Below, in pieces: positions 1 through 64,000 of a DNA stretch of 64,000 nt. The notes under the pieces were generated by a model. It did not search any database. It was not told the origin of the DNA and worked only from the letters and a program-made list of their open reading frames with translations. Within the stretch, counting starts at the first letter, position 1. The number at the start of each line of letters is the position of its first letter. The DNA comes from Gemmatimonadota bacterium (GTDB lineage: Bacteria; Gemmatimonadota; Gemmatimonadetes; Gemmatimonadales; Gemmatimonadaceae), in contig JAJPIS010000020.1 of assembly GCA_021324635.1 (NCBI GenBank), positions 1 through 64,000 of the forward strand, read 5' to 3'. The position numbers were made by a program, and so were the translations under genes.

Positions 1-809
1 AATAAAGAGGAGCGACACGGAAAGGAGAGAGGAGGCGACGGCAGCAGCATGCTCGGACGGCCGTGGACCGCCGCCAGGCTGCGCTCCTCGGTCTCCTTTC
101 TCCTTTCCCCTTTCCCCTTTCGGCACTGACGCTCGGCTGACGCCCATTCGACGTATCGGCGTGCCGTTCGCGTTCGACAAGCTGCTGGTCTACCAGAGGA
201 GCGTCGCGTTTACGGTCGCTGCCTGCTGTAGACGGCGGTGAGACAATCCTCGGCGCCGTTGACACCGGTACTACGGTGTGCCCCGCAGGAGATGTTCGAG
301 CGCACGGAGCGACCGCACGCCAATCGAGCGTGAGGTTTGTACGGACTCGAACCTCCGACCCGGGGGTTCACGGTTCGGCGCAACTCGGGGGCGGTCACGC
401 ATGCTGCGCGGTGTTCCCAAAAGGGAATAAACGGGCCTCGACGGTAGCCCTGCCACCATTTTCGCGCGGGGGGCTCCTGTGCCCGATCTTCCCACTGAGC
501 TCAGGCTCCGTGATGGTAATCAGGCGATATTCTCGCAGATGGCGAGCCTCGTCGCCCGTCACATTGCGCGCTTGCGGGCGAATCTGGCCGCTCCAATGAC
601 GCAATCAGGACCGCCCACCCCGCGCATCGGCGCCTTCGCTCCTGAATCCTAGCTCCAGGTCCTGGATGCGGTTCGTCGAGGTGAACGGGTGCTGCTGACC
701 TACCGCGGGAGATGTGGAGTGGGTTGGGGCCGACCGATTCCCCGCGACCACGCGCGCCGTCCGGAAGCACGCCCGAGGAGATCTCGCGGATGGTATCGGG
801 CCTGATCGA
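1..809. other. Region without a convincing gene
   Basis: No reading frame here has a good ribosome binding site, a recognisable domain or believable composition. The left edge (1-120) has purine-rich stretches followed by a pyrimidine-rich run of CTTTC/CCTTT repeats. A tRNA-like 3' fragment lies at about 340-390 on the minus strand and is listed separately. The rest appears to be intergenic or decayed sequence downstream of the DUF1259 gene, whose stop lies at 810. Confidence 0.5.
333..390 (-). other. tRNA-like 3' remnant (decayed)
   Basis: Read on the minus strand, this stretch contains GGTCGGAGGTTCGAGTCC, which matches the variable-loop plus T-arm region of bacterial tRNAs. The rest does not fold: the T stem keeps only about two pairs beside the TTCGAGT loop, there is no matching 5' acceptor strand and no CCA. 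It is most likely a degenerate tRNA fragment, possibly an old attachment site, but no integrase is nearby. Confidence 0.22.
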
Positions 810-1817
810 CTAGCCACTCACGTGTGTCGCACCGGCCTGCGTCCGCTTGATATTCATGCGGTCGAGGGCTGCACGCAGCCCCTTGGCGAGGGCAGCGGCA
901 TCACCGTTCCCCCAGAAGTGCAGGAAGAAGAGACGCGGTTCTTCCGTGAGCATGTGGCTATGGAGGGCAGTGATGCTGATGCCATGACTGGCGAGTGCCT
1001 CGATGACCGGATCGACCTCCGTGCCGATCAGCACGAAATCGCCCGTGGCCACCGCCTTGCCGGCCGTCGTGGGCTGGAAATTGAGCGACGTTCCGAGCCC
1101 CATCGCCGGCGGGATCGGGGTGCCTCCGTCTCGGATGTCCTCGGCGCGGGGTACGCTCACCTGATAGACCACGCCGTTCAGCTTTCCCGCCTGACCGAGC
1201 GCAACGCCGAGCGCGGTCGTGTCCAGCATCGGGCCGGCCAGCGTCCTCGACCCCGGCGGCACCGGGGCCGGCGTTGCCGTCAGCGCCACCGCCGCACGCA
1301 CGACCGACGCGATCTTCATCGGATCTCCGCGCGCGTGCACGTGGAGGTAGAGCACGCGCGGGGATTCGTTGAGCAGGTGATTGTGGAGCGCCGTCGGTTC
1401 GACCCCCCCGTCGCGCAGCTTGCGGAAGACCGGCCCGACTTCGCGCTCGCTGAGCACGAGATCTCCTGTGGCGATCGCTTCGTTGGGGCCGGCTTGTTTC
1501 ATCGCAACCCACCCGCCGAGGGCGAGGGCGGGCTTGACGGGCACTCCGCCAACTGTCACGTGCAGGTCACTCCGCGGAAAATTGAACCGGTGCACATCGC
1601 CTGGCTGCGCCACTCCGGGCCTGCCGGCAGCACTGTCCACGCCGCTCCAGTCGATCGGGGCCACCGACTGGGTCGATGCCTGCGGCACGGGTCGCGAGGC
1701 ATCCGCCGCGGCGGTGCGGCTAGGGGCCTTCGAGCACGCGAGGAGCGCGTTGGCCGTGGCGACCATCACGAGCAGCTTACAACCGGAGCGTGAACGGCGG
1801 AGCGGAGTGTGTCTCAC
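810..1817 (-). CDS. DUF1259 (LppY/LpqO-like) lipoprotein
   Basis: Exported lipoprotein of about 335 residues. I place the start at a GTG (1815-1817) because GGAGGG lies 6 nt upstream. It gives a positively charged n-region, a hydrophobic stretch and an LLAC lipobox near residue 28, so the mature protein should be lipid-anchored outside the cytoplasm. Two similar halves follow. Each has a GD(L/F)VL...EV.PV core and an ALH(N/S)H.L.E.PR motif followed by an FLH/YLHV strand, the tandem arrangement of the DUF1259 (LppY/LpqO) family. The family function is unknown; the conserved histidines could bind a metal. It is transcribed away from the propeller gene starting at 2149, with about 330 nt between the two starts. 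Confidence 0.88.
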   Translation of the reverse strand: MRHTPLRRSRSGCKLLVMVATANALLACSKAPSRTAAADASRPVPQASTQSVAPIDWSGVDSAAGRPGVAQPGDVHRFNFPRSDLHVTVGGVPVKPALALGGWVAMKQAGPNEAIATGDLVLSEREVGPVFRKLRDGGVEPTALHNHLLNESPRVLYLHVHARGDPMKIASVVRAAVALTATPAPVPPGSRTLAGPMLDTTALGVALGQAGKLNGVVYQVSVPRAEDIRDGGTPIPPAMGLGTSLNFQPTTAGKAVATGDFVLIGTEVDPVIEALASHGISITALHSHMLTEEPRLFFLHFWGNGDAAALAKGLRAALDRMNIKRTQAGATHVSG

Positions 1818-2148
1818 GAACCCTCCGAGCGATGAAAGGTCAACCAGCCGCACGGACGACCGCCCCGGCGACCTCGCCGGCCCGCGCACCTGCATGATAC
1901 AATGGCTACACCGCACGTGCTGCGCACCATCGAAGAGTCGCAGCGTGTCGCACCGGACGGATACACCGGGCGGCCCACGGCGGTTCACGTTGACCCGCGG
2001 GCATGATGGGTCACCGCCGTGGGCTGCACGTGTTATCATGGAACTGACGGCCGAGCGTGGTACCTTGGCCGGACTGGTGCCCGGTCGATTGGCGCAGGGC
2101 GAGCCGCTCGCCGCCAGCCTTGCCGATCCTTCCTCCTAGCGGTTGACC
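1818..2148. promoter_or_regulatory. Divergent intergenic region between DUF1259 and propeller genes
   Basis: This 331-nt stretch must carry the promoters of both flanking divergent genes. The only clear element is the GGAGGG ribosome binding site of the minus-strand gene next to 1818. A TACAAT hexamer near 1899 could be a -10 element but has no convincing -35 partner. Nothing else stands out. Confidence 0.35.
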
Positions 2149-3153
2149 ATGCGACATCTCGTGACTGCGGCCATTGGTGCGAGCCTGGCTGTTCTGCACG
2201 CGTCGAGGCCCGTGCTGCGCACCGTGGCCGACGTTCCGATGCCGGGGCCAGCGGTGCGGTTCGATTATCAGAGTCTCGATACGGCCCGCAATCGCCTCTA
2301 CATCGCGCACATGAACGCGGACCACTTGGTCGTCTTCGACGTCGCGAATCGGAAGGTGCTCGCCAATCTCGGTGGGTTCGCCCGCGTGCATGGCGTGCTG
2401 GCCGTGCCGCAGCTCGGTCGGGTGTACGCGTCCGCGACCGGACACCACGAGGTCGCGGTGGTCGATGCGTCCACGCTGACCGTACTCGCCCGCGTCGCGG
2501 GGGTCGACTACCCCGATGGCATCGCCTACGCCCCCGACGTCCGGCGCGTGTTCGTCTCCGACGAGCACGGCAAAGGGGACGGCGTCATCGATGCCACACA
2601 CGACACCTTCATCAGAGAAGTGGCGCTCGGAGGTGAGGCAGGCAACACCGTGTACGATCCGACCGCCCGCCGAATCCTGGTCGCGGTTCACGAGTCCAAC
2701 GAGCTCGTCGCCCTCGATCCCTCGCGGGCCACGATCACGGCCCGGTACCGGCTCCCGGGTATCGAGGAGCCGCACGGGGTGTACATCGATCCCGCCCACC
2801 ACGTTGCCTTCGTGTCCGGGGAGGGCAACGCGACGCTCGCCCTCGTCGATCTGACGCGGATGCGAGTGCTCGCGACGTACCCGGTCGGACGGGACCCCGA
2901 TGTGCTGGCCTTCGATCCGGGTTGGGGTCGCCTGTATGTGTCCGCCGAATCCGGAACGGTATCCGTGTTCACGGAGCAGCTGGCCGCCGGCGCTGTGACG
3001 TTGCACCACGACGGCGACCTCTACATGCCACACGCGCACACCGTCGCCGTCGACCCACGTACGCACCTCGTCTACTTCCCACTCGAGAACGTTGACGGCA
3101 AGCCGATCCTCAGGATCATGGAGACCGACCCGCCGCCGGGCGCTGCGCGGTAG
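2149..3153 (+). CDS. Exported YncE-like beta-propeller protein
   Basis: Secreted or periplasmic protein of about 334 residues made of repeated 40-residue blades, as in YncE/YVTN-type beta-propellers. The N-terminus (MRHLVTAAIGASLAVLHA) is a Sec signal peptide. Blade repeats include NRLYIAH...VVFDV, GRVYASATG.HEVAVVD, RRILVAVHESNELVALD, HVAFVSGEGN..LALVD and GRLYVSAESGTVSVF. Such propellers usually bind proteins or small ligands rather than catalyse; the ligand here is not apparent. The ATG at 2149 fits the signal peptide; a TTG two codons upstream (2143) is an alternative, and neither has a strong ribosome binding site. It lies 140 nt upstream of the DUF5916 gene on the same strand. Confidence 0.82.
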   Translation: MRHLVTAAIGASLAVLHASRPVLRTVADVPMPGPAVRFDYQSLDTARNRLYIAHMNADHLVVFDVANRKVLANLGGFARVHGVLAVPQLGRVYASATGHHEVAVVDASTLTVLARVAGVDYPDGIAYAPDVRRVFVSDEHGKGDGVIDATHDTFIREVALGGEAGNTVYDPTARRILVAVHESNELVALDPSRATITARYRLPGIEEPHGVYIDPAHHVAFVSGEGNATLALVDLTRMRVLATYPVGRDPDVLAFDPGWGRLYVSAESGTVSVFTEQLAAGAVTLHHDGDLYMPHAHTVAVDPRTHLVYFPLENVDGKPILRIMETDPPPGAAR

Positions 3154-3294
3154 ACGCATGCGTCGCGGTCGAACCTGCCGAGCGCCAGACGCCCCGGGAT
3201 TGGCGGGGCTGCACGACGTGAGGGGTCGGCCGGTGCGACGGATCGTGGCGGGCGAGCCGCCCGCATGAGACGCGAGCGGTCGTGCAGGGCGGTC

Positions 3295-5538
3295 ATGCGA
3301 AGCGCGTGGCTCGGTGCACTGCTGGCTGGCGCGGCGGCTGGGGTTGCCGGCGCTCAGGTCACCCCGGCGGGGGACGGAGCGGCGGTCGATTCAGGACGTC
3401 TCGTCGCACTCGAGCCCATGCTGACAGTGCGCCCCGGGGCGCCGAAGACTTTTGACGGTCGGATGGATGACGCGATCTGGGCGATCGCGGATTCCATCAC
3501 CGACTTCCGCCAGCGTGATCCGGTCGAAGGTGCGCCCGCGACCGAGCGGACGGTCGTCAAGGTCCTGTACGATCGGGATGCGCTGATCGTCGGGGTGCGC
3601 GCGTACGATCGTGATCCCGCGCGGATCAGCGCCGCGCAGCTGCGCCGTGACGCGGACCTATCGTCCGACGACAACGTCACGATCCTGATCGACAGCTTCC
3701 ACGATCATCGCAACGCGTTCCTTTTCCGGACGAATCCGAATGGGGCGATGTGGGACGCGCAGAAGGTGGGTTGGCAGGATGTGAGTCCGGATTGGAACGG
3801 CATCTGGGACGTTCGGGCGGCACGGGACCAGCACGGCTGGACCGCCGTATTTCGCATCCCGTTCCAGACCTTGCGGTTCAGGTCTGGAAAGCTGGCCGTG
3901 TTCGGCTTTAACGTGCGCCGCTTCATCCGCCGTCGGAATGAGGAGGACCTGTGGCGCGCTTGGCGGCGGACGCAGGGGTTCGACCAGCTCCTGCCTGAAG
4001 GGCACCTCGTCGGCCTCGAAGGGGTGAGTCGGGGGCGTGATCTCGAGTTCTTCCCGTACGTCCGTGCCGATGCGCGGCAGGGGATCAGCGATTCGCTCGG
4101 GACCCGGTCCGTCGGTCCAGGGATGGACGGCAAAGTGGGGATCGATGGTAAGCTCGCGGTCACCCCGACCCTGACCGCCGATCTCTCGCTCAACACCGAC
4201 TTCGCCCAGGCGGAGATCGATAGCCAGGTCATCAACCTGACCCGTCTCCCCACGTTCTTTCCGGAGAAGCGGGAGTTCTTCCTCGAGTCCAGCGGTATCT
4301 TCGCCTTTGGGGCGGACCAGCAGGCCCAGCTCTTCTACTCGCGCGCCATCGGCCTCACGGATAGCGGCGTCGTCGTGCCGATGTACGGCGGCGCGCGATT
4401 GCACGGACGCGCCGGGCCGTGGACGATCGGATTACTCGATACCCGCACTGGCGGGGCCGCGGAGGCGAACGAGGCGGTGGCGCGCGTCAAGCACGATGTG
4501 TGGGACCGGTCGTATGTGGGGGCGATGATGACCAGCGTGACCGGACCTTCTCTCCACGGCGCGGAGCTGGCCGGGGGCGTGGACGGTGAGTTTCCCCTCC
4601 TGATCGGGAGTCAGAACATCGTGCCGTCCTTTTGGGCTGCCGGCACGCGCGTGCCGCAGACGGTCGGAACACGAGCCGCCTGGCGTGCAGCGGTCGACTT
4701 CCCGAATGACCTCTTCGACAGTTTCATCAGCATCGAGCGGGTCGATTCCGGGTTCACGCCCGCCCTGGGGTTCGTCGACCGCACCGGGATGTGGTACGCT
4801 CGCGGCCACATCGATTTCATGCCGCGGACCACGCTTCTGGGGCTGCGTCAGCTCGACCTTCAGCTCCCCGCGTGGAGGGTGTACGCCAACGAGAACGCGT
4901 TCGTTACCAATGGTAACGCGTGGCAGACTGCGTGGATCGAGTGGCGCCCATTGGGCGGCACGTTCGAGAACGGCGACCGCTTCGAGATCAATATCCAACG
5001 CCGGATGGATGCGCCGACCGACACGTTCACGATCGTTCGCGGCGTCAACATCGCGCCCGGACGCTACTGGTGGTCTCGGACGGAGCTCCAGTACACCACC
5101 TCGTTCGAGCGGCCGATCAGCTTCTTTGGTTTGGTGAGTTTCGGTCACTTCTACGATGGGAAGAGCACGGAGACCGATGTCGACGTCGCCTGGCGCAGTG
5201 GCGGGCACGTCATCGTCGGAGCCGGCGGCTCGCGGACCGAAGCCTGGATCTCGGCCGGACACTTCGTGGCGCTCCAGGCGACGACGCGGTTGCAGTTCGC
5301 GATCACGACCCGCGCTGACCTGCTCGGATTTGTGCAGGCCGATAACGTCCTGCATCGCCTGGACACGAATCTCCGGTTCCACTGGATCCCGGTCATCGGA
5401 GACGATGTCTACCTGGTCTGGAACTCGGGCTACAGTATTGATCCGCTGGCTCGCTACGAGTTCCCCTCAGCGCGAGCGATCAACCGGCCGCTCACGGGCA
5501 CCGTGACCGTCAAGTTTGTTCATCGCGTGGCGCCGTGA
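3295..5538 (+). CDS. DUF5916 outer-membrane protein with CBM9-like domain
   Basis: Protein of about 747 residues with a Sec signal ending AGVAGA|Q. The N-terminal third resembles a carbohydrate-binding family 9 (CBM9-like) beta-sandwich: it contains FDGRMDDAIWA, then strands ending VGVRAYDRDP and an RIPFQTLRF motif. The remainder matches the DUF5916 beta-rich region typical of large outer-membrane proteins, including LNTDFAQAEIDSQVINLTR and PEKREFFLES. An upstream ATG at 3265 is also open, but starting at 3295 gives a more compact signal peptide. The role is unknown; surface glycan binding or outer-membrane transport is suggested by domain content only. A paralogue runs off the right end of the window (61955-64000). 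Confidence 0.85.
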   Translation: MRSAWLGALLAGAAAGVAGAQVTPAGDGAAVDSGRLVALEPMLTVRPGAPKTFDGRMDDAIWAIADSITDFRQRDPVEGAPATERTVVKVLYDRDALIVGVRAYDRDPARISAAQLRRDADLSSDDNVTILIDSFHDHRNAFLFRTNPNGAMWDAQKVGWQDVSPDWNGIWDVRAARDQHGWTAVFRIPFQTLRFRSGKLAVFGFNVRRFIRRRNEEDLWRAWRRTQGFDQLLPEGHLVGLEGVSRGRDLEFFPYVRADARQGISDSLGTRSVGPGMDGKVGIDGKLAVTPTLTADLSLNTDFAQAEIDSQVINLTRLPTFFPEKREFFLESSGIFAFGADQQAQLFYSRAIGLTDSGVVVPMYGGARLHGRAGPWTIGLLDTRTGGAAEANEAVARVKHDVWDRSYVGAMMTSVTGPSLHGAELAGGVDGEFPLLIGSQNIVPSFWAAGTRVPQTVGTRAAWRAAVDFPNDLFDSFISIERVDSGFTPALGFVDRTGMWYARGHIDFMPRTTLLGLRQLDLQLPAWRVYANENAFVTNGNAWQTAWIEWRPLGGTFENGDRFEINIQRRMDAPTDTFTIVRGVNIAPGRYWWSRTELQYTTSFERPISFFGLVSFGHFYDGKSTETDVDVAWRSGGHVIVGAGGSRTEAWISAGHFVALQATTRLQFAITTRADLLGFVQADNVLHRLDTNLRFHWIPVIGDDVYLVWNSGYSIDPLARYEFPSARAINRPLTGTVTVKFVHRVAP

Positions 5539-5545
5539 TGGCGAT

Positions 5546-5606
5546 CGGTCGCGTCGCGCGACCGGGGCGCCAACCGTCCCCGGCCGTATGGCGGCCGGGC
5601 TTTCCT
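5546..5606 (+). terminator. Double-hairpin terminator after the DUF5916 gene
   Basis: Two consecutive perfect hairpins follow the stop codon. The first is 5546-5564, an 8-bp CGGTCGCG stem with a 3-nt loop. The second is 5579-5599, an 8-bp CCCGGCCG stem with a TATGG loop, followed by CTTTCC. There is no long U tract, as is common in GC-rich genomes. Confidence 0.6.
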
Positions 5607-5706
5607 GTCTTACGTTTCCCGCGGGTCATGGAGTAGACTCGGGGGCGTGGCGCGCCACACCGACGGCGGGAGCAGGCGCCGATCACCCGGAGGGGAGGGC
5701 TGTGCG

Positions 5707-6435
5707 ATGACCGGACGACGGAGCACGGATCAGCACTGGCTGGGGGCGACCGCTGCACTCATGGCCGCCTGCACACTTCTGGCCTGCGGCTCGAATCGAC
5801 CACCCGCCCAGAGCGCGAGCACGGGAGGCGGCGCCACCGACACCAGCGCGGGCACCACGGCCCAGACATCGCACGACTCGGCCACGGCCGCGGCCACGGG
5901 CGCGGCGCCGGCGCCGCCGACGACCGCCGACGCCGGCGTGGTGACGGCGGCCACACTCACCGTCGCGGACCTCGACACGTACCAGCGCGGCCGGCAGCGG
6001 GAGATCGCCGTCTACAAGGAGGCGCGTGCCCGGTTGCCGCAGGCGCGCTCGCGAATGGACACGGTGTCGGCGATCGCCGCGCTCATGCCCGACAGCGTGC
6101 AGGGCGTCGCGGCGCACGACATCGGCGTGCCGAAGCAGCACTACACCGGAGTCACGGCTCTGGTGGACGAGCTGCTCTCGAAGCGGAGTGACACCAGTCT
6201 CGCGGGGCGGGCCGCCGCCACGATCGACACCACCGGCCTCCCGCCGGCGGTTCGCGCTCAGGTCCGTGCGGGGCTCGCCCAGACCCAACAGGAGACGAAG
6301 GCCGCGGATTCGGCGGCCCGTGCCGGCCTGTCGCCGGCCGTCGCCGCGGCGTTCGACCAGCGGCGTCCGGCACTCGACTCGCTGCGCCGAGCCTTTGCCG
6401 CGACACTCATGCAATCGCCCACGCAGACACGTTGA
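5707..6435 (+). CDS. Small alanine-rich lipoprotein, function unknown
   Basis: Lipoprotein of about 242 residues. The ATG at 5707 is preceded by a GGAGGGGAGGG ribosome binding site, and the protein starts with a hydrophobic segment ending in LLAC. After the lipobox comes a low-complexity linker of about 50 residues rich in Ala, Thr, Gly and Ser. Then follows a helical region with regular charged and alanine residues (about 75-240), which could be coiled. I recognise no domain. It sits alone between two terminators. Confidence 0.72.
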   Translation: MTGRRSTDQHWLGATAALMAACTLLACGSNRPPAQSASTGGGATDTSAGTTAQTSHDSATAAATGAAPAPPTTADAGVVTAATLTVADLDTYQRGRQREIAVYKEARARLPQARSRMDTVSAIAALMPDSVQGVAAHDIGVPKQHYTGVTALVDELLSKRSDTSLAGRAAATIDTTGLPPAVRAQVRAGLAQTQQETKAADSAARAGLSPAVAAAFDQRRPALDSLRRAFAATLMQSPTQTR

Positions 6436-6449
6436 GCCCGCGCTCAACG
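6430..6449. terminator. Hairpin between convergent genes
   Basis: An 8-bp perfect stem (CGTTGAGC at 6430-6437, GCTCAACG at 6442-6449) with a CCGC loop overlaps the stop codon of the lipoprotein gene and lies between it and the convergent ferritin-like gene ending at 6588. Confidence 0.45.
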
Positions 6450-6587
6450 CGTCCGACGCACATCGTCCGGCTCCGGGTAGCGAAACGGTGCCGAGCCCCA
6501 CGCGCGACACATCCTGCCTCGAGCGCGGACGGATCGGGCCGGCGATGAATGCGTCCGTTCTCCGTGCGGGCGCGACGCCTCTCGCAG

Positions 6588-7430
6588 CTACGGGATCATG
6601 AAGGGCACGAGCGCGGCCTGCACCTCCTTCATCGTCATCGGCTCGTCGAACGCCTCGCTCGCATCGGTCGCGCTGAAGCCCAGCGTCGTGATGTCGGTGC
6701 CGTTCTGGACGGTGTTGTCCTCCCCCACATAGAACGCGCTCGTGAGGGAGACGTCCGTCTGGGCACCCGTGATCCACCCGCGATTGGGAACGGTGTCCTG
6801 GAAGTTGCCACGGAGCCGCCGCACCTCGCACGCGTGCCGGGCCTCGACCGAATGGATCTGGAGCGCCGCGAGCAGCAGGGACTTCGTGCCCGCGAGGCCC
6901 GGCAGCTGACCCTTGTAGAGGCGGACACCGAGGTCCTCGAAGGACTGCGACAGCGCCTTCCACTCGTCGTACACGTAGAACGCCGCGTGGTACGGACCGT
7001 TGTACGTGCCGCCTCCGCCGGAAAAGTCGAAGAACGGCTCCCGAACCGCCTGCGAGCCCAGCGTGGCGAGGAGATACTGCTGGTGCAGGTTCTCGTGCGC
7101 CTGAATCGTCTGGAAAATCGGGAGGTCCTGGGCCGGCACGACGGCGAAGTGGGCGGAGAGGCCGTAATTGTACAGCGTCGTCTCCATGTACTCGTGCATC
7201 AGCGCAAAGTTGAGAATGCTCACGACGTTGGCGGGCAGGCCCCCCTGCGCGAAGACGTCGCGCGCCAATGCCGCCAGCGCCACGGGCACGGATGCCATGG
7301 CCAGACCGGCCGCCGTCACGCGCGCGATGCTCGCGCCCTGCGCGATCTCCGCCTCCCGCTTCGCGAGGCGGGCGCCAATCTCCGGGTCGAGCGTCTCCAG
7401 GACAGGCTTGGAGATGGTGTACTCGTCCAT
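6588..7430 (-). CDS. Exported ferritin-like (Ferritin_2) protein
   Basis: Protein of about 280 residues with a four-helix ferritin-like domain. A hydrophobic segment (about residues 40-62) ending in DVFAQ suggests export or membrane anchoring. The ferritin-like region has the spaced acidic and histidine residues expected on the four helices: NFALMHEYMETTLYNY, IQAHENLHQQYLL, FEDLGVRLYKG and QIHSVEARHACEVR. Family members are often linked to stress or desiccation; a diiron centre is plausible but unproven. The start at 7430 is chosen because GAAGGAG lies just upstream; an in-frame ATG at 7445 overlaps the stop of the preceding gene. It is a divergent paralogue of its upstream partner and almost certainly co-transcribed with it. 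Confidence 0.85.
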   Translation of the reverse strand: MDEYTISKPVLETLDPEIGARLAKREAEIAQGASIARVTAAGLAMASVPVALAALARDVFAQGGLPANVVSILNFALMHEYMETTLYNYGLSAHFAVVPAQDLPIFQTIQAHENLHQQYLLATLGSQAVREPFFDFSGGGGTYNGPYHAAFYVYDEWKALSQSFEDLGVRLYKGQLPGLAGTKSLLLAALQIHSVEARHACEVRRLRGNFQDTVPNRGWITGAQTDVSLTSAFYVGEDNTVQNGTDITTLGFSATDASEAFDEPMTMKEVQAALVPFMIP

Positions 7431-7441
7431 CGATCGCTCCT

Positions 7442-8227
7442 TCATGCCGTGGTCGAGGGGACGTGTGTGAGGGAGATCTTGTTCTGCACGAAGGGCGCGA
7501 CCGCCGTCAGCACGTCGGACGGGAGCAAGGCCCGGTCGAAGCCGGCGGCGTTGATGACGTCGCTCCCCGCGAATGCGCTCGTCGCGGGCGCCAGGAGGTC
7601 CCGCACGGCGGCAGCGTGCCGCCCTTCGACCGAGACGATCTTCCCTGCAAGGGTGAGGTTGGTCGCGCTCTGTAGAAACTGCGCAGCCCCGTTGTACGCT
7701 CCGACCCCCAGGTCCTCGAGTGTCTTCGCGGTCGTGAGCACACTGCTCCGATCCTTGAAGTTCACGCTCGCAAAGGTCAGCGTGGCCTGGCCGATGCCGT
7801 GGCTGCCGAGCGCGGTCTTGAGGACGGTCGCGTGAATACCCTCGTGCACCCCGATCTGCCCCAGGAGATCCTGCTCGTGGGTCGTCATGGTCGGCGGCGG
7901 CGTCGCCTTGACCTGCGTGTAGAACGCGGCCGCGATCTGCTCGAGCAGATAGGCGAAGTTGAGGACGCCGTAGTCGCTGCTGAAGTCGAGCGTGATCGTC
8001 GGCGGCGATGACTGATGCGGTGGCGGGGGATTCGAATCCGGCGGTGGCTTGGGGCTGACCGGCGCCGCGGTCGAGCTCGTCGTGCAGGCAGCGAGCAGCC
8101 CCGGTATGCACGCAGCCGCCGCACCGAGCCCGACCGTGCGAAGAAACTCCCGCCGGTCCCGCGGGACCGGCGTGCGCGGACCGGGGCCGGCCGGCTGAGC
8201 CGAGTCACGTGATGCGTCGGACGACAT
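7442..8227 (-). CDS. Tat-exported ferritin-like lipoprotein
   Basis: Protein of about 261 residues. The start at 8227 has a GGGAGGGGAG ribosome binding site. The N-terminus carries a twin-arginine motif (RREFLRTVGLG) followed by a hydrophobic stretch and an LLAAC lipobox, so it should be exported folded and lipid-anchored. A proline-rich linker (about 65-85) leads to a ferritin-like (Ferritin_2) four-helix domain with NFAYLLEQIAAAFYTQV, GVHEGIHATVLKTAL, LEDLGVGAYNGAA and SVEGRHAAAVRDLL. Tat export fits a protein that loads metal in the cytoplasm. It is the first gene of a two-gene unit; its stop overlaps an alternative start of the downstream paralogue. Confidence 0.87.
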   Translation of the reverse strand: MSSDASRDSAQPAGPGPRTPVPRDRREFLRTVGLGAAAACIPGLLAACTTSSTAAPVSPKPPPDSNPPPPHQSSPPTITLDFSSDYGVLNFAYLLEQIAAAFYTQVKATPPPTMTTHEQDLLGQIGVHEGIHATVLKTALGSHGIGQATLTFASVNFKDRSSVLTTAKTLEDLGVGAYNGAAQFLQSATNLTLAGKIVSVEGRHAAAVRDLLAPATSAFAGSDVINAAGFDRALLPSDVLTAVAPFVQNKISLTHVPSTTA

Positions 8228-8592
8228 GTGCGTAACTCCCCTCCCTTGACGGTGCCGGTGCGTGGTCCCTGCCGCGCCACGTGATCCCACCGCACCGGGT
8301 CTGAATGGAACGCGGACGGCCGCGGCAGTGGCGCGCGCGTGTGGGTGACCGTGCGCGACCGTGCACCGCGGCGGACTCGTCTGGGGCAGGATGCGCGCCA
8401 CTGCCGACGCTTCGTGCCGCGCTCCGGCGGGGTCCTCGAGCGCGCCCGCATGTCACCCCGTCACCTCTGGCAGGAGCCGGGGCGCGCCGGTCGCGACGCC
8501 GGACTATACGAAACGACAGGCGCCCGGACGGGGCGCCTGTCGTTGTCGCGCGGGGTGCCCCCCGCGGGTTCCCCCGCGGGGTAAACCGGCGG
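8228..8592. other. Intergenic region with terminator and GC palindromes
   Basis: About 365 nt between the LVIVD gene (stop at 8593) and the start of the ferritin-like pair. It holds the LVIVD terminator at 8512-8544, a CCCGCGGG inverted repeat at 8561-8580, and presumably the promoter of the ferritin-like pair in its lower half. I see no open frame worth calling. Confidence 0.4.
8512..8544 (-). terminator. Strong hairpin terminator downstream of the LVIVD gene
   Basis: A perfect 14-bp stem (8512-8525 with 8531-8544) encloses a 5-nt loop. On the minus strand the stem is followed by TTTCG, a short U run. It lies about 50 nt past the stop of the LVIVD gene and fits a rho-independent terminator. 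Confidence 0.75.
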
Positions 8593-10446
8593 TTACTTCG
8601 ACGCCGACGCCAGCTGCCGGATGGCGCCCGACATCATGCGCACGCGGGCCGTGTCCTTTGCCCCGCGCTGGTAGCCGTCCACCTGCCTGGCGAGCGCCGT
8701 CAGCGCCGCGGCACGCGCCGCACCGCTCTTCTTCTCCGCCGCGTCGAGCGCGGCCGCGACGGCGCTCGTGCGATCGGCGGCCAGACCCTCGTTCCGGACG
8801 AGCTGGTCGAGGTACGCGCGCACCACGACGAACGCCGGTGGCCAGACGAGCTTCGGCTGGCTCTGCGGATTGTACTCCTTGAGCGTCACCAGCTTGGCGG
8901 CGGCGATCTCGTTCGCCGAGAGCTGCGGGCCCGGCGTCAGCTCCAGGACGTCGAACCCGCGGTCGAGCTCCGACGAGTAGATCATGCCGTTCCAGTAGTA
9001 GGCGCCCCATGACCCGCCGATCGTGTACCGTGAGCGCCCGCTCGCGTTCGAGGTATCGCCTGGCGCGTCGATCGGGCCACGATCGAAGTACGCGATCTCG
9101 ACGGGATGGTCCGCGTCCGTGAAGTCCATGACGTCGACGCCACCCTGGTACCAGCCCTGCACGTAGAGATCGCGCCCCGGGACGGGGATGAGCCCGCCGT
9201 TGTGCGAGACGCAGTTCTCCTGCGCGGTCTGCGCCGACGGCAGCTTGAAGTAGGCGTGCTGGGTCATCTTCCGGTGGTCCGGGCTCAACGTGATGATCGT
9301 GTTGCCGCCCAGCTCCATGATGCTGCCGGCCTGGCACATCGGACCCGTGCCACCGCCCCACTCGTCGGTCCAGAGGGTCTTCGTGCCATCGTTGCTGAAC
9401 CCGGCCGTGTGCCGGCTCTGGAAGTTGTTGGTGTCGGTGATCGCAGCCAGCCGCACCGGCTTCTCGGGGTTCGAGATGTCGACCAGGATGGCATGGCTCG
9501 AGCACGCGGCGGCGAGCAGGTGGAGCGCCGGATACGCGGTCACGTCGTGACAGTTGTGCGGGCCCGTGTGCAACAGGGCCTCGGCGACGGTCGAGTCACC
9601 CGGGTTGCCACCACCCGGGCGGCGTGGTGGCCGGCGGGTTTCGGCTGGAGCGCAGAAGGTCGCGCAATCCGGGGTCACTTCGAGGCCGGTGAAGATGCGC
9701 GCGCCCGGGATGACGGCGGCCTGCTCGGGGTGGTCGAGCGGTACCTTGATGATGTCGAGCTGATAGAGCGAGTTCGTCGGGTCCGCCGGGTCCGTCCCGT
9801 TCTTGCACCCGGCCAGCTCCGTGGCCGGCCGCGCGGTCTGCTGCCCCGACACGTAGATGTAGACGATGTTGGGGTCCGTCGGGCTCGGGATCACGGTATG
9901 CGTGTGTGAGCCCTTGCACGTCTGCACGTTCTTGATCAGCTTCGGCGCCCGCGGGTCGGAGACGTCGAAGATGCGCACGCCCGTCATGTGGTCCTTCGGG
10001 TCCTGCACGCCGCCCTTCGCGCAGTCGTTGCGGTTACCCGCGCCCTCAGCGGAGATGAACAGCAGGTTGCCGACGATCGATGGGTCGCCCTGCGACGTGA
10101 TACACTCCATGACGGACGCGATGACCGGCTGTGCCGGGTTGCTCACGTCCCACACCGTGAAGCCCGCGAAGTTGCCCTGGTACACGTAGTGGGTGCCGAA
10201 GGCCAGGTCGGAGTTGATGAACGTCAGGCCGCGCGCCGTGTCGAACTGCGGGGGTTTGTGCGAGAACGAGACGAGGCGCATGTTGCTCGTCGCGATGCCG
10301 GCGTCGAACCGGCCGGGTTTGAGGTTGCTCCGCGGATCGGTGGCGCTCGGATAGGTCTGCGCCGACACGGGCGGCACGAGCGCCGGCGCGAGCGCTGGGG
10401 CGACGACGGTCACGATGAGGCCGAGCACCCTGCACGGACTACGCAT
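8593..10446 (-). CDS. Secreted LVIVD-repeat beta-propeller protein
   Basis: Protein of about 617 residues with a Sec signal (ends PPVSAQ). The body has repeated blades with a VxDVSNP(A/E)xP signature (VWDVSNPAQPVI, IFDVSDPRAPKLI, LVDISNPEKPVRL, VMDFTDADHPVEI), as in LVIVD-repeat proteins. An inserted segment near residues 270-295 is rich in Arg, Pro and Gly. The C-terminal 90 residues are helical. The protein holds about ten cysteines, unusual for an exported protein of this size in this window. The DUF305 gene starts upstream on the same strand, with a 45-nt gap, so the two are probably one transcript. The function of LVIVD proteins is not established; surface or periplasmic binding is likely. 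Confidence 0.83.
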   Translation of the reverse strand: MRSPCRVLGLIVTVVAPALAPALVPPVSAQTYPSATDPRSNLKPGRFDAGIATSNMRLVSFSHKPPQFDTARGLTFINSDLAFGTHYVYQGNFAGFTVWDVSNPAQPVIASVMECITSQGDPSIVGNLLFISAEGAGNRNDCAKGGVQDPKDHMTGVRIFDVSDPRAPKLIKNVQTCKGSHTHTVIPSPTDPNIVYIYVSGQQTARPATELAGCKNGTDPADPTNSLYQLDIIKVPLDHPEQAAVIPGARIFTGLEVTPDCATFCAPAETRRPPRRPGGGNPGDSTVAEALLHTGPHNCHDVTAYPALHLLAAACSSHAILVDISNPEKPVRLAAITDTNNFQSRHTAGFSNDGTKTLWTDEWGGGTGPMCQAGSIMELGGNTIITLSPDHRKMTQHAYFKLPSAQTAQENCVSHNGGLIPVPGRDLYVQGWYQGGVDVMDFTDADHPVEIAYFDRGPIDAPGDTSNASGRSRYTIGGSWGAYYWNGMIYSSELDRGFDVLELTPGPQLSANEIAAAKLVTLKEYNPQSQPKLVWPPAFVVVRAYLDQLVRNEGLAADRTSAVAAALDAAEKKSGAARAAALTALARQVDGYQRGAKDTARVRMMSGAIRQLASASK

Positions 10447-10491
10447 GAACGGACTCCGGTAACGGATGGTGGTGCGGGCGACTGCCGCGTT

Positions 10492-11112
10492 TCACTGCGC
10501 CGGCAGCTCTTTGTACAACCGCTGCATGATGCCGATCTCGGCGGTCTGCGCCGTGACGACATCGTTCGCGAACACGTTGACGTCGACTTCCTGGCCGGCG
10601 AGCGGGGTATTGAAGAGGTCATCCACCATCTTCAGCGCGCCGGCGTGATGTTGGATCATGAGGCGGAGGTACGCACGGTCGAAGTCGACCCCCCTGGCGG
10701 CGTCGAGCTCGGTGAGCTGTGCGGCCGTCAGCATGCCCGACATCGTCACGTGGTGCCAGGACGACGTGTCCGGCGCGAACTGGTTGTTGCGCTGGAGCCA
10801 GGCCTGCATGATCCGAATCTCCGGCACCTGCGACTGATCGATCTTGTTCGACAGTTTCAGCACCTGCGGATTGGCGCCGTGCGATGCCGCCATCCGGGAC
10901 ATGACGATCGCCTGCGCGTGGTGCGCGATCATTCCCTGCATGAACTCGACGTCGGCCTTGGTGTACGGCGCGCCGGGCGGGATCACGATCTCACGACCCA
11001 TGTCCATCCCGCTCATGCCCGTCATGCCGCCACCCTGGCCGCGGGCGCGCGATGGGCCGCCGAGCAACAGGGCAAAGAGGACGAGCGCGCCGGCAACGCG
11101 TGTGGTCGTCAC
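10492..11112 (-). CDS. Exported DUF305 protein, probably copper-binding
   Basis: Protein of about 206 residues starting at a GTG, with a Sec signal ending near ARGQ. A short methionine-rich stretch (MTGMSGMDMG) precedes the DUF305 domain. The domain shows the two characteristic paired-histidine helices: EFMQGMIAHHAQAIVMSRMA and RLMIQHHAGALKMVDDL. DUF305 proteins include copper-binding CopM-type proteins of the periplasm, and the Met/His spacing here supports copper or another soft metal. It is upstream of, and likely co-transcribed with, the LVIVD gene. A similar Met-rich motif occurs in the multicopper oxidase at 55968, which also sits with an LVIVD gene. Confidence 0.86.
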   Translation of the reverse strand: MTTTRVAGALVLFALLLGGPSRARGQGGGMTGMSGMDMGREIVIPPGAPYTKADVEFMQGMIAHHAQAIVMSRMAASHGANPQVLKLSNKIDQSQVPEIRIMQAWLQRNNQFAPDTSSWHHVTMSGMLTAAQLTELDAARGVDFDRAYLRLMIQHHAGALKMVDDLFNTPLAGQEVDVNVFANDVVTAQTAEIGIMQRLYKELPAQ

Positions 11113-11312
11113 GATGAGCTCATTCGGTCGGTGGGCTCGACTTCGAAGATGGAGCGGCTCCGGGCAACGAGCCGTCGACTAGTGATCGTGCGGAGTGCCC
11201 TGGACCATATCGTTGAGCCCGACCCATCGCAAGAACCGACGGCGCGATGCGGCGACCGCCGATCGCGCCGAGCTCCGTCCCGGGTCCAGGGTCGTCGCCG
11301 ACTGGTAGCCCC

Positions 11313-13592
11313 TCAGGATCGCGGCCGCGCGCTGGCAGGGCCGAGCGTACGACTCAGCGGCAAGCGCCGGATCCGCCGTCCCGTGGCGGCGAACACGGCG
11401 TTCACGATCGCCGGGGCCGTGGGAGGCACGGCCGGCTCGCCGACGCCGCTCGGCGACTCGGTGCTGGGCATGATGTGAACGTCGACGGCGGGCATCTCGC
11501 TCATCCGGAGCACCCGATACCGATCGAAGTTGCCCTCGACCGCACGACCGCCGGTGACGGTGAGATCGCCGAACAGCGTCGCTCCGACCGCCCAGGCCAC
11601 CGACCCCTCGACCTGCGCCCGGACGGTGTCAGGGCTCACGGGAAGCCCGCAGTCGATCACGCACACGATCCGCTCTACCCGCACGTTCGCGTCGTCCGCG
11701 GTCACTTCGGCGACCATCGCCACCTGTGTGCCACCCTGCTCACCGCCGTAGTCGTAGTAGGCGACTCCGAGCCCGACCCCGCGACCCCGCCCGGCGGCCG
11801 AGCGGCTCCACCCCGAGACGTCCCGCACTTGCTCGAGCACACGCCGCGCGCGTGGGCGATCGCCGAGCAGCGCGAGGCGATACGCGATCGGATCGATCCG
11901 CGCACGATGGGCCAGCTCGTCCACGAAGACTTCCATGAAGAAGCCGTTCTCGCCGTTGTTCACCGCGCGCCAGGCGCCGATCGGTACCGGGGAGGGGAGC
12001 GCCACGAAGTCGATCAGCACGTTCCGCACGGCATACGGCGGTTGGGCACCCTCCCAGTCGTGCTGCCAGGGCCGCGTGGTGTCGGGGTCCCAGTACTCGG
12101 CCCAGGAGGCCCCGATGAGCCGGGTGTGCCACGATGTCGGCAGACCACGGTCGTCGAGCACGGCGCGCAGACGTGCCACCCGGTGGGGACGGTAGAGGTC
12201 GTGCTGGATGTCGTCCTCGCGCGTCCACGTCACCTTGACCGGCGCCCCGGCCGCAGCCGACAGCTCGGCGGCCTCGACGCCAAAGTCCGCGTAGAACCGT
12301 CGGCCAAAGCCGCCGCCGGCGAATGTGACATGGACGTCGACCGCATCGGTCGGTATGCCCAACCGCGCCGCCACCGCGTCGATGATGCCGTCCGGCGCCT
12401 GCGTCGGCGCCCAGATGGTCGCGCGCCCGTCCCGGACGTCGGCCGTGGCATTCATCGGCTCCATCGTCGCGTGCGCGAGAAACGGCACCTCGTACACCGC
12501 CTCCACCGTGCGCGCACCGGGCTCGATGACCAACGGGGGGTGCCCAGCTCGAAACGCGACCTGCGCCTCGGCGTCGACCGACGCCCGGCACGCGGCACTC
12601 AGGGCGTCGGTCGAAAAGCCGCGAGCCGCTCCCGGATCCCAGGCGATCGTCAGCGCCCGGCGTCCCTGGAGCGCCGCCCAGGTGGAATTCGCGAACACCG
12701 CAACGCGGGCCGGCAACCGGGTCAGCGGAGCCGTAACGGCGCCGAGCTGCACGGTGCCTCGCACGCCCTGCAGCCGGCGAGCGGCGGCGTCATCGACGGA
12801 TCGCAGTGAGCCGCCAAAGTAGGGGCATCGCTCCACACAGGCGAACAGCACCCCGGGCGGGCGCACATCGATGCCGAACGTCGCGGCGCCATGCACCTTG
12901 ACCTCGAGGTCGCGACGCGGAATCGCGGTACCCAGGAGGTGGTACTCGGTCGCCGGCTTGAGCGGCACCGTCCGGCCGTCGGGAACGGCGAGCCGGGATG
13001 CGTCGCCCACCAGCTCACCGTACGTCGCCCGGCGTCCGGACGGAGTGTGAATCACGGCCCCGCGTCGGGTGGCGCACGATGTCGGGTCCACTCCCCACCG
13101 CCGCGCGGCAGCCGTCAGCAGCATCACCCTGGCCGTGGCGCCGGCGCGGCGAAGCGGTAGCCAGCTCGAATCCACCGAGTCGCTGCCACCCGTCGCGGCT
13201 TTGCCATACCGGGGTCCCGACGGCGCACGGGCGATGGTCACCAGCGCCCAGTCCGCGTCGAGCTCTTCAGCCAGGATCAGGGGTAGCGACGTCCACACGC
13301 CCTGCCCCATCTCCGTCTTGTTGACGAGAATCGTCGTCGCGCCGCTCGCGTCGATGCGCAGGAGAGGATGGGACTCGAACGCGGACTCGTGGGAGGCAGC
13401 GGACGCACGTCGAGCGGCTCCGCTCGGCCGCGGCAGCCAGCGGACACCCAGCACCAGGGCGGCGCCGGCACCGAGGGTGGCGATCATAAAGTCGCGCCGC
13501 GTGGTCGGCGACCGCGCAGCACCCCGTGGCGGATCGGCCGCGCGTCCTCCGGGTTCTGCGGGCACATGAGGCATCGGCCGTCGGGGATTCAC
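11313..13592 (-). CDS. Molybdenum hydroxylase large subunit (IorB-like), copy 2
   Basis: Protein of about 759 residues of the xanthine dehydrogenase/aldehyde oxidase superfamily, closest in layout to the beta subunit of isoquinoline 1-oxidoreductase. It begins with a Tat signal ([14 protein letters not shown]) and continues with [22 protein letters not shown]. It has the molybdopterin-binding segment [10 protein letters not shown], the [12 protein letters not shown] segment and a C-terminal GVGEP, where the glutamate fits the catalytic base of the family. It should hydroxylate an N-heterocycle or aldehyde in the periplasm, using electrons passed through the 2Fe-2S subunit. Its start overlaps the stop of the upstream paralogue by 4 nt, so translation is probably coupled. 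The natural substrate cannot be told from sequence. Confidence 0.87.
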
Positions 13593-15808
13593 GTGCGACG
13601 GAGCAGGGTGGACTCGATCGGCAGCCGCCGGACCCGTACGCCAGTGGCCGCAAACACGGCGTTGGCGACCGCGGGGCCCGCGAGCATCGCACCCAGCTCT
13701 CCGACCCCACTCGGAGGCGCAGTGCTGGACACGATCTGGACGTCGATATCAGGCGCCTGACTCAGGCGGAGCACCCGATAATCGTGAAAGTTGCTCTGCT
13801 CGACCGCGCCGTCCTTGACCGTGATTGCTCCCGTGAGGACAGCCGTGAGGGCGAAATTGATGGCCCCTTCGGTCATCGCGCGCACGCCGTCGGGACTGAT
13901 GACGAGGCCACAGTCGACGGCGCTGACCACGCGCAGCACACGGACGCTGCCGTCGGGATCGACCGCGACGTGCGCGACCTGCGCGGAGCAGGTGCCATTC
14001 ACCCGGCAGGCGAGGCCGCGCCCCTGAAAGGCCGGGAGGGGCGTACCCCAACCCGCCTGCTCCGCCGCCAGCCGCAGCACGCGACGGAGGCGGTCGGCGT
14101 CGGGCTCCCCGGGAGTGAGCAGATCGAGTCGGAACCGGAGCGGGTCGCGCCCCAGGGCGTGGGCGAGCTCGTCCATGAACGACTCTTCGGCGAACGGCGT
14201 GTACGAGGACGCGACCGAACGCCACCATGAGCGTGGCACGACCGAGTCGGCCGGGGCGTAGTCGAGCCGGAAGTTCGGGATCGCGTACGGCGCGATGTCG
14301 CCGCCGTACCATTCGAGCGCCGCGATCGTGGCGGGGTCGCGCAGCGTCTCAGGTGACTCCGTGTATCCCGTATAGAGGTTCGTCGCCGCGATCGGCGTCG
14401 TGACGATGCGGGTGGACCAGGCGACGAGACGACCCCGAGTGTCGAGTCCCGCGCGCAGCCGCTGCCTGTTGTGCGGGCGGTAGAAGTCGTGCTGGAAGTC
14501 ATCTTCTCGCGTCCACATGACCTGCACCGGCCGGCGCATCACGTTCGCGACCTGCCACGCCTCGGCCGGCACGTCCCACTGGTAGCGCCGGCCAAAGGAG
14601 CCGCCGGACAGCGTCATGTGCACGATGACCCGGTCGAGCGCCACGCCGGCCAGCTCGGCGATCTCGCGCTGCACCTCGTCGGCGAACTGCGTGGGGGACC
14701 AGACTTCGATCTCGCGCTCGCGCACGTCGACGGTCGTGTTCATTGGCTCCATCGTGGCATGCGCCTGAAACGGCGATTCGTAGTCGGCCTCGAGGACTCG
14801 CGAGGCGCCGCGAAGCGCGTCCACCACGTCGCCGCGGTCGACAGCCACGAACGTGGCGGGTCCGAGCACCGCGCGCTCCATTACCCGTCGCAGCCCGGCT
14901 GTGCTCTCCGGCTCACCCGCGGGACGGTCCCACGCGAGCACCAATTCCCGGCGTCCCTGCACGGCGGACCAGGACGAGTCGGCGACGACCGCCACACCAC
15001 CCGCGGTGTTGAATCGGCGCGGCAAGGGCGCTACCGGAAACACGGCATGCACGCCAGGCACGCGGCGGGCGCGGGTCGCGTCGACGTGCCGGAGGCGACC
15101 ACCGAAATAGGGGCAGCGCGCGATGACGGCGAACAGCAGTCCCGGCACGCGGACGTCGATGCCAAAGGTGGCCGAGCCGTCCACCTTGGCGGGAAGATCC
15201 AGTCGGGGGACCGCCCTCCCGATCAGCCGAAACTGTTCGGGGGCTTTGAGTGGGATCTCGGTCGGCGCGAGCGCGGGAAGCGCGGCAGCCGCGCTCGCGA
15301 GCGCCCCGAACGAGAGCCGGCGGCCGGTCCCCGCGAGCACGATCGCGCCATTCACGGCCCGACAATCCTGTCGCGGGACCCCCCAGTGCCGAGCGGCCGC
15401 GGTCCGCAGTAGCTCTCGTGCTTGAGCACCAGCCTGTCGCATCGCCAGATAGGTGCTCTCGACACCGCCGCTGCCAGCGGTCCGCAGCTCCTTGTAGATC
15501 GCGGGCACGGTGGGCGCCTGCACGACGCGGATCGTCGACCAATCGGCCTCGAGCTCCTCCGCGACCATCATGGCTGTGTACGTGCGCGAGCCCTGTCCGA
15601 GCTCCGGTTTCTCGACCAGGATCGTGATGCGGTCGTCGGCGGTGATACGGATCCATGCATTCGGGGTAAACGCCTGCCCCGCACGACCGGGCGTGGTCTC
15701 CCGTGTCCCGCCACAAGCCGGCAGGTAGAAGCCCACGACCAGCGCGGCCGCGCCCTGCGCTCCCACGCCGAGAAACGCGCGGCGCGTCAGCGTATCGTCG
15801 GGCATCAT
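13589..15808 (-). CDS. Molybdenum hydroxylase large subunit (IorB-like), copy 1
   Basis: Protein of about 739 residues and clear paralogue of the next gene. The N-terminus has a Tat motif ([13 protein letters not shown]) and a following LPAC, so it may be lipidated as well as Tat-exported. The family landmarks are present: [20 protein letters not shown], a cofactor segment [23 protein letters not shown] and a C-terminal GVGEL with the putative catalytic glutamate. It overlaps by 4 nt both the small subunit upstream (15805-15808) and the second large subunit downstream (13589-13592). The three genes therefore form one coupled operon. Having two large subunits and one small subunit could mean two enzymes share one iron-sulfur protein. 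Confidence 0.87.
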
Positions 15809-16266
15809 GCCGTCTCGGCCGCCGCGCGTGCGATCGCCCGTCGGATGCGCTGATACGTGCCGCAGCGACAGATGTTGCCATTCATCGCCTCATCGATCTG
15901 TTGCCGAGTCGGATGCGGAGTGCCCGCGAGCAGCGCAGCCGCCTGCATGATCTGTCCTGGCTGGCAGTACCCGCACTGTGGCACTTGCTCGGCGAGCCAG
16001 GCGCGGATCACGGGGTGCTTGCGGTCGGCGGCGAGGCCTTCGATCGTCGTGATCCGGGCAGACCCGATGCTGCTCACCAGTATCTGACATGCGCGCCGCG
16101 CCTCACCGTCGAGATGGACCGTGCAGGCCCCGCAGAGGCCCATGCCGCACCCGTACTTGGTGCCCGTGAGGCCCACAGTGTCGCGCAACACCCAGAGCAA
16201 CGGCGTGTCGGGCGCGACGTCGACGGCGTGCGGGTGGTCGTTGATGTGAAGCGTGATCGAGGGCAT
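15805..16266 (-). CDS. 2Fe-2S subunit of molybdenum hydroxylase (IorA-like)
   Basis: Protein of about 153 residues, the usual length for the small subunit of xanthine dehydrogenase-type enzymes. The plant-ferredoxin-like N-terminal domain has cluster cysteines at 40, 45, 48 and 60 ([12 protein letters not shown]). The C-terminal helical domain has cysteines at 98, 101, 133 and 135 ([17 protein letters not shown]), giving two 2Fe-2S clusters. It relays electrons from the molybdopterin subunit to an external acceptor such as a cytochrome. It has no signal peptide, so it presumably travels with the Tat-bearing large subunit. It is the first gene of the operon and lies divergent from the LytS/LytTR pair. 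Confidence 0.93.
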
Positions 16267-16512
16267 GGAGTCGCGGGATTGGTGTCGTCGGTCGGAGTCG
16301 CGGGTGGTGGGGACGGCGCGCGGGTTGTCGGTCGGCGATGCGCAGTCACCGACGGATCTCTAGCGCCCGGCCCGCCGCGATGCCGCGCGGCGATGACGAA
16401 TGGTCCCGAGCGCGGGACGAATCGTAGCGGTGGGGCCGAGGGCGGATGGACGCGGCGGGCACGCCCCACTCTTACCGCATCGCGCAGTATCTTGCGGGCA
16501 TCCGGAGGGCGA

Positions 16513-17646
16513 ATGGAGCATCGTGCGGGGCGATCCACACCGTCGGGCGCGGTCCGGACGAGAGGGGCCCTCGGGCTCGGATGGGGCCTCGGGATCGCGC
16601 TCCTGGCGACGCAGTGGTATGCGTACGATGCGAGCCGGCGTGGGGCGGAACCGTTCCTCTACTACGTGTGGTGGTCGGGATATATCTGGGCCCTGCTGAC
16701 GCCGGCCGCCCTGTGGCTCGCGTGGCGCTATCCGCTTTCCGGCGCGCGGTGGCGGCGCAGCCTCCCCGTACACATGGCGGCGAGCGCCGCGCTGACGATT
16801 GCGCAGCTGTCCCTCGAGGCTTACCTGGGCTGGCTTCATCACGGAGAGAAGCTCACCGCGGTCGCGGCGTTCACGCACTATTTCAGCCAACACACGCAGA
16901 TCAGCCTCGTCTCGTACTGGATCCTGGTCGGTGCGGCCATGGCCTATCGCACCCGCCAGGAGACGGTCACCACGCGCCTGCGATCGGCACAGCTCGAGTC
17001 GCAGCTCACGGCATCGCGCCTCGAGGTGCTGCGCAACCAGCTCAACCCCCATTTCCTGTTCAACACGTTGCAAGCGGCGACGACGCTCGTGCGAGAGGAT
17101 CCGGATCGGGCAGAGGACATGTTGACCCGCCTGGGAGATCTCCTGCGCGCGACGCTCCGGCGGTCGCAGGTCCAGGAGATCCCGCTCACCGAGGAGCTCG
17201 GCATGCTCGAGCACTATATGGCGATCCAGACATGCCGGTTCGAGGATCGTCTCCGGTTCCATGTCGACGTCGCGCCGGACGTGCGATCCTGCCTCGTGCC
17301 GCCGTTGCTGCTACAGCCGCTCGTCGAGAACGCGGTACGGTATGGTGTGGGGGTGCATCGGGCGCGCGATACGGTCACGATCGGGGCGGCGCGGCACGCC
17401 GGCGCGCTCCGCATCGAGGTTGCCAACGGGGTTGGCTCGCTGGACCCGAAGGAGGGCGAGGGCGGGACGGGATTTGGGCTGCCGGCGACGCGCGAGCGCC
17501 TCGTCCAACTCTATGGTGCGACCGCCGCCACCCTCGAGCTGATCCCGCTCGCCCCGACCGGGGTCAAGGTCGTGATCGAGATTCCGGTTCGGCGGGCTAC
17601 GACCGCCGTCACAATGGGGAGGACGGCGTGGCGATCCGCGTCCTGA
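16513..17646 (+). CDS. LytS-type sensor histidine kinase
   Basis: Membrane kinase of about 377 residues. The ATG at 16513 follows GGAGGG. Residues 15-145 contain about four hydrophobic segments, consistent with an integral membrane sensor without a large periplasmic domain. A short coiled linker (about 150-172) leads to the His_kinase motif RNQLNPHFLFNTLQ, with phospho-acceptor His180, and a C-terminal HATPase with LLLQPLVENAVRYGV and GTGFGLPATRERL. Its 3' end overlaps the LytTR regulator gene by 19 nt. The pair is divergent from the molybdenum hydroxylase operon, which it may control. Confidence 0.9.
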   Translation: MEHRAGRSTPSGAVRTRGALGLGWGLGIALLATQWYAYDASRRGAEPFLYYVWWSGYIWALLTPAALWLAWRYPLSGARWRRSLPVHMAASAALTIAQLSLEAYLGWLHHGEKLTAVAAFTHYFSQHTQISLVSYWILVGAAMAYRTRQETVTTRLRSAQLESQLTASRLEVLRNQLNPHFLFNTLQAATTLVREDPDRAEDMLTRLGDLLRATLRRSQVQEIPLTEELGMLEHYMAIQTCRFEDRLRFHVDVAPDVRSCLVPPLLLQPLVENAVRYGVGVHRARDTVTIGAARHAGALRIEVANGVGSLDPKEGEGGTGFGLPATRERLVQLYGATAATLELIPLAPTGVKVVIEIPVRRATTAVTMGRTAWRSAS

Positions 17647-18383
17647 TCGTCGACGACGAGCCCCTGACTCGACGAAGCGTGCGCCGTTTGCTGAGCGGGC
17701 ACGCGGATCTCGAGATCATCGGGGAGTGCGGCGATGGCGGGAGCGCCGTGACCGCCATCCGGAGCGAGCGGCCAGATCTCGTCTTTCTCGATGTGGAGAT
17801 GCCCGAAATGTCCGGGCTCGACGTGGTCCGCCGGATCGGTCCGGCGAAGATGCCGGTCACTGTTTTCGTGACTGCCTACGACCGGTACGCCGTGCAGGCG
17901 TTCGACGCCGACGCCATCGACTACGTGCTCAAGCCGTTCGGGAAGGAGCGGTTGGCGCGCGCACTCGCGCGCGCGCGGGACCGCATCGCCGGGAAGCTGA
18001 ACGCGAGTGACATGCGCCGCGCCCTGGCGGCACTCGGCCACCCGGAGCGTGCAGAGCCGCTGGAGCGGTTGACGCTCGAGCGCGATGGGCGCATGCGTCT
18101 CATCAGCATCGACGACATTGTGTGGATCCGCGCCGACGGCAACTACGTCCAGGTGCGGGCCGAGGATCGCACGTATATCCTCCGAGAGACGCTGAGCAGC
18201 CTCGAGGCCAAGCTCGACGCGCGCCGGTTTGCGCGCATCCACCGGTCGACCCTGGTGAATGTCCGACGCATTCGCGAGATCCAACCCTGGTTTCGGGGCC
18301 ACCACGTCGTGATTCTCGACACCGGGGAGCAGCTCCGCATGAGCCGCTATCAGCGAGCGGCGGCGAAGCAGTTGGGCCTTTGA
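17628..18383 (+). CDS. LytTR-family response regulator
   Basis: Regulator of about 251 residues. It starts at a GTG preceded by GGGGAGG within the 3' end of the kinase gene. The receiver domain (about 1-118) has the acidic pair D9/D10 in LIVDDEP, phospho-acceptor Asp55 in [13 protein letters not shown], and a lysine in YVLKPF. The LytTR DNA-binding domain (about 145-250) includes [33 protein letters not shown] and [12 protein letters not shown]. LytTR proteins bind direct repeats upstream of target genes, often autoregulating and controlling neighbours. The kinase gene upstream is its obvious partner. Confidence 0.93.
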
Positions 18384-18504
18384 GGGGCACGACGGACGGC
18401 GGTCGAGGCGGTCAGGCTCTCCTCGGCGGCCGACGATGATGGACCGGCTCGGTCGCCGCCGCGCTCGCGGCGGCGCGGTGCGACACCTGACGGAGGGCTC
18501 GGCC

Positions 18505-18987
18505 ATGGCGAAGCGGAAGGCGGCAACGACCGGCGCACGGCAGGCCACGCGCGGCGACCGCGCGAGCGGCGCCACGGGCAAGGCATTCACGGACGAGGAA
18601 CGGGCCGCGATGCGGGATCGCGTCGACGAGCAGAAGGGCCGCCCGTCCGGGAGCGCTGATGATGAGGCCGCCGTGCTCGACAGGATCGCCGCGATGCCGG
18701 CGGCGGATCGTGCCATGGCCGAGCGGCTGCACGCGATCATCAAGGCCAGCGCGCCGGCCCTCGCTCCCAGGACCTGGTACGGGATGCCCGCGTACGCCCG
18801 CGAGGGCCAGGTCGTCTGCTTCTTCCAGAGCGGACAGAAGTTCAAGACGCGGTACGCGACGCTCGGCTTCAGCGACAAGGCGCACCTGGACGAGGGCCAG
18901 ATGTGGCCGACCGCCTTCGCGCTGACGGAGTTGACCCCCGCCATCGAGGCACGCATCGGCGCCCTGGTGAAGAAAGCGGTGGGCTGA
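18505..18987 (+). CDS. DUF1801 (YdhG-like) protein
   Basis: Cytoplasmic protein of about 160 residues; the ATG at 18505 has GGAGGG 8 nt upstream. The first 45 residues are basic and alanine-rich. The DUF1801 core follows with [25 protein letters not shown] and a beta strand containing [20 protein letters not shown]. Family members are small alpha/beta proteins, some described as iron-chaperone-like, with no firm biochemical role. It is unrelated in function to its neighbours as far as I can see, and converges on the exonuclease gene. A second DUF1801 gene lies at 25996-26415. Confidence 0.83.
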
Positions 18988-19015
18988 GTGCCGACGTCCT
19001 CGGGCGGCGGGCTGG

Positions 19016-19840
19016 TTACGCCCGTGGCCGCAGTCGCTCGGCGCGTTCCGTCAGGCGCGGGGCTTCGAGACGGGTGAGCCAGTCGGCGAAGGCGCTCGTC
19101 GGCCCGCGCCAGCGGAGCGCGTCGACGGTCGCGAACAGGGGAGCGTCGGTGCGGAGCGTCGCGAGCGTCTTGAAGAGCAGCGCCGGCTCGCGGCTCGTCC
19201 CCAGGGCCTCGGGCGGGAACCGCTCGATCGGACCGTAGCGGTCGATGAGGCGGGCCGCGGTGACGGCGCCGATCCCCGCAACGCCGGGGTACCCGTCCTG
19301 GGGGTCGCCGGTGAGCGCCAGGAAGTCGGGGATGCGCTCCGGGTCGACGCCGAATTTCGCCCGCACGCCGGCGGCATTGCGGATCGCGCCGCTCCGCCGA
19401 TCCACCTGCACGACGCGATCGCCGCGGACGCACTGGGCGAGATCCTTGTCGTTGGCCCAGATGCAGACCTTCTCCACCTCGCTGCTCTCGGACGCCAGAT
19501 GCGCGGCCGACGCGAGGCCGTCATCCGCCTCCAGCTCCACCATCGGCCACACGACCACGCCGGCCGCCGCGAGCGCATCCTCGAGCGGCTGGAACTGCGC
19601 CGCCAGTGCCGGCTCGACCCCGTCGCCGGTCTTGTAGCCGGGCCAGAGGTCGTTCCGGAACGACTCGATCACATGGTCCGTCGCGACCCCGACGTGCGTC
19701 GCGCCCCCCTCGATCATCTCGAGCACCGTGCCGAGCACGCCGGCCACGGCCCCGAGCGGCGGATCCTCCTTCTTGAACCGGCGCAGGCCGTAGAAGTGAC
19801 GGAACAGCTCGTACGTGCCATCGATGAGATGAACCAGCAT
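19016..19840 (-). CDS. 5'-3' exonuclease/flap endonuclease (PolA N-terminal type)
   Basis: Stand-alone nuclease of about 274 residues, related to the 5'-nuclease domain of DNA polymerase I. It begins MLVHLIDGTYELFRHFYGL, with the first metal-binding aspartate in IDGT. Further acidic motifs are ATDHVIESFRNDLWPGYK, LEADDGLASAA and WANDKDLAQ. A helix-hairpin-helix segment with a DFLALTGDPQDGYPG loop and GVAGIGAVTAARLI follows. It likely removes flaps or primers during repair. An ATG eleven codons upstream (19873) is also open; I prefer the one at 19840 because the family fold begins there. The amidase gene lies 48 nt upstream on the same strand. Confidence 0.9.
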   Translation of the reverse strand: MLVHLIDGTYELFRHFYGLRRFKKEDPPLGAVAGVLGTVLEMIEGGATHVGVATDHVIESFRNDLWPGYKTGDGVEPALAAQFQPLEDALAAAGVVVWPMVELEADDGLASAAHLASESSEVEKVCIWANDKDLAQCVRGDRVVQVDRRSGAIRNAAGVRAKFGVDPERIPDFLALTGDPQDGYPGVAGIGAVTAARLIDRYGPIERFPPEALGTSREPALLFKTLATLRTDAPLFATVDALRWRGPTSAFADWLTRLEAPRLTERAERLRPRA

Positions 19841-19888
19841 GGGTCCCCTGGCCTCTTCCGCACTGTACGACATTCCCGTCCGGCACGA

Positions 19889-21589
19889 TCACGCGCGGTA
19901 CTCCATCCGGTCGAGCAGGGCAGCGCCATCGTCCAGGTCGACACCCGGCATGGTCCCGCCGCCAGCGCGACATTCGGGCAGCTCGACCCGCCCGCGGCAT
20001 GGAGACGGGGCCCACGATAATCCGCGTGGCGGCGGCACGAACCGGCGAGATCGCCGCTCGTACGCGTGCGCCAGCGCCAGGACGCGGGCGTCCTCGCCCG
20101 GCAGTCCGACGATCGACAGATTGAGCGCCGGCATCCCATCCGCGCCGAGTCCCGCCGGAACCGACACCTCGGGGAGGCCCAGCCAGTTGGCGTAGTCGAG
20201 CGCGGTCGGGATCTCCGGCCAGGGATCGACGGCCCGCGGGGCGTTGAACGGCATGGTCGGATACACCATCGCCGAGACCCGCGCCGCGCGCATCGAGGCC
20301 GCGAGCGCCGCCAGGACGGTGGCCCGCGAGCGGGCGAACGACCGACCCGCCGGGTCCTCCGCCATGGGCCGGTCGAGCAGCGGCTCGCATGCCTCGAACG
20401 TCTTCGGGAGCACGTCGTAGAACGCCCGATAGGCCGGGTACCCGCGGCGCACGGCGGCACGCGCGTCGTCCGTGCGGCCGGCAAAGTATCGGAGCAGCGC
20501 GTTCGCCGTGGGGGGCGGCGACCTGGGATCGACCGGCACGTCGCCGCGCGCGCGCGCCGCGGCCGCGAACGCATCCTCGACGGTCGCCCGGTCGACGGCG
20601 GGCGCGAACGGCTCGACCACCGCGCCCGCGGCCCGCAGGTCCCCGACGGCGCGGTCCCACGCGGCGACCGCCTCGGCGGCCATCCGCTCGCGCGGCACGT
20701 GCGCCTCGACCACCCCGAGTCGCACCCCGACGAGGGCTTCGTCGCTGAGCGCCGCCGGCGCAGTGTTCCACGGGCCCGCGCGCGTGAGCGGGTCCGACGG
20801 ATCCGCGCCCGCGACGGCGGCAAGGAGGATCGCCGTGTCGGCAACGCTCCGCGCGAGCGGCCCGTGCGTATCGAGATAGGGCCACGTGGGGATCACACCG
20901 GTGCGTGGGACGAGCCCGAAGGTCGGTTTCATGCCGACCACCCCGGTGAACTGCGCCGGGATGCGGTTGGATCCGCCGTCGTCGGTGCCGAGCGCCGCGA
21001 ACGCCATCCCGGTGGCCACCGCGACCGCCGACCCGGCGCTCGAGCCGCCCGGCGTGCGCGTGCCCGTGGGGTCGTGCGGGTTGAGGACCTGCCCGGTGTG
21101 ACTGCTGGTGCCGTTGCCGCGATAGGCGAAGTCGTCGGCCGCCGTCTTGCCCAGCACGATCGCCCCGGCCGCGCGCAGGCGCCGGACCTCTACCGCATCG
21201 CGCCGGACGGGGTCGGGGAAAAGGCGCGCCCACTCCGCGTTGGAGCCCGTCGTCGGGAGGCCCGCCATGTCGTAGATCGCCTTGGCAAAGACCGGCACAC
21301 CGTCGAGCGGGCCGCGCGACCGGCCCGCGCGCCGGCGCACATCGGCGGCGCGCGCATCGGACAGGGCCATGGCGGCGAGCGCGTCGATGGCGCGCCACCT
21401 GTGCCCCTGGACACGGCACCGATCGAGCGCGCGAGCGGTGACCTCGGAGGCGGTCCAGAGGCCACGACGGCGACCCGCCTGGTACGCCGCCACCGTGCCG
21501 TCGAGCGGGTCGCCGCCGATGAGCGCGGCGGTCGGCAGCGGCACCGCGATCAGTGCGGCGAGTTGGGCGAGGGCTTCGCGTCGAGTCAT
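19889..21589 (-). CDS. Amidase-signature hydrolase
   Basis: Enzyme of about 566 residues with the amidase signature fold. The catalytic Ser-cisSer-Lys triad is visible: Lys103 in VFAKAIYDMAG, the cis-serine in TPGGSSAGSAVAVATG (about Ser183), and the nucleophile Ser207 in LGTDDGGSNRIPA. The N-terminus (MTRREALAQLAALIAVPLP) resembles a weak Tat or Sec signal, so the enzyme may be exported. It should hydrolyse C-N amide bonds; the substrate is not evident. The last 50 residues beyond the fold are unusually Arg/Gly/Pro-rich. It has the same orientation as the exonuclease and could share its transcript, but the functions do not suggest a link. Confidence 0.88.
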   Translation of the reverse strand: MTRREALAQLAALIAVPLPTAALIGGDPLDGTVAAYQAGRRRGLWTASEVTARALDRCRVQGHRWRAIDALAAMALSDARAADVRRRAGRSRGPLDGVPVFAKAIYDMAGLPTTGSNAEWARLFPDPVRRDAVEVRRLRAAGAIVLGKTAADDFAYRGNGTSSHTGQVLNPHDPTGTRTPGGSSAGSAVAVATGMAFAALGTDDGGSNRIPAQFTGVVGMKPTFGLVPRTGVIPTWPYLDTHGPLARSVADTAILLAAVAGADPSDPLTRAGPWNTAPAALSDEALVGVRLGVVEAHVPRERMAAEAVAAWDRAVGDLRAAGAVVEPFAPAVDRATVEDAFAAAARARGDVPVDPRSPPPTANALLRYFAGRTDDARAAVRRGYPAYRAFYDVLPKTFEACEPLLDRPMAEDPAGRSFARSRATVLAALAASMRAARVSAMVYPTMPFNAPRAVDPWPEIPTALDYANWLGLPEVSVPAGLGADGMPALNLSIVGLPGEDARVLALAHAYERRSRRFVPPPRGLSWAPSPCRGRVELPECRAGGGTMPGVDLDDGAALLDRMEYRA

Positions 21590-21743
21590 GGGGATGGCCT
21601 AGCCCAATCATACATCACTTCCCCGGGCCGGATCCACCGTGATCCGCGGCTCGACGTGGGCGCGTTCGTCGCGATACTTTCCGAGCGGACGGCGCGGCGA
21701 CGCCATCCCGTGGCCACGGTCGCCGCACTCCAGGACATGATCG

Positions 21744-22259
21744 GTGACACCCATCGTGCTCAGCATCGGTGAGCTGACGGCCGCGCACTGGGCCCAGGTG
21801 CGACGGATCTACGAGCAGGGGCTGGCGACGGGCCACGCGAGCTTCGAGACGTCTGCGCCCAGCTGGGAGGCATGGGATGACGCGCACCTACCGTCGCCAC
21901 GCATCGTCGCGGTGCACGGGGGAGCGATCGTCGGGTGGGCTGCCCTCACTCCCGTCTCTCGCCGGCCGGTCTACGCGGGCGTCGCCGAGGTGAGCGTCTA
22001 TGTGGATCCCGCCCACCGGCGGGCCGGCGTCGGTCGACTGCTACTGAGCGAATTGGTGCGCCGGGCCGAGGCGGCCGGCCTGTGGACGTTGCAGGCCGGC
22101 ATCTTCCCCGAAAACGCGGCGAGCTGTCGGTTGCACGAGCGGTGCGGGTTTCGACTCGTCGGACGGCGTGAGCGCATCGGCCGGCACCACGGGGTCTGGC
22201 GAGATACCCTGCTGTACGAGCGCCGAGCGGCGCTGCCGGACAACGCGGGCCGGGGCTGA
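21744..22259 (+). CDS. GNAT acetyltransferase, phosphinothricin N-acetyltransferase-like
   Basis: Cytoplasmic acetyltransferase of about 171 residues starting at a GTG. It has the family layout of phosphinothricin/methionine sulfoximine acetyltransferases: IYEQGLATGHASFET near the N-terminus, GWAALTPVSRRPVYAGVAEVSVYVDPAHRR, then the acetyl-CoA loop RRAGVGRLLLSELVRRAE and GIFPENAASCRLHERCGFRLVGRRE. Family members acetylate the amino group of glutamate analogues. Housekeeping detoxification of such amino-acid analogues is the likely role, and substrate range is not predictable from the family match alone. Confidence 0.88.
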   Translation: MTPIVLSIGELTAAHWAQVRRIYEQGLATGHASFETSAPSWEAWDDAHLPSPRIVAVHGGAIVGWAALTPVSRRPVYAGVAEVSVYVDPAHRRAGVGRLLLSELVRRAEAAGLWTLQAGIFPENAASCRLHERCGFRLVGRRERIGRHHGVWRDTLLYERRAALPDNAGRG

Positions 22260-22292
22260 CGCGCGCGCGGTCGACCCCGGCCGCGCGGTCAG
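22256..22292. terminator. Hairpin between convergent genes
   Basis: CTGAC (22256-22260) pairs with GTCAG (22288-22292), and the adjoining CGCGCG runs pair after a single-base bulge. The hairpin spans the two stop codons of the acetyltransferase and the propeller gene. Confidence 0.35.
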
Positions 22293-22963
22293 TCGCGAGC
22301 GGCCTCGGGGGCGCGACTCGCCGCGGGGCGTCGCCGGGGCCGCCGCACGGCTCTCACCCGCCCGCTCGGGCCGCCCCCGCAGAAGAACCGATCACCGCCG
22401 TCCGACTCGAGCCCCGACACCTCGACGCCGGCCGGCATGGTGAGGCGCTCCAGCACCTCGCCCGTTCCGGCATCGATGCGGCGCACGTCACTCTCGTTGC
22501 CCTCGAGGGTCGCGTGCCACAACTCTCCGTCGACCCACGTCACGCCGGTGACGAACCGGTTCGACTCGATGGTGCGGAGAATCGTCCCGGTGTCCGGATC
22601 GATCTGGTGGATCTTTCGCTCGCGATAGTGGCCGACCCAGAGCGTCCCCTCCGCCCACGCGAGCCCCGAATCACCGCCGCCGGCCGGTGCCGGGATCGTG
22701 CCGAGGACGCGGCCGGTCTGCGGGTCGATCTTCTGGATGCGATCCTCGGCGATCTGAAACAGATGTCGGCCGTCGAACGCCGTCCCGGCATGCGCCGCGA
22801 CATCGATGGAGCGCGTCATCCGCCCGCTCGACGGATCGAGCGCCTTGAGCGTGTCGCCGGCAGCGAACCAGATCTGCTGCCCGTCGTAGGAGACCCCGTT
22901 GACCCGGTCGACACCTGGAAACGGTCCGTACTCCCGAATGATCTCGGCGCGCGATCGACGCAT
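22289..22963 (-). CDS. Glutamine cyclotransferase-like beta-propeller protein
   Basis: Small protein of about 224 residues built of repeats such as GLAWAEGTLWVGHYRERKIHQIDPDTG and VTWVDGELWHATLEGNESDVRRIDAGTG. This resembles plant-type glutamine cyclotransferase/SMP-30-like propellers, though it is shorter than a full five-blade enzyme. No signal peptide is present. The last 25 residues are Arg/Pro/Ala-rich and do not look folded. It starts 9 nt after the stop of the regulator gene upstream, so the two form a unit. Catalysis is uncertain; a ligand-binding role in sensing with the regulator is possible. Confidence 0.76.
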   Translation of the reverse strand: MRRSRAEIIREYGPFPGVDRVNGVSYDGQQIWFAAGDTLKALDPSSGRMTRSIDVAAHAGTAFDGRHLFQIAEDRIQKIDPQTGRVLGTIPAPAGGGDSGLAWAEGTLWVGHYRERKIHQIDPDTGTILRTIESNRFVTGVTWVDGELWHATLEGNESDVRRIDAGTGEVLERLTMPAGVEVSGLESDGGDRFFCGGGPSGRVRAVRRPRRRPAASRAPEAARD

Positions 22964-22972
22964 GCCCTGAGC

Positions 22973-24193
22973 TTAGCCGGTCGGCAGGGCCATCGGGAGT
23001 AACAAGGTCGTCGTGAATCCCAATAGCGGTGGAGTCATCCAGCGACGCGCGCGACCCCGGCCAACGGCGGTGACCTTGCCCGCCGCCGCGAGCGACTCGA
23101 GCGCGCGTTGCACGGTCCGCTGGCTGGCGCCCAACGCCAGCGCGAGGGCCGAGCTCGACCAGGACTCCCCATCGCCGAGCAGCGCGAGCACCGCGCCATG
23201 CTCATCGTCGACCGGGCGCGCCAGCACGACGACGTCCCGCGTGCGCCGCGGCGCCAGGGCAAAGCCGCGCGGCGTCGCGCTGATACTCGCCAGTCCCCGA
23301 ATCATCGCCCGCAACCGGCCGATCTCGACCCGCAGCCGCGCGCGATGTGACGCATCGGTGAACCTGGCGCCGAACGCGCATCGGAGCAGCTCATCGCGCG
23401 GTATCTCGTCGGGCCACGCGTCCGCTAGCGCCCGCGCGAGCGCGAACAGCACCGGACGTCGGGCGAGGAGGACCACCGTCCCCTCCTGACGCACGGCGTA
23501 CCGGCAGGCGTCGACGACCAGGGTTCGCGATGCGAGGAGCCGTTCGACCTCCTCCAGGCGGAGAAGTCGCTCCTCCCGGCGCGACACGAGGCGCGCCGCC
23601 GGGACGTCGAGCACGCGACGTGCGCTCTCGACCTCGGCGAGGAGTGCGGGGATCCCGGCCCGACGGGCGGCCACCGCGGCCCGGGTCAGCGCCGCCCGCG
23701 CCACCTCCGTCCGCAGGCGCCTAACGGCGATCGCCGCCGTCATCAGCTCGTGCGTGGCCTGCGACCTGGGCTGCGCCGGGACCGGATCGAGCGTCGCGAG
23801 CATCTGGTCGGCCGCATCCAGTTCGCCGATCAGGATGCGCCGACGCACCTCGACGTACCGCGCGTGGGCGGCGTTGACCGGATCCCCATGTTGCTCGAGC
23901 ACCGCTCCAGCCGTGCGGAGTGCGGCCCCCGGCCAGCCCAGATCGCGCGAGGCGAGCGCGACCTCGGCCTCGGCGACCACGCACCGAGCCCGGGCCACCA
24001 CCTCCCTCGCGCCAAACGCACGCCTCGCGCGCCGGAGCAGCTCCCTCGCGCGCGAGAGGTCGCCGAGCTGGGCCAGGGCGATGCCTCGCAAGGCGAGCGC
24101 CGGCGGATCGTCGCGGAGCGCGACCCGCTTCAGCGCGCCGAGCGGGTCGCCCGCCGTGAGTGCCCGTGCGGCCGCCGTGATCAGGGAATCCAT
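22973..24193 (-). CDS. Helix-turn-helix regulator with TPR-like N-terminal region
   Basis: Cytoplasmic protein of about 406 residues. The first 210 residues are alpha-helical with TPR-like periodicity, for example LALRGIALAQLGDLSRARELLRRARRAF. The central part holds PDEIPRDELLRCAFGARFTDASHRARLRVEIGRLR, which reads like a winged-helix DNA-binding region. Near the C-terminus (about 340-390) is another helix-turn-helix: SSSALALALGASQRTVQRALESLAAAGKV. No sensor or receiver domain is seen. It is divergent from the DUF899/DUF2182 pair and upstream of the cyclotransferase-like gene, so it probably regulates this set. Confidence 0.76.
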   Translation of the reverse strand: MDSLITAAARALTAGDPLGALKRVALRDDPPALALRGIALAQLGDLSRARELLRRARRAFGAREVVARARCVVAEAEVALASRDLGWPGAALRTAGAVLEQHGDPVNAAHARYVEVRRRILIGELDAADQMLATLDPVPAQPRSQATHELMTAAIAVRRLRTEVARAALTRAAVAARRAGIPALLAEVESARRVLDVPAARLVSRREERLLRLEEVERLLASRTLVVDACRYAVRQEGTVVLLARRPVLFALARALADAWPDEIPRDELLRCAFGARFTDASHRARLRVEIGRLRAMIRGLASISATPRGFALAPRRTRDVVVLARPVDDEHGAVLALLGDGESWSSSALALALGASQRTVQRALESLAAAGKVTAVGRGRARRWMTPPLLGFTTTLLLPMALPTG

Positions 24194-24320
24194 TGGAATC
24201 GCGCCACACTTGTCACTCTCACCCCGGACACCGTCGACGCTACATCTCCCTCACGACCACCGGCCAACCGGGCCACCGAGATCACGATCACGCTTGCGAC
24301 ACCCGAGAGGAGACGCTTCG

Positions 24321-25100
24321 ATGCCCACCACACAGAAAGCAGCACACCCAACTGCGACGCGGCAGGAGTGGCTCGCTGCACGGCTCGAGCTGCTCGAGGC
24401 CGAAAAGGAGCTCACGCGCCGGAGCGACGACCTCGCGCGACGGCGCCAGGCGCTGCCGTGGGTGCGGGTCGAGAAACCCTACCGGTTCGACACGGACGAG
24501 GGCCCCGCCTCCCTGGCCGATCTGTTCCGCGGCCGCTCGCAGCTCCTCGTCTATCACTTCATGTTCGGCCCCGACTACACGGCAGGGTGTCCATCCTGCT
24601 CGGCGATCGCCGACGGATTCAACGGGTTCGTCGTGCACCTCGCCCACCACGATGTCACCCTGTCGGCGGTCTCCCGGGCCCCGCTCCCCAAGCTCCAGGC
24701 GTACAAGCGGCGGATGGGCTGGACATTCCCCTGGGCGTCGTCGTTCGGAAGCGACTTCAACCCCGACTTCAGTGTCGGGTTCAGCGAGCAGGAGCAGCGA
24801 CAGGGCGTCGAGTACAACTACCGGCGGGGGAAGCCGTTGCAGGTGCGGACCGGCGAGACGGCGCCGGTCTCGGTGCACGCCGGCATGTGCGGGACCGACA
24901 CCGCCACCTACACGCGCGAGTTGCCGGGCATGAGTGCCTTCGTGCTCGAGGACGGCGTCGTCTATCACACCTACTCCAGCTACGCGCGAGGCCTCGACGG
25001 CCTCTGGGGAATGTACCAGTGGCTGGACCGGGCACCTCTGGGGCGGAACGAGACGGCCGGCCCCTGGTGGCGCCGGCACGACGAGTACGCCACCCGCTGA
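24321..25100 (+). CDS. DUF899 thioredoxin-fold protein
   Basis: Protein of about 259 residues; the ATG at 24321 follows AGAGGAG. It matches DUF899, a thioredoxin-fold family: RQEWLAARLELLEAEKELTR at the N-terminus, WVRVEKPYRFDTDEG, then LVYHFMFGPDYTAGCPSCSAIADGFNG, whose CxxC (CPSC) sits where a redox motif would be, and SSYARGLDGLWGMYQWLDRAP near the C-terminus. A redox role is suggested by the fold but not proven. It has no signal peptide. The DUF2182 membrane gene follows after 8 nt, and this pairing recurs in other bacteria. Confidence 0.9.
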   Translation: MPTTQKAAHPTATRQEWLAARLELLEAEKELTRRSDDLARRRQALPWVRVEKPYRFDTDEGPASLADLFRGRSQLLVYHFMFGPDYTAGCPSCSAIADGFNGFVVHLAHHDVTLSAVSRAPLPKLQAYKRRMGWTFPWASSFGSDFNPDFSVGFSEQEQRQGVEYNYRRGKPLQVRTGETAPVSVHAGMCGTDTATYTRELPGMSAFVLEDGVVYHTYSSYARGLDGLWGMYQWLDRAPLGRNETAGPWWRRHDEYATR

Positions 25101-25108
25101 GGGAGATC

Positions 25109-25951
25109 GTGACGTCCGCTCCGACCGGGCATGTCGGGCCCGCGCGCGACGTGCGCTCCCCGCGCGCGTCGAAGCACACGGTCCTCGGCACATCGGCGCT
25201 GCTCTGCCTCGCCAGCGCAGTGGTGACGGTCCACTGGAGTACGTCCATGACGGCCATGGGCGGGCGCGCGATGCCCGGCGGCTGGACACTCTCCATGGCC
25301 TGGAGGCCGATGCCCGGGGAGAGCTGGGTAGCCGTCTCGATCTCCCGGCTCGGGATGTGGGTCGCGATGATGGTGGCGATGATGCTGCCGTCCGTAGCGC
25401 CAACGCTGTCGCGCTACCACGAAACCGTTGGCCAGACCGTCAGCCGCTCCGCTGCACGCCGGGCCGGTCGGCTGACGTGGCTGGCTGGGGCAGCGTACTT
25501 CGTCGTCTGGGCCGGAGTCGGGACGGTCGTGATCCCCGTCGGGGTGGCGCTGGCGGCGCTCGTCGGACGGGACGCCGCGCTCGCGCGGGCGGCGCCGGTC
25601 GCGGCCGGTGTGGTGGTGCTCGTCGCCGGGCTGCTCCAGTTCACCACCTGGAAGGCCCGTCAGCTCGCCGGCTGTCGACCGACGTCGATGGCCTGCCGGT
25701 CGCTGGCGCCCGACGCCGCCGCGGCGTGGCGCTACGGCCTGCACCTCGGTCTCCGGTGCAGCGCGTGCAGTGCCGGCCTCGCGGCCGCGCTCCTCGTCGT
25801 CGGGATGATGGATCTCCGCCTCATGGGCGCGGCGGCCGTAGCCAGCGCCGCCGAACGCCTCGCACCGCGAGGTGAACCGGCGGCGCGGGCCGTCGGCGTC
25901 GCTCTCGTGATCGCAGGTGTGGTCCTGCTCGCGCAGGCCGGCACTCGGTGA
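25109..25951 (+). CDS. DUF2182 integral membrane protein
   Basis: Membrane protein of about 280 residues starting at a GTG with GGGAG upstream. It has about six hydrophobic segments. A conserved Met-rich segment GMWVAMMVAMMLPSVAPTL is typical of DUF2182, described as a predicted metal-binding membrane family. The C-terminal half contains CRPTSMACRSLAPDAAAAWR and HLGLRCSACSAGLAAALL with clustered cysteines. It lies directly behind the DUF899 gene and is presumably co-expressed with it. The metal and the reaction are unknown. Confidence 0.87.
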   Translation: MTSAPTGHVGPARDVRSPRASKHTVLGTSALLCLASAVVTVHWSTSMTAMGGRAMPGGWTLSMAWRPMPGESWVAVSISRLGMWVAMMVAMMLPSVAPTLSRYHETVGQTVSRSAARRAGRLTWLAGAAYFVVWAGVGTVVIPVGVALAALVGRDAALARAAPVAAGVVVLVAGLLQFTTWKARQLAGCRPTSMACRSLAPDAAAAWRYGLHLGLRCSACSAGLAAALLVVGMMDLRLMGAAAVASAAERLAPRGEPAARAVGVALVIAGVVLLAQAGTR

Positions 25952-25952
25952 G

Positions 25953-25976
25953 CCTCGCTCGGGAGTCCGAGCGAGG
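25953..25976. terminator. Bidirectional hairpin between convergent genes
   Basis: A perfect 10-bp stem (CCTCGCTCGG at 25953-25962, CCGAGCGAGG at 25967-25976) with a GAGT loop sits directly after the DUF2182 stop codon and before the convergent DUF1801 stop at 25996. Confidence 0.7.
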
Positions 25977-25995
25977 GACGGACTCCCGACGCCCC

Positions 25996-26415
25996 TCAGG
26001 ACTTCGTGCGCTTCGACCGTTTCGCCTTGCCGGCACGGTTGAGCGCGACCGCGTCCCGAACGAGCGCCTTGAAGGCCGACGCATCGACCTCCTCTCCCTC
26101 GCGGATATCGATCGCGCGGCGGGTGTTCCCGTCGAGGCTGGAGTTGAAGAGCCGGGCCGGATCGCGCAGCGACGCACCCTTGGCGAAGGTCAGCTTCACG
26201 ACCGCCTTGTAGGTCTCGCCGGTGCAGATGATGCCATCGTGCGCCCAGACGGGGGTCCCCATCCACTTCCACTCCTCGACCACGTCCGGGTCCGCTTCCG
26301 TGATGAGCCTGCGCATTCGGTCGAGAGTCTTCCCGCGCCAGCCCCCGAGCTCGGCGATCCGATTCGTGATGAGCGCCGATGCCGACTGGCCCTGGCTCGC
26401 GTCAGTCTTCGCCAT
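25996..26415 (-). CDS. DUF1801 protein
   Basis: Protein of about 139 residues with the DUF1801 core: RGKTLDRMRRLITEADPDVVEEWKWMGTPVWAHDGIICTGETYKAVVKLTFAKGASL is spread over residues 27-84. The C-terminal tail is lysine-rich (AKRSKRTKS). This belongs to the variant in which a substrate-like or ligand pocket is expected but no function has been shown. It lies 11 nt downstream of the tricorn-like protease gene and on the same strand, so it may be read from the same transcript. Confidence 0.85.
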   Translation of the reverse strand: MAKTDASQGQSASALITNRIAELGGWRGKTLDRMRRLITEADPDVVEEWKWMGTPVWAHDGIICTGETYKAVVKLTFAKGASLRDPARLFNSSLDGNTRRAIDIREGEEVDASAFKALVRDAVALNRAGKAKRSKRTKS

Positions 26416-26426
26416 GCCCCTGATCC

Positions 26427-29400
26427 TCAGTAGCTCGCCGGCACCGTCACCCGATTGATCGAGGCGGGCCGCCCGACGCGCTGCACGGGATGCTGCGTCA
26501 GGCGCGTCAGCGCTTCGGCCACCGCCCGCTCGAGCTGCGGATCGTGCCCCCTGATCACGTCCGAGGGCGTGTTCTCCACCTCGACGTCGGGAGCGACGCC
26601 TTCGTTCTCGATCGACCACTTCCCCTGCGGGCTGTAGAACGCCAGGTCTGGCGCCGTGATGCCGCCCCCGTCGATCACCGAGGGCACGCCGATGGTTCCC
26701 ACCAGCCCGCCCCACGTGCGCGTCCCCACGAGCGGCCCGAGACCGGCGGCCCGGAAGTAGTACGCCAGCGCGTCGCCGCCCGAACCCGCGGATTCGTTGG
26801 TGACCAGGACCTTGGGCCCGGGCATTCCCATCATCGGCATGGCGATCGTCTTGCCCGCCCGCTCCGCGAAGTACCCGACAACGGGCCGGTTCAGGTGGTC
26901 GATGATGTAGTCGGCGACCGAGCCACCCTGGTTGTATCGCTCGTCGACGACGACGCCGTCCTTCGGCTGCTGCGGATAGAAATAGCGCTTGAACGCCGTG
27001 TAGCCGCCCTGGGCGGTGTTGGGCAACCAGACGTACGCCAGCCGGCCCTTCGACAGCGAATCGACCAGGCGGCGGTTGGCATCGATCCACGCCTGTGTGC
27101 GCAGGCCTTCATCATCCGCGATCGGCACGACCGTGACCAGCCAGGAGCCGGCGGCTGTCGGTGCACTGTTCACCCGCAGGGTCGTGGGCTTGTCGGCTGT
27201 CCCCTCGAAGAGGCTGTACAGGTTGGTGGGCACCGCCAACGGCCGGCCGTTCACCTCGAGGATGTAGTCTCCCTCGGCGACTCTGAGCCCGGGCGCGCCG
27301 AGCGGCGCGTGGAGCTGCGGGTTCCAGCGTCCGGCGGTGTAGATGCGCCGGACGCGGTAATGTCCGTTGTCCACGACGTAGTCGGCGCCCAGCAACCCGA
27401 CTCGGACATGGGCGGTGTCGGGCAGGTCGCCCGGACCCTCCAGGTAGGAGTGACCCACCGTCAGCTCACCCCCGACCGCGGCGATCAGATACCCCAGATC
27501 GGCCCGATGCGCGATGTACGGCACCATCGGGCGATACTTGTCGTAGATCGCCTGCCAGTCGTTGCCGTGCATCCCGGGATCGTAGAAGAACTGGCGCTCC
27601 GTCCGCCACGCCTCCCGGAAGATCTCGGCCCACTCGGCCCGCGGGTCCACCACGGTCTCCATCTGATCGACATCGAGATTGCCGTCGCCGACCTTGGCGG
27701 GATGGTCGGTCGGGACGATCCCCCAGTGGTTCTCGCCGGTTCGATACAGCAGCTTCGTCCGGTCGGCCGACACGATGAAAGACTCGATGCCGTCGAGAAA
27801 GGGGTCGGCCTTGCGATCGGCGACCCGATACACCCAGAGCCGCCGCGCTGCACCACCCGGCGTCCCTCGCGGCGGTGCCTCCGTGTAGAAGAACGTTCCC
27901 GCGCTCCCCGCCACGAGCCCGCCGTAGTCGCCGGGCGCGCCGGGGAGCGGGACGATCCGGCCCTCGATCCCCTCGATGTCCACGTGCATGGCAGTTCCCG
28001 TGTCCGGCCGCGGCGGCGTCGGGTGCGCGGCCGGCGCCGCCGAAGCCGGCGAGCCGGGGTGGCCAGTCGGCGGCTTCGCTCCCGATGCTCCGCCGCTCTC
28101 GAGCGCGCCAGGCGGGTGACGCGCCGGCTCGTCGTCCGGGCGGGGGAGGAGGGGCGACGGCTCCGTGGCGCTCAGCACGGCGAGATAGATGCTGCGCCGG
28201 ACGACCTGCTCCTCCGAGCTCATGTCGAGCCAACCCGCCGCGAGCGCGAGGTTGGTGCTCGCCAGAAAGTAGAGGTACTTCCCGCCGGCATCGAACGCGG
28301 GCGTGATCGCGTCGGCCATTCCGTCGCTCAGTTGGTACGTCCGGGCGGCGGCCGTCGAGTACAGGAAGATCGCCCGCATGTGGCTGTCGAGCGCCTTCGA
28401 GTACGCCACCCACCGCGAGTCGGGCGACCACGTGGCATCGAAGCCGCGGCCGGGATCGTCGTAGGTGTCGGTGTCGATCCGGGTGAAGCGCCCGCTCGCC
28501 ACGTCGACCACCCATAGATGCAGCTCGTTGTCCCGGAGCAGGAGTGAGCGGCCGTCCGGGGACCAGATGGGATCCGAGAAGAACGCCGTCGATGGCAACG
28601 CGATGGCCCGGGGCGCCGGCGTGCCGGTCTGGTCCCCGATCATCAGCTGGTACTCGCCCGTGGCGTCGGAGAGCCACGCGATCGCCGTACCGTCCGGTGA
28701 CCAGGCGGGGCTGCGATCGTGCGCGCCCGAGCTGTGCGTGATGTTGCGGTAGCTGCTGTTCTCGGCGGCGACCGTGAAGATGTCGCCCCGCGCCTCGAAC
28801 GCGGCCCGTACGCCGGTAGGCGACAACGCCACCCCGTCGATCAACGAGGCGACTTTCTTCATCTGTGGCTCGGCCCAGGGAAAGTCTCCCTGAACGTCGA
28901 TCTGGAGCTGACGCGACTCGCCCGTCCGGAGATCCACCAGATGGATGTAGCCCGCCTGCTCGTAGACGATCGCGTCGGGACCGGCCGACGCACTCATGAT
29001 GTCGAAGTCGTGGTGGTGGGTGAGCTGTCGCAGTTGTCTGGTGTCGACAGCGTAGGCGTACAGATTGACGGTATTGTCGCGGTCGGAGAGGAAGTAGACC
29101 GTGTCGCCGACCCACATCGGATCGGTGTCGTTGCTCCCGTTCCAGGGCAGCTTCTCCTCGGAGTAGTCGGCCAGGTTCATGACGCGAACCGGCTGGGTCC
29201 GGCCTCCCCGGTACCGCCGCCACTGGCTGCTCTGGGGCTCGGCCCAGTCGGCCGCAAACATGGCGGTCCCGATCGCCTGATACGCCATGCGCCTCGCGTC
29301 GGGCGAGTAGGACCCCGTGAACGCCCGCGGTATCGGCAGCAGGTCCGGCATGCCACCCTGGGGGCTGATCGTCCAGAGCCGGAAGAACGCGTTGGCCCCC

Positions 29401-29801
29401 GGAGTCGGTGTGGTTCCGCGGCCGGACGCGAAGACGATGCGCCGGCCGTCGGGTGTCCAGCCGCGGACGTAATCGACACCGGGGTGGTACGTCAGCCGCT
29501 TGGGCTCACCCCCGGCTGTCGGGATCACGTAGACGTCGGTGTTGCCAGCGACGGTGGCGGTGTATGCGATCTCGGATCCGTCAGGGGAGAAGATCGGATC
29601 GGTCTCGATCGAGGGCGTCGCCGTGAGGCGCCGCGCCGCGCCGCCGGTGCGCGAGGCGACCCACAGGTCGCCGCCGTACTCGAACGCCACCAGGTCGCGG
29701 CTCACGGTGGGGCGCCGGAGCAGTCGCGTCCCCTGACCGGCGGCGGACGCCGACACGGCGACGACCAGCACCAGGGCTCCCACACTCTGTCGGACGTGCA
29801 C
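26427..29801 (-). CDS. Tricorn-like S41 peptidase, exported
   Basis: Large exported protease of about 1124 residues. The start is a GTG at 29801, preceded by GGAGGGGGG and followed by a Sec signal ending SASAAG|Q. The N-terminal half consists of WD40-like/PD40 propeller repeats (DPIFSPDGSEIAYTA, SPAWSPDGTAIAWLSD, DPIWSPDGRSLLLRD), with a proline/glycine linker near the middle (about 590-620). A tricorn C1-like region, a PDZ domain (about 860-920) and an S41 peptidase domain follow. The serine in TNESAGSGGDALAYYF (about residue 1007) aligns with the tricorn nucleophile; the tricorn residue after it, usually Asp, is Gly here. It likely degrades peptides in the periplasm. Confidence 0.88.
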   Translation of the reverse strand: MHVRQSVGALVLVVAVSASAAGQGTRLLRRPTVSRDLVAFEYGGDLWVASRTGGAARRLTATPSIETDPIFSPDGSEIAYTATVAGNTDVYVIPTAGGEPKRLTYHPGVDYVRGWTPDGRRIVFASGRGTTPTPGANAFFRLWTISPQGGMPDLLPIPRAFTGSYSPDARRMAYQAIGTAMFAADWAEPQSSQWRRYRGGRTQPVRVMNLADYSEEKLPWNGSNDTDPMWVGDTVYFLSDRDNTVNLYAYAVDTRQLRQLTHHHDFDIMSASAGPDAIVYEQAGYIHLVDLRTGESRQLQIDVQGDFPWAEPQMKKVASLIDGVALSPTGVRAAFEARGDIFTVAAENSSYRNITHSSGAHDRSPAWSPDGTAIAWLSDATGEYQLMIGDQTGTPAPRAIALPSTAFFSDPIWSPDGRSLLLRDNELHLWVVDVASGRFTRIDTDTYDDPGRGFDATWSPDSRWVAYSKALDSHMRAIFLYSTAAARTYQLSDGMADAITPAFDAGGKYLYFLASTNLALAAGWLDMSSEEQVVRRSIYLAVLSATEPSPLLPRPDDEPARHPPGALESGGASGAKPPTGHPGSPASAAPAAHPTPPRPDTGTAMHVDIEGIEGRIVPLPGAPGDYGGLVAGSAGTFFYTEAPPRGTPGGAARRLWVYRVADRKADPFLDGIESFIVSADRTKLLYRTGENHWGIVPTDHPAKVGDGNLDVDQMETVVDPRAEWAEIFREAWRTERQFFYDPGMHGNDWQAIYDKYRPMVPYIAHRADLGYLIAAVGGELTVGHSYLEGPGDLPDTAHVRVGLLGADYVVDNGHYRVRRIYTAGRWNPQLHAPLGAPGLRVAEGDYILEVNGRPLAVPTNLYSLFEGTADKPTTLRVNSAPTAAGSWLVTVVPIADDEGLRTQAWIDANRRLVDSLSKGRLAYVWLPNTAQGGYTAFKRYFYPQQPKDGVVVDERYNQGGSVADYIIDHLNRPVVGYFAERAGKTIAMPMMGMPGPKVLVTNESAGSGGDALAYYFRAAGLGPLVGTRTWGGLVGTIGVPSVIDGGGITAPDLAFYSPQGKWSIENEGVAPDVEVENTPSDVIRGHDPQLERAVAEALTRLTQHPVQRVGRPASINRVTVPASY

Positions 29802-29965
29802 TCGTTCCCCCCTCCGTCGAGCAGTGAGCGCGGTGGTCAGGCGGACCATACCGACACGGGCGCCGCCACCGGCCGCGCCCGCCGGCACGAACTTACGACA
29901 TGACCGGGATGGCGACCAGCGCGCACGATCGCGGCCCTACCTCGCTGGTCTCGGTGATCCGACAG

Positions 29966-31462
29966 CTAGGGCGATGGGCGGTGGAAGGTCGTCGGGTCGC
30001 CGTCGCCGACGCGGGCGCCCGAGAGTGGGACGCCGCCCAGGTCGGACGATTGCATGCGCATCCGCGTGGCGTGCCCATCCTCCGTCGAGAACTCGATCCG
30101 GTCGTTCGGGGCGGAGCGGGTGCCGAAGCTCCCGTCGGATTGCGCGAGCAGACGCTCCGGCGGCTCGCCGAGCGCCTCGATCATCAGGCGCCCATTCTCA
30201 TCGAACACCCGATACGTCCGGCGATACTGGGCAAAGGAGTCGTGCAGGCCCGGAGTCACCCGGTCGAGGGCGAGGACATAGGTCCCGGTGACCTGCGCCC
30301 GCGCGCTGGCCGACATGGGACGGTCGTCGAGCGGTCGCTCGATCGTGGCTCGACGTGCCGGGAGCTGTGGGAGCGCGAGGGCCGCCCGCGCGAGGGCCCG
30401 CCCGATGTCGTAGGCATTCTGCCCCCAGGTATTGGTGAGCACGACGACGGTCAGGCGGTCGTCGGGGAAGTCGTACAGGCTGCCGCTATAACCCAGCAGC
30501 GAGCCGTGCTGCCCGATCCGCCGGTGATCCTCCTCGTGGTTGATCGTGATCGCGAGGCCGTACTGGGCCCGGGGGTCGTCGGCGCTCATGTGCCGGGCCG
30601 CGCCCTCGGCGGTCGTCATCTCGCGGAACGTGTCGGGCCGAACGAGATGCCGGTCCGCGATGCCGCGCCACAGGCGATACAGGTCGCCCACGGTGCTACA
30701 GAATCGCAGGTCCGAGTTGTAGGCCATGTCGCTGGCGTGCACCGGCACGAGGGTCGCGCCGCGGCGCCGGTAGGGGTGGGCGAGGCCCTTGACGATCGTG
30801 AAGTCGTCGCACGCCGTCGTGGCGTGCGCCCCCGCGGCGTCGATGATGTGCTCTCGCGCGTAGTCGGCGAAGCTCTCTCCCGTTACGCGCTCCACGATCG
30901 TGACCAGCAACTGAAAGCCCGAGATCGACCAATCCCATCTGGTGCCGGGTTCGTTGACCCACGGCTTGCCCGCGTACAGCGCCATGACCTCGTCCAGCGC
31001 CTTGGGCTCGCGGCTCGTGGCCTCGATCGGGTCGCCGAGGTAGTGGTAGTCGACGATGCCCGACGTGTGGTTGAGAAGCTGCCGGATGGTGACATGGTGC
31101 CCTTGGAGCGGGAACTCCGGCACGAACCTGGACACGTCATCGTCCAGCGCCAACGCGCCGCGCTCGACCTGTTGCAGGACGGCAATGCCGGTCAACGGCA
31201 AGAACGGCCCGACGACGTGGTACACCGTTTCGCCGCTGGTCGGGACGTCGAGCTCGAGGTCGGCGAGGCCGTATCCCTTGTGCAGCAGGATCGTGTCGCC
31301 GCGGGCGACCAGGACCGACGCGCCGACGACGTGGTCCTCCGCCATCACCCGGTGAACGAGTGTATCGAACGCGGCGGTGGACGATTGACCGGACGCTCGG
31401 CTCGCACTCACGAGACCGAGACCGAGACCGAGGGCGAGGGCGAAAGTGACCCGCAAGCGCAT
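29966..31462 (-). CDS. Beta-lactamase-fold serine hydrolase lacking catalytic residues
   Basis: Exported protein of about 498 residues with a Sec signal (ends RASGQ) and a class C beta-lactamase/penicillin-binding fold. The fold landmarks are clear: GASVLVARGDTILLHKGYG, RGALALDDDVSRFVPEFP and TIRQLLNHTSGI. The catalytic motifs are not. The SxxK position reads G-P-F-L-P (85-89), with Pro in place of both Ser86 and Lys89. The YxN position reads W-S-I (178-180). Only His319-Gly320 of the HxG motif remains. I read it as a pseudoenzyme that may bind peptidoglycan or a partner. Two intact relatives lie at 44039 and 45547. The start has no good ribosome binding site. Confidence 0.85.
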   Translation of the reverse strand: MRLRVTFALALGLGLGLVSASRASGQSSTAAFDTLVHRVMAEDHVVGASVLVARGDTILLHKGYGLADLELDVPTSGETVYHVVGPFLPLTGIAVLQQVERGALALDDDVSRFVPEFPLQGHHVTIRQLLNHTSGIVDYHYLGDPIEATSREPKALDEVMALYAGKPWVNEPGTRWDWSISGFQLLVTIVERVTGESFADYAREHIIDAAGAHATTACDDFTIVKGLAHPYRRRGATLVPVHASDMAYNSDLRFCSTVGDLYRLWRGIADRHLVRPDTFREMTTAEGAARHMSADDPRAQYGLAITINHEEDHRRIGQHGSLLGYSGSLYDFPDDRLTVVVLTNTWGQNAYDIGRALARAALALPQLPARRATIERPLDDRPMSASARAQVTGTYVLALDRVTPGLHDSFAQYRRTYRVFDENGRLMIEALGEPPERLLAQSDGSFGTRSAPNDRIEFSTEDGHATRMRMQSSDLGGVPLSGARVGDGDPTTFHRPSP

Positions 31463-31724
31463 GGCGGTAGTGGTCGAGGGGGCGCGTGGGAACGTGGTGA
31501 GAGCGGAATGTATCCTCTCCCCCCCGCGCTCCGTCCTGCCGTGCACCACCCTACCAACCCGCCACCCCACGACCGGAACACCCGACCCGCTCCTCCTCCC
31601 CTGGTGCTCCGGCGCGCCAGCCTCAATGTTCGAGCACTCTCCGGACGCGGGGGTCCGACACACCCGACAGACGGGCGGCCCGGCGCGCTCCTCGCGTTTC
31701 TCGAACTCGAACCTCGCTCCTCTC

Positions 31725-33491
31725 ATGACCCAGCGCTCGCTCCGCGTGCTCCCGTTCGTCATCATGGTCCTGGCGGTGGCCGCGGGATGCGCTGCCCACG
31801 TGGACCCTGCCGACACGGTCCTTCGCGACGGCAAGATCGTGACGATGGACTCGGCCCACCCCGAAGGGCAGGCACTCGCGATCGTCGGCGACAAGATCGC
31901 CGCTGTCGGCTCCGACGCCGACATTCAGCGCTATGTGGGCCCCAATACGAAGGTCATCGATCTCCAGGGGCACCTCGCGGTGCCGGGGTTCATCGAGTCG
32001 CACGGCCACTTCACGGGGCTGGGCGAGGCACTCACACAGCTCGCCCTCCGCGGTGTCCCGTCCTGGCAGCAGGTCGCCGCCATGGTCGCCGAGGCCGCCA
32101 AGACCGCGAAGCCTGGCGCGTGGATTCAGGGCAGCGGGTGGCACCAGGAGAAGTGGAACCGCAGCCCGGGGCGCATCGTCAAGGGCTTCCAGACCAACGA
32201 TCTGATCAATCAGGCCGCGCCGCACAACCCGGTGGTCCTCGCGCACGCGAGCGGGCACGCGCTGATCGCGAACGATGTGGCGCTGCGGCTGGCGGGCATC
32301 GGGCCGTCCACGCCCAATCCGCCCGGCGGCGAGATCATCAAGGACGCGCGGGGCCGGCCGACGGGAGTCGTGGTGGACGGCGCCGAGGCGCTCGTGGAGC
32401 GCGCGGTTGCCAAGAGCCTGGCCGCGCGCCCGCCCCAGGACGCCGAGGCCGACTTCCGGCGCCAGGTCCAGCTCGCGTCCGAGAACGCGCTCGCCAACGG
32501 CGTGACCAGCTTCCAGGACATGGGAGAATCGTTCGCGACCATCGATGGGATCAAGAAGATGGTCGACGCGGGCGCGCTGCCGCTCCGGCTCTACATCCTC
32601 GTGAGCCAGCGCGAGGTCCGGCCCGACGACGTCGACTCGCTGGTCGCCCATCGGATGGTCGACTACGGGTCCGGTCACCTCACGGTGCGGGCGATTGGCG
32701 AGATCACGTCGGACGGCGCGCTGGGCTCCAGGAGCGCCTGGATGCTGCAGCCCTACGACGACGACCCGACCAACTCGGGGCTCAACGTCACCACGATGGC
32801 CCGCATCAAGGAGATCGCCGAGATCGGGCTCGCGCACGGTTTTCAGATCTCCGTACACGCGATCGGTGACCGCGCCAACAAGGAGACCCTCGACGCCTTC
32901 CAGGCGATCTTCCAGGAACACCACGTCACGGGCGACACGCTGCGCTGGCGCATCGAGCACGCCCAGCACCTGAGCCCGGCCGACATCCCGCGCTTCGCGC
33001 AGCTCGGCGTGGTGGCCTCGATGCAGGCGATCCACGCCTGCTCCGACGCGCCCTACGTGCTCCCCCGCCTGGGGCCGACGCGGGCCAGGGAGGGTGCCTA
33101 CGTCTGGCAGTCGCTGTGGAAGACCGGCGCCGTCGTGACCAACGGCACGGACGTGCCGGTCGAGGCGATCAGCCCCATCGCATCGTTCCACTGTAGCGTG
33201 ACGCGCGACATGGTCGGCACCGATTCCGCGTTCTTCCCCGAGCAGCGGCTCACGCGGCAGCAAGCGCTCGCGACGTACACCACGAACGGCGCCTACGTGG
33301 CCTTCGAGGAGCGCGAGAAAGGCATTCTCGCGCCCGGCAAGGACGCGGACATCGCGGTCCTCTCCCGTGACATCATGACCGTCCCCCCGGATTCGATCCT
33401 CGGCACCACGGTGCTGTACACGCTCGTGGGGGGGAAGGTGGCGTACACCGGTGCGGACACGGCACATGCGGCTCCCGTGGCGGCGCGCTGA
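31725..33491 (+). CDS. YtcJ-like amidohydrolase lipoprotein
   Basis: Metal-dependent hydrolase of about 588 residues. The N-terminus has a lipoprotein signal ending VAAGC, so it acts outside the cytoplasm. Family 3 amidohydrolase (YtcJ) features follow: DTVLRDGKIVTMD, VIDLQGHLAVPGFIESHGHF with the HxH metal motif, HAIGDRANKETLDAF, RIEHAQHLS, and GTDVPVEAISP near the C-terminus. YtcJ enzymes hydrolyse N-substituted amides; the substrate here is open. The neighbouring serine hydrolase (29966-31462) is divergent, with about 260 nt between the two starts. Confidence 0.9.
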   Translation: MTQRSLRVLPFVIMVLAVAAGCAAHVDPADTVLRDGKIVTMDSAHPEGQALAIVGDKIAAVGSDADIQRYVGPNTKVIDLQGHLAVPGFIESHGHFTGLGEALTQLALRGVPSWQQVAAMVAEAAKTAKPGAWIQGSGWHQEKWNRSPGRIVKGFQTNDLINQAAPHNPVVLAHASGHALIANDVALRLAGIGPSTPNPPGGEIIKDARGRPTGVVVDGAEALVERAVAKSLAARPPQDAEADFRRQVQLASENALANGVTSFQDMGESFATIDGIKKMVDAGALPLRLYILVSQREVRPDDVDSLVAHRMVDYGSGHLTVRAIGEITSDGALGSRSAWMLQPYDDDPTNSGLNVTTMARIKEIAEIGLAHGFQISVHAIGDRANKETLDAFQAIFQEHHVTGDTLRWRIEHAQHLSPADIPRFAQLGVVASMQAIHACSDAPYVLPRLGPTRAREGAYVWQSLWKTGAVVTNGTDVPVEAISPIASFHCSVTRDMVGTDSAFFPEQRLTRQQALATYTTNGAYVAFEEREKGILAPGKDADIAVLSRDIMTVPPDSILGTTVLYTLVGGKVAYTGADTAHAAPVAAR

Positions 33492-33506
33492 GGCGATCGG
33501 CGCGCG

Positions 33507-33899
33507 ATGGCCGGCGAGACACCGTCATTCGACTCGGTCAGCGTCGCCGCGATCCTCGCCCAACGCGGGCGCGAGGATCGCGCCGCGCTGCTGGACGATC
33601 TGGTCGCGATGCTCTCCGGTGTCGTGCCCGGCGCCCGGGTCGATCGCACGCTCCTGAGCCGGCGCGTCACGGCCATCCACCTGCCGGTCGGCAGCTACGT
33701 CTACGTCCTGCGGCGGAGCGGAAGCGCCTCGTTCGAGGCCAGCCGGCAGCAACAGGTGCGCGGCGTGGTCATCCGGACCGACCCGATCGAGATCGAGGCG
33801 TTTCTCGTGGAGCTGGGCCTGGCCCTCGAGGCCGAGCTCCAGCGCACCGAGCGGGGCCGCGACGCCCTCCGGGCCTGGCTGACTCCGAGGAATCCGTAG
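33507..33899 (+). CDS. Small conserved-looking hypothetical protein
   Basis: Protein of about 130 residues without a signal peptide or recognised domain. It has a helical N-terminal half (RGREDRAALLDDLVAMLSGVV), two beta-like strands (VTAIHLPVGSYVYVLRR and QVRGVVIRTD), and a C-terminal helix (FLVELGLALEAELQRTERGR). It starts 15 nt after the amidohydrolase stop and precedes the UPF0145 gene by 54 nt on the same strand. I suspect it works with the UPF0145 protein, since a small protein of this shape next to such genes looks deliberate. Confidence 0.7.
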   Translation: MAGETPSFDSVSVAAILAQRGREDRAALLDDLVAMLSGVVPGARVDRTLLSRRVTAIHLPVGSYVYVLRRSGSASFEASRQQQVRGVVIRTDPIEIEAFLVELGLALEAELQRTERGRDALRAWLTPRNP

Positions 33900-33953
33900 G
33901 CCGACGTCGCCGACGTCGATCGCGCTGCACTCCCTTCACCGACAGGAGCACGC

Positions 33954-34799
33954 ATGAGCGGCTATGTGCCGGGTTCGACCGCCAACCTGCCAACCGGCGC
34001 GGCAGAGCGTCTCCGCGCCATGCGCGGGACCGGGGATCGGCCCGCATTCTTTACCAGCGACCTCTCGGTCGACGAGTTCCTGCTCGTCGAGCAGGCAGGG
34101 TTCGAGGCCCTCGGCCTCGTGCTCGGCTCCTCCATCTATCACGTCGGCTTCCAGTGGCAGAAGTGGAGCGTGAGCCAGGAGCTTCCGGTCCTCACCCGCG
34201 CCATGTACGAGGCGCGTGAGCTCGCCATGACGCGGATGGAGGAGGAGGCGGACTTGCTCGGCGCCGACGGCGTGGTCGGCGTCCGCCTGATCTTCAAGGA
34301 GTACGCAATGGAGGAGGGCGTGCTCGAGTTTCAGGCGATCGGCACCGCGATCCGGCGTCGCGATCGCGCCGCCACCCTGCGGACGAACGACAATCGGCCC
34401 TTCACGTCCGACCTGAGCGGCCAGGATCTCTGGAAGCTGCTCCGCGGCGGCTACCGCCCGGTCAGCCTCGCGATGGGGGCGTGCGTGTATCACATCGCCC
34501 ACCTGAGCTTCATGCAGGCGCTGAAGCAGGTCGGACGCAACCAGGAGATGAAGACCTATACCGAGGCCACGTACGCCGCGCGCGAGCTGGCACTGGAGCG
34601 GATGCAGCGGGAGGCGGTCGAGCGGGGCGGGGTGGGAGTCGTCGGCGCGCGCGTCGAGGAGTCCAGTTGGGGATGGGGCGCCAACGCGATCGAGTTCTTC
34701 GCCGTGGGCACCGCCGTCGCGCCGATCACCGCCGGCGCCGCGCCGCGCCCGGGTCTCGACTCGGTGCAGCAGGTCGTGACCTTCGACAGCACCGCCTGA
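33954..34799 (+). CDS. Tandem UPF0145/YbjQ-like (heavy-metal-binding) protein
   Basis: Protein of about 281 residues with two related halves. Each half contains a long strand and helix block: LVLGSSIYHVGFQW...MYEARELAMTRMEEEADLLGADGVVGVRLIF and SLAMGACVYHIAHL...TYAARELALERMQREAVERGGVGVVGARV. Each ends in a hydrophobic strand with an (A/V)(I/V)GTA motif. This repeat pattern is that of UPF0145/YbjQ (PF01906) duplicated within one chain. YbjQ-type proteins form oligomers and are annotated as heavy-metal-binding domains, but few have been tested. It has no signal peptide. The ATG is preceded by GACAGGAGCACGC, with AGGAG in place. Confidence 0.82.
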   Translation: MSGYVPGSTANLPTGAAERLRAMRGTGDRPAFFTSDLSVDEFLLVEQAGFEALGLVLGSSIYHVGFQWQKWSVSQELPVLTRAMYEARELAMTRMEEEADLLGADGVVGVRLIFKEYAMEEGVLEFQAIGTAIRRRDRAATLRTNDNRPFTSDLSGQDLWKLLRGGYRPVSLAMGACVYHIAHLSFMQALKQVGRNQEMKTYTEATYAARELALERMQREAVERGGVGVVGARVEESSWGWGANAIEFFAVGTAVAPITAGAAPRPGLDSVQQVVTFDSTA

Positions 34800-35153
34800 C
34801 GTCGCGGAGAGGGATGGAGGGTCTGGATGGTGCCAGGCAATCGCGACCCGATTGCCCCTGCCACCGGGACCGGCAACGACCGGCGGGATGATGGTGTCGC
34901 CGCGGGCGCAGGGCGACGTGCGCGCCCCGTAGGGGCGGCATTCATGCCGCCCGCGACCCGCATCCCGCACCAATGCCGGGCGGCATTCATGCCGCCCGCG
35001 ACCCGCATCCCGCACCAATGCCGGGCGGCATTCATGCCGCCCGCGGTTCGCATCCCGCACGGATGCCTGGCCCCGCATGTCGCGCGGCCCGCGTCGCGCG
35101 GACACCTCTGCCCCGTCTACCGGAAGTCGATTGGTCTCTCGCGGAGGGCGGCA
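34800..35153. other. Intergenic region with a 45-bp tandem repeat
   Basis: This 354-nt stretch separates the UPF0145 gene from the CapA-like gene. Its only clear content is the 45-bp repeat at 34933-35067, described separately, and the GGAGGG ribosome binding site of the CapA-like gene at 35142-35147. Confidence 0.5.
34933..35067. repeat. Three tandem copies of a 45-bp palindromic repeat
   Basis: Copies start at 34933, 34978 and 35023. The first two are identical and the third differs at a few positions near its 3' end. Each carries an inverted repeat GGGCGGCAT-TC-ATGCCGCCC. The same sequence, in reverse orientation, is found with about 85% identity at 61867-61908, so this is a dispersed repeat. 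No spacers of CRISPR type are present. Confidence 0.9.
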
Positions 35154-36533
35154 ATGCGTCGGATGGCGATCGTGATGGCGGCTCTGGTGGCGGGGTCGGG
35201 GGTCCCCGGCGGTCGGCTGGTGTCGCAGCCCGCGCCGCCAGTGGTGCCCGATGGCTTCACCTTCGCCGCCGGGGGTGACCTGCTCGGGCCCTACCACACG
35301 CTCCAGGGCGTCCGGGACTCCGCGTTCGCCGCCGGCGTGGCGCCGCTCTTCCAGCGCGCCGACCTGGGGTTCGCCAACCAGGAAGGCTCGATCTTCGACC
35401 TCGAGACCTTCGCGGGATCGCCCGCGGCGGAGAACGGAGGTGGCACGCCGCTCGCCCCGTCCGCCGTTGCACGGGATCTCCGCGCGATCGGGATCACGAT
35501 CGTATCGAAGGCCAACAACCACGCCACCGATTGGGGGACCGACGGGCTGGTCGCCACCCAGCAATCGCTCGCCGCCGCCGGCATCGCCTTCGCCGGGAGT
35601 GGGATGAGCGACGCCCAGGCGCGCGCCCCCGGCTACGTCGAGACCGCCAGGGGGCGGGCGGCGCTCGTCTCGACCGCCTCGACCTTCACCGGCATGTCGG
35701 TCGCCGGCCCGCCAGGTACCCGCCGTGGCCAGCCCACCCGGCCCAGGCCCGGGATCAGCGCCCTCCACGTGGAGGAGATCCAACTGCGGCCCGCCGATCA
35801 GGTGGTGGCGCTCCGCCGCATCGTGTACGGCGATAGCGCGGTGCCGGGCGCCGGCGCTCAGGTCGACGTGGGCGACCAGGTCTTCCGCGTTGCGGCCCGT
35901 CGCGGCGCGACATGGGAGATGAACGCCGCCGATGCGCGGGCGATCGTCGCGTCGGTCCGCGAGGCCAGGAACAACGCCCGCTTCGTGCTGTTCGCGATCC
36001 ACGCGCACGAGACGGCAGGGCCCGTCGAGGATCCGGGCGCGGGCCGGCTCGTCGACCGGAGCGACGAGGCGCAGTCCGCGAACGATCCCGACCCGGCCGA
36101 CTTCGAGCCGGCACTCTTCCACGCGGTGATCGACGCCGGCGCCGACGCGGTGGTCCGCACCGGGCCGCACCTCCTCAACGGGATCGAGATCTACAAGGGC
36201 AAGCCGATCTTCTACAGCCTCGGCAGCCTGTTCTTCGACTTCCAGGGAAAGCGGACGTACACCGTCCCGACCGGCCAGACGCTCAGCTTTCCCGACGAGT
36301 GGTTCGAGACCGTCGTGCCGGTCACCACGTACAGGGGCGGGCACGTCAGTGAGATCCGGCTCTATCCGTTGGTCCTCGAGTCGAGTGACACGCCGACCGG
36401 CGGCGCGCCACACCCCGCGAGTCCCGACCGGGCACGGCACATCCTCGAGCGCCTCGAGGCGCTCTCGGCAGCATTCGGCACGCGGATCAGCATCGAGCAC
36501 GGCATCGGCGTGATCCGCGAGCCCGTGCCCTAG
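35154..36533 (+). CDS. CapA-like metallophosphatase-fold protein
   Basis: Exported protein of about 459 residues; ATG at 35154 with GGAGGG 6 nt upstream. It matches the CapA/PgsA family of calcineurin-like phosphatase-fold proteins involved in poly-gamma-glutamate capsule synthesis and other surface polymers. Characteristic segments are FTFAAGGDLLGPYHTL, ADLGFANQEG, TIVSKANNHATDWGTDGLVATQQSL, HAHETAG, VVRTGPHLLNGIEIYKGKPIFYSLGSLFFDF. No other capsule genes (capB, capC) are near, so involvement in a gamma-glutamate polymer is uncertain. It may have another role at the cell surface. Confidence 0.86.
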   Translation: MRRMAIVMAALVAGSGVPGGRLVSQPAPPVVPDGFTFAAGGDLLGPYHTLQGVRDSAFAAGVAPLFQRADLGFANQEGSIFDLETFAGSPAAENGGGTPLAPSAVARDLRAIGITIVSKANNHATDWGTDGLVATQQSLAAAGIAFAGSGMSDAQARAPGYVETARGRAALVSTASTFTGMSVAGPPGTRRGQPTRPRPGISALHVEEIQLRPADQVVALRRIVYGDSAVPGAGAQVDVGDQVFRVAARRGATWEMNAADARAIVASVREARNNARFVLFAIHAHETAGPVEDPGAGRLVDRSDEAQSANDPDPADFEPALFHAVIDAGADAVVRTGPHLLNGIEIYKGKPIFYSLGSLFFDFQGKRTYTVPTGQTLSFPDEWFETVVPVTTYRGGHVSEIRLYPLVLESSDTPTGGAPHPASPDRARHILERLEALSAAFGTRISIEHGIGVIREPVP

Positions 36534-36675
36534 CACACCGTGGCGGCTCACAGCACGGCGGCCGCCGCTCGCAGCACGCGGGTGGCGGCGCGTCCGCCCG
36601 GCGTGAATCTTCGCACCCGAGCGGCCCACGCCGCGGGCGGAGCCGTGGCCGGCGGCCGCCATACCCGAGGGCATC

Positions 36676-37152
36676 ATGATCGCGACGGCGCTGCTGGTGG
36701 TCCTGGTGAGCGCGACAGCACCCAAGCGGCCCGCGCCCGCCCGCCCGGGCGGGGACCGTCCGCCCCGCACGGCGAGCGGCCTCCTCCAGGAGCTCATGGC
36801 TGCCGAGCGGCAATTCTGGGACGGCTGGCAGACCCGGCATCCCGACGTCTTTCGGACGGCCGTTCGGCCGGACGGCTTCTTCTTCGGCGCGTATGGATTC
36901 GCTCCCCGTGACTCCGTCGCCAACGAGATGGCGGCCGCGGTCGATCGCTGCGTCGTTCGGGGATACCGGCTCGACGGCGCGCGCGCGATTCCCCTCGGGA
37001 CCGATGCCGGCATGCTGACCTATGTCGCGCACCAGGATGCGACCTGCGGCGGGCAGCCCGTCGAGCCCGTCATGAACGGCGTGTCGGTCTACGTGCGGCA
37101 GCATGGCCGCTGGATCAATGTCATGCGCGCCGAAGTGCCGGCGCCGCATTGA
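36676..37152 (+). CDS. Exported NTF2-like/DUF4440-like protein
   Basis: Protein of about 158 residues with a signal-like N-terminus (MIATALLVVLVSATA). The rest is compatible with the small cone-shaped NTF2-like fold of SnoaL/DUF4440: LLQELMAAERQFWDGWQTRHPDVFRTAVRPDGFFF, VVRGYRLDGARAIPLGTDAGMLTYVA and NGVSVYVRQHGRWINVMRAEV. These proteins bind small hydrophobic ligands or act as catalysts; the ligand is unknown here. It lies 59 nt upstream of the orphan LytS-type kinase, in the same orientation, and might be a partner of it. Confidence 0.77.
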   Translation: MIATALLVVLVSATAPKRPAPARPGGDRPPRTASGLLQELMAAERQFWDGWQTRHPDVFRTAVRPDGFFFGAYGFAPRDSVANEMAAAVDRCVVRGYRLDGARAIPLGTDAGMLTYVAHQDATCGGQPVEPVMNGVSVYVRQHGRWINVMRAEVPAPH

Positions 37153-37210
37153 TCGCCCGCGATCGTCCGATCCGCCGCTGACCGACACGCGACCGACACC
37201 CCATCGACCG

Positions 37211-38359
37211 GTGACCCGCCCACCCTCGCGTCGCCCGCGCTGGGTCGCCGTCGCGACCATCATCGCCGGGTGGGCCGTCCCCGTCGCCATCTCGACCAGT
37301 GTCGGCTACTTCGATCGCGCACCGGGCGCGCCGCCCCCCCCCTTCTGGCGAGTGGCTCTGACGGCGGGCGTCGGCTGGTACTACTGGGCCCTGGCCGCTC
37401 TCATCGTGACCCGCCTCGCGCACCGGCGGCCGATCCGCCGGCCGGTGGCCGCTGGCACGCTCGCGCTCTACGCCGGACTCGGGATCCTGCTGATTCTCGT
37501 GCACGCGGCGGCCGACCTCGCCGCCGTGCGGACCTGGACACCCTGGCTCGCTGCACCGTCGGTGATGGTCGACTATCGGGAAGAGGTCATCGGTTGGTTC
37601 CCGCTCGATGCCGTCCTGTACGCCTCGATCCTCGCGATCACGCACTGGACCGATGCGACGCGACGCGAACGGGAGCGGGAGCTCCAGGCGGCGGCGCTGA
37701 GCACGCAGCTCGCTCAGGCGCAGCTCGGCGCGCTGCGCATGCAGATGCACCCCCACTTTCTCTTCAACGCCCTCAATACGATCACGGTGCTCGCGCGGGA
37801 GCACGACACCGAGACGGTCGTCGAGCTGCTGACCCGGCTCGGGAACGTCCTGCGCCAGGTCATGCGCGCCGATCGCAGCCAGGAGCTACCGCTCCGTGAC
37901 GAGCTCGCGATGCTGCGCGACTACATCGCGATCGAGGAGGTGCGGTTCGCGGATCGGCTCGACGTGCGCTGGACGGTCGCCGACGAGACGCTCGACGCGG
38001 CGGTGCCCTCGCTCGTGCTTCAGCCGCTGGTCGAGAATGCCTTCCGCCACGGGATCGCCGTCAAGCCGGGTGCCTGCACGCTGGAGATCGGGGCCGAGCG
38101 GCGGGGGGACGCGCTTCGCCTCTGGGTGCGGAACGATGGCCCGCACCTCCGGCGGGAGGCGCCGGCGGTGGCCGGCTCGCCCGGCCTCGGGCTCTCGAAC
38201 ACCCGCGCCCGCCTCGCCTGCCTGCACGGGAGTGCGGCCGCGCTCGAGGTCACCGACGCGCCCGGCGGCGTGCTCGCGGTGGTCACGCTGCCGTTCCGGA
38301 GTATCGCGTCGTCCCAGGCTGGCTGGGGCAGCACCGACCGCGCTACCCTCGCGCGCTGA
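37211..38359 (+). CDS. Orphan LytS-type sensor histidine kinase
   Basis: Membrane kinase of about 382 residues starting at a GTG (37211). Residues 10-145 hold four hydrophobic segments. A charged linker (DATRRERERELQAAALSTQLA) precedes the His_kinase motif LRMQMHPHFLFNALNT with phospho-acceptor His182. The HATPase has LVLQPLVENAFRHGI and GLGLSNTRARLACLHG. It resembles the kinase at 16513 in architecture, but no LytTR response-regulator gene follows; a hydrolase gene does. Its regulator must lie outside this window, or it uses the LytTR encoded at 17628. Confidence 0.9.
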   Translation: MTRPPSRRPRWVAVATIIAGWAVPVAISTSVGYFDRAPGAPPPPFWRVALTAGVGWYYWALAALIVTRLAHRRPIRRPVAAGTLALYAGLGILLILVHAAADLAAVRTWTPWLAAPSVMVDYREEVIGWFPLDAVLYASILAITHWTDATRRERERELQAAALSTQLAQAQLGALRMQMHPHFLFNALNTITVLAREHDTETVVELLTRLGNVLRQVMRADRSQELPLRDELAMLRDYIAIEEVRFADRLDVRWTVADETLDAAVPSLVLQPLVENAFRHGIAVKPGACTLEIGAERRGDALRLWVRNDGPHLRREAPAVAGSPGLGLSNTRARLACLHGSAAALEVTDAPGGVLAVVTLPFRSIASSQAGWGSTDRATLAR

Positions 38360-38389
38360 CGCGAGGTCTCTCGGACACTGGAGGGTTCG

Positions 38390-39151
38390 ATGATGCAGAT
38401 GATGCAACTGGGACGCGTCGGGCTGGGAGTCCTGGTCGGCGCCGCGTGCGGCACGGTCGACGGGCCCCCGCCGCCGCCGATCCCGCCCGGCACGGTGGTG
38501 CAGGAGCAGTTCTCGGCGCGTGGGGTGAGCTTCCCATACCTGCTGTTCGAGCCGCACGGTTGGCGGGCCGACCGGCCGATGCCGGTGCTGCTCCTGATCC
38601 ACGGCAGCGGCGGGCAGGGCTCGTTCATGCTGGACCTCTGGAAGGCGTTCGCCGACACGGAGGGGGTCATCCTCGTCGCGCCGACCTTCCAGTTGGGCCC
38701 CGACCTCGAGTCCGAGGTCCCGTGGCTCTTCCCGGCGCTCATGGACAGCGTCCGCGCGCGCGTGCACTTCGACACCACGCAGGTCTACGTCTTCGGCTAC
38801 TCCGCCGGCGGCTACGCCGCCTACGACGCCGCGACGCTCGCCTCGACGACGTTCACCAGGGCCGGCGTGTTCGCGGGAATCATCACGCCCGACTACGACT
38901 GGATCCTCGGCAAGGCGGTGCGGAAGACGCCGATCGCGATCTACATCGGCGACCACGACGAGTTCTTCACGCTGGACCAGACCCGTCGGACGCGCGACGT
39001 CCTGCAAGCTGCGGGCTTCCCGGTCCACTATGTCGAGCTCAAGGACCGGGATCACAACTACGCCGCCGTCAGCACGTTCGTGAACCGCGACGCCTGGGCC
39101 TTCTGGACCCGCGGGCCAGCCGCCGATCAGGCGGGCGGCACCGGGCGCTGA
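38390..39151 (+). CDS. Exported alpha/beta-hydrolase esterase, lipoprotein-like
   Basis: Protein of about 253 residues. The N-terminus ends in a GAAC lipobox followed by a proline-rich linker. The alpha/beta-hydrolase core follows with LLIHGSGGQGSFMLDLWK as oxyanion region, the nucleophile elbow VFGYSAGGYAAY, an acidic residue in YIGDHDEFFTLD, and a histidine in KDRDHNYAAV. The layout is close to PHB depolymerase/feruloyl-esterase-like hydrolases. It lies after a GGAGGG ribosome binding site. Its 3' end overlaps the 3' end of the convergent peroxidase gene by 25 nt. Confidence 0.86.
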   Translation: MMQMMQLGRVGLGVLVGAACGTVDGPPPPPIPPGTVVQEQFSARGVSFPYLLFEPHGWRADRPMPVLLLIHGSGGQGSFMLDLWKAFADTEGVILVAPTFQLGPDLESEVPWLFPALMDSVRARVHFDTTQVYVFGYSAGGYAAYDAATLASTTFTRAGVFAGIITPDYDWILGKAVRKTPIAIYIGDHDEFFTLDQTRRTRDVLQAAGFPVHYVELKDRDHNYAAVSTFVNRDAWAFWTRGPAADQAGGTGR

Positions 39152-40503
39152 CGCAGGAGATCGATCAGCGTGCTGCGGGGCCGCCAGCCCGGGTCGGCGA
39201 GCACCGAGGTCGGATCGCGGTCGAGCATGGTGATCAGCACCTCGGCGACGATGCGGCCGCCCACGGGACCGAGGCGGACGCCACGAGTGCGCGCGTCCGC
39301 CTCGCGGAGGACGTAGTACCAGAGGGGCGTCTCGCCCGTCCAGCCCGCACGACGCAGGCCCACCTCGTCCGGGGTGAGCGGTGTCGCGCCAATGTGCCTG
39401 GCGATGGCTTCGCCGGAGGGCAGCCCCACCCCCTGGCCGCGCTGGAGATCACGAACGGCGAGCGAGTGATATTCCTCGACCTCACAGTCGCCCGTGATCG
39501 CCACCGGGAGCTGGATCAGCGACCGCACGAGGCGCCCATCGATCTTTTTCGCGCGCTGGGCCGCCGCTGCGCCGGGCGCATCGAACAACAGCGTCCAGTC
39601 GACTACCCGCTCGCGCGGTACGGGGCGGAAGCCCAGGAGATCGGGGAAGATCGCGACCGGCTCGGACTCCCGGTTCAGCAGGTACTGGTGGCGAATCTGA
39701 CAGTGTCCGTACCGATAGGCGGCGTCCGCGAACTCGAGCGGGATGAACACCGCGGCGCCCTGCGGCCGGAACCACCGCACGCCGTCGCGCCTGATCTCGT
39801 CGATGAGCGGCTGCCCGACGAGCGACGGGAGGAACTCGTGGAGCACGATCCACTGGTAGTGCCACACCGTCTCCCGTGCGGCGGTCCGGAACACGTCGCC
39901 CTCCGCGACCCCGCGGCGACGCGCATCGTCCACGAACAGGTTGTGCGCGTTCAGCATCGCGAGGTGCAGTTGCGCCATCAGCATGTGCGAGTCGTTCCGG
40001 GGGTCGCCGACGAGCGCGGTCCCCTCGGCGTTGCGGGGCACGTCCAGTCCATCCGTGCCGAGCAGAAGCTTCGCCGGATCGTCCCGGCGGTACAGGAAGG
40101 GATGACCGACCGGGCCGTCGCCGTAGAGGCACTCGAGGTTGAGTTGCGGCGACCGGGCGTTGTGCAGTTGGCGCGCGTCCGCGTGATGCTGGAGCGGCGA
40201 CCGGTCGGCCGTGATGTCGTGCGCGACGAACTGACCGAAGATCGGCCAGCCGGCGGCCGCATCGCCGAGCGATGCGGGCACGTCGCCGACGTCACCGCAA
40301 TCACACACCCCGCCGGCCCGGCCGATGGCCCGCAGGACGCTCTCGTCCGCCTCGAACAGGGGCAGGTCGGGGAACATGCGGCCGTACGACGTGGGCCCGA
40401 TCGAGGCATCCACCGGTCGGCGCGCGCGGGCGGGCGACAGGCAATGCGTCCGAAGCGACGTCGATGGGGGCCGCTCGGTTGCGAGTACGGTATCGGTGGT
40501 CAC
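39127..40503 (-). CDS. Animal-type haem peroxidase family protein
   Basis: Protein of about 458 residues of the animal haem peroxidase family (An_peroxidase). The start is a GTG at 40503 preceded by GGAGG; no clear signal peptide is seen. The distal histidine fits FGQFVAHDITADRSPL, the proximal histidine fits YRYGHCQIRHQYLLN, and the segment RNDSHMLMAQLHLAMLNAHNLFVDDARRRG matches the helix with the conserved Arg and Asn. Bacterial members oxidise halides or organic substrates with hydrogen peroxide. It runs towards the esterase gene, with which it shares 25 nt at the 3' ends. Confidence 0.88.
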   Translation of the reverse strand: MTTDTVLATERPPSTSLRTHCLSPARARRPVDASIGPTSYGRMFPDLPLFEADESVLRAIGRAGGVCDCGDVGDVPASLGDAAAGWPIFGQFVAHDITADRSPLQHHADARQLHNARSPQLNLECLYGDGPVGHPFLYRRDDPAKLLLGTDGLDVPRNAEGTALVGDPRNDSHMLMAQLHLAMLNAHNLFVDDARRRGVAEGDVFRTAARETVWHYQWIVLHEFLPSLVGQPLIDEIRRDGVRWFRPQGAAVFIPLEFADAAYRYGHCQIRHQYLLNRESEPVAIFPDLLGFRPVPRERVVDWTLLFDAPGAAAAQRAKKIDGRLVRSLIQLPVAITGDCEVEEYHSLAVRDLQRGQGVGLPSGEAIARHIGATPLTPDEVGLRRAGWTGETPLWYYVLREADARTRGVRLGPVGGRIVAEVLITMLDRDPTSVLADPGWRPRSTLIDLLRQRPVPPA

Positions 40504-40649
40504 GCGATGAGTCCTCCCTCGGGCAGCCGGCAGTCTCCCGGAACTGACCCGAGGCTGCCCGGCGAACGTGTCGTGGGTCGGCAGCGCGCGGTCGCGCTCG
40601 CCCACCGGGCGAATCGTTAGCGTGCCGGCACCGCTCGCGGCAAGGGGGC

Positions 40650-43004
40650 CTAGGGTGCCTCGGGCAGCAGAGGCTGCGCGTCCGGGCCGCCGTAGGCGCC
40701 CATGTCGTTCCGCCGGCTACCGTGCGCGGGCTCGGCGGCGGTCGCCGGGTGTCCCGGCGGGGCCGGATCGTTCGACGCGGGATCGGGATCACCCGCGTCG
40801 ACCGCGGGCGACCGCGCTCGGAGCGTGTAGCGCTCGCGGTCGCGGAACTGCGGATCGACGTCGATCGTGCCGGCGCCGCGCGCGCCACCCTGCACGTCCG
40901 AGTAGCTGATCCGCACCGCCGGCGTGTCGCCGGCGATCGGCCCCCCGGCGCGCTGCGTGTTCCCCCAGATCACGTCGTTCCGCAGCACGACCGCGTTCGC
41001 GTACGCGCCGCCGGAGTAGACCAGCAGCGCCCCGCCACGCCCCGCCTCCGCGCCCATCTTGCTCGTGTCGGTTCCCACGCTCGTGTCGGTCACGGCGTGG
41101 TTGTCGACGATGGTGTTGTTCTCGATCACGTTCGGCGCCCGCCGGGCGAGCCGCGCCGCGATCCAGAGCGCGCCGCCGCCGAAGGAGGCGCCGCCGCTGT
41201 TCCGGGCGATGAGGTTGTTCCGCACGAGGGCGGCGGTGTAGTACAGCACCATCGCGCCGCCATAGCCCCCCCGATTGTCGGTGATCACGTTGTCGACGAT
41301 CTCGGGCTCGCCGTTGCCGCAGCGCAATCCGCCACCGCCCGCGCTCCGCACCGCGCCCTGGACGAGCACGGCTTCGTTGCCCGTGATGATGTTGTGCGCG
41401 ATGCGTGGCGATGCGAACTCGGACAGGATCCCGCCTCCTTCCCGATACAACCCGCCGTTCCGTGGATCGCGCCAGTTCGTGCCCGTGCCACCGGTGATCG
41501 TGAATCCCTCCAGCACCTGCCGCCCCTGGTACCGATCGGTGATCAGCACGACGCTGGCCGAGTCCGGGTGGCGCGGCCGGCTCCCGTCGATGATCGTGCG
41601 GGCGATGTCCGCCAGGGCCCGGCTCCTCGCGAACTGGCTGGTCACCACCAGGTGCTTGTTGCGGAAGGTGATGTTCTCGTAGTAGCGCCCCGGGGCCACC
41701 AGCACCGTGTCGCCGTCGCTCGCCGAGTCGATCGCCGCCTGGATCGTCGGGTACTGCGCCGGCACGTCCCGGACGCGGCCCGGGGCTGGCTTCGATCGCC
41801 GTCGCAGCGGTGACCGGTGAGGCTGCGGCGCGAGCAGCGACCGCGCGAAGGCGACCTGCCGAATGGGCACCGTCGCCGAGCCCCGACGCGGCGCTGTGCC
41901 TCGGGCCGGGGCCGAGACCGGCGTCGCGCCGAGGCGTGCTCGCCGGTCGTGGGCCGCCGCGTGGGCCGCCGCGTGGGCCGTCGGGGCGGGTGGGTCGAAC
42001 GGCGCCGCGTACAGGTGGCCGATGCCGCCGCTCGGGCTCTCGAGCAGGTGGTGGATGTCGGCGAGCGACCACGCGGTATCGCGCGGGTCGGGAAGGACGC
42101 CACGGTCGCTCGCGAAGTAGAGCGTGTGTCCGTCCCGGGAGACCCGTGGGTCGAACTCCCACCCCGCCGAGTTGACCGTCGGACCGAGCGACGTGGGCGG
42201 CGACCAGCTCGATCCCCTCCGGTAGCTCACGTAGAGATCGGTGGCCCCGAGGCTCCCGGGGCGGTCCGAGGCGAAGACGAGGTAGCGCTCGTCGGGGTCG
42301 ATGTACGGATCCACCTCGGCACTCGCCGTGTTGATCGCCGGTCCGAGGTTCTCGACCCTCGGTCGGCCATCCGTCCAGTGGGCTCGATACAGATCGAAGC
42401 TCCCCCGCCCGCCGGCGCGGCTCGAGGCGAAGTAGAGCGTCCCGTCGCGGGTGATCGTCGGGCTCGACTCGTTGCCGTCACTGTTGATCGGGGCATCCAG
42501 GTGCGATGGGTCGCCCCAGCTCCCGTCCGGGTGCCGATCGACCACCCAGATGTCGTTGTCCCTCCGTGGCGGCTGTCCGGGGACAACGGGCCGGTCGGAG
42601 ATGAAGTACAACTTCGATCCGTCGGGCGAGAGAGAGGGATCGAAGTCGCTGTAGCGGCCCGAGAATGGCGCGACCTGCGTGCCCAACCACATATTTCCGC
42701 GTCGGTGGGCGATGACGATCGTCGAGAAGCGGCCGCAGTCGGGCACGCTCACCCCGAGGATCATCGTCATGTTGTCCGGCGTGAACGTCGGCGCGAACGT
42801 ACAGGCGTGCGCAAACCCCAGCTCCGGAGCGACCAGGGTGACCGGGCCCACGGGCGTCGGCGCGACGGTCGGCGTCGCCCTGTCGCCGGGCGCGGGCCGT
42901 GTCTCGGACCGGGCCTCCGCGGCGACCTGGCGGTCGGCGCGCCGGCACGCGACGGGGAGCGCGGCGAGAGTGCCGAGGATGGCGAATCGGATGCAATCGG
43001 ACAT
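40650..43004 (-). CDS. PD40 propeller + parallel beta-helix fusion lipoprotein
   Basis: Lipoprotein of about 784 residues. The signal ends with LPVAC. The N-terminal region (about 60-345) is a TolB/PD40-type beta-propeller with repeats such as DFDPSLSPDGSKLYFISD, SSPTITRDGTLYFASS and FDPRVSRDGHTLYFASD. A linker rich in Ala and His (HAAAHAAAHDRR) and Arg follows. The C-terminal half (about 415-784) is a right-handed parallel beta-helix, with VPAQYPTIQAAIDSASDGDTV at its start and repeats such as PRIAHNIITGNEA, PEIVDNVITDNRG and PNVIENNTIVDNHA. It ends with AVDAGD and MGAYGG motifs. The fusion is unusual, but one long open frame without a break supports it. Confidence 0.84.
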   Translation of the reverse strand: MSDCIRFAILGTLAALPVACRRADRQVAAEARSETRPAPGDRATPTVAPTPVGPVTLVAPELGFAHACTFAPTFTPDNMTMILGVSVPDCGRFSTIVIAHRRGNMWLGTQVAPFSGRYSDFDPSLSPDGSKLYFISDRPVVPGQPPRRDNDIWVVDRHPDGSWGDPSHLDAPINSDGNESSPTITRDGTLYFASSRAGGRGSFDLYRAHWTDGRPRVENLGPAINTASAEVDPYIDPDERYLVFASDRPGSLGATDLYVSYRRGSSWSPPTSLGPTVNSAGWEFDPRVSRDGHTLYFASDRGVLPDPRDTAWSLADIHHLLESPSGGIGHLYAAPFDPPAPTAHAAAHAAAHDRRARLGATPVSAPARGTAPRRGSATVPIRQVAFARSLLAPQPHRSPLRRRSKPAPGRVRDVPAQYPTIQAAIDSASDGDTVLVAPGRYYENITFRNKHLVVTSQFARSRALADIARTIIDGSRPRHPDSASVVLITDRYQGRQVLEGFTITGGTGTNWRDPRNGGLYREGGGILSEFASPRIAHNIITGNEAVLVQGAVRSAGGGGLRCGNGEPEIVDNVITDNRGGYGGAMVLYYTAALVRNNLIARNSGGASFGGGALWIAARLARRAPNVIENNTIVDNHAVTDTSVGTDTSKMGAEAGRGGALLVYSGGAYANAVVLRNDVIWGNTQRAGGPIAGDTPAVRISYSDVQGGARGAGTIDVDPQFRDRERYTLRARSPAVDAGDPDPASNDPAPPGHPATAAEPAHGSRRNDMGAYGGPDAQPLLPEAP

Positions 43005-43046
43005 GGGAGTCTGGCGGTGCGGTCGGAGGAAAGGACGGGCCGGTCG

Positions 43047-44042
43047 ATGACAGACACGAATGTGCCGGGTCCCGTTGTCGCGCGGCACCCGTTGGCAGCA
43101 CCGCGGGGGCCGCTCGCTGCATCGCGTGAGCGAAGGCAGGTCGCGAGCGAGGTCGCGATCCCCGTACGCCGGCCCTACCGGCTCGACCTTACCGTGAACG
43201 CCCTCCGTCGGCTCGCCACCAACCTCGTCGACATCTTCACCGCCGACGGCCGGTATCTGCGGGCGATCGACGGGGCGCACGGCGTGATGGTCCTGTCGGT
43301 CGTTCAGAGGACGCCCGACGCGCTCACGGTGACACTCGACGGGGATCGGCGCGACCGGGCCGCCGCGCTCGCGCTCGTGTCGCGAACGCTGGGAGTCGAT
43401 CGGGACCTCGCCCACTTCGACCGCGCGGCCGCGCGGGTGCCGTGGCTCCGACCGCTGGCGCGTCGGATGCGTGGGGTCAAGCCGCCGCGATACCCGACGC
43501 TGTGGGAGGCGTGTGTCAACGCGGTTGCCTTCCAGCAGGTGAGCCTGCACGCGGCGAGCGCGATCGTGGCGCGTCTCATCACCGGCCTCGGCTCGCCGGT
43601 CGAGCGGCGTGGCGCCGCGCTCTATCCCTTTCCATCGCCCGCGCGTTTCCAGGCGGCGGATGACGGCGCGTTGCGCCGCGCGGGGCTCAGTGTCGGCAAG
43701 GTCGCCACCCTCCGTCGCGCCGCCGCCGCGCTGGGCTCCGGCGCGCTCGACGAGATGGCGCTGGAGCGCACGCCGACCCCGGAGGCCGCCGGGATCCTGC
43801 GGGAGCTCAAGGGCATCGGCCCCTGGACGGCCGCGGTGATCCTGTTGCGGGGGCTCGGGCGCCTCGACGTGTTCCCGTCGAACGACTCGGGGGTGGCCCG
43901 CAGCCTCCGCCTGCTCGTGTCGCCGGCGCCGTCGGCGCCGGAGATCGATCAGGTGCTGGCGGCGCTCGGTCCGCAGCGAGGGATGCTGTACTACCACCTG
44001 CTGCTCGCGCGGTTGGAGGCCCGCGGCAATATTACCGCATGA
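43047..44042 (+). CDS. alkA: DNA-3-methyladenine glycosylase II (AlkA family)
   Basis: Base-excision enzyme of about 331 residues. The first 150 residues form the AlkA N-terminal region (beta-rich PYRLDLTVNALRR and then VSRTLGVDRDLAHFDRAAARVPWL). The HhH-GPD part follows, with YPTLWEACVNAVAFQQVSLHAAS and the helix-hairpin-helix segment LKGIGPWTAAVILLRGLGRLDVFPSNDSG. The catalytic aspartate is the one in SNDSG (residue 280). It removes alkylated purines. Its stop overlaps the start of the following serine hydrolase gene (ATGA), although the functions are unrelated. Confidence 0.93.
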   Translation: MTDTNVPGPVVARHPLAAPRGPLAASRERRQVASEVAIPVRRPYRLDLTVNALRRLATNLVDIFTADGRYLRAIDGAHGVMVLSVVQRTPDALTVTLDGDRRDRAAALALVSRTLGVDRDLAHFDRAAARVPWLRPLARRMRGVKPPRYPTLWEACVNAVAFQQVSLHAASAIVARLITGLGSPVERRGAALYPFPSPARFQAADDGALRRAGLSVGKVATLRRAAAALGSGALDEMALERTPTPEAAGILRELKGIGPWTAAVILLRGLGRLDVFPSNDSGVARSLRLLVSPAPSAPEIDQVLAALGPQRGMLYYHLLLARLEARGNITA

Positions 44043-45298
44043 CCCGGCCCGTCATTCGATGCGGCCCGCTGCGCGCCGCGTGCGTCGCGGGCGTGCTCCT
44101 CTGCACTGGGCCCGGCGGCGCACAGGCGCCACGCCGCGGGACGGCCGCCGTCGCGTCGGCCCGGCCGCCTGCCGGGTGGGCTGCGTTCACGCAGCTGTTC
44201 GACACCGCGGCCGATCGGGACAGCATCGTTGGCGCCGCCGTGGTCCTCGTCCGCGATGGGCAGGTGGTCGCGCATCACGAGCATGGCTTCGCCGACCGCG
44301 ACCGGCGCGAGCGGATCACGCCGGCGACCATCTTCCACTACGGGTCGATCACCAAGACGCTCACCGCGATCGGGATCATGCAGCTCCGCGACCGCGGCCG
44401 GCTCACGCTCGACGATCGCGTGGACGGGTATATCCCCGAGCTGCGCCGGGTGCACGACCCGTATGGGTCGATGGACAGCGTCACCATCCGCATGCTGCTC
44501 TCGCACTCGGCGGGCTTCCAGAACCCGACCTGGCCGTACAAGCAGGGCAAACCGTGGGAACCGTTCGAGCCCACGACCTGGGAGCAGTTGGTGGCGATGA
44601 TGCCCTACCAGGAGCTGCTCTTCAAGCCGGGGTCGCGGTACAGCTACTCCAACCCGGGGTTCATCTACCTCGGCCGGATCATGGAGCAGCTCTCGGGCGA
44701 TCCCTGGGAGTCGTACGTGCAGAAGAACATCTTCAATCCTCTGGGGCTCACGCACAGCTACTTCGGCATCACGCCGTACTATCTCGTTGCGGACCGATCG
44801 CACAACTACACGCTGGTCCGCGACTCCGCCGGTCGGGAGGTGGTGCGGGACAACGGGACGGAGTTCGACCCCGGGATCACGATCCCGAACGGCGGATGGA
44901 ACGCTCCGCTGGGGGACCTCGCGACCTACGTCGCGTTCCTCACCGGCGCCGCACACGGCGATCCGGCCCTCGCACGCGTGTACGACACCGTCCTGCCGGC
45001 CGCCAGTCTGCGCGACATGTGGCAGCCGCGTTACCCGACGGCCCTCGACGGCACCGACACGCCATCGGACTCGGTCGGCATGTCCTTCTTCATCGCCCAC
45101 CGTGCGGGCGGGCGCTACATCGGTCACACCGGTAGCCAGGCGGGCTTCCTCGCCTTTCTCTACCTGAACCCCGCGAACCGGACCGGCGTCGTCGCCGCGT
45201 TCAACACCGCCAGCGACCTCCCGACCGGCGGAGGCCCCACCGCGCAGCCGTCCGCGTTCCAGCGCATCCGCGATGCTGCCCTGGACCTCCTGAACTAG
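44039..45298 (+). CDS. Exported serine hydrolase (beta-lactamase-fold)
   Basis: Enzyme of about 419 residues with a signal peptide (ends GPGGAQA). The class C beta-lactamase/DD-peptidase fold is intact: Ser103-x-x-Lys106 in FHYGSITKTLTAI, YSYSNPGFIYLG with Tyr203 and Asn205, and IGHTGSQAG as the HxG-type motif. It should hydrolyse or rearrange D-amino acid peptides, esters or lactams in the periplasm. It overlaps the AlkA gene by 4 nt, so it may be translated from the same message. An 18-bp hairpin terminator lies downstream at 45471-45511. Confidence 0.91.
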   Translation: MTRPVIRCGPLRAACVAGVLLCTGPGGAQAPRRGTAAVASARPPAGWAAFTQLFDTAADRDSIVGAAVVLVRDGQVVAHHEHGFADRDRRERITPATIFHYGSITKTLTAIGIMQLRDRGRLTLDDRVDGYIPELRRVHDPYGSMDSVTIRMLLSHSAGFQNPTWPYKQGKPWEPFEPTTWEQLVAMMPYQELLFKPGSRYSYSNPGFIYLGRIMEQLSGDPWESYVQKNIFNPLGLTHSYFGITPYYLVADRSHNYTLVRDSAGREVVRDNGTEFDPGITIPNGGWNAPLGDLATYVAFLTGAAHGDPALARVYDTVLPAASLRDMWQPRYPTALDGTDTPSDSVGMSFFIAHRAGGRYIGHTGSQAGFLAFLYLNPANRTGVVAAFNTASDLPTGGGPTAQPSAFQRIRDAALDLLN

Positions 45299-45470
45299 CC
45301 GTTCGGCCCCCGCGCCCCGTCAGGCCGCCGTCCGAGTGCACGGCGCGACCGCCGTCCCGTCATCCCCGGTATCGGATCCGCCTCCGCGACGCGAGACCGC
45401 CACGGTTCACCGCGTGTCCGGTCTCTGCTGCTCCGCTCCGACTCCCGCCTCACTCGTCGTTGCTGTTCCC

Positions 45471-45511
45471 GATGCCGGAGCCCCCGCGCGAAGCGCGGGG
45501 GCTCCGGCATC
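45471..45511. terminator. Strong bidirectional hairpin terminator
   Basis: A perfect 18-bp stem (GATGCCGGAGCCCCCGCG at 45471-45488 with its complement at 45494-45511) encloses a CGAAG loop. It lies between two convergent serine-hydrolase genes ending at 45298 and 45547. Confidence 0.85.
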
Positions 45512-45546
45512 ATCCAGATAGACCGCTTCCCCTGCCGCCCCGAGCG

Positions 45547-47049
45547 TCACTCACGCGCGAACAGGAATTCCTGAATCTTCCCATCGGGCGTGCGATACAT
45601 GAGCGCTCCGGCGGGCTGCTTGCCGGCGACGAACTTGATATCGGCGACCTCCATCCCACCACGCTCGCTCGTGTGGTCCACCTCGACCTTGCTGATCGGC
45701 CCGAGCGCACCGAGCGACCGACGTGCGCCCGCCACCAGCTCCGGCGTCAGAAACGCGCTGTAGTCGTCGCCGAGTGTCGACCGGTCCACGCGGCCGCTCG
45801 CCAGCGCCGTGAGGAACGTGCGGGCCGCGTCCACGGCCGGTGGCCCGCTCACCACCGGGACGTCGGTATGGGGGACGAGCTTCTCCAGGATCGCCTCCTC
45901 GAGGTTCCCCAGCGCGGCGAAATCGGTGTTCGCCATCAGCACGATGGCCGACCGCGTCGACGGCACGACGACGTTCTCGGCCACGAACCCGCTCACGGCG
46001 CCGCCGTGCGCGACCACAACCGCCGGTCCCTGATCCCGGATCCCGAGGCCGCACCCGTAGCCCGACGTCCGGCCGTCGGCGAACCGCCGGGCGGTCGTGA
46101 GCGTGCGATAGGACCCAGGATCCAGCACCTTCCCCCCGATCAACGCGAGGTCCCACGTCAGCAGGTCCCGCGGCGTCGACCAGATGGCGCCGGCGCTGCC
46201 GGCCCATCCTCTCCCTTCGGGCCTGGCAGGGATCGGGTTCCCGAGCGCGAAGCTCGTATAGCCGCTCGCCATGTCCGCGCCCGGGCCACCCGGAAGGGGA
46301 TCGTACTGCGTGCGCGTCATTCCGAGCGGGGTGAAGAAGCGCTGCCCGAGAAACGTCCCGAACGGCTGACCGCTGACCTTCTCCACGACCCGGCCCAGAA
46401 TGAGGAAATTCGTGTTGCTGTACGACCACCGCGTTCCAGGCTCGAAGTCGAGGGGGCGCGTCGCGTACTCGGCGATGATCGAATCGGCGGTCGCGTCCTT
46501 CTGCATCTCGCGGTCGACGAAGTCGAGCGGATAGAAGTCGCGGTAGCCGGAGACGTGCTGGCCGAGCTCGAGGAGCGTGATGTCGTTGGCCCGGGTCAGC
46601 GTCGGGAAGTACTTCGCGACCGGGTCGCTGAGCGAGAGCTTCCCGGCCTGCGCGAGCAGGAGCACGGCCGAGCAGGTGAACTGCTTGGTGACCGAGCCGA
46701 TCGCGAACATCGTCGTGGGCGCGACGGAGTCGGGCGTCCCGAGCGCTTTGACACCGTAGCCCCGTGCCAGCACGATCGAGCCGTTCTGCGCCACGCCGAC
46801 CGACAGGCCCACCAGGTGCTTCTCGGCCACCGTCTTCCGAATCATGCTGTCGAGCTGTGCCGGTCGCACGGGAGCCGGCTGTGCGGCAGCCGGGATCTGG
46901 GCCGCGGGCGTCGTGTCCTGAGCCGTGGTGCCCGCGTCCCGCGCGCCGTCCCGCGGGCGTCCGCACGCCACGCATGCGAGGATGGCGGCAGCCGTGCCGG
47001 CACGGACGGAGCGGAGCGGATGGCGCGGTAGCAGGGAAGGGGTCATCAT
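45547..47049 (-). CDS. Serine hydrolase lipoprotein (beta-lactamase-fold)
   Basis: Enzyme of about 500 residues. The N-terminus has a lipoprotein signal with a cysteine at about 26-29 (ILACVACG), then a Pro/Ala/Thr-rich linker. The fold is intact: Ser119-x-x-Lys122 in FAIGSVTKQFTCSAVL, Tyr210-Ser-Asn212 in SYSNTNFLILGRVVEKVSG, and VAHGGAVSGFVAENVV as HxG. The region beyond the fold (about 395-500) has the DUF3471-type layout. It probably acts on D-amino acid peptides or esters in the envelope. The start is uncertain because two ATGs are adjacent and neither has a strong ribosome binding site. Confidence 0.9.
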   Translation of the reverse strand: MMTPSLLPRHPLRSVRAGTAAAILACVACGRPRDGARDAGTTAQDTTPAAQIPAAAQPAPVRPAQLDSMIRKTVAEKHLVGLSVGVAQNGSIVLARGYGVKALGTPDSVAPTTMFAIGSVTKQFTCSAVLLLAQAGKLSLSDPVAKYFPTLTRANDITLLELGQHVSGYRDFYPLDFVDREMQKDATADSIIAEYATRPLDFEPGTRWSYSNTNFLILGRVVEKVSGQPFGTFLGQRFFTPLGMTRTQYDPLPGGPGADMASGYTSFALGNPIPARPEGRGWAGSAGAIWSTPRDLLTWDLALIGGKVLDPGSYRTLTTARRFADGRTSGYGCGLGIRDQGPAVVVAHGGAVSGFVAENVVVPSTRSAIVLMANTDFAALGNLEEAILEKLVPHTDVPVVSGPPAVDAARTFLTALASGRVDRSTLGDDYSAFLTPELVAGARRSLGALGPISKVEVDHTSERGGMEVADIKFVAGKQPAGALMYRTPDGKIQEFLFARE

Positions 47050-47301
47050 GGAGCGTGAGTATGCGCGCCCGGCCGAGGGGTGGCAAGCAGCGCGGCCACG
47101 GCATGCCGGGCGGGCCGGGTTGCCCCGGGTGGCGCGACGCCGGCTGGTTCGTCCCCTTCGGGTGGCGCAACCGGACTCGTCGCGACGGTGGAGGACGGTG
47201 GAGGTGCATCTGAGGTCTCGGGACACGGTTGCACGCGAGGGCCGGAGCGGTGCCGGTCGGAGCCGCCGGACCCCGGACGGCCGCGGCGTGCGGTGGACCG
47301 T

Positions 47302-49578
47302 ATGAGGCGCGACTCGCAGGAGTCCCCCAGTTGGGCCGCCTACGCGGGCGGCACCCGGGTCGGCGGGAGTCTGCTCGCGCTACTGGGCTCGGTCGGACTC
47401 GTTGCGCACCTCACGGGGGCCGCTCCCCTCCTCCCGGCCAGGCCCGGCCTCGAGCCGGTGGCGTCGGTCGCCGCGTTCGTGTTCGCGCTTCTGGGCGCGA
47501 GCCTCTGCACCCTCGGTAGCACGTCGCCGAGCGCCCGTCCAGCCACGCGCGCGCTCGTCGTGGGCTCGCTCGTCATCGCCGCCGGCCGGATCGTCGAGAT
47601 CGCGACAGGGACCGACCTGCACGTCCCCTGGGTGGCGGGGCTCGAGCAGTGGCAGCGATTGACGGGACGCATGGGGTTGGTCACGAGCCTCTGTTTCGTC
47701 ATCGCCAGCCTGGCGCTGCTCGGCGAGACTCGCGCGTCGCCGCGTCGGTCGAGCATCGACCCGACGTCGATGGCCGGTGTGCTCGTGGCGTCGGCCGGTC
47801 TCGTCGTCTCCCTCGGCTACATGTACGGCGCCCCCGTGCTGAATCGGGACGGCAGCCCGGCGCTGCCCTTTCCGGCGTCCATCCTGTTCGTGGTGCTCGG
47901 CCTCTCGCTGGTCATCCCGGCCCGTCTCCGCGACCGGGCCGCGCGGCAGATGCAGGACAGCAGCAACCGGAGGCGGGTCGAGGCTGGCCTGATCCGGCAG
48001 GGTGTCATCGTCGAGACGATTTCCGACGCCGTGGTGGTGACGGACCTGAGCGGGCGAGTCACCGACTGGAACCCGGCCGCCGAGCGGATCTTCGGCTACC
48101 CGGCGGCGGCGATGCTCGGCCGGGAGGCGGCCCGCGTGCTCCGCCCGCGGCACCACCCGCCGCTCGGACGGGCCATCCGACGGCGTCTCGTGGTCGACGG
48201 ACGATGGTCCGGCGAGCTCGCCTTCGTCCGGCGCGACGGCGCGGCGGGGATCGCCGACGTGGTCGTCGTGGTCCAGCGCGACGCCGCCGGGACGCGTGTC
48301 GCGTGGATCAGCGTGAGCCGCGACGTGACCGAACGGAAACGGACCGAGGAGGCCCTGCAACGCGGCGAGGAGCAACTCCGGCGATCCCAGCGGCTCGAAG
48401 CGGTCGGGCAGTTGGCGGGCGGCATCGCCCACGACTTCAACAACATGCTGACCGCGGTCAAGGGTTACAGCGCGCTCCTCCTCAGCCAGATCGACCCCGG
48501 CGACCCGCGGAGCGAGGACGTCCGCCAGATCGATCGCGCGGCCGACCGCGCCGCGGCGCTCACGCGCCAGTTGCTCGCCTTCAGCCGTCGACAGCTGCTG
48601 CGGCCGCGGATCTTCGACCTGAACCGGACCGTGACGGAGTTGGAGCAGATGCTGCGCCGACTCGTCGCCGAGGACATCAGGCTGGTCACGGCCCTCGAGC
48701 CGCGCCTGCGCTGCGTCCGCGCCGATCCCGGGCAGATCGAGCAGGTGATCATGAATCTCGTCGTCAACGCCCGCGACGCGATGCCCCACGGCGGGACGCT
48801 GGCCATCACGACCGCCAACGTCGCGCTCGACGCCGGCGACGCCGCGCGCCATGCGTCGATCAGCGCTCCGCCGGGTGCGTACGTGATGCTCGCCGTGAGC
48901 GACACCGGATGCGGCATGGACGCCGCGACCCAGGCGCGCGTCTTCGAGCCCTTCTTCACCACCAAGGAGCCGGGCAAGGGCACCGGCCTGGGCCTCTCGA
49001 CCGCCTACGGCATCGTCAAGCAGTCCGGCGGCGGGATCTGGTGTGACAGCGAGGTCGGCCTCGGGACGACCTTCAGAGTCTATCTCCCGAGCGCGGACGG
49101 CACCGTCGAGCAACCGGCCGGGGCGGAGGCCAACCGGAGGGTCCGGAGCGGGTCCGAGACCGTGCTCCTCGTCGAGGACGATGCGGCCGTCCGGACGATG
49201 GTGCGGCGCGTCCTCCTCGAGCACGGCTATCGCGTGCACGAGGCCTCCGACGGGGCGGCTGCGCTCCGCCTCTGTGAGACCGTCGGGGAATCCATCGATC
49301 TGATCGTCACCGATATCGTGATGCCGGAGATGAGCGGACCCGAGCTGGCCCGCCGTGTCCATCTTCGCCGGCCGGACATGCAGGTGCTGTACATGTCGGG
49401 CTACACGGACGACGCGGCGCTGCGGGAGAGCTTCCTGCCCCCCGGATCGCCGTTCATCGAGAAGCCGTTCGCCCCCGACGCCCTCGCCACCCGCGTCCGG
49501 GATGCGCTCGACGCGCATCGCGCCGCGGGACATGTTACCGACGTCACGGAGTGTCGCGACCCGACACCCATTCCCTGA
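47302..49578 (+). CDS. Hybrid membrane histidine kinase with PAS and receiver domains
   Basis: Protein of about 758 residues. About six hydrophobic segments (residues 15-215) form a membrane sensor module. A PAS domain follows (about 235-345) starting [23 protein letters not shown]. The HisKA motif is [22 protein letters not shown] with phospho-acceptor His377. The HATPase has [25 protein letters not shown] and [21 protein letters not shown] receiver domain (about 620-740) ends the protein, with Asp671 in [17 protein letters not shown]. No output domain follows it, so a separate effector or phosphorelay must exist. The next gene is an M1 peptidase 9 nt downstream. Confidence 0.92.
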
Positions 49579-49587
49579 GATCCCGCC

Positions 49588-51705
49588 GTGTTGCGGACAC
49601 CCACGCCTCGTTCGACCCCGCGCCATCGGCGCCCACTCACGCGCGGGCCACTCGCGCTCCTCACGGCCGTCATCGCGGCCGCTTGGGCCCGGCCGGGCCG
49701 CGCCCAGACACAGCCCTCGGTGCCCCTGGCCCCCGCGGTCACCGCGGCCGGGCGACGGCCCGTCCCGGGCCCCGTGTACCAGATCCCGGAGTTCACGCGC
49801 GCCGTCGATCGCGGGACGCGCACGAGGACCGGCCGGCCGGGCGCGGCGTACTGGGTCCAGCACGCCCGCTACGCGATCGACGCGCGTCTCGACGTCGGCA
49901 CGAACCGCGTCTCCGGGCACGAGCGGATCGTGTACCTGAACGAGTCGCCGGACACGCTCCGTCGTCTCGCCGTCTACCTCCGGCAGAACGCGTTCGCGGC
50001 CGGCAATCCGCGCCGGCAGCCCGCCCCGATCACCGGCGGCGTGACGCTCGGATCCGTCTCGGCCGACGGCGAGGTGATCCCGCCCCAGTCCACGCGGGTC
50101 GCCGCGGTCCCGATCACGCTCGTCGGGGCGCACCCGGTCCACGCGCGGAGCGGGTACGTGGTCGAGGGCACGGTCATGTGGATCCCGCTCCCGTCGCCGC
50201 TACTCCCGCACGACAGCGCCCGACTCGAGCTCTCCTGGTCGTATAGCCCGCCGCCCTCCCCATCCGACGGGCGGCAGGGCCGCGAAGATCACCATCTCTA
50301 CTTCATGGGATACTGGTACCCGCAGGTGGCGGTGTACGACGATGTGAGCGGGTGGGTCACCGACCCGTATCTCCTGGAAGCCGAGTTCTACATGGACCCG
50401 GCGGACTACGACGTGCGCGTGACCGTTCCGCATGGCTGGTCGGTGGGAGCGACCGGGACACTCGAGAATGCCCGTGAGGTGCTCTCACCTGGCGCGCGGG
50501 CGCGGCTCGCGGAGGCCCGCCGCACGGGGCGCGTGGTGCACATCGTCACCCCTGGCCCCGCGGCGGCATCGGCGTTCAGCGGCCGTGGACCGACGGCCAC
50601 CTGGCACTTCACTGCCGCCGGGGTCCGGGATTTCGCCTGGGGAACGAGCGACCAGTACGTGTGGGACGCCACCCGCGCGGTGGTCGCGACCGACAGCGCC
50701 GGATCTGCCGCGTCCGGGGGCGGGCCGCGCGACACGGTCGATATCTCGAGCTTCTATCGCATCTCCAAGCCGGCGGCAGCGTGGGCGATCGGCGGCGCCC
50801 GGTTCACGCGCGACGCGATCGAGCAGCTCTCGGCCTACCTCTGGGCCTACCCGTGGCCGCAAATGACCTCGATGGAGGGGGTGCTCGAGAGCGGCGGGAT
50901 GGAGTACCCGATGATGACGCTCATCTCTCCCTGGGCCGACACGCTGTCGCTGGCGGGAGACGTCATGCACGAGACGGGACACATGTGGTTCCCGATGCAG
51001 GTCGGGTCCAACGAGACGCGCTACCCGTGGATGGATGAGGGGTTCACGCAGTTCGATGTCGCGCAGGGGATGCGGGTGCTCTACGGCGAGCCCCGCAGCG
51101 GCGGCCGCCCCAACGACTCGGAGGAGGGGCAGCGCCAGCTGTACCTCGGCGCCGCCCTGGCGGGCGACGACATGCAGTTGATGTGGCCCGGCGATCTGTA
51201 CCCGCAGGACCTCTACTTCACCATGTACTACGACAAGACCGCGCAGGTACTGGCCGCGCTGCGCGGCGTGCTGGGGGAGGCGGCGTTCCACCGTGCCTTC
51301 CGCGAGTACGGCCGCCGCTGGGTCGGCAAACATCCGTACCCATACGACTTCTTCGATGCCATCGCCGACGTCGCGGGCCGCGACCTCTCCTGGTTCTGGA
51401 CGACCTGGTTCTACGAGCCCTGGCCGCTCGCCCAGGCGATCGCCTCGGTCGACCCGCAGGGCGACTCGACCGCGATCACGATCGAGGATCGCGGGCTCGC
51501 CCCGATGCCGACCCCGATCGCGGTCTCCCGGGCCGACGGCACCGTGCAGCGGCTCGACGTCCCGGTCGATGTCTGGCTCGCGGGCGCCCGGCGCCACGTG
51601 GTCCGCGTCCCGTCGACGCCGCGCGTGGTGAAGGTGGAGATCGATCCGGCCGGGCTCTTTCCGGATCTCGAGCGGAGCAGTAAGGTGTGGCAGGCATCGC
51701 CGTGA
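49588..51705 (+). CDS. M1-family metallopeptidase, exported
   Basis: Protein of about 705 residues starting at a GTG with a Sec signal ending PGRAQ. It has the M1 aminopeptidase layout. The zinc site is HETGH (461-465) in DVMHETGHMWFPM, with the third ligand Glu484 in YPWMDEGFTQF, exactly 18 residues later. The exopeptidase motif region reads MEGVLESGGMEYPMMTL. C-terminal helices include VLAALRGVLGEAAFHRAFREY, the usual M1 segment. It should trim peptides in the periplasm or outside the cell. It follows the hybrid kinase gene closely and may share its transcript. Confidence 0.91.
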   Translation: MLRTPTPRSTPRHRRPLTRGPLALLTAVIAAAWARPGRAQTQPSVPLAPAVTAAGRRPVPGPVYQIPEFTRAVDRGTRTRTGRPGAAYWVQHARYAIDARLDVGTNRVSGHERIVYLNESPDTLRRLAVYLRQNAFAAGNPRRQPAPITGGVTLGSVSADGEVIPPQSTRVAAVPITLVGAHPVHARSGYVVEGTVMWIPLPSPLLPHDSARLELSWSYSPPPSPSDGRQGREDHHLYFMGYWYPQVAVYDDVSGWVTDPYLLEAEFYMDPADYDVRVTVPHGWSVGATGTLENAREVLSPGARARLAEARRTGRVVHIVTPGPAAASAFSGRGPTATWHFTAAGVRDFAWGTSDQYVWDATRAVVATDSAGSAASGGGPRDTVDISSFYRISKPAAAWAIGGARFTRDAIEQLSAYLWAYPWPQMTSMEGVLESGGMEYPMMTLISPWADTLSLAGDVMHETGHMWFPMQVGSNETRYPWMDEGFTQFDVAQGMRVLYGEPRSGGRPNDSEEGQRQLYLGAALAGDDMQLMWPGDLYPQDLYFTMYYDKTAQVLAALRGVLGEAAFHRAFREYGRRWVGKHPYPYDFFDAIADVAGRDLSWFWTTWFYEPWPLAQAIASVDPQGDSTAITIEDRGLAPMPTPIAVSRADGTVQRLDVPVDVWLAGARRHVVRVPSTPRVVKVEIDPAGLFPDLERSSKVWQASP

Positions 51706-51830
51706 CCGCGGCAAACACGTGACCGCGCATGACCCGCCGTACCCGCGCCTCGCCCGCGCCCGGCCAACCGACGCCGCGCGGTCGGCGTAAGGCACGGGAC
51801 AGCGGCGCCGACCATGCACCCGGACTTTCC

Positions 51831-53342
51831 ATGGCTACCGATCCCATCGCTCCGTCGCTCCGGATTGCCCTCGCGCGCCGTCCGCACCGTGCACCGGTCG
51901 GGGCGATCCTCACGGCATGCGCGTTGGCGAGCCTCGCAGGCTGCTCGCATGATCGCACGACCGGCGTCGGGCCCCTGGCGTTCGCGGCTCCGCTCGCGAT
52001 CACCAGCGCCACGGTCAGCGCCAATCCGTTCAACGCGCTGTCGACGGTCGTCACGTTCACGACCACCGGTGCCGACTCGGCGCGGGTCATTTCGATCAGC
52101 TCGACCGAACCGGATGACCGCGGGGTGACCCCGTTCACGCGGATCCAGGGCGGCACGGGGCGGATCGTCACTCTCGGGCTGCTCCCGCGGTCCACGTACA
52201 CGCAGACGCTTCAGGTGTGGGGTGGCCGGCATGTGATCACCCAGGCGCTCAGCGCGCAGACGGGCGACCTGTCGCCGTACCTGAAGAAGATCTCCCTGCA
52301 TGTGACCGGCACCTTCGGCCCGGGGTACACCGTCGTCTCGCCGGCCGCCTATCTCCCCGGCGACAGCGTCGTCGTGGTGGCGTTCGATGCGATCGGGCGC
52401 GTCCGATGGTATCGCTGCTTCCCGCCCGTTGGCGGCGCCGAGAGCAAGCAGCAACCCAACGGGCACTTCACGGTTGCCCTCGGCCCCTCGCTGGGCTTCG
52501 GTCCGGTCGGGGACCAGTACGTGGAGTTCCTGCCGAGCGGGGAGCAGGTCGCGACGTACGGCACGGCGGGCTCCGTGCTGACCGATCCGCACGACGTGCT
52601 CCTCACCGGAGACTCGCTCCACCCCACGGCCCACTTTCTCACGTACACGTCCCGTCCCTTCGACTTCTCCCCGCTCGGCGGTCCGGCCAACGGGATCGGC
52701 ATCGGCCATCAGGTCGTGCGACAGGGACCGGCCGGGACCCAGGTCTTCTGGGACGCGTGGGACCACTACGGCATCGCCGACTGGATCGAGCCGACCGGCG
52801 TGGCGTCGCCGGGTGACTTCGACCATCCCAACTCGCTCGCCTTCGACCTCGCCGGCAACTACATCGTCTCCTTCCGCAATCTGGGCGCGGTCATCGCGCT
52901 CGACGCCCAGACGAGCGCCACCCTCTGGCAGCTCGGGGGACGCGCGAACCAGTTCACCATCGTGGGGGATCCCCTGGGAGAGTTCAGCGGTCAGCACGGA
53001 GTGAACATGCTGCCCAACGGACATCTGCTCCTGTACGACAACGGGCTCCGACACTCGCCGCCGCACAGCCGCGCCGTGGAGTACGCGCTCGACCTGTCCC
53101 GCCATGTCGCGACGATGGTGTGGGAGTACGAGCCCAGCCCGCGCATCTTCACGACGATTCTCGGGTCGGCACAGCGGCTGCCGAGCGGAAACACGCTCGT
53201 GGGGTTCGGGTACGTCGGCCAGATCCACGAAGTGACGCCGGGGCGGCAGGTCGTCGGACGTGCGACATTCTCGCTCGACGGTAGCCCGATCTTCTATCGG
53301 GCCCACCGGATACAGTCCCTGTACCAGTACCTCGGGCCGTAA
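51831..53342 (+). CDS. Arylsulfotransferase-like (ASST) lipoprotein
   Basis: Protein of about 503 residues with a lipobox in ALASLAGC. A beta-sandwich-like N-terminal domain (about 50-130) precedes a propeller with the features of bacterial arylsulfate sulfotransferases: GDFDHPNSLAFDLAGNYIVSFRNLGAVIALD, GEFSGQHGVNMLPNGHLLLYDNGLRHSPPHSRAVEY and AHRIQSLYQYLGP. ASST enzymes move sulfate between phenols through a histidine intermediate. The HGVNMLPNGHLL segment is where the active-site histidine would sit, but I cannot assign it. The ATG at 51831 is chosen because it opens a clean signal; 51729 is open too. Confidence 0.8.
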   Translation: MATDPIAPSLRIALARRPHRAPVGAILTACALASLAGCSHDRTTGVGPLAFAAPLAITSATVSANPFNALSTVVTFTTTGADSARVISISSTEPDDRGVTPFTRIQGGTGRIVTLGLLPRSTYTQTLQVWGGRHVITQALSAQTGDLSPYLKKISLHVTGTFGPGYTVVSPAAYLPGDSVVVVAFDAIGRVRWYRCFPPVGGAESKQQPNGHFTVALGPSLGFGPVGDQYVEFLPSGEQVATYGTAGSVLTDPHDVLLTGDSLHPTAHFLTYTSRPFDFSPLGGPANGIGIGHQVVRQGPAGTQVFWDAWDHYGIADWIEPTGVASPGDFDHPNSLAFDLAGNYIVSFRNLGAVIALDAQTSATLWQLGGRANQFTIVGDPLGEFSGQHGVNMLPNGHLLLYDNGLRHSPPHSRAVEYALDLSRHVATMVWEYEPSPRIFTTILGSAQRLPSGNTLVGFGYVGQIHEVTPGRQVVGRATFSLDGSPIFYRAHRIQSLYQYLGP

Positions 53343-53468
53343 GGCTGAGCTTCGTTGCCCCGCACCGCGGGCGCGTGGTATCCTCAAGGCCGCACCGCGC
53401 GCTCGCTCCCGCCGAGCCGAGTGCGCCGTGGCGGCTGGGATGTTCCACCCACACGCGAGGGTACCGCT

Positions 53469-53699
53469 ATGGAACGGCAACGGGCCCAGGACCGGATGGT
53501 CGCGGACTGTCGGCGTTTTCCAAGTGACAAGAACTGCAGCCTCACCATCGCCGGCACCGAGGACGAGGTGCTGGCGGTCGCGGTGCGGCACGCGGTGAAC
53601 GAGCACGGCCACGCCGACACCCCTGAGCTGCGGAACCAGATCCGGGGGCTGCTACAGCCGGAGCGGAGTGGCGCCGAGGCCGTCGGCCGCATGGCCTGA
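53469..53699 (+). CDS. Small DUF1059 protein
   Basis: Protein of about 76 residues. It matches the small DUF1059 family: MVADCRRFPSDKNCSLTIAG, then EDEVLAVAVRHAVNEHGHADTPEL. Two cysteines lie at the N-terminal end and the two histidines in the helix. Members are often near stress genes; their function is unknown. The ATG at 53469 is preceded by GAGGG. It has no signal peptide. Confidence 0.85.
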   Translation: MERQRAQDRMVADCRRFPSDKNCSLTIAGTEDEVLAVAVRHAVNEHGHADTPELRNQIRGLLQPERSGAEAVGRMA

Positions 53700-54064
53700 G
53701 ATGCGGGGGCCGCCGGCGAGCCGTCCGCCACGGAGGGCGGCTCGCGGAAGGGCCACTCGCGGAAGGGCCACTCGCGGAGGCACCCCGGTTCCCGCCAGAT
53801 CGCTCCGGCCATCGGTCGGAGCGATCTCCGTTTCCGGGTGGACCGACCGCCGGGGCGACGCCGCGAGCCGCGTCCCGGTAGTGGGTCAACGTGACCCACT
53901 ACCCGCGTCCCCGGCGCCTTGTCAGGCCCGTGGCCCGACACTATACTCGCGACGATCCGGAACCGGAGCCGTCCGGCGGGGCCGTCCCAGAATTCGGGAC
54001 AGCGTCGCCGTCTGAGCGCGGCCCGTGATCCCGCCGTCGTCGTCCCCTCCACCCTGGGTGCTGC
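53700..54064. other. Intergenic region with tandem repeat and inverted repeat
   Basis: This 365-nt stretch precedes the copper-type operon. It contains a 15-bp repeat (CTCGCGGAAGGGCCA) in about 2.6 copies at 53741-53780 and a perfect inverted repeat at 53877-53903, described separately. It presumably holds the operon promoter. No gene is seen. Confidence 0.5.
53877..53903. promoter_or_regulatory. 12-bp perfect inverted repeat (operator or terminator)
   Basis: GGTAGTGGGTCA (53877-53888), spacer ACG, and TGACCCACTACC (53892-53903). It lies 162 nt upstream of the LVIVD gene and 178 nt after the DUF1059 gene. No U tract follows, so it could be an operator for the downstream operon or a GC-type terminator for DUF1059. 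Confidence 0.5.
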
Positions 54065-55462
54065 ATGCGTAGACCGTTCATCATTCCGGCGCTCCTGGCG
54101 CTGGCCACGATCGTTCGCGCGCAGGATCCGGGCGCGACGGTCCCCGGCAGCGTGAAGCTGGGCGCCAGCAAGAAAGTGCACGAGCTGGCCCATGTCGTGA
54201 ACCACCCAGGCGTCTGGAAGGCGGCGGACATCGAGATCGAGCAGGACCCCGGGCGCCCGTACGTGTACGTCTGCGGGTTCGTGAACTTCGACACGCAGAT
54301 CTACGACATCAGCAACACCGCGCACCCGAAGTTGATCTACGACTGGACCATCGAGCATCCGGAGCTGCACAAGGGGATCGGCGCGATGGACGGGAAGTAC
54401 TTCAAGATCGGGAACAAGTACTACTACGCGCAGTCGTTCCAGTTTCTCCAGGGCAGCCCCGACGCCGACCTGGGCGCGGTGATCTTCGATGTGACCGGCC
54501 TGCCCGACACGTCCACGGTCAAAGTGGTGGCGCGTATCCGCTACCCGCAGGCGCCTGGCGGCTTCCACAACAGCTTCGCGTACAAGCACTCGGACGGGCG
54601 CGTGCTGTACTTCGCCACCGTGAACGAGTCCAAGGCGCTCGTCTACGATCTCGACAAGGTCGTCACCCCGGGCTCCGATCCGAGCACCTGGCTGGTTGGC
54701 GAGGTGCCCAATCCGACGCCGATGAAGCAGCTCGGCAACGGCGGCTACCACGATTTCTACGTCGCCTATGATCCGGCCACCCACCAGGACAAGTTCTACG
54801 GCGCCGGGCTCGGTGGCTTCTCGGTCTGGGATGTCACCCACACGGACGCCCCGAAGCAGCTCTTCACCATCACGAGCCTCGGCCAGGATATCGCCCATAC
54901 GTTCACGCCGTCGCCGGACGGGAAGTACGCCGTCACCGAGACCGAGTACCAGTATACGCCGCTCCGCATCTGGGATCTCACGCCCGGCCAGGAGGGCAAG
55001 GTACAGAACATCGACACCCCGATCAGCGCCTGGACGGCCGACTGGCGCGACCTCTCCCACAACCACGAGGTGCGCTGGCCGTACGTGTTCGTGTCGGCGT
55101 ACGAGGACGGCCTGCAGATCTTCAGCCTCAAGGATCCCAAGCACCCGCAGACCGAAGGGCACCTCTACACCTGCCAGTGCGAGCACGAGCACGGGTTCGG
55201 GAACACGCCCGACAACAACTGGGCGAGCACGACGAGTGTCATGCAGGGCGCCTTCGGCGTGGACGTCCGCAATCGGGACGGGCTGATCGTCATCTCGGAC
55301 ATGCGGACCGGCCTCTGGCTCGCCAAGCTCGACGGCTTCAACGGGTGGAATGGCCGTGAGTACGGCCAGCCCAACATCTCGAGCGTGCAGGACTATGACC
55401 ACGGCCCGGCGCACCCGCCGATCTCGATGGCAGAGCCCGGCGCCGCGCCGGTCGGGCGTTGA
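54065..55462 (+). CDS. LVIVD-repeat protein, first gene of copper-type operon
   Basis: Exported protein of about 465 residues with a signal peptide ending TIVRAQ. The blades have LVIVD-like motifs: TQIYDISNTAHPKLIYDW, GAVIFDVTGLPDTSTV, FSVWDVTHTDAPKQLFTI, LQIFSLKDPKHPQTEGHL. A CQCEHEHGFG stretch near residue 370 with two cysteines and two histidines may bind metal. It is the first of five coupled genes: small exported protein, multicopper oxidase, CcdA and thioredoxin-like protein. Its relation to the LVIVD gene at 8593 is one of family, not close copy. The mechanism is unknown; binding a copper protein or metal is my inference from context. Confidence 0.85.
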   Translation: MRRPFIIPALLALATIVRAQDPGATVPGSVKLGASKKVHELAHVVNHPGVWKAADIEIEQDPGRPYVYVCGFVNFDTQIYDISNTAHPKLIYDWTIEHPELHKGIGAMDGKYFKIGNKYYYAQSFQFLQGSPDADLGAVIFDVTGLPDTSTVKVVARIRYPQAPGGFHNSFAYKHSDGRVLYFATVNESKALVYDLDKVVTPGSDPSTWLVGEVPNPTPMKQLGNGGYHDFYVAYDPATHQDKFYGAGLGGFSVWDVTHTDAPKQLFTITSLGQDIAHTFTPSPDGKYAVTETEYQYTPLRIWDLTPGQEGKVQNIDTPISAWTADWRDLSHNHEVRWPYVFVSAYEDGLQIFSLKDPKHPQTEGHLYTCQCEHEHGFGNTPDNNWASTTSVMQGAFGVDVRNRDGLIVISDMRTGLWLAKLDGFNGWNGREYGQPNISSVQDYDHGPAHPPISMAEPGAAPVGR

Positions 55463-55971
55463 GGGCCGGACGGGCCGCTTCGCTCTGTCTCTGCGCGGTG
55501 CTCCTCGCGACCGCCGGCGCCGTCCCTCGCGCCGGCGGTAGCGGGGCCACCGACCCGTACCAGATCCACCTCTTTCCGACACCCACCGCGCCCGGGGCGT
55601 CCGGTGACGCGCGCCTCGTGTTCGCCGCGTCGCCGTTCGGGGTCGCGGTCAGCGAGGATGGACGCGCGCGCTACGACGTCCAGATCACCGCCGCCGGGCT
55701 TCCGGAGCCATCGACACTCGGCGCCTACGCACGCTACATCGCCTGGGCGGCGACCCCGGATCTGACGACGTGGGTCCGCCTCGGGACCGTCACCAACGGC
55801 AAGAACACCGTCGGCCCGGTCGATCTCAACAAGTTCCTGCTCGTCGTCTCCGCCGAGTCGTCGCCGGCGCCGGCGTCGCAGACGGGGCCGACCGTTCTGC
55901 ACGGCACCTCGCCCAGCGGCTACCTCCAGTCGTTCCTCTCGCACCCCCTGTTCAGGGGCTTGCCCCAGTGA
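55459..55971 (+). CDS. Small exported protein of unknown function in copper-type operon
   Basis: Protein of about 170 residues. The start codon is TTG overlapping the TGA of the LVIVD gene (TTGA), so translation is coupled. A signal peptide (ends AVPRAGG) is followed by beta-rich sequence: ASGDARLVFAASPFGVAVSEDGRARYDVQI, LGAYARYIAWAATPDLTTWVRLGTV, NKFLLVVSAESS and ...GTSPSGYLQSFLSH. There are no cysteines after the signal. I recognise no named domain. Its position between an LVIVD gene and a multicopper oxidase suggests a partner or assembly role for that oxidase. Confidence 0.75.
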   Translation: MRAGRAASLCLCAVLLATAGAVPRAGGSGATDPYQIHLFPTPTAPGASGDARLVFAASPFGVAVSEDGRARYDVQITAAGLPEPSTLGAYARYIAWAATPDLTTWVRLGTVTNGKNTVGPVDLNKFLLVVSAESSPAPASQTGPTVLHGTSPSGYLQSFLSHPLFRGLPQ

Positions 55972-57788
55972 GACCGGGCATCCTCGTGCTGGGCGCACTC
56001 CTCGCCCTGGCCGGCCCGGCGCCCTCGGCCCGGGGGCAGGGGACCGCGGCGGGGGCTGCGGGACGGGACACGTCGGGGATGGCCGGGATGAGTGGGATGA
56101 CCGGGACGCGCCGAACGGGGGCGGACACGGGGGCACCGGCGTCCGCGCGCGGACGCCGGGATTCGGCCATGGCGGCGATGCCCGGGATGTCCGGGATGGG
56201 CGGCGGTGCCATGACGATGCCGATCCCGATGCCGGCCGGCATGGTCATGATGCCCGGGCTCGTGGGGCTCGCGCCGCCCGGCGGCACCTTCCTGCCGGGC
56301 GGGCAGGCCGATCTGGGTGCCCTGCCGGCGGCGCGCCCCCGGAGCCTCGTGCCCCTCGCCAATGGCGACACGCTCGACCTCACCGCCACGCTCGTCCGAC
56401 GGACCATGAACGGCCGGCCGGTCGCCATGTACGGCTTCAACGGTGAGATCCCCGGTCCGCTCATTCGCGTGCCGCAGAACGCGACCATCATCGTCCGCTT
56501 CCACAACCGGATCGACCTCCCGAGCGCCGTGCACTGGCACGGCGTCCGATTGGAGAACCGGAACGACGGCAGCCCCGGCGTGACCCAGCAGCCGGTCCCG
56601 GTCGGCGGAAGCTTCGTCTACCGGGTGCACTTCCCGGACGCGGGACTGTACTGGTATCACCCGCACGTGCGGGAGGACGTGGAGCAGGCGATGGGCCTCT
56701 TCGGCAACATGATCGTGGACTCGCCGGACAGGGACTACTACGCCCCCGCGAACAGCGAGCAGGTGCTCATGCTCGAGGACCTGCTCACCAACGCCGACAC
56801 GCTCATCCCGTTCGGCCGGCCGGGCCCCGACTTCGCCCTCATGGGCCGCGTCGGCAACACGATCCTCGTCAACGGCGAGCCGCACTACGCGCTCCAGGCG
56901 TCGCAGGGCGAGGTCGTCCGCTTCTACCTCACCAACGTCTCGAGCTCGCGCACCTACAACCTGTCGTTCGGCGGCGCCGCGATGAAGATCGTCGCGTCCG
57001 ACGTCAGTCGCTTCGAGCACGAGGAGCGGATCACGAGCATCATCATCGCGCCCGCCGAGCGGTACATCGTCGACGTCCGGTTCGACCATCCGGGCTCGTA
57101 CGCGCTGGTCAACGCCGTCCAGGCGATCAACCATTTCCGTGGGGAGTTCGCGCCCGAGGTGGATACCCTGGGTGCGGTCGCCGTCGCGCCCACGCCGGCG
57201 ACGCCGGACTACGGGAGCGCCTTCGCGACGCTGCGCGACAACGCGGCGGTCTCGCGCGAGATCGACCGGTACCGCGCCGCCTTCGACCGTCCGCGGGACA
57301 AGACCTTGCGGCTCACGGTCAGGGTCAACGGTCTGCCGCTGGCGACGGTCCAGTTCATGAGCGTCGACACCGCCTACTTCGCGCCGGTGGAGTGGGTGGA
57401 CGGCATGCCCGACATGAACTGGCTCTCGACGAGCGACGAGGTGCGCTGGATCCTGCGCGACGACGCGACCGGGAAGGAGAACATGGACATCGACTGGCAC
57501 GTCCGGCAGGGGTCGATGGTCAAGCTCCGGATCTACAACGATCCGATGTCCTTCCACCCCATGCAGCACCCCATGCATCTCCACGGCCAACGGATGTTGG
57601 TGGTGTCGCGCGACGGCGTCCCGACGAAGAACCTCGTCTGGAAGGACACGGTCCTCATCCCGGTCGGCGAGACGGTGGACCTGCTCATCGACGCGTCCAA
57701 TCCCGGCGCGTGGATGCTGCACTGCCACATCGCCGAGCACCTTGGCGCGGGGATGATGACCGTCCTGCACGTCGACCCGACGTCATGA
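55968..57788 (+). CDS. Multicopper oxidase with Met-rich N-terminus
   Basis: Exported three-domain oxidase of about 606 residues starting at a GTG that overlaps the preceding stop (GTGA). A Sec signal (ends ARGQG) is followed by a methionine-rich linker (about 37-95, with MAGMSGMTG and MAAMPGMSGM), a pattern typical of copper handling. Copper sites are complete: HWHGVR (189-194), WYHPHVRED (229-237), MQHPMHLHGQRM and WMLHCHIAEHLGAGM. Cys586, His591 and Met596 are the type-1 ligands. It probably oxidises Cu(I) or a metal/phenolic substrate in the periplasm. CcdA and thioredoxin-like genes follow directly and may maintain thiols during its maturation. Confidence 0.93.
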   Translation: MRPGILVLGALLALAGPAPSARGQGTAAGAAGRDTSGMAGMSGMTGTRRTGADTGAPASARGRRDSAMAAMPGMSGMGGGAMTMPIPMPAGMVMMPGLVGLAPPGGTFLPGGQADLGALPAARPRSLVPLANGDTLDLTATLVRRTMNGRPVAMYGFNGEIPGPLIRVPQNATIIVRFHNRIDLPSAVHWHGVRLENRNDGSPGVTQQPVPVGGSFVYRVHFPDAGLYWYHPHVREDVEQAMGLFGNMIVDSPDRDYYAPANSEQVLMLEDLLTNADTLIPFGRPGPDFALMGRVGNTILVNGEPHYALQASQGEVVRFYLTNVSSSRTYNLSFGGAAMKIVASDVSRFEHEERITSIIIAPAERYIVDVRFDHPGSYALVNAVQAINHFRGEFAPEVDTLGAVAVAPTPATPDYGSAFATLRDNAAVSREIDRYRAAFDRPRDKTLRLTVRVNGLPLATVQFMSVDTAYFAPVEWVDGMPDMNWLSTSDEVRWILRDDATGKENMDIDWHVRQGSMVKLRIYNDPMSFHPMQHPMHLHGQRMLVVSRDGVPTKNLVWKDTVLIPVGETVDLLIDASNPGAWMLHCHIAEHLGAGMMTVLHVDPTS

Positions 57789-58504
57789 GCCATATCGACA
57801 TTCTCGGTCGCCTCTCGTCCAGCCCCTGGACGGCCATTCCGCTGCTCTTCGCCGCCGGCGTGCTCACGAGCCTCACGCCGTGCATCTATCCCATGATCCC
57901 GATCACGGCCGCGATCGTCGGGGGCGAGAGCGTCGGACGGGGGGCGGCGGGCTCGCGTGCCCGCCCGCTGGCGCTCACGCTCAGCTACGTGCTGGGGCTC
58001 GCGCTCGTCTACGCGACGCTCGGCCTGCTGGCCGGACTCACCGGCACGCTCTTCGGCGCGATCAGCTCGAACCCGTGGGCGTATTTCGCGATGGCGAATC
58101 TGCTCGTCCTGTTCGCCCTCGTCATGGCCGATGTCGTGCCGCTCCGCATCCCGGCGGCCCTGACGAGTCGTGCCGCCCGAGCCGGGCGGGGGGGCGACAT
58201 CGCCGGGGCGTTCGTCATGGGCGCGGCCTCGGGGCTCGTCGCCGCCCCGTGCTCGGCGCCGGTCATGGCGGGCGTGTTGACCTGGGTCGGTACGACGCGC
58301 AGCGGCCTGCTCGGGTTCGTGTACCTCTTCGTCTTCACGCTCGGGATGTGCACGTTTCTCGTCGTCGCGGGTATCTCGACCGGGGCCCTGGCCCGCCTGC
58401 CACGGGCCGGCACGTGGATGCTCTGGGTGAAGCGCGCCTTCGCGCTGATCATGGTCGGCGCCGCCGAGTACTACCTGGTTCTCATGGGTCAACAGCTCGT
58501 CTGA
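57785..58504 (+). CDS. CcdA-type thiol reductant membrane protein
   Basis: Membrane protein of about 239 residues with six hydrophobic segments, the CcdA/DsbD transmembrane domain. The redox cysteines are present in two symmetric positions: Cys in LTSLTPCIYPMIPIT and Cys in GLVAAPCSAPVMAG. It passes electrons from cytoplasmic thioredoxin to periplasmic thioredoxin-like proteins. It overlaps the multicopper oxidase stop by 4 nt (ATGA), and the thioredoxin-like gene follows after 2 nt. Its natural partner is that protein. Confidence 0.92.
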   Translation: MSHIDILGRLSSSPWTAIPLLFAAGVLTSLTPCIYPMIPITAAIVGGESVGRGAAGSRARPLALTLSYVLGLALVYATLGLLAGLTGTLFGAISSNPWAYFAMANLLVLFALVMADVVPLRIPAALTSRAARAGRGGDIAGAFVMGAASGLVAAPCSAPVMAGVLTWVGTTRSGLLGFVYLFVFTLGMCTFLVVAGISTGALARLPRAGTWMLWVKRAFALIMVGAAEYYLVLMGQQLV

Positions 58505-58506
58505 CA

Positions 58507-59142
58507 ATGACGACATCGGTTCCGGTTGGACGGCATGCCGGTGGGCGTGCCGGTGGGCGTGCCGGTGGGCGTGCCGGTGGGCTGCCGGCGGGACGCGCTC
58601 TCGGGTGCGGGGGCGCCAGGCGCACCGCTGCCGCCGCGCGGGGTCGACTGACCGGGGCGCTCGTGGCCGCCATCGTGGTCGGTGCGGCCGTTGCGGCGCG
58701 GCCCGCGTCGGCCCAGGACGGGGGGATCGCCCTCGGTGCCCGGGCGCCGGCCGCCAGCGTGCGAACGCTGGACGGCAAGCCGGTCGACCTCGCGAGCGTC
58801 GTCGGTCCCGGGCCCGCGCTGATCGAGTTCTGGGCGACCTGGTGCCCGAACTGCAAGGAGCTCGAGCCGACGCTGTCGGCCGCTCGGGCGAAGTATGCCG
58901 GACGCGTGACGTTCGTGACGGTGGCGGTCGCGATCAACGAGTCGATCGAGCGGGTACGGCGGCACGCCGCCAGCCATCCCATGGGCCCGTCGATCGTGTA
59001 CGACGCCGACGGCACGGCCGCGAGCGCGTACGACGCGCCGGCCACCTCTTACGTGGTGGTGATCGACCGGACCGGCCGCGTCGTCTACACCGGCGTCGGA
59101 GGCACCCAGGATCTGGACGCCGCCATCCGCAAGGCTCTCTGA
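58507..59142 (+). CDS. TlpA/ResA-like thioredoxin-fold protein with Gly/Arg repeats
   Basis: Protein of about 211 residues. The N-terminus is odd: a 12-bp repeat encodes several GGRA units (AGGRAGGRAGGRAGG) before a hydrophobic signal-anchor segment (about 48-65). The thioredoxin domain follows with LIEFWATWCPNCKELEPTLSAAR, holding the CPNC redox motif, and ATSYVVVIDRTGRVVYTGVGG with the usual cis-Pro replaced around PATSY. It works outside the cytoplasm, most likely receiving electrons from the CcdA encoded just upstream. It is the last gene of the copper-type operon; a strong hairpin follows at 59214-59248. Confidence 0.88.
   Translation: MTTSVPVGRHAGGRAGGRAGGRAGGLPAGRALGCGGARRTAAAARGRLTGALVAAIVVGAAVAARPASAQDGGIALGARAPAASVRTLDGKPVDLASVVGPGPALIEFWATWCPNCKELEPTLSAARAKYAGRVTFVTVAVAINESIERVRRHAASHPMGPSIVYDADGTAASAYDAPATSYVVVIDRTGRVVYTGVGGTQDLDAAIRKAL
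58537..58584 (+). repeat. 12-bp coding tandem repeat (GGRA units)
   Basis: GCCGGTGGGCGT is repeated three times exactly from 58537 with a fourth partial, diverged copy. It lies inside the thioredoxin-like gene, encoding GGRA repeats just before the membrane anchor. Copy number may vary between strains. Confidence 0.8.
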
Positions 59143-59213
59143 GCCCGGTTGGGACCGGCGGTCCCGCCCGGCCCGGTCTGGCGTGCCGCCCCGGCGGTCA
59201 GGGTTGCATACAC

Positions 59214-59248
59214 GACAGAGCCCACGCGCCAGGCACGTGGGCTCTGTC
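59214..59248. terminator. Bidirectional hairpin terminator
   Basis: A perfect 13-bp stem (GACAGAGCCCACG at 59214-59226 with CGTGGGCTCTGTC at 59236-59248) encloses a 9-nt loop, between the thioredoxin-like gene and the convergent peroxiredoxin gene. Confidence 0.82.
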
Positions 59249-59270
59249 ATCGTCGCCGCATGCGGGTTCG

Positions 59271-59900
59271 CTACTCGCCGCCGCTGCTCCCGCCCGGTGC
59301 CCCTCCGCCCGTCGCCGTTCCTGAGGCCTTCTCGACGGCGTGCGCCAGGTCGCTATACGACTGCGGCGCGAGCACCTTGAACGGCTTGGCCACGTAGGTG
59401 ACACGCCCGTCCGGGGCCACGACGAACAGCGACCGGTTGTCCACGTTGTTCTTCTCGTCGAAGGCGCCGTAGATCTTGCCGACGGCGCTGCCACTGTCGC
59501 TGGCGAACACGATCGGGAAGTCCGACTCACGTGCCCAGTTCGCGAGCGTCGTGTCGGCGTCGACACTGATGCCGATCACCGCCACCTTGCGGCCGTTCTT
59601 GAAGAGCGTGGCGTACTGATCACGGTACGCCTCCATTTGGATCGTTCAGCCCTTGGTCCGCGCCTGATAGAAGAAGGCCAGGACGACCGTCTGGCCCCGG
59701 TAGTCGCTGAGCCGAACCGGCGCCTGAAGAAGCCCGTACCGGGTCGCGCCGCGCAGCGAGAAATCGGGGGCCATGCTGCCGACCTCCGGGCCGGCGGCGC
59801 CAGGCGACGTCGGCGGGGCCGCTGCCTGCCCGTTCGCTCGCGATGCGAGCGCCGTCACGGCGACGGCCAGAGTCCCAACCCAGCGAGTACCCAAGGACAT
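59271..59900 (-). CDS. Selenocysteine peroxiredoxin (in-frame TGA), exported
   Basis: One gene of 209 residues split by an in-frame TGA at 59646-59648. The first part has a signal peptide (ends SRANG) and the AhpC/TSA (BCP/PrxQ-like) beginning APDFSLRGATRYGLL...LAFFYQARTKG. After TGA the frame runs TIQMEAYRDQYATLFKNG and on to a complete thioredoxin-like end. In the family, this is TxxC, so TGA sits exactly at the peroxidatic cysteine (residue 85), one base from TGC. There is no other cysteine in the protein. A hairpin fitting a bacterial SECIS follows. I read residue 85 as selenocysteine. Reading TGA as a stop would leave two useless fragments; a pseudogene or sequence error are alternatives. 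It is convergent with the thioredoxin-like gene and may be served by it. Confidence 0.82.
59610..59631 (-). promoter_or_regulatory. Putative bacterial SECIS hairpin
   Basis: On the minus strand, GGCGTAC (59625-59631) pairs perfectly with GTACGCC (59610-59616) around the loop CGTGATCA (59617-59624). The loop begins 21 nt after the in-frame TGA, within the 16-37 nt window reported for bacterial SECIS elements, and has a G in the first two loop bases, as required by the known consensus. The stem lies inside the coding sequence, as usual for bacteria. Confidence 0.72.
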
Positions 59901-60040
59901 GCAGAGCGCTCTCGAGCGGAGGTGAGGAGGAGTCAGGGGGCGAATATACCCACCCGTCCGCGACTTGTCACGCGGCTGCGTCGCGCGTGAGCGTCGCGCG
60001 GTCGGCAAGGCGGCGTCCTTCGTCCGCCGCCGCCCGCGTC

Positions 60041-60850
60041 CTACCGGCCGGCCGGCGGCACGAAGAGGCTCGCGTCCAGTGGCACATCCGTCCGAACGTC
60101 CGAGTATTCCTCGCGCTGACGCAGCTTGCCGTCGGTGTAGAACTCGACCTTCTCGGAGAGCCAGCCGCCGCTCGGGAGGCGCACGTAGTTGTCGAACCGC
60201 GTGTCGGACGTCTTGCTCGAGTCCTGCCCCGCCGGCGCGAGGGACCGCACATAGAGCAGGCGCTCCTTGTCGATCCAGAGCTGCCGCGAGTGCAGATCGC
60301 CCGGCGCCGCCCCGATGACGTAGACCGGGCGCCCGTTCCAGGTGTCCTCGTGCACCGGCGCCATCGTGAAGTGCTCCGCGCGAAGCGATGCCAGCGTGCG
60401 CTCGACCGGCTGCACGTACACGTCGAAGCCGATCGTCAGGAGATAGTTGCCGCCGGCGAGCCGCCGCACGCTGTCCCCGCGGACCACGAACGTGGAGTCG
60501 TTGGCGAAGATGTACGCCATGGGGCCGGTCGCCCGCTCCAGATCGATGCGCAGCCGGCCGGGGAGCATCGCCTTCTCGCGCCAGGTCTCGATGACCATCG
60601 TGTCGGCCGGCGACCGGAGCGTCGTCCGCTGCGTGAACGTGAGTGTGTGATACCAGGTCGCGGCGTACCGGTCGTGCATGGCGCGGAGGATGCTCTCCCC
60701 GGTGGTCGCCGGCGCCTGCGGGCTCACCCGGGTCGCAGCCGCCATCGACCAGCACACGACGACCATGGGGAACAGGGCGGGGCGGGCGGGGCGGGCGGCG
60801 CGGGCGGGCCCGGCGGCCCGTCGCGCGAAGCGTGGCACAGTGAGGCGCAT
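60041..60850 (-). CDS. LolA-like outer-membrane lipoprotein-sorting-type protein
   Basis: Exported protein of about 269 residues; the start at 60850 has AAGGAG 6 nt upstream. A basic N-terminal stretch and hydrophobic segment form the signal. The rest has the LolA/LolB-like half-barrel pattern: YAATWYHTLTFTQRTTLRS, TWREKAMLPGRLRIDLERA, IDKERLLYVRSLAPAG, and TRFDNYVRLPSGGWLSEKVEFYTDG. Such proteins bind lipid-like groups. No specific function can be assigned. The peroxiredoxin gene is next downstream on the same strand, 140 nt away. Confidence 0.8.
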   Translation of the reverse strand: MRLTVPRFARRAAGPARAARPARPALFPMVVVCWSMAAATRVSPQAPATTGESILRAMHDRYAATWYHTLTFTQRTTLRSPADTMVIETWREKAMLPGRLRIDLERATGPMAYIFANDSTFVVRGDSVRRLAGGNYLLTIGFDVYVQPVERTLASLRAEHFTMAPVHEDTWNGRPVYVIGAAPGDLHSRQLWIDKERLLYVRSLAPAGQDSSKTSDTRFDNYVRLPSGGWLSEKVEFYTDGKLRQREEYSDVRTDVPLDASLFVPPAGR

Positions 60851-60967
60851 CGAGGGCTCCTTGGTCGTGTGGCGGGTGGCTCGGGCGCCGTACAAGCTAC
60901 CGGCGGATCTCCGGCGTGCCAGGCCCGGCGGGTTGACAGCGCGGGTCCGGCGTCGTAGGAACAGCCT

Positions 60968-61834
60968 GTGACCGACGGCATCCCGACCGACCGGGTGGCG
61001 GCCGCCGATCGCCTCGACCGGCTGCCGTCGGCCGGCGCCGCCGCCCGCACCCGCGCCGTCGCGGCCGCGCTCATGTGGGTCGGCGGGTTCGTCGATGCCC
61101 TGGGCTTCCTCCTCCTCCGAGGTGTCTACCTCGGCAACATGACGGGGGACACGGTCGGCGCCGGGATTGCCGCCGTCCACCGGGACTGGCGAGAGCTCCT
61201 GACACGGGTGCAGCCGATCCTCGGCTTCGGGATCGGGCTCCTCGCGGGCGCGGTCGCCCAGGATGTCGCGCGGCGGGTCGGGGGCCGGCGCCTGCTCGCC
61301 CTCGCCCTGGGGCTCGAGGCGGTCTGTCTCGCGGTCGTGGGCCTCCTGCCCGGCGGCGATGCGCGTCTCCGCATCCTCCTCGGCGCGGCGGCCATGGGCG
61401 TCCAGAACACGTCGTTGCGCAACAGCGGTATCCTGTCGCTCTATACGACGCACGTGACGGGGCTGCTCACCGAGCTGTCCGAGTATCTCTCGTCGGTCGT
61501 CGCCGGGCTGACCGGGATCCCGCACCACCGGCGAGCCCCGGAACTCTTCGGGCCGGTCGCCGCGAGCGAGCCGCTCTTCGCCCCAGCGACCGGCCCGGCG
61601 GCCCGCGCGCCGGGCCGAACGGCGCTCGGCCTCGCGCTGCTGTACGGGGTCTGGGTGACCGGTGTCGTGAGCTGCGCCGCGCTCCTCCCGACCTGGGGGC
61701 GGGCGATCGTGTGGATACCGGTCGCCGTCGTATCCGCGGTCGCCGTCACCGATCTCCTGCGCCCCATCGCCCCGGCCGGCGCATCCGGGGACGCGCACAC
61801 CCCGGCGACCGTCGTGTCACGATCCCGCGCGTGA
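60968..61834 (+). CDS. DUF1275 (YoaK-like) membrane protein
   Basis: Membrane protein of about 288 residues starting at a GTG. Six hydrophobic segments and the conserved GGFVDALGFLLLRGVYLGNMTGDTV and GVQNTSLRNSGI...TTHVTGLLTEL blocks mark the DUF1275 family of integral membrane proteins. The function is unknown. It is divergent from the LolA-like gene; 117 nt separate their starts. Confidence 0.9.
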   Translation: MTDGIPTDRVAAADRLDRLPSAGAAARTRAVAAALMWVGGFVDALGFLLLRGVYLGNMTGDTVGAGIAAVHRDWRELLTRVQPILGFGIGLLAGAVAQDVARRVGGRRLLALALGLEAVCLAVVGLLPGGDARLRILLGAAAMGVQNTSLRNSGILSLYTTHVTGLLTELSEYLSSVVAGLTGIPHHRRAPELFGPVAASEPLFAPATGPAARAPGRTALGLALLYGVWVTGVVSCAALLPTWGRAIVWIPVAVVSAVAVTDLLRPIAPAGASGDAHTPATVVSRSRA

Positions 61835-61866
61835 TCACGGCGCCGTCACCCCACCGGGCGGGGCCA

Positions 61867-61940
61867 GGCATTCGTGCAGATGCGATTCGCGGGCGGCATG
61901 CATGCCGAACGGCGAACGGCGGGCCACATGCATGCCGCCC
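61867..61940. repeat. Second copy of the dispersed GGGCGGCAT palindromic repeat
   Basis: Bases 61867-61908 match the reverse complement of the third copy at 35023-35067 with about 85% identity and one 1-nt gap. Here a GGGCGGCATGCAT arm (61891-61903) is paired with ATGCATGCCGCCC (61928-61940) around a 24-nt spacer, a 13-bp perfect inverted repeat. It lies just upstream of the DUF5916 gene. Confidence 0.8.
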
Positions 61941-61954
61941 CCACGGACATCGCG

Positions 61955-64000
61955 ATGCCCACCAGCGGGAAACCTTTCCGGGCGGTGTCCGGGTCCAATG
62001 GCCGGTACGCCCGGGTCCCCTTTTTTCCGACGGTCCCCATGCTCACAGCGCTCGTCGGGCTGACGCTCGGCGCGGCCCCAGCCCCGCACCCGCGCTCGCC
62101 CGAAGGCGTCGCACAGAGCGCGACGGCTGCCCCGGACACCCGCGCCGCCACGTACAACGGTCGCGGTGGACAGCTCACCGTCCGGATCCCGCGCGTCGAC
62201 ACACATATCGACATCGACGGGAGCCTGTCCGCGCCCGTGTGGCAGCAAGCAGCGGTGCTCACGGGCTTCTCCGAGTACCAGCCGGTCGATGGCGTGCCCG
62301 CCGAGGACTCGACCGAAGTCCTCGTCTGGTACTCGCCGACCGCGATCTACTTCGGGATCCGGGCCTACGAGCTGCATGGCGCGCCGCACGCCACCCTCGC
62401 CAACCGGGACAGGATCGACGGCGACGACAACGTGCAGTTGGTCATCAGCCCATTCGTCCACTCCCACCAGGCTCTCGTCTTCGCCGTCAATCCCTTCGGT
62501 ATTCAGGAGGACGGGACGATCACCGAGGGAGTGCAGACCTCCCGCGGGTTCGGCGTGTCGAACAAGACCGGCCCCGACTCGACCGACCTGAGCCCCGACT
62601 TCGTCTACGAGTCCAAGGGGACGCCGACCGCCTTCGGCTATCAGGTCGAGGTCCGCATCCCGTTCCGGAGCATCAAGTTCCCGGCGAAGTCGCCGCAGGA
62701 CTGGGGCATCAACATCGTCCGGCGCATCCAGCATTCGGGGCACCTCGACACCTGGTACCCGACCAGGCTCGCGGCGTCGTCGTACCTCGACCAGGCCGGG
62801 ACACTCGCCGGGCTCACGAAGCTCGACGCGGGACTCGTCCTCGACCTCAACCCGATCGTCACCGAGAAGGCGTTGGGGAGCCGAGTGGTCTCGCCCGGAC
62901 CCGGCTGGCAATACGGGGTGGAGCGGCCGCAGTTCGGCGGCAACGTGCGATGGGGGATCACCAACAACCTGCTGCTCAATGGCACGTATCGGCCCGACTT
63001 CGCCGAGGTGGAGTCGGACGCCACGCAGCTCATCCTCGATCCTCGCCAGGCGGTGCTGTACCCGGAGAAGCGTCCGTTTTTCCTCGATGGCCTCGAGCAG
63101 TTCAACACGCCCGCCAATCTGATCTACACGCGGCAGATCGAGGCGCCGATCGCCGCCAGCAAGCTGACCGGAAAGCTGGGCGACGTCTCGCTCGCCTACC
63201 TGGGAGCGATCGACAACCAGGGGTCTGCGGCCCTCGGCGGCGGCCATCCCGCGTTCAACATCCTCCGGCTTCGCCAGGACTTCGCGCAGGGCTCGCAGAT
63301 CGGCGCCGCCTTCACCGACAAGGAGGAAGGGGGAAGCTTCAATCGGCTCGCGAGCGTCGACAGCCGGATCACCTTCGCCAAGCTCTACACGCTCACGTTC
63401 CAGGCCGCGGGTAGCAGCACGCGGCGCGGGGGCGTGAGCACCGCGGGGCCGCTCTGGTCGGCCGGCCTCACGCGGGCCGGGCGGTCGTTCATCATGAGCT
63501 ATGGCCTGTCGGGCATCGACCCCGAGTTCGCGGCGGGGAGCGGCTTCATCTCGCGCGCCGGTGTCGCGAACGGGAGTGTCGACTGGCGGTACACGTTTTA
63601 CCCCAAGCACACGTTCCTCGACACCTTCGGGATCGACCTGCTCGTGAACGATACGTGGGTCTACCGGGACCTGACCGCCGGCCATGCGCCCGAGGACCGC
63701 CGCTACCACATCACCTGGCTGTCCACGCTGCACGGCGGCTGGCAGTTGCTGTTCGGGCTCTACGCCGAGACGTACGGCTACGATCCGACACTGTACGCGA
63801 ACTACTATCTCGGCCATCCGTCGGGGACCGGCACGACCTTCACGCACTTCGTCGGGACGCCGATCATCCCCAACACCGACTACGTCCTCCAGGTCAGCAC
63901 CCCTGCCTTCTCGAAGTTCGACCTGTCGCTCCTGGAGCTGAGCGGGCGTGACGAGAACTTCTTCGAGTGGTCCTCGGCCGACATCAGCGTCACCGAGGCG
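61955..64000 (+). CDS. DUF5916 outer-membrane protein, 3' end cut by the window
   Basis: Open frame through the right edge of the window, at least 682 codons. It has the CBM9-like start HIDIDGSLSAPVWQQAAVLTGFSEYQP and YFGIRAYELHG, the QVEVRIPFRSIKFP motif, and the DUF5916 signature FAEVESDATQLILDPRQAVLYPEKRPFFLDG. It is a paralogue of 3295-5538. In-frame ATGs upstream fall in a repeat; I prefer 61955, though 62039 would also begin a plausible signal-like segment (MLTALVGLTLGAAPAP). The stop lies beyond the window. The role is unknown; surface glycan or transport is likely. Confidence 0.82.
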   Translation, partial: MPTSGKPFRAVSGSNGRYARVPFFPTVPMLTALVGLTLGAAPAPHPRSPEGVAQSATAAPDTRAATYNGRGGQLTVRIPRVDTHIDIDGSLSAPVWQQAAVLTGFSEYQPVDGVPAEDSTEVLVWYSPTAIYFGIRAYELHGAPHATLANRDRIDGDDNVQLVISPFVHSHQALVFAVNPFGIQEDGTITEGVQTSRGFGVSNKTGPDSTDLSPDFVYESKGTPTAFGYQVEVRIPFRSIKFPAKSPQDWGINIVRRIQHSGHLDTWYPTRLAASSYLDQAGTLAGLTKLDAGLVLDLNPIVTEKALGSRVVSPGPGWQYGVERPQFGGNVRWGITNNLLLNGTYRPDFAEVESDATQLILDPRQAVLYPEKRPFFLDGLEQFNTPANLIYTRQIEAPIAASKLTGKLGDVSLAYLGAIDNQGSAALGGGHPAFNILRLRQDFAQGSQIGAAFTDKEEGGSFNRLASVDSRITFAKLYTLTFQAAGSSTRRGGVSTAGPLWSAGLTRAGRSFIMSYGLSGIDPEFAAGSGFISRAGVANGSVDWRYTFYPKHTFLDTFGIDLLVNDTWVYRDLTAGHAPEDRRYHITWLSTLHGGWQLLFGLYAETYGYDPTLYANYYLGHPSGTGTTFTHFVGTPIIPNTDYVLQVSTPAFSKFDLSLLELSGRDENFFEWSSADISVTEA

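Follow-up and report, generated by a model that had tools for sequence, protein, structure and literature searches.

Selenocysteine (Sec)-containing peroxiredoxins (Prx) are an established selenoprotein family (PMC13188914), for which the known motif is PxxxTxxU (PMC13188914). PrxU of Peptoclostridium (Eubacterium) acidaminophilum (NF040737) has a TGA-encoded peroxidatic Sec in a PF00578 domain, with TxxU as part of a complete PxxxTxxU motif (YPGDFTFVU), a 1-cysPrx C-terminal domain and no signal-peptide-like start. Sec is also found on the AhpC/TSA fold in surveyed Prx-like proteins, namely the Prx-like thiol:disulfide oxidoreductases (UxxC/UxxU) and the AhpC/TSA-like cd02970 group (UxxS) (PMC13188914). 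AhpE of M. tuberculosis (1xxu, 4x0x), in which Cys is the catalytic residue and the proline-threonine motif is kept, works with a single catalytic residue and needs an external reductant. An envelope peroxidase of Caulobacter, PprX, is fed by a membrane carrier (ScsB) and a TlpA protein, as cited in PMC5403849. Titles and abstracts from a literature covering few subscription journals and excluding bioRxiv yielded no description of a Sec or selenium peroxiredoxin in Gemmatimonadota.

The window analysed here, a stretch of 64,000 nucleotides on one contig (C41) of a Gemmatimonadota genome, carries a probable gene of this kind on its minus strand at 59271-59900. Translation gave 209 residues in one frame, terminated by TAG and broken by a single TGA at 59648-59646, as the first-pass annotation had read it. 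The AhpC-TSA profile (PF00578) matched residues 40-169 with 93.8 bits against a cut-off of 26, spanning the TGA, in agreement with the earlier observation that peroxiredoxin sequence lies on both sides of it. The catalytic Cys of AhpE aligned with residue 85, which placed the TGA where the first-pass annotation had put it, at the catalytic Cys position; this alignment and the conservation of the codon in relatives point to Sec at the peroxidatic position (Sec85, 59646-59648). Re-reading the translation also upheld the claim that the protein has no Cys other than at codon 85. The active site retained Thr82 (position -3) and Arg156, with Tyr78 at position -7, where the PxxxTxxC/U motif has the active-site proline. 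The PxxxTxxU motif is thus the part that fails, and placement in PF00578 still stands on the profile, the fold and the remaining active site. An AlphaFold2 model made with 31 sequences (the window and relatives) had a mean pLDDT of 87 and a Prx fold with a confident core, in which Sec85 sat in the first turn of helix 83-94; it matched AhpE with a TM score of 0.82 by target at ~31% identity, and other peroxiredoxins were matched as well. The protein is of the 1-Cys (here 1-Sec) type, a second Cys being absent from the catalytic domain in all 116 Sec and all 21 Cys copies compared. The N-terminus, MSLGTRWVGTLAVAVTALASRANGQA (59823-59900, minus strand), reads like a signal peptide, and similar starts were present in the relatives read, suggesting that the protein is exported. 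Upstream, at 60041-60800 on the minus strand, lay a gene for another exported-looking protein, which matched no Pfam family at E 0.001.

The published model of bacterial SECIS elements (bSECIS) calls for a loop of 3-9 nt with G in its first two positions, a stem of 4-16 bp (PMC13188914), a UGA-loop spacing of 16-37 nt and a minimum free energy (MFE) of at most -7.5 kcal/mol (PMC13188914). Past the TGA we predicted a SECIS hairpin at 59610-59631 (minus strand; 5' arm 59631-59625, loop CGUGAUCA 59624-59617, 3' arm 59616-59610) with the sequence GGCGUAC-CGUGAUCA-GUACGCC. The perfect 7-bp stem and 8-nt loop had been described correctly in the first-pass annotation, but its distance of 21 nt is that from the UGA to the apical loop, the stem itself starting after 14 nt. 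With a loop of 8 nt starting CG, a stem of 7 bp and a spacing of 21 nt, the hairpin lies within the bSECIS constraints, and the MFE of the 30-nt hairpin stretch, -11.8 kcal/mol, is within the published limit; over the full 48 nt, folding energy was only modestly low (z -1.9). The proposed match to known bacterial SECIS elements in position and in the G of the loop therefore held against published constraints, and was strengthened by compensatory changes in relatives. The RNAalifold consensus of 85 distinct Sec sequences was exactly this hairpin, with 97.1% of cells paired. Two-sided changes in the Sec stem numbered 36 cells against 14.9 in shuffled alignments, and covariation was 0.131 against 0.029, values that 0/500 shuffles reached in either case. 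Most of the variation fell at the foot of the stem, with the pair there switching between G-C, U-A, C-G and A-U as third codon positions changed jointly (GAG..GCC, AAT..GCA, CAC..GCG, GAA..GCT); in one copy (L113) Ala..Ala had become Thr..Val with the next pair preserved as a change from G-C to A-U. The outermost pair was broken in 16 of the 85 sequences, and tree-based contrasts of the foot base pair offered too few supported independent contrasts for significance.

The Cys forms of the same gene largely lacked these features. All six inner pairs were intact in 84/85 distinct Sec sequences vs 1/21 Cys sequences, and when the 21 Cys copies were searched for the compensatory signal, 63.3% of cells were paired, which did not improve on shuffled alignments. 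The loop codons CGT and GAT were present in 84/85 and 83/85 Sec genes, respectively, vs 4/21 and 9/21 Cys genes, which mostly had CGC and often GAC under the loop. As these codons are fixed in Sec genes and free in Cys genes, the loop sequence is conserved at the RNA level. Cys paralogues encoding a nearly identical peptide had neither the hairpin nor its odd codons.

We searched 395 Gemmatimonadota genomes (138 genera, 286 genomes of good quality) for the exact 37-base pattern formed by the TGA and the hairpin, using the reversed pattern as a control. The pattern was found in 231 genomes (~58%), in 178 of the 286 good-quality genomes and in 81 of the 138 genera. The reversed control had no matches among the 395 genomes, which puts the pattern far beyond chance. 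Homologues interrupted by a single TGA numbered well over a hundred in a phylum-wide protein search, and the best loci from this search were fetched and read to form the aligned set. At codon 85, TGA occupied 116 aligned copies and TGC or TGT 21, with no other residue in the column, so that the TGA proved to be conserved in relatives and to share its column with the Cys of homologues, in keeping with the first-pass annotation. No frameshifts or random stops were seen in the alignments read. The nearest relatives were metagenome-assembled genomes named Gemmatimonadetes or Gemmatimonas, which sets the phylum as Gemmatimonadota. A contig scan with a Cys-form query returned two close Sec relatives only, plus distant ones, one of which was read and was a Cys form. 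Plasmid records held no close relative, the best being a distant Cys form from Gemmatirosa (40% identical).

The host genome (4.09 Mb, 127 contigs, 96.8% complete) encoded selA, selB, selC and selD, the genes on which the earlier reading depended, all above curated cut-offs. Scores were 548.8 vs 267.9 for selA, 291 bits (319 including the C-terminal part) vs 242 for selB, 373.9 vs 125 for selD, and 73.3 bits vs a gathering cut-off of 47 for tRNA-Sec (selC), which had the anticodon UCA and was located directly downstream of selD. The selD gene had one in-frame TGA of its own (L018:1531-1533, at about 63327-63329 of contig C81) in the context RCAG-U-ASKMGPGD, and host SelD itself thus appears to be a selenoprotein from its reading frame. 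The 24-nt stretch just after this TGA can form an 8-bp hairpin with the loop CGGGU; folding of the 45-nt stretch after it was no better than that of shuffles. Across the phylum, selA was found in 282 of the 395 genomes, indicating that Sec decoding is common, and it was present in 214 of the 231 pattern-bearing genomes (93%) vs 68 of the 164 others (Fisher p 2.5e-29, uncorrected for kinship). The 68 genomes with selA and no peroxiredoxin pattern must have either another use for Sec or divergent copies of the gene. Seventeen of the 231 pattern-bearing genomes had no selA match; several of these were >90% complete, and assembly gaps may not account for all of them.

Sec and Cys forms differed at the active-site proline. 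At position -7, the 116 Sec copies had Phe or Tyr in 91, Pro in 19 and Ile, Ser or Val in 6, compared with Pro in 21/21 Cys homologues, and Thr or Ser at -3 together with the active-site Arg was kept in every Sec copy. On the family tree Sec and Cys were exchanged at least seven times and proline status changed at least eight times. A tree including PrxU had 8 Sec/Cys changes, 4 of them forced by supported branches; the PrxU outgroup was on a very long branch, and Sec-Cys changes were counted without root or direction. Supported contrasts were too few for a tree-based sign test of Sec against proline to be decisive. From the distribution of residues we infer, direction and cause included, that Sec tolerates loss of the active-site proline. 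In ten genomes the family was represented by a Sec copy as well as a Cys copy, and nine of these had the two in tandem (L095, L099, L087, L100, L113, L123, L127, L130 and L096). Two Sec copies were found in genome G263, in tandem (C18:63927 and 64530), and in G110, on separate contigs (C95 and C133), while genome G374 had two Cys copies (L081) despite encoding selA. Thirteen genomes among the fetched loci were Cys-only, and selA was absent in ten of them. Pattern search located a Sec copy beside the Cys copy in one of those ten (G182), which had no selA match at 96% completeness; the Sec trait may have been lost recently there, or the assembly may have a gap.

Next to the peroxiredoxin gene lay two plus-strand genes, one encoding a CcdA/DsbD-TM membrane electron transporter (57785-58504; PF02683, 169.9 bits) and one a TlpA-like thioredoxin-fold protein with a WCPNC motif and an N-terminal export-like sequence (58507-59142). 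The adjacent CcdA/thioredoxin-like pair of the first-pass annotation was therefore confirmed, with the added detail that it is on the opposite strand and convergent with the peroxiredoxin gene. Beyond the gene structure, conservation, hairpin and decoding machinery that are read in the DNA itself, we postulate an exported, active peroxidase. SelB carrying Sec-tRNA(Sec) would bind the hairpin 14 nt past the UGA, so that Sec is inserted and translation is not terminated. In the envelope, the selenolate of Sec85, aided by Thr82 and Arg156, would reduce peroxides. As the protein has no resolving Cys, an external thiol partner would have to reduce the resulting selenenic acid. The likeliest candidate is the TlpA-like protein encoded next door, which might in turn be recharged through CcdA from cytoplasmic thioredoxin. 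The simplest scheme, by analogy with ScsB-TlpA-PprX of Caulobacter, would have TlpA and CcdA recycle a 1-Sec peroxidase in the envelope.

For the central reading, that the minus-strand gene encodes a Sec-decoded peroxiredoxin, we estimate a probability of about 93% from the sequence evidence, and the TGA at 59648-59646 is itself almost surely decoded as Sec. Were the TGA a product of pseudogenization, or of a sequencing or assembly error turning TGC into TGA in an ordinary Cys peroxiredoxin, a one-base change would suffice in a single genome, and the assembly is fragmented. That explanation is scarcely credible when the same codon is TGA in 116 aligned copies, the pattern recurs in 231 genomes of 81 genera, both sides of the TGA are open frames with codon-position GC bias, and the rest of the protein is strongly conserved; we rejected it on the conservation of the TGA across relatives. 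It is also very improbable that the TGA is read outside the Sec system, by general reassignment or by suppression with Trp, Cys or another residue. The 17 pattern-bearing genomes without a selA match would fit such a reading, but selA accompanies the pattern in 93% of genomes and the hairpin sits at the position that SelB requires. Reassignment of the code was rejected because TGA is an ordinary stop both in the window, where it ends 17 of 26 long coding-like ORFs, more than any other stop, and in relatives, some of which (L132, L137, L158) terminate the peroxiredoxin gene itself with TGA.

What the Sec protein does, and what reduces it, leaves more room for alternatives. Loss of the proline and the resolving Cys might have turned it into a Sec-decoded non-peroxidase, such as a thiol oxidase, repair or sensor protein, given that the proline belongs to the known Sec-Prx motif and is kept in every Cys form but only 19 Sec forms. 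We consider this unlikely, since none of the 116 Sec copies has lost Thr/Ser at -3 or the active-site Arg, and the predicted model and the nearest solved relatives are peroxiredoxins. Reduction by some other thiol, with the proximity of CcdA-TlpA reflecting a shared stress or cytochrome-c-maturation neighbourhood, has a substantial though smaller share of the probability. The genes are convergent and not co-transcribed, and no such pair was seen at 12 of 31 relative loci for which flanks were available, some of the flanks at these 12 being short. On the other hand, CcdA and/or TlpA homologues lay beside the gene at 19 of the 31 loci (18 with CcdA, one genome being counted twice), the arrangement was kept across families although the partners were only about 45-60% identical, and PMC5403849 cites the ScsB-TlpA-PprX pathway of like design as shown in Caulobacter. 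On balance, we slightly favour CcdA-TlpA as the reductant of the Sec peroxiredoxin.

Ordinary gene finding would split this gene at the TGA, and standard annotation hides selenoproteins. Its presence in ~58% of sampled genomes suggests that soil Gemmatimonadota use selenium widely, and its Sec and Cys orthologues, tandem paralogues and linked proline change offer a natural experiment on the choice between Sec and Cys. A broader proposal, to which we give somewhat less than even odds, is that the gene represents a phylum-wide exported 1-Sec class in which Sec relaxed an otherwise universal proline to Phe or Tyr and was repeatedly exchanged with Cys as the proline returned, and that this class would be the main envelope peroxidase, fed by CcdA-TlpA, and one of the chief ways in which a dominant aerobic soil phylum uses selenium.

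The first-pass annotation had placed the protein among Sec-containing Prx-like proteins as a new member, and this is supported on a wider scale than claimed, as a distinct, phylum-wide branch at odds with the PxxxTxxU motif of known Sec-Prx. Like PrxU, it combines PF00578 with a TGA-encoded peroxidatic Sec in TxxU; unlike PrxU, it looks exported and has Tyr or Phe for Pro. Identity with PrxU was rejected on its different C-terminal domain, motif and N-terminus and on a score of 69.1 vs the cut-off of 270 for the PrxU equivalog profile (NF040737). From the surveyed Prx-like selenoproteins, which have other motifs, it differs in its TxGUT motif with no second redox residue nearby. AhpE is its nearest solved sequence and among its nearest folds. 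The likeness to Caulobacter PprX is drawn from the description of its pathway; the carrier here is of CcdA type and the peroxidase a predicted Sec protein. Judged by its sequence, this is a branch distinct from known Sec-Prx: AhpE-like, without a resolving Cys, with a signal-peptide-like start, usually with Phe or Tyr for Pro, and often encoded beside CcdA-TlpA.
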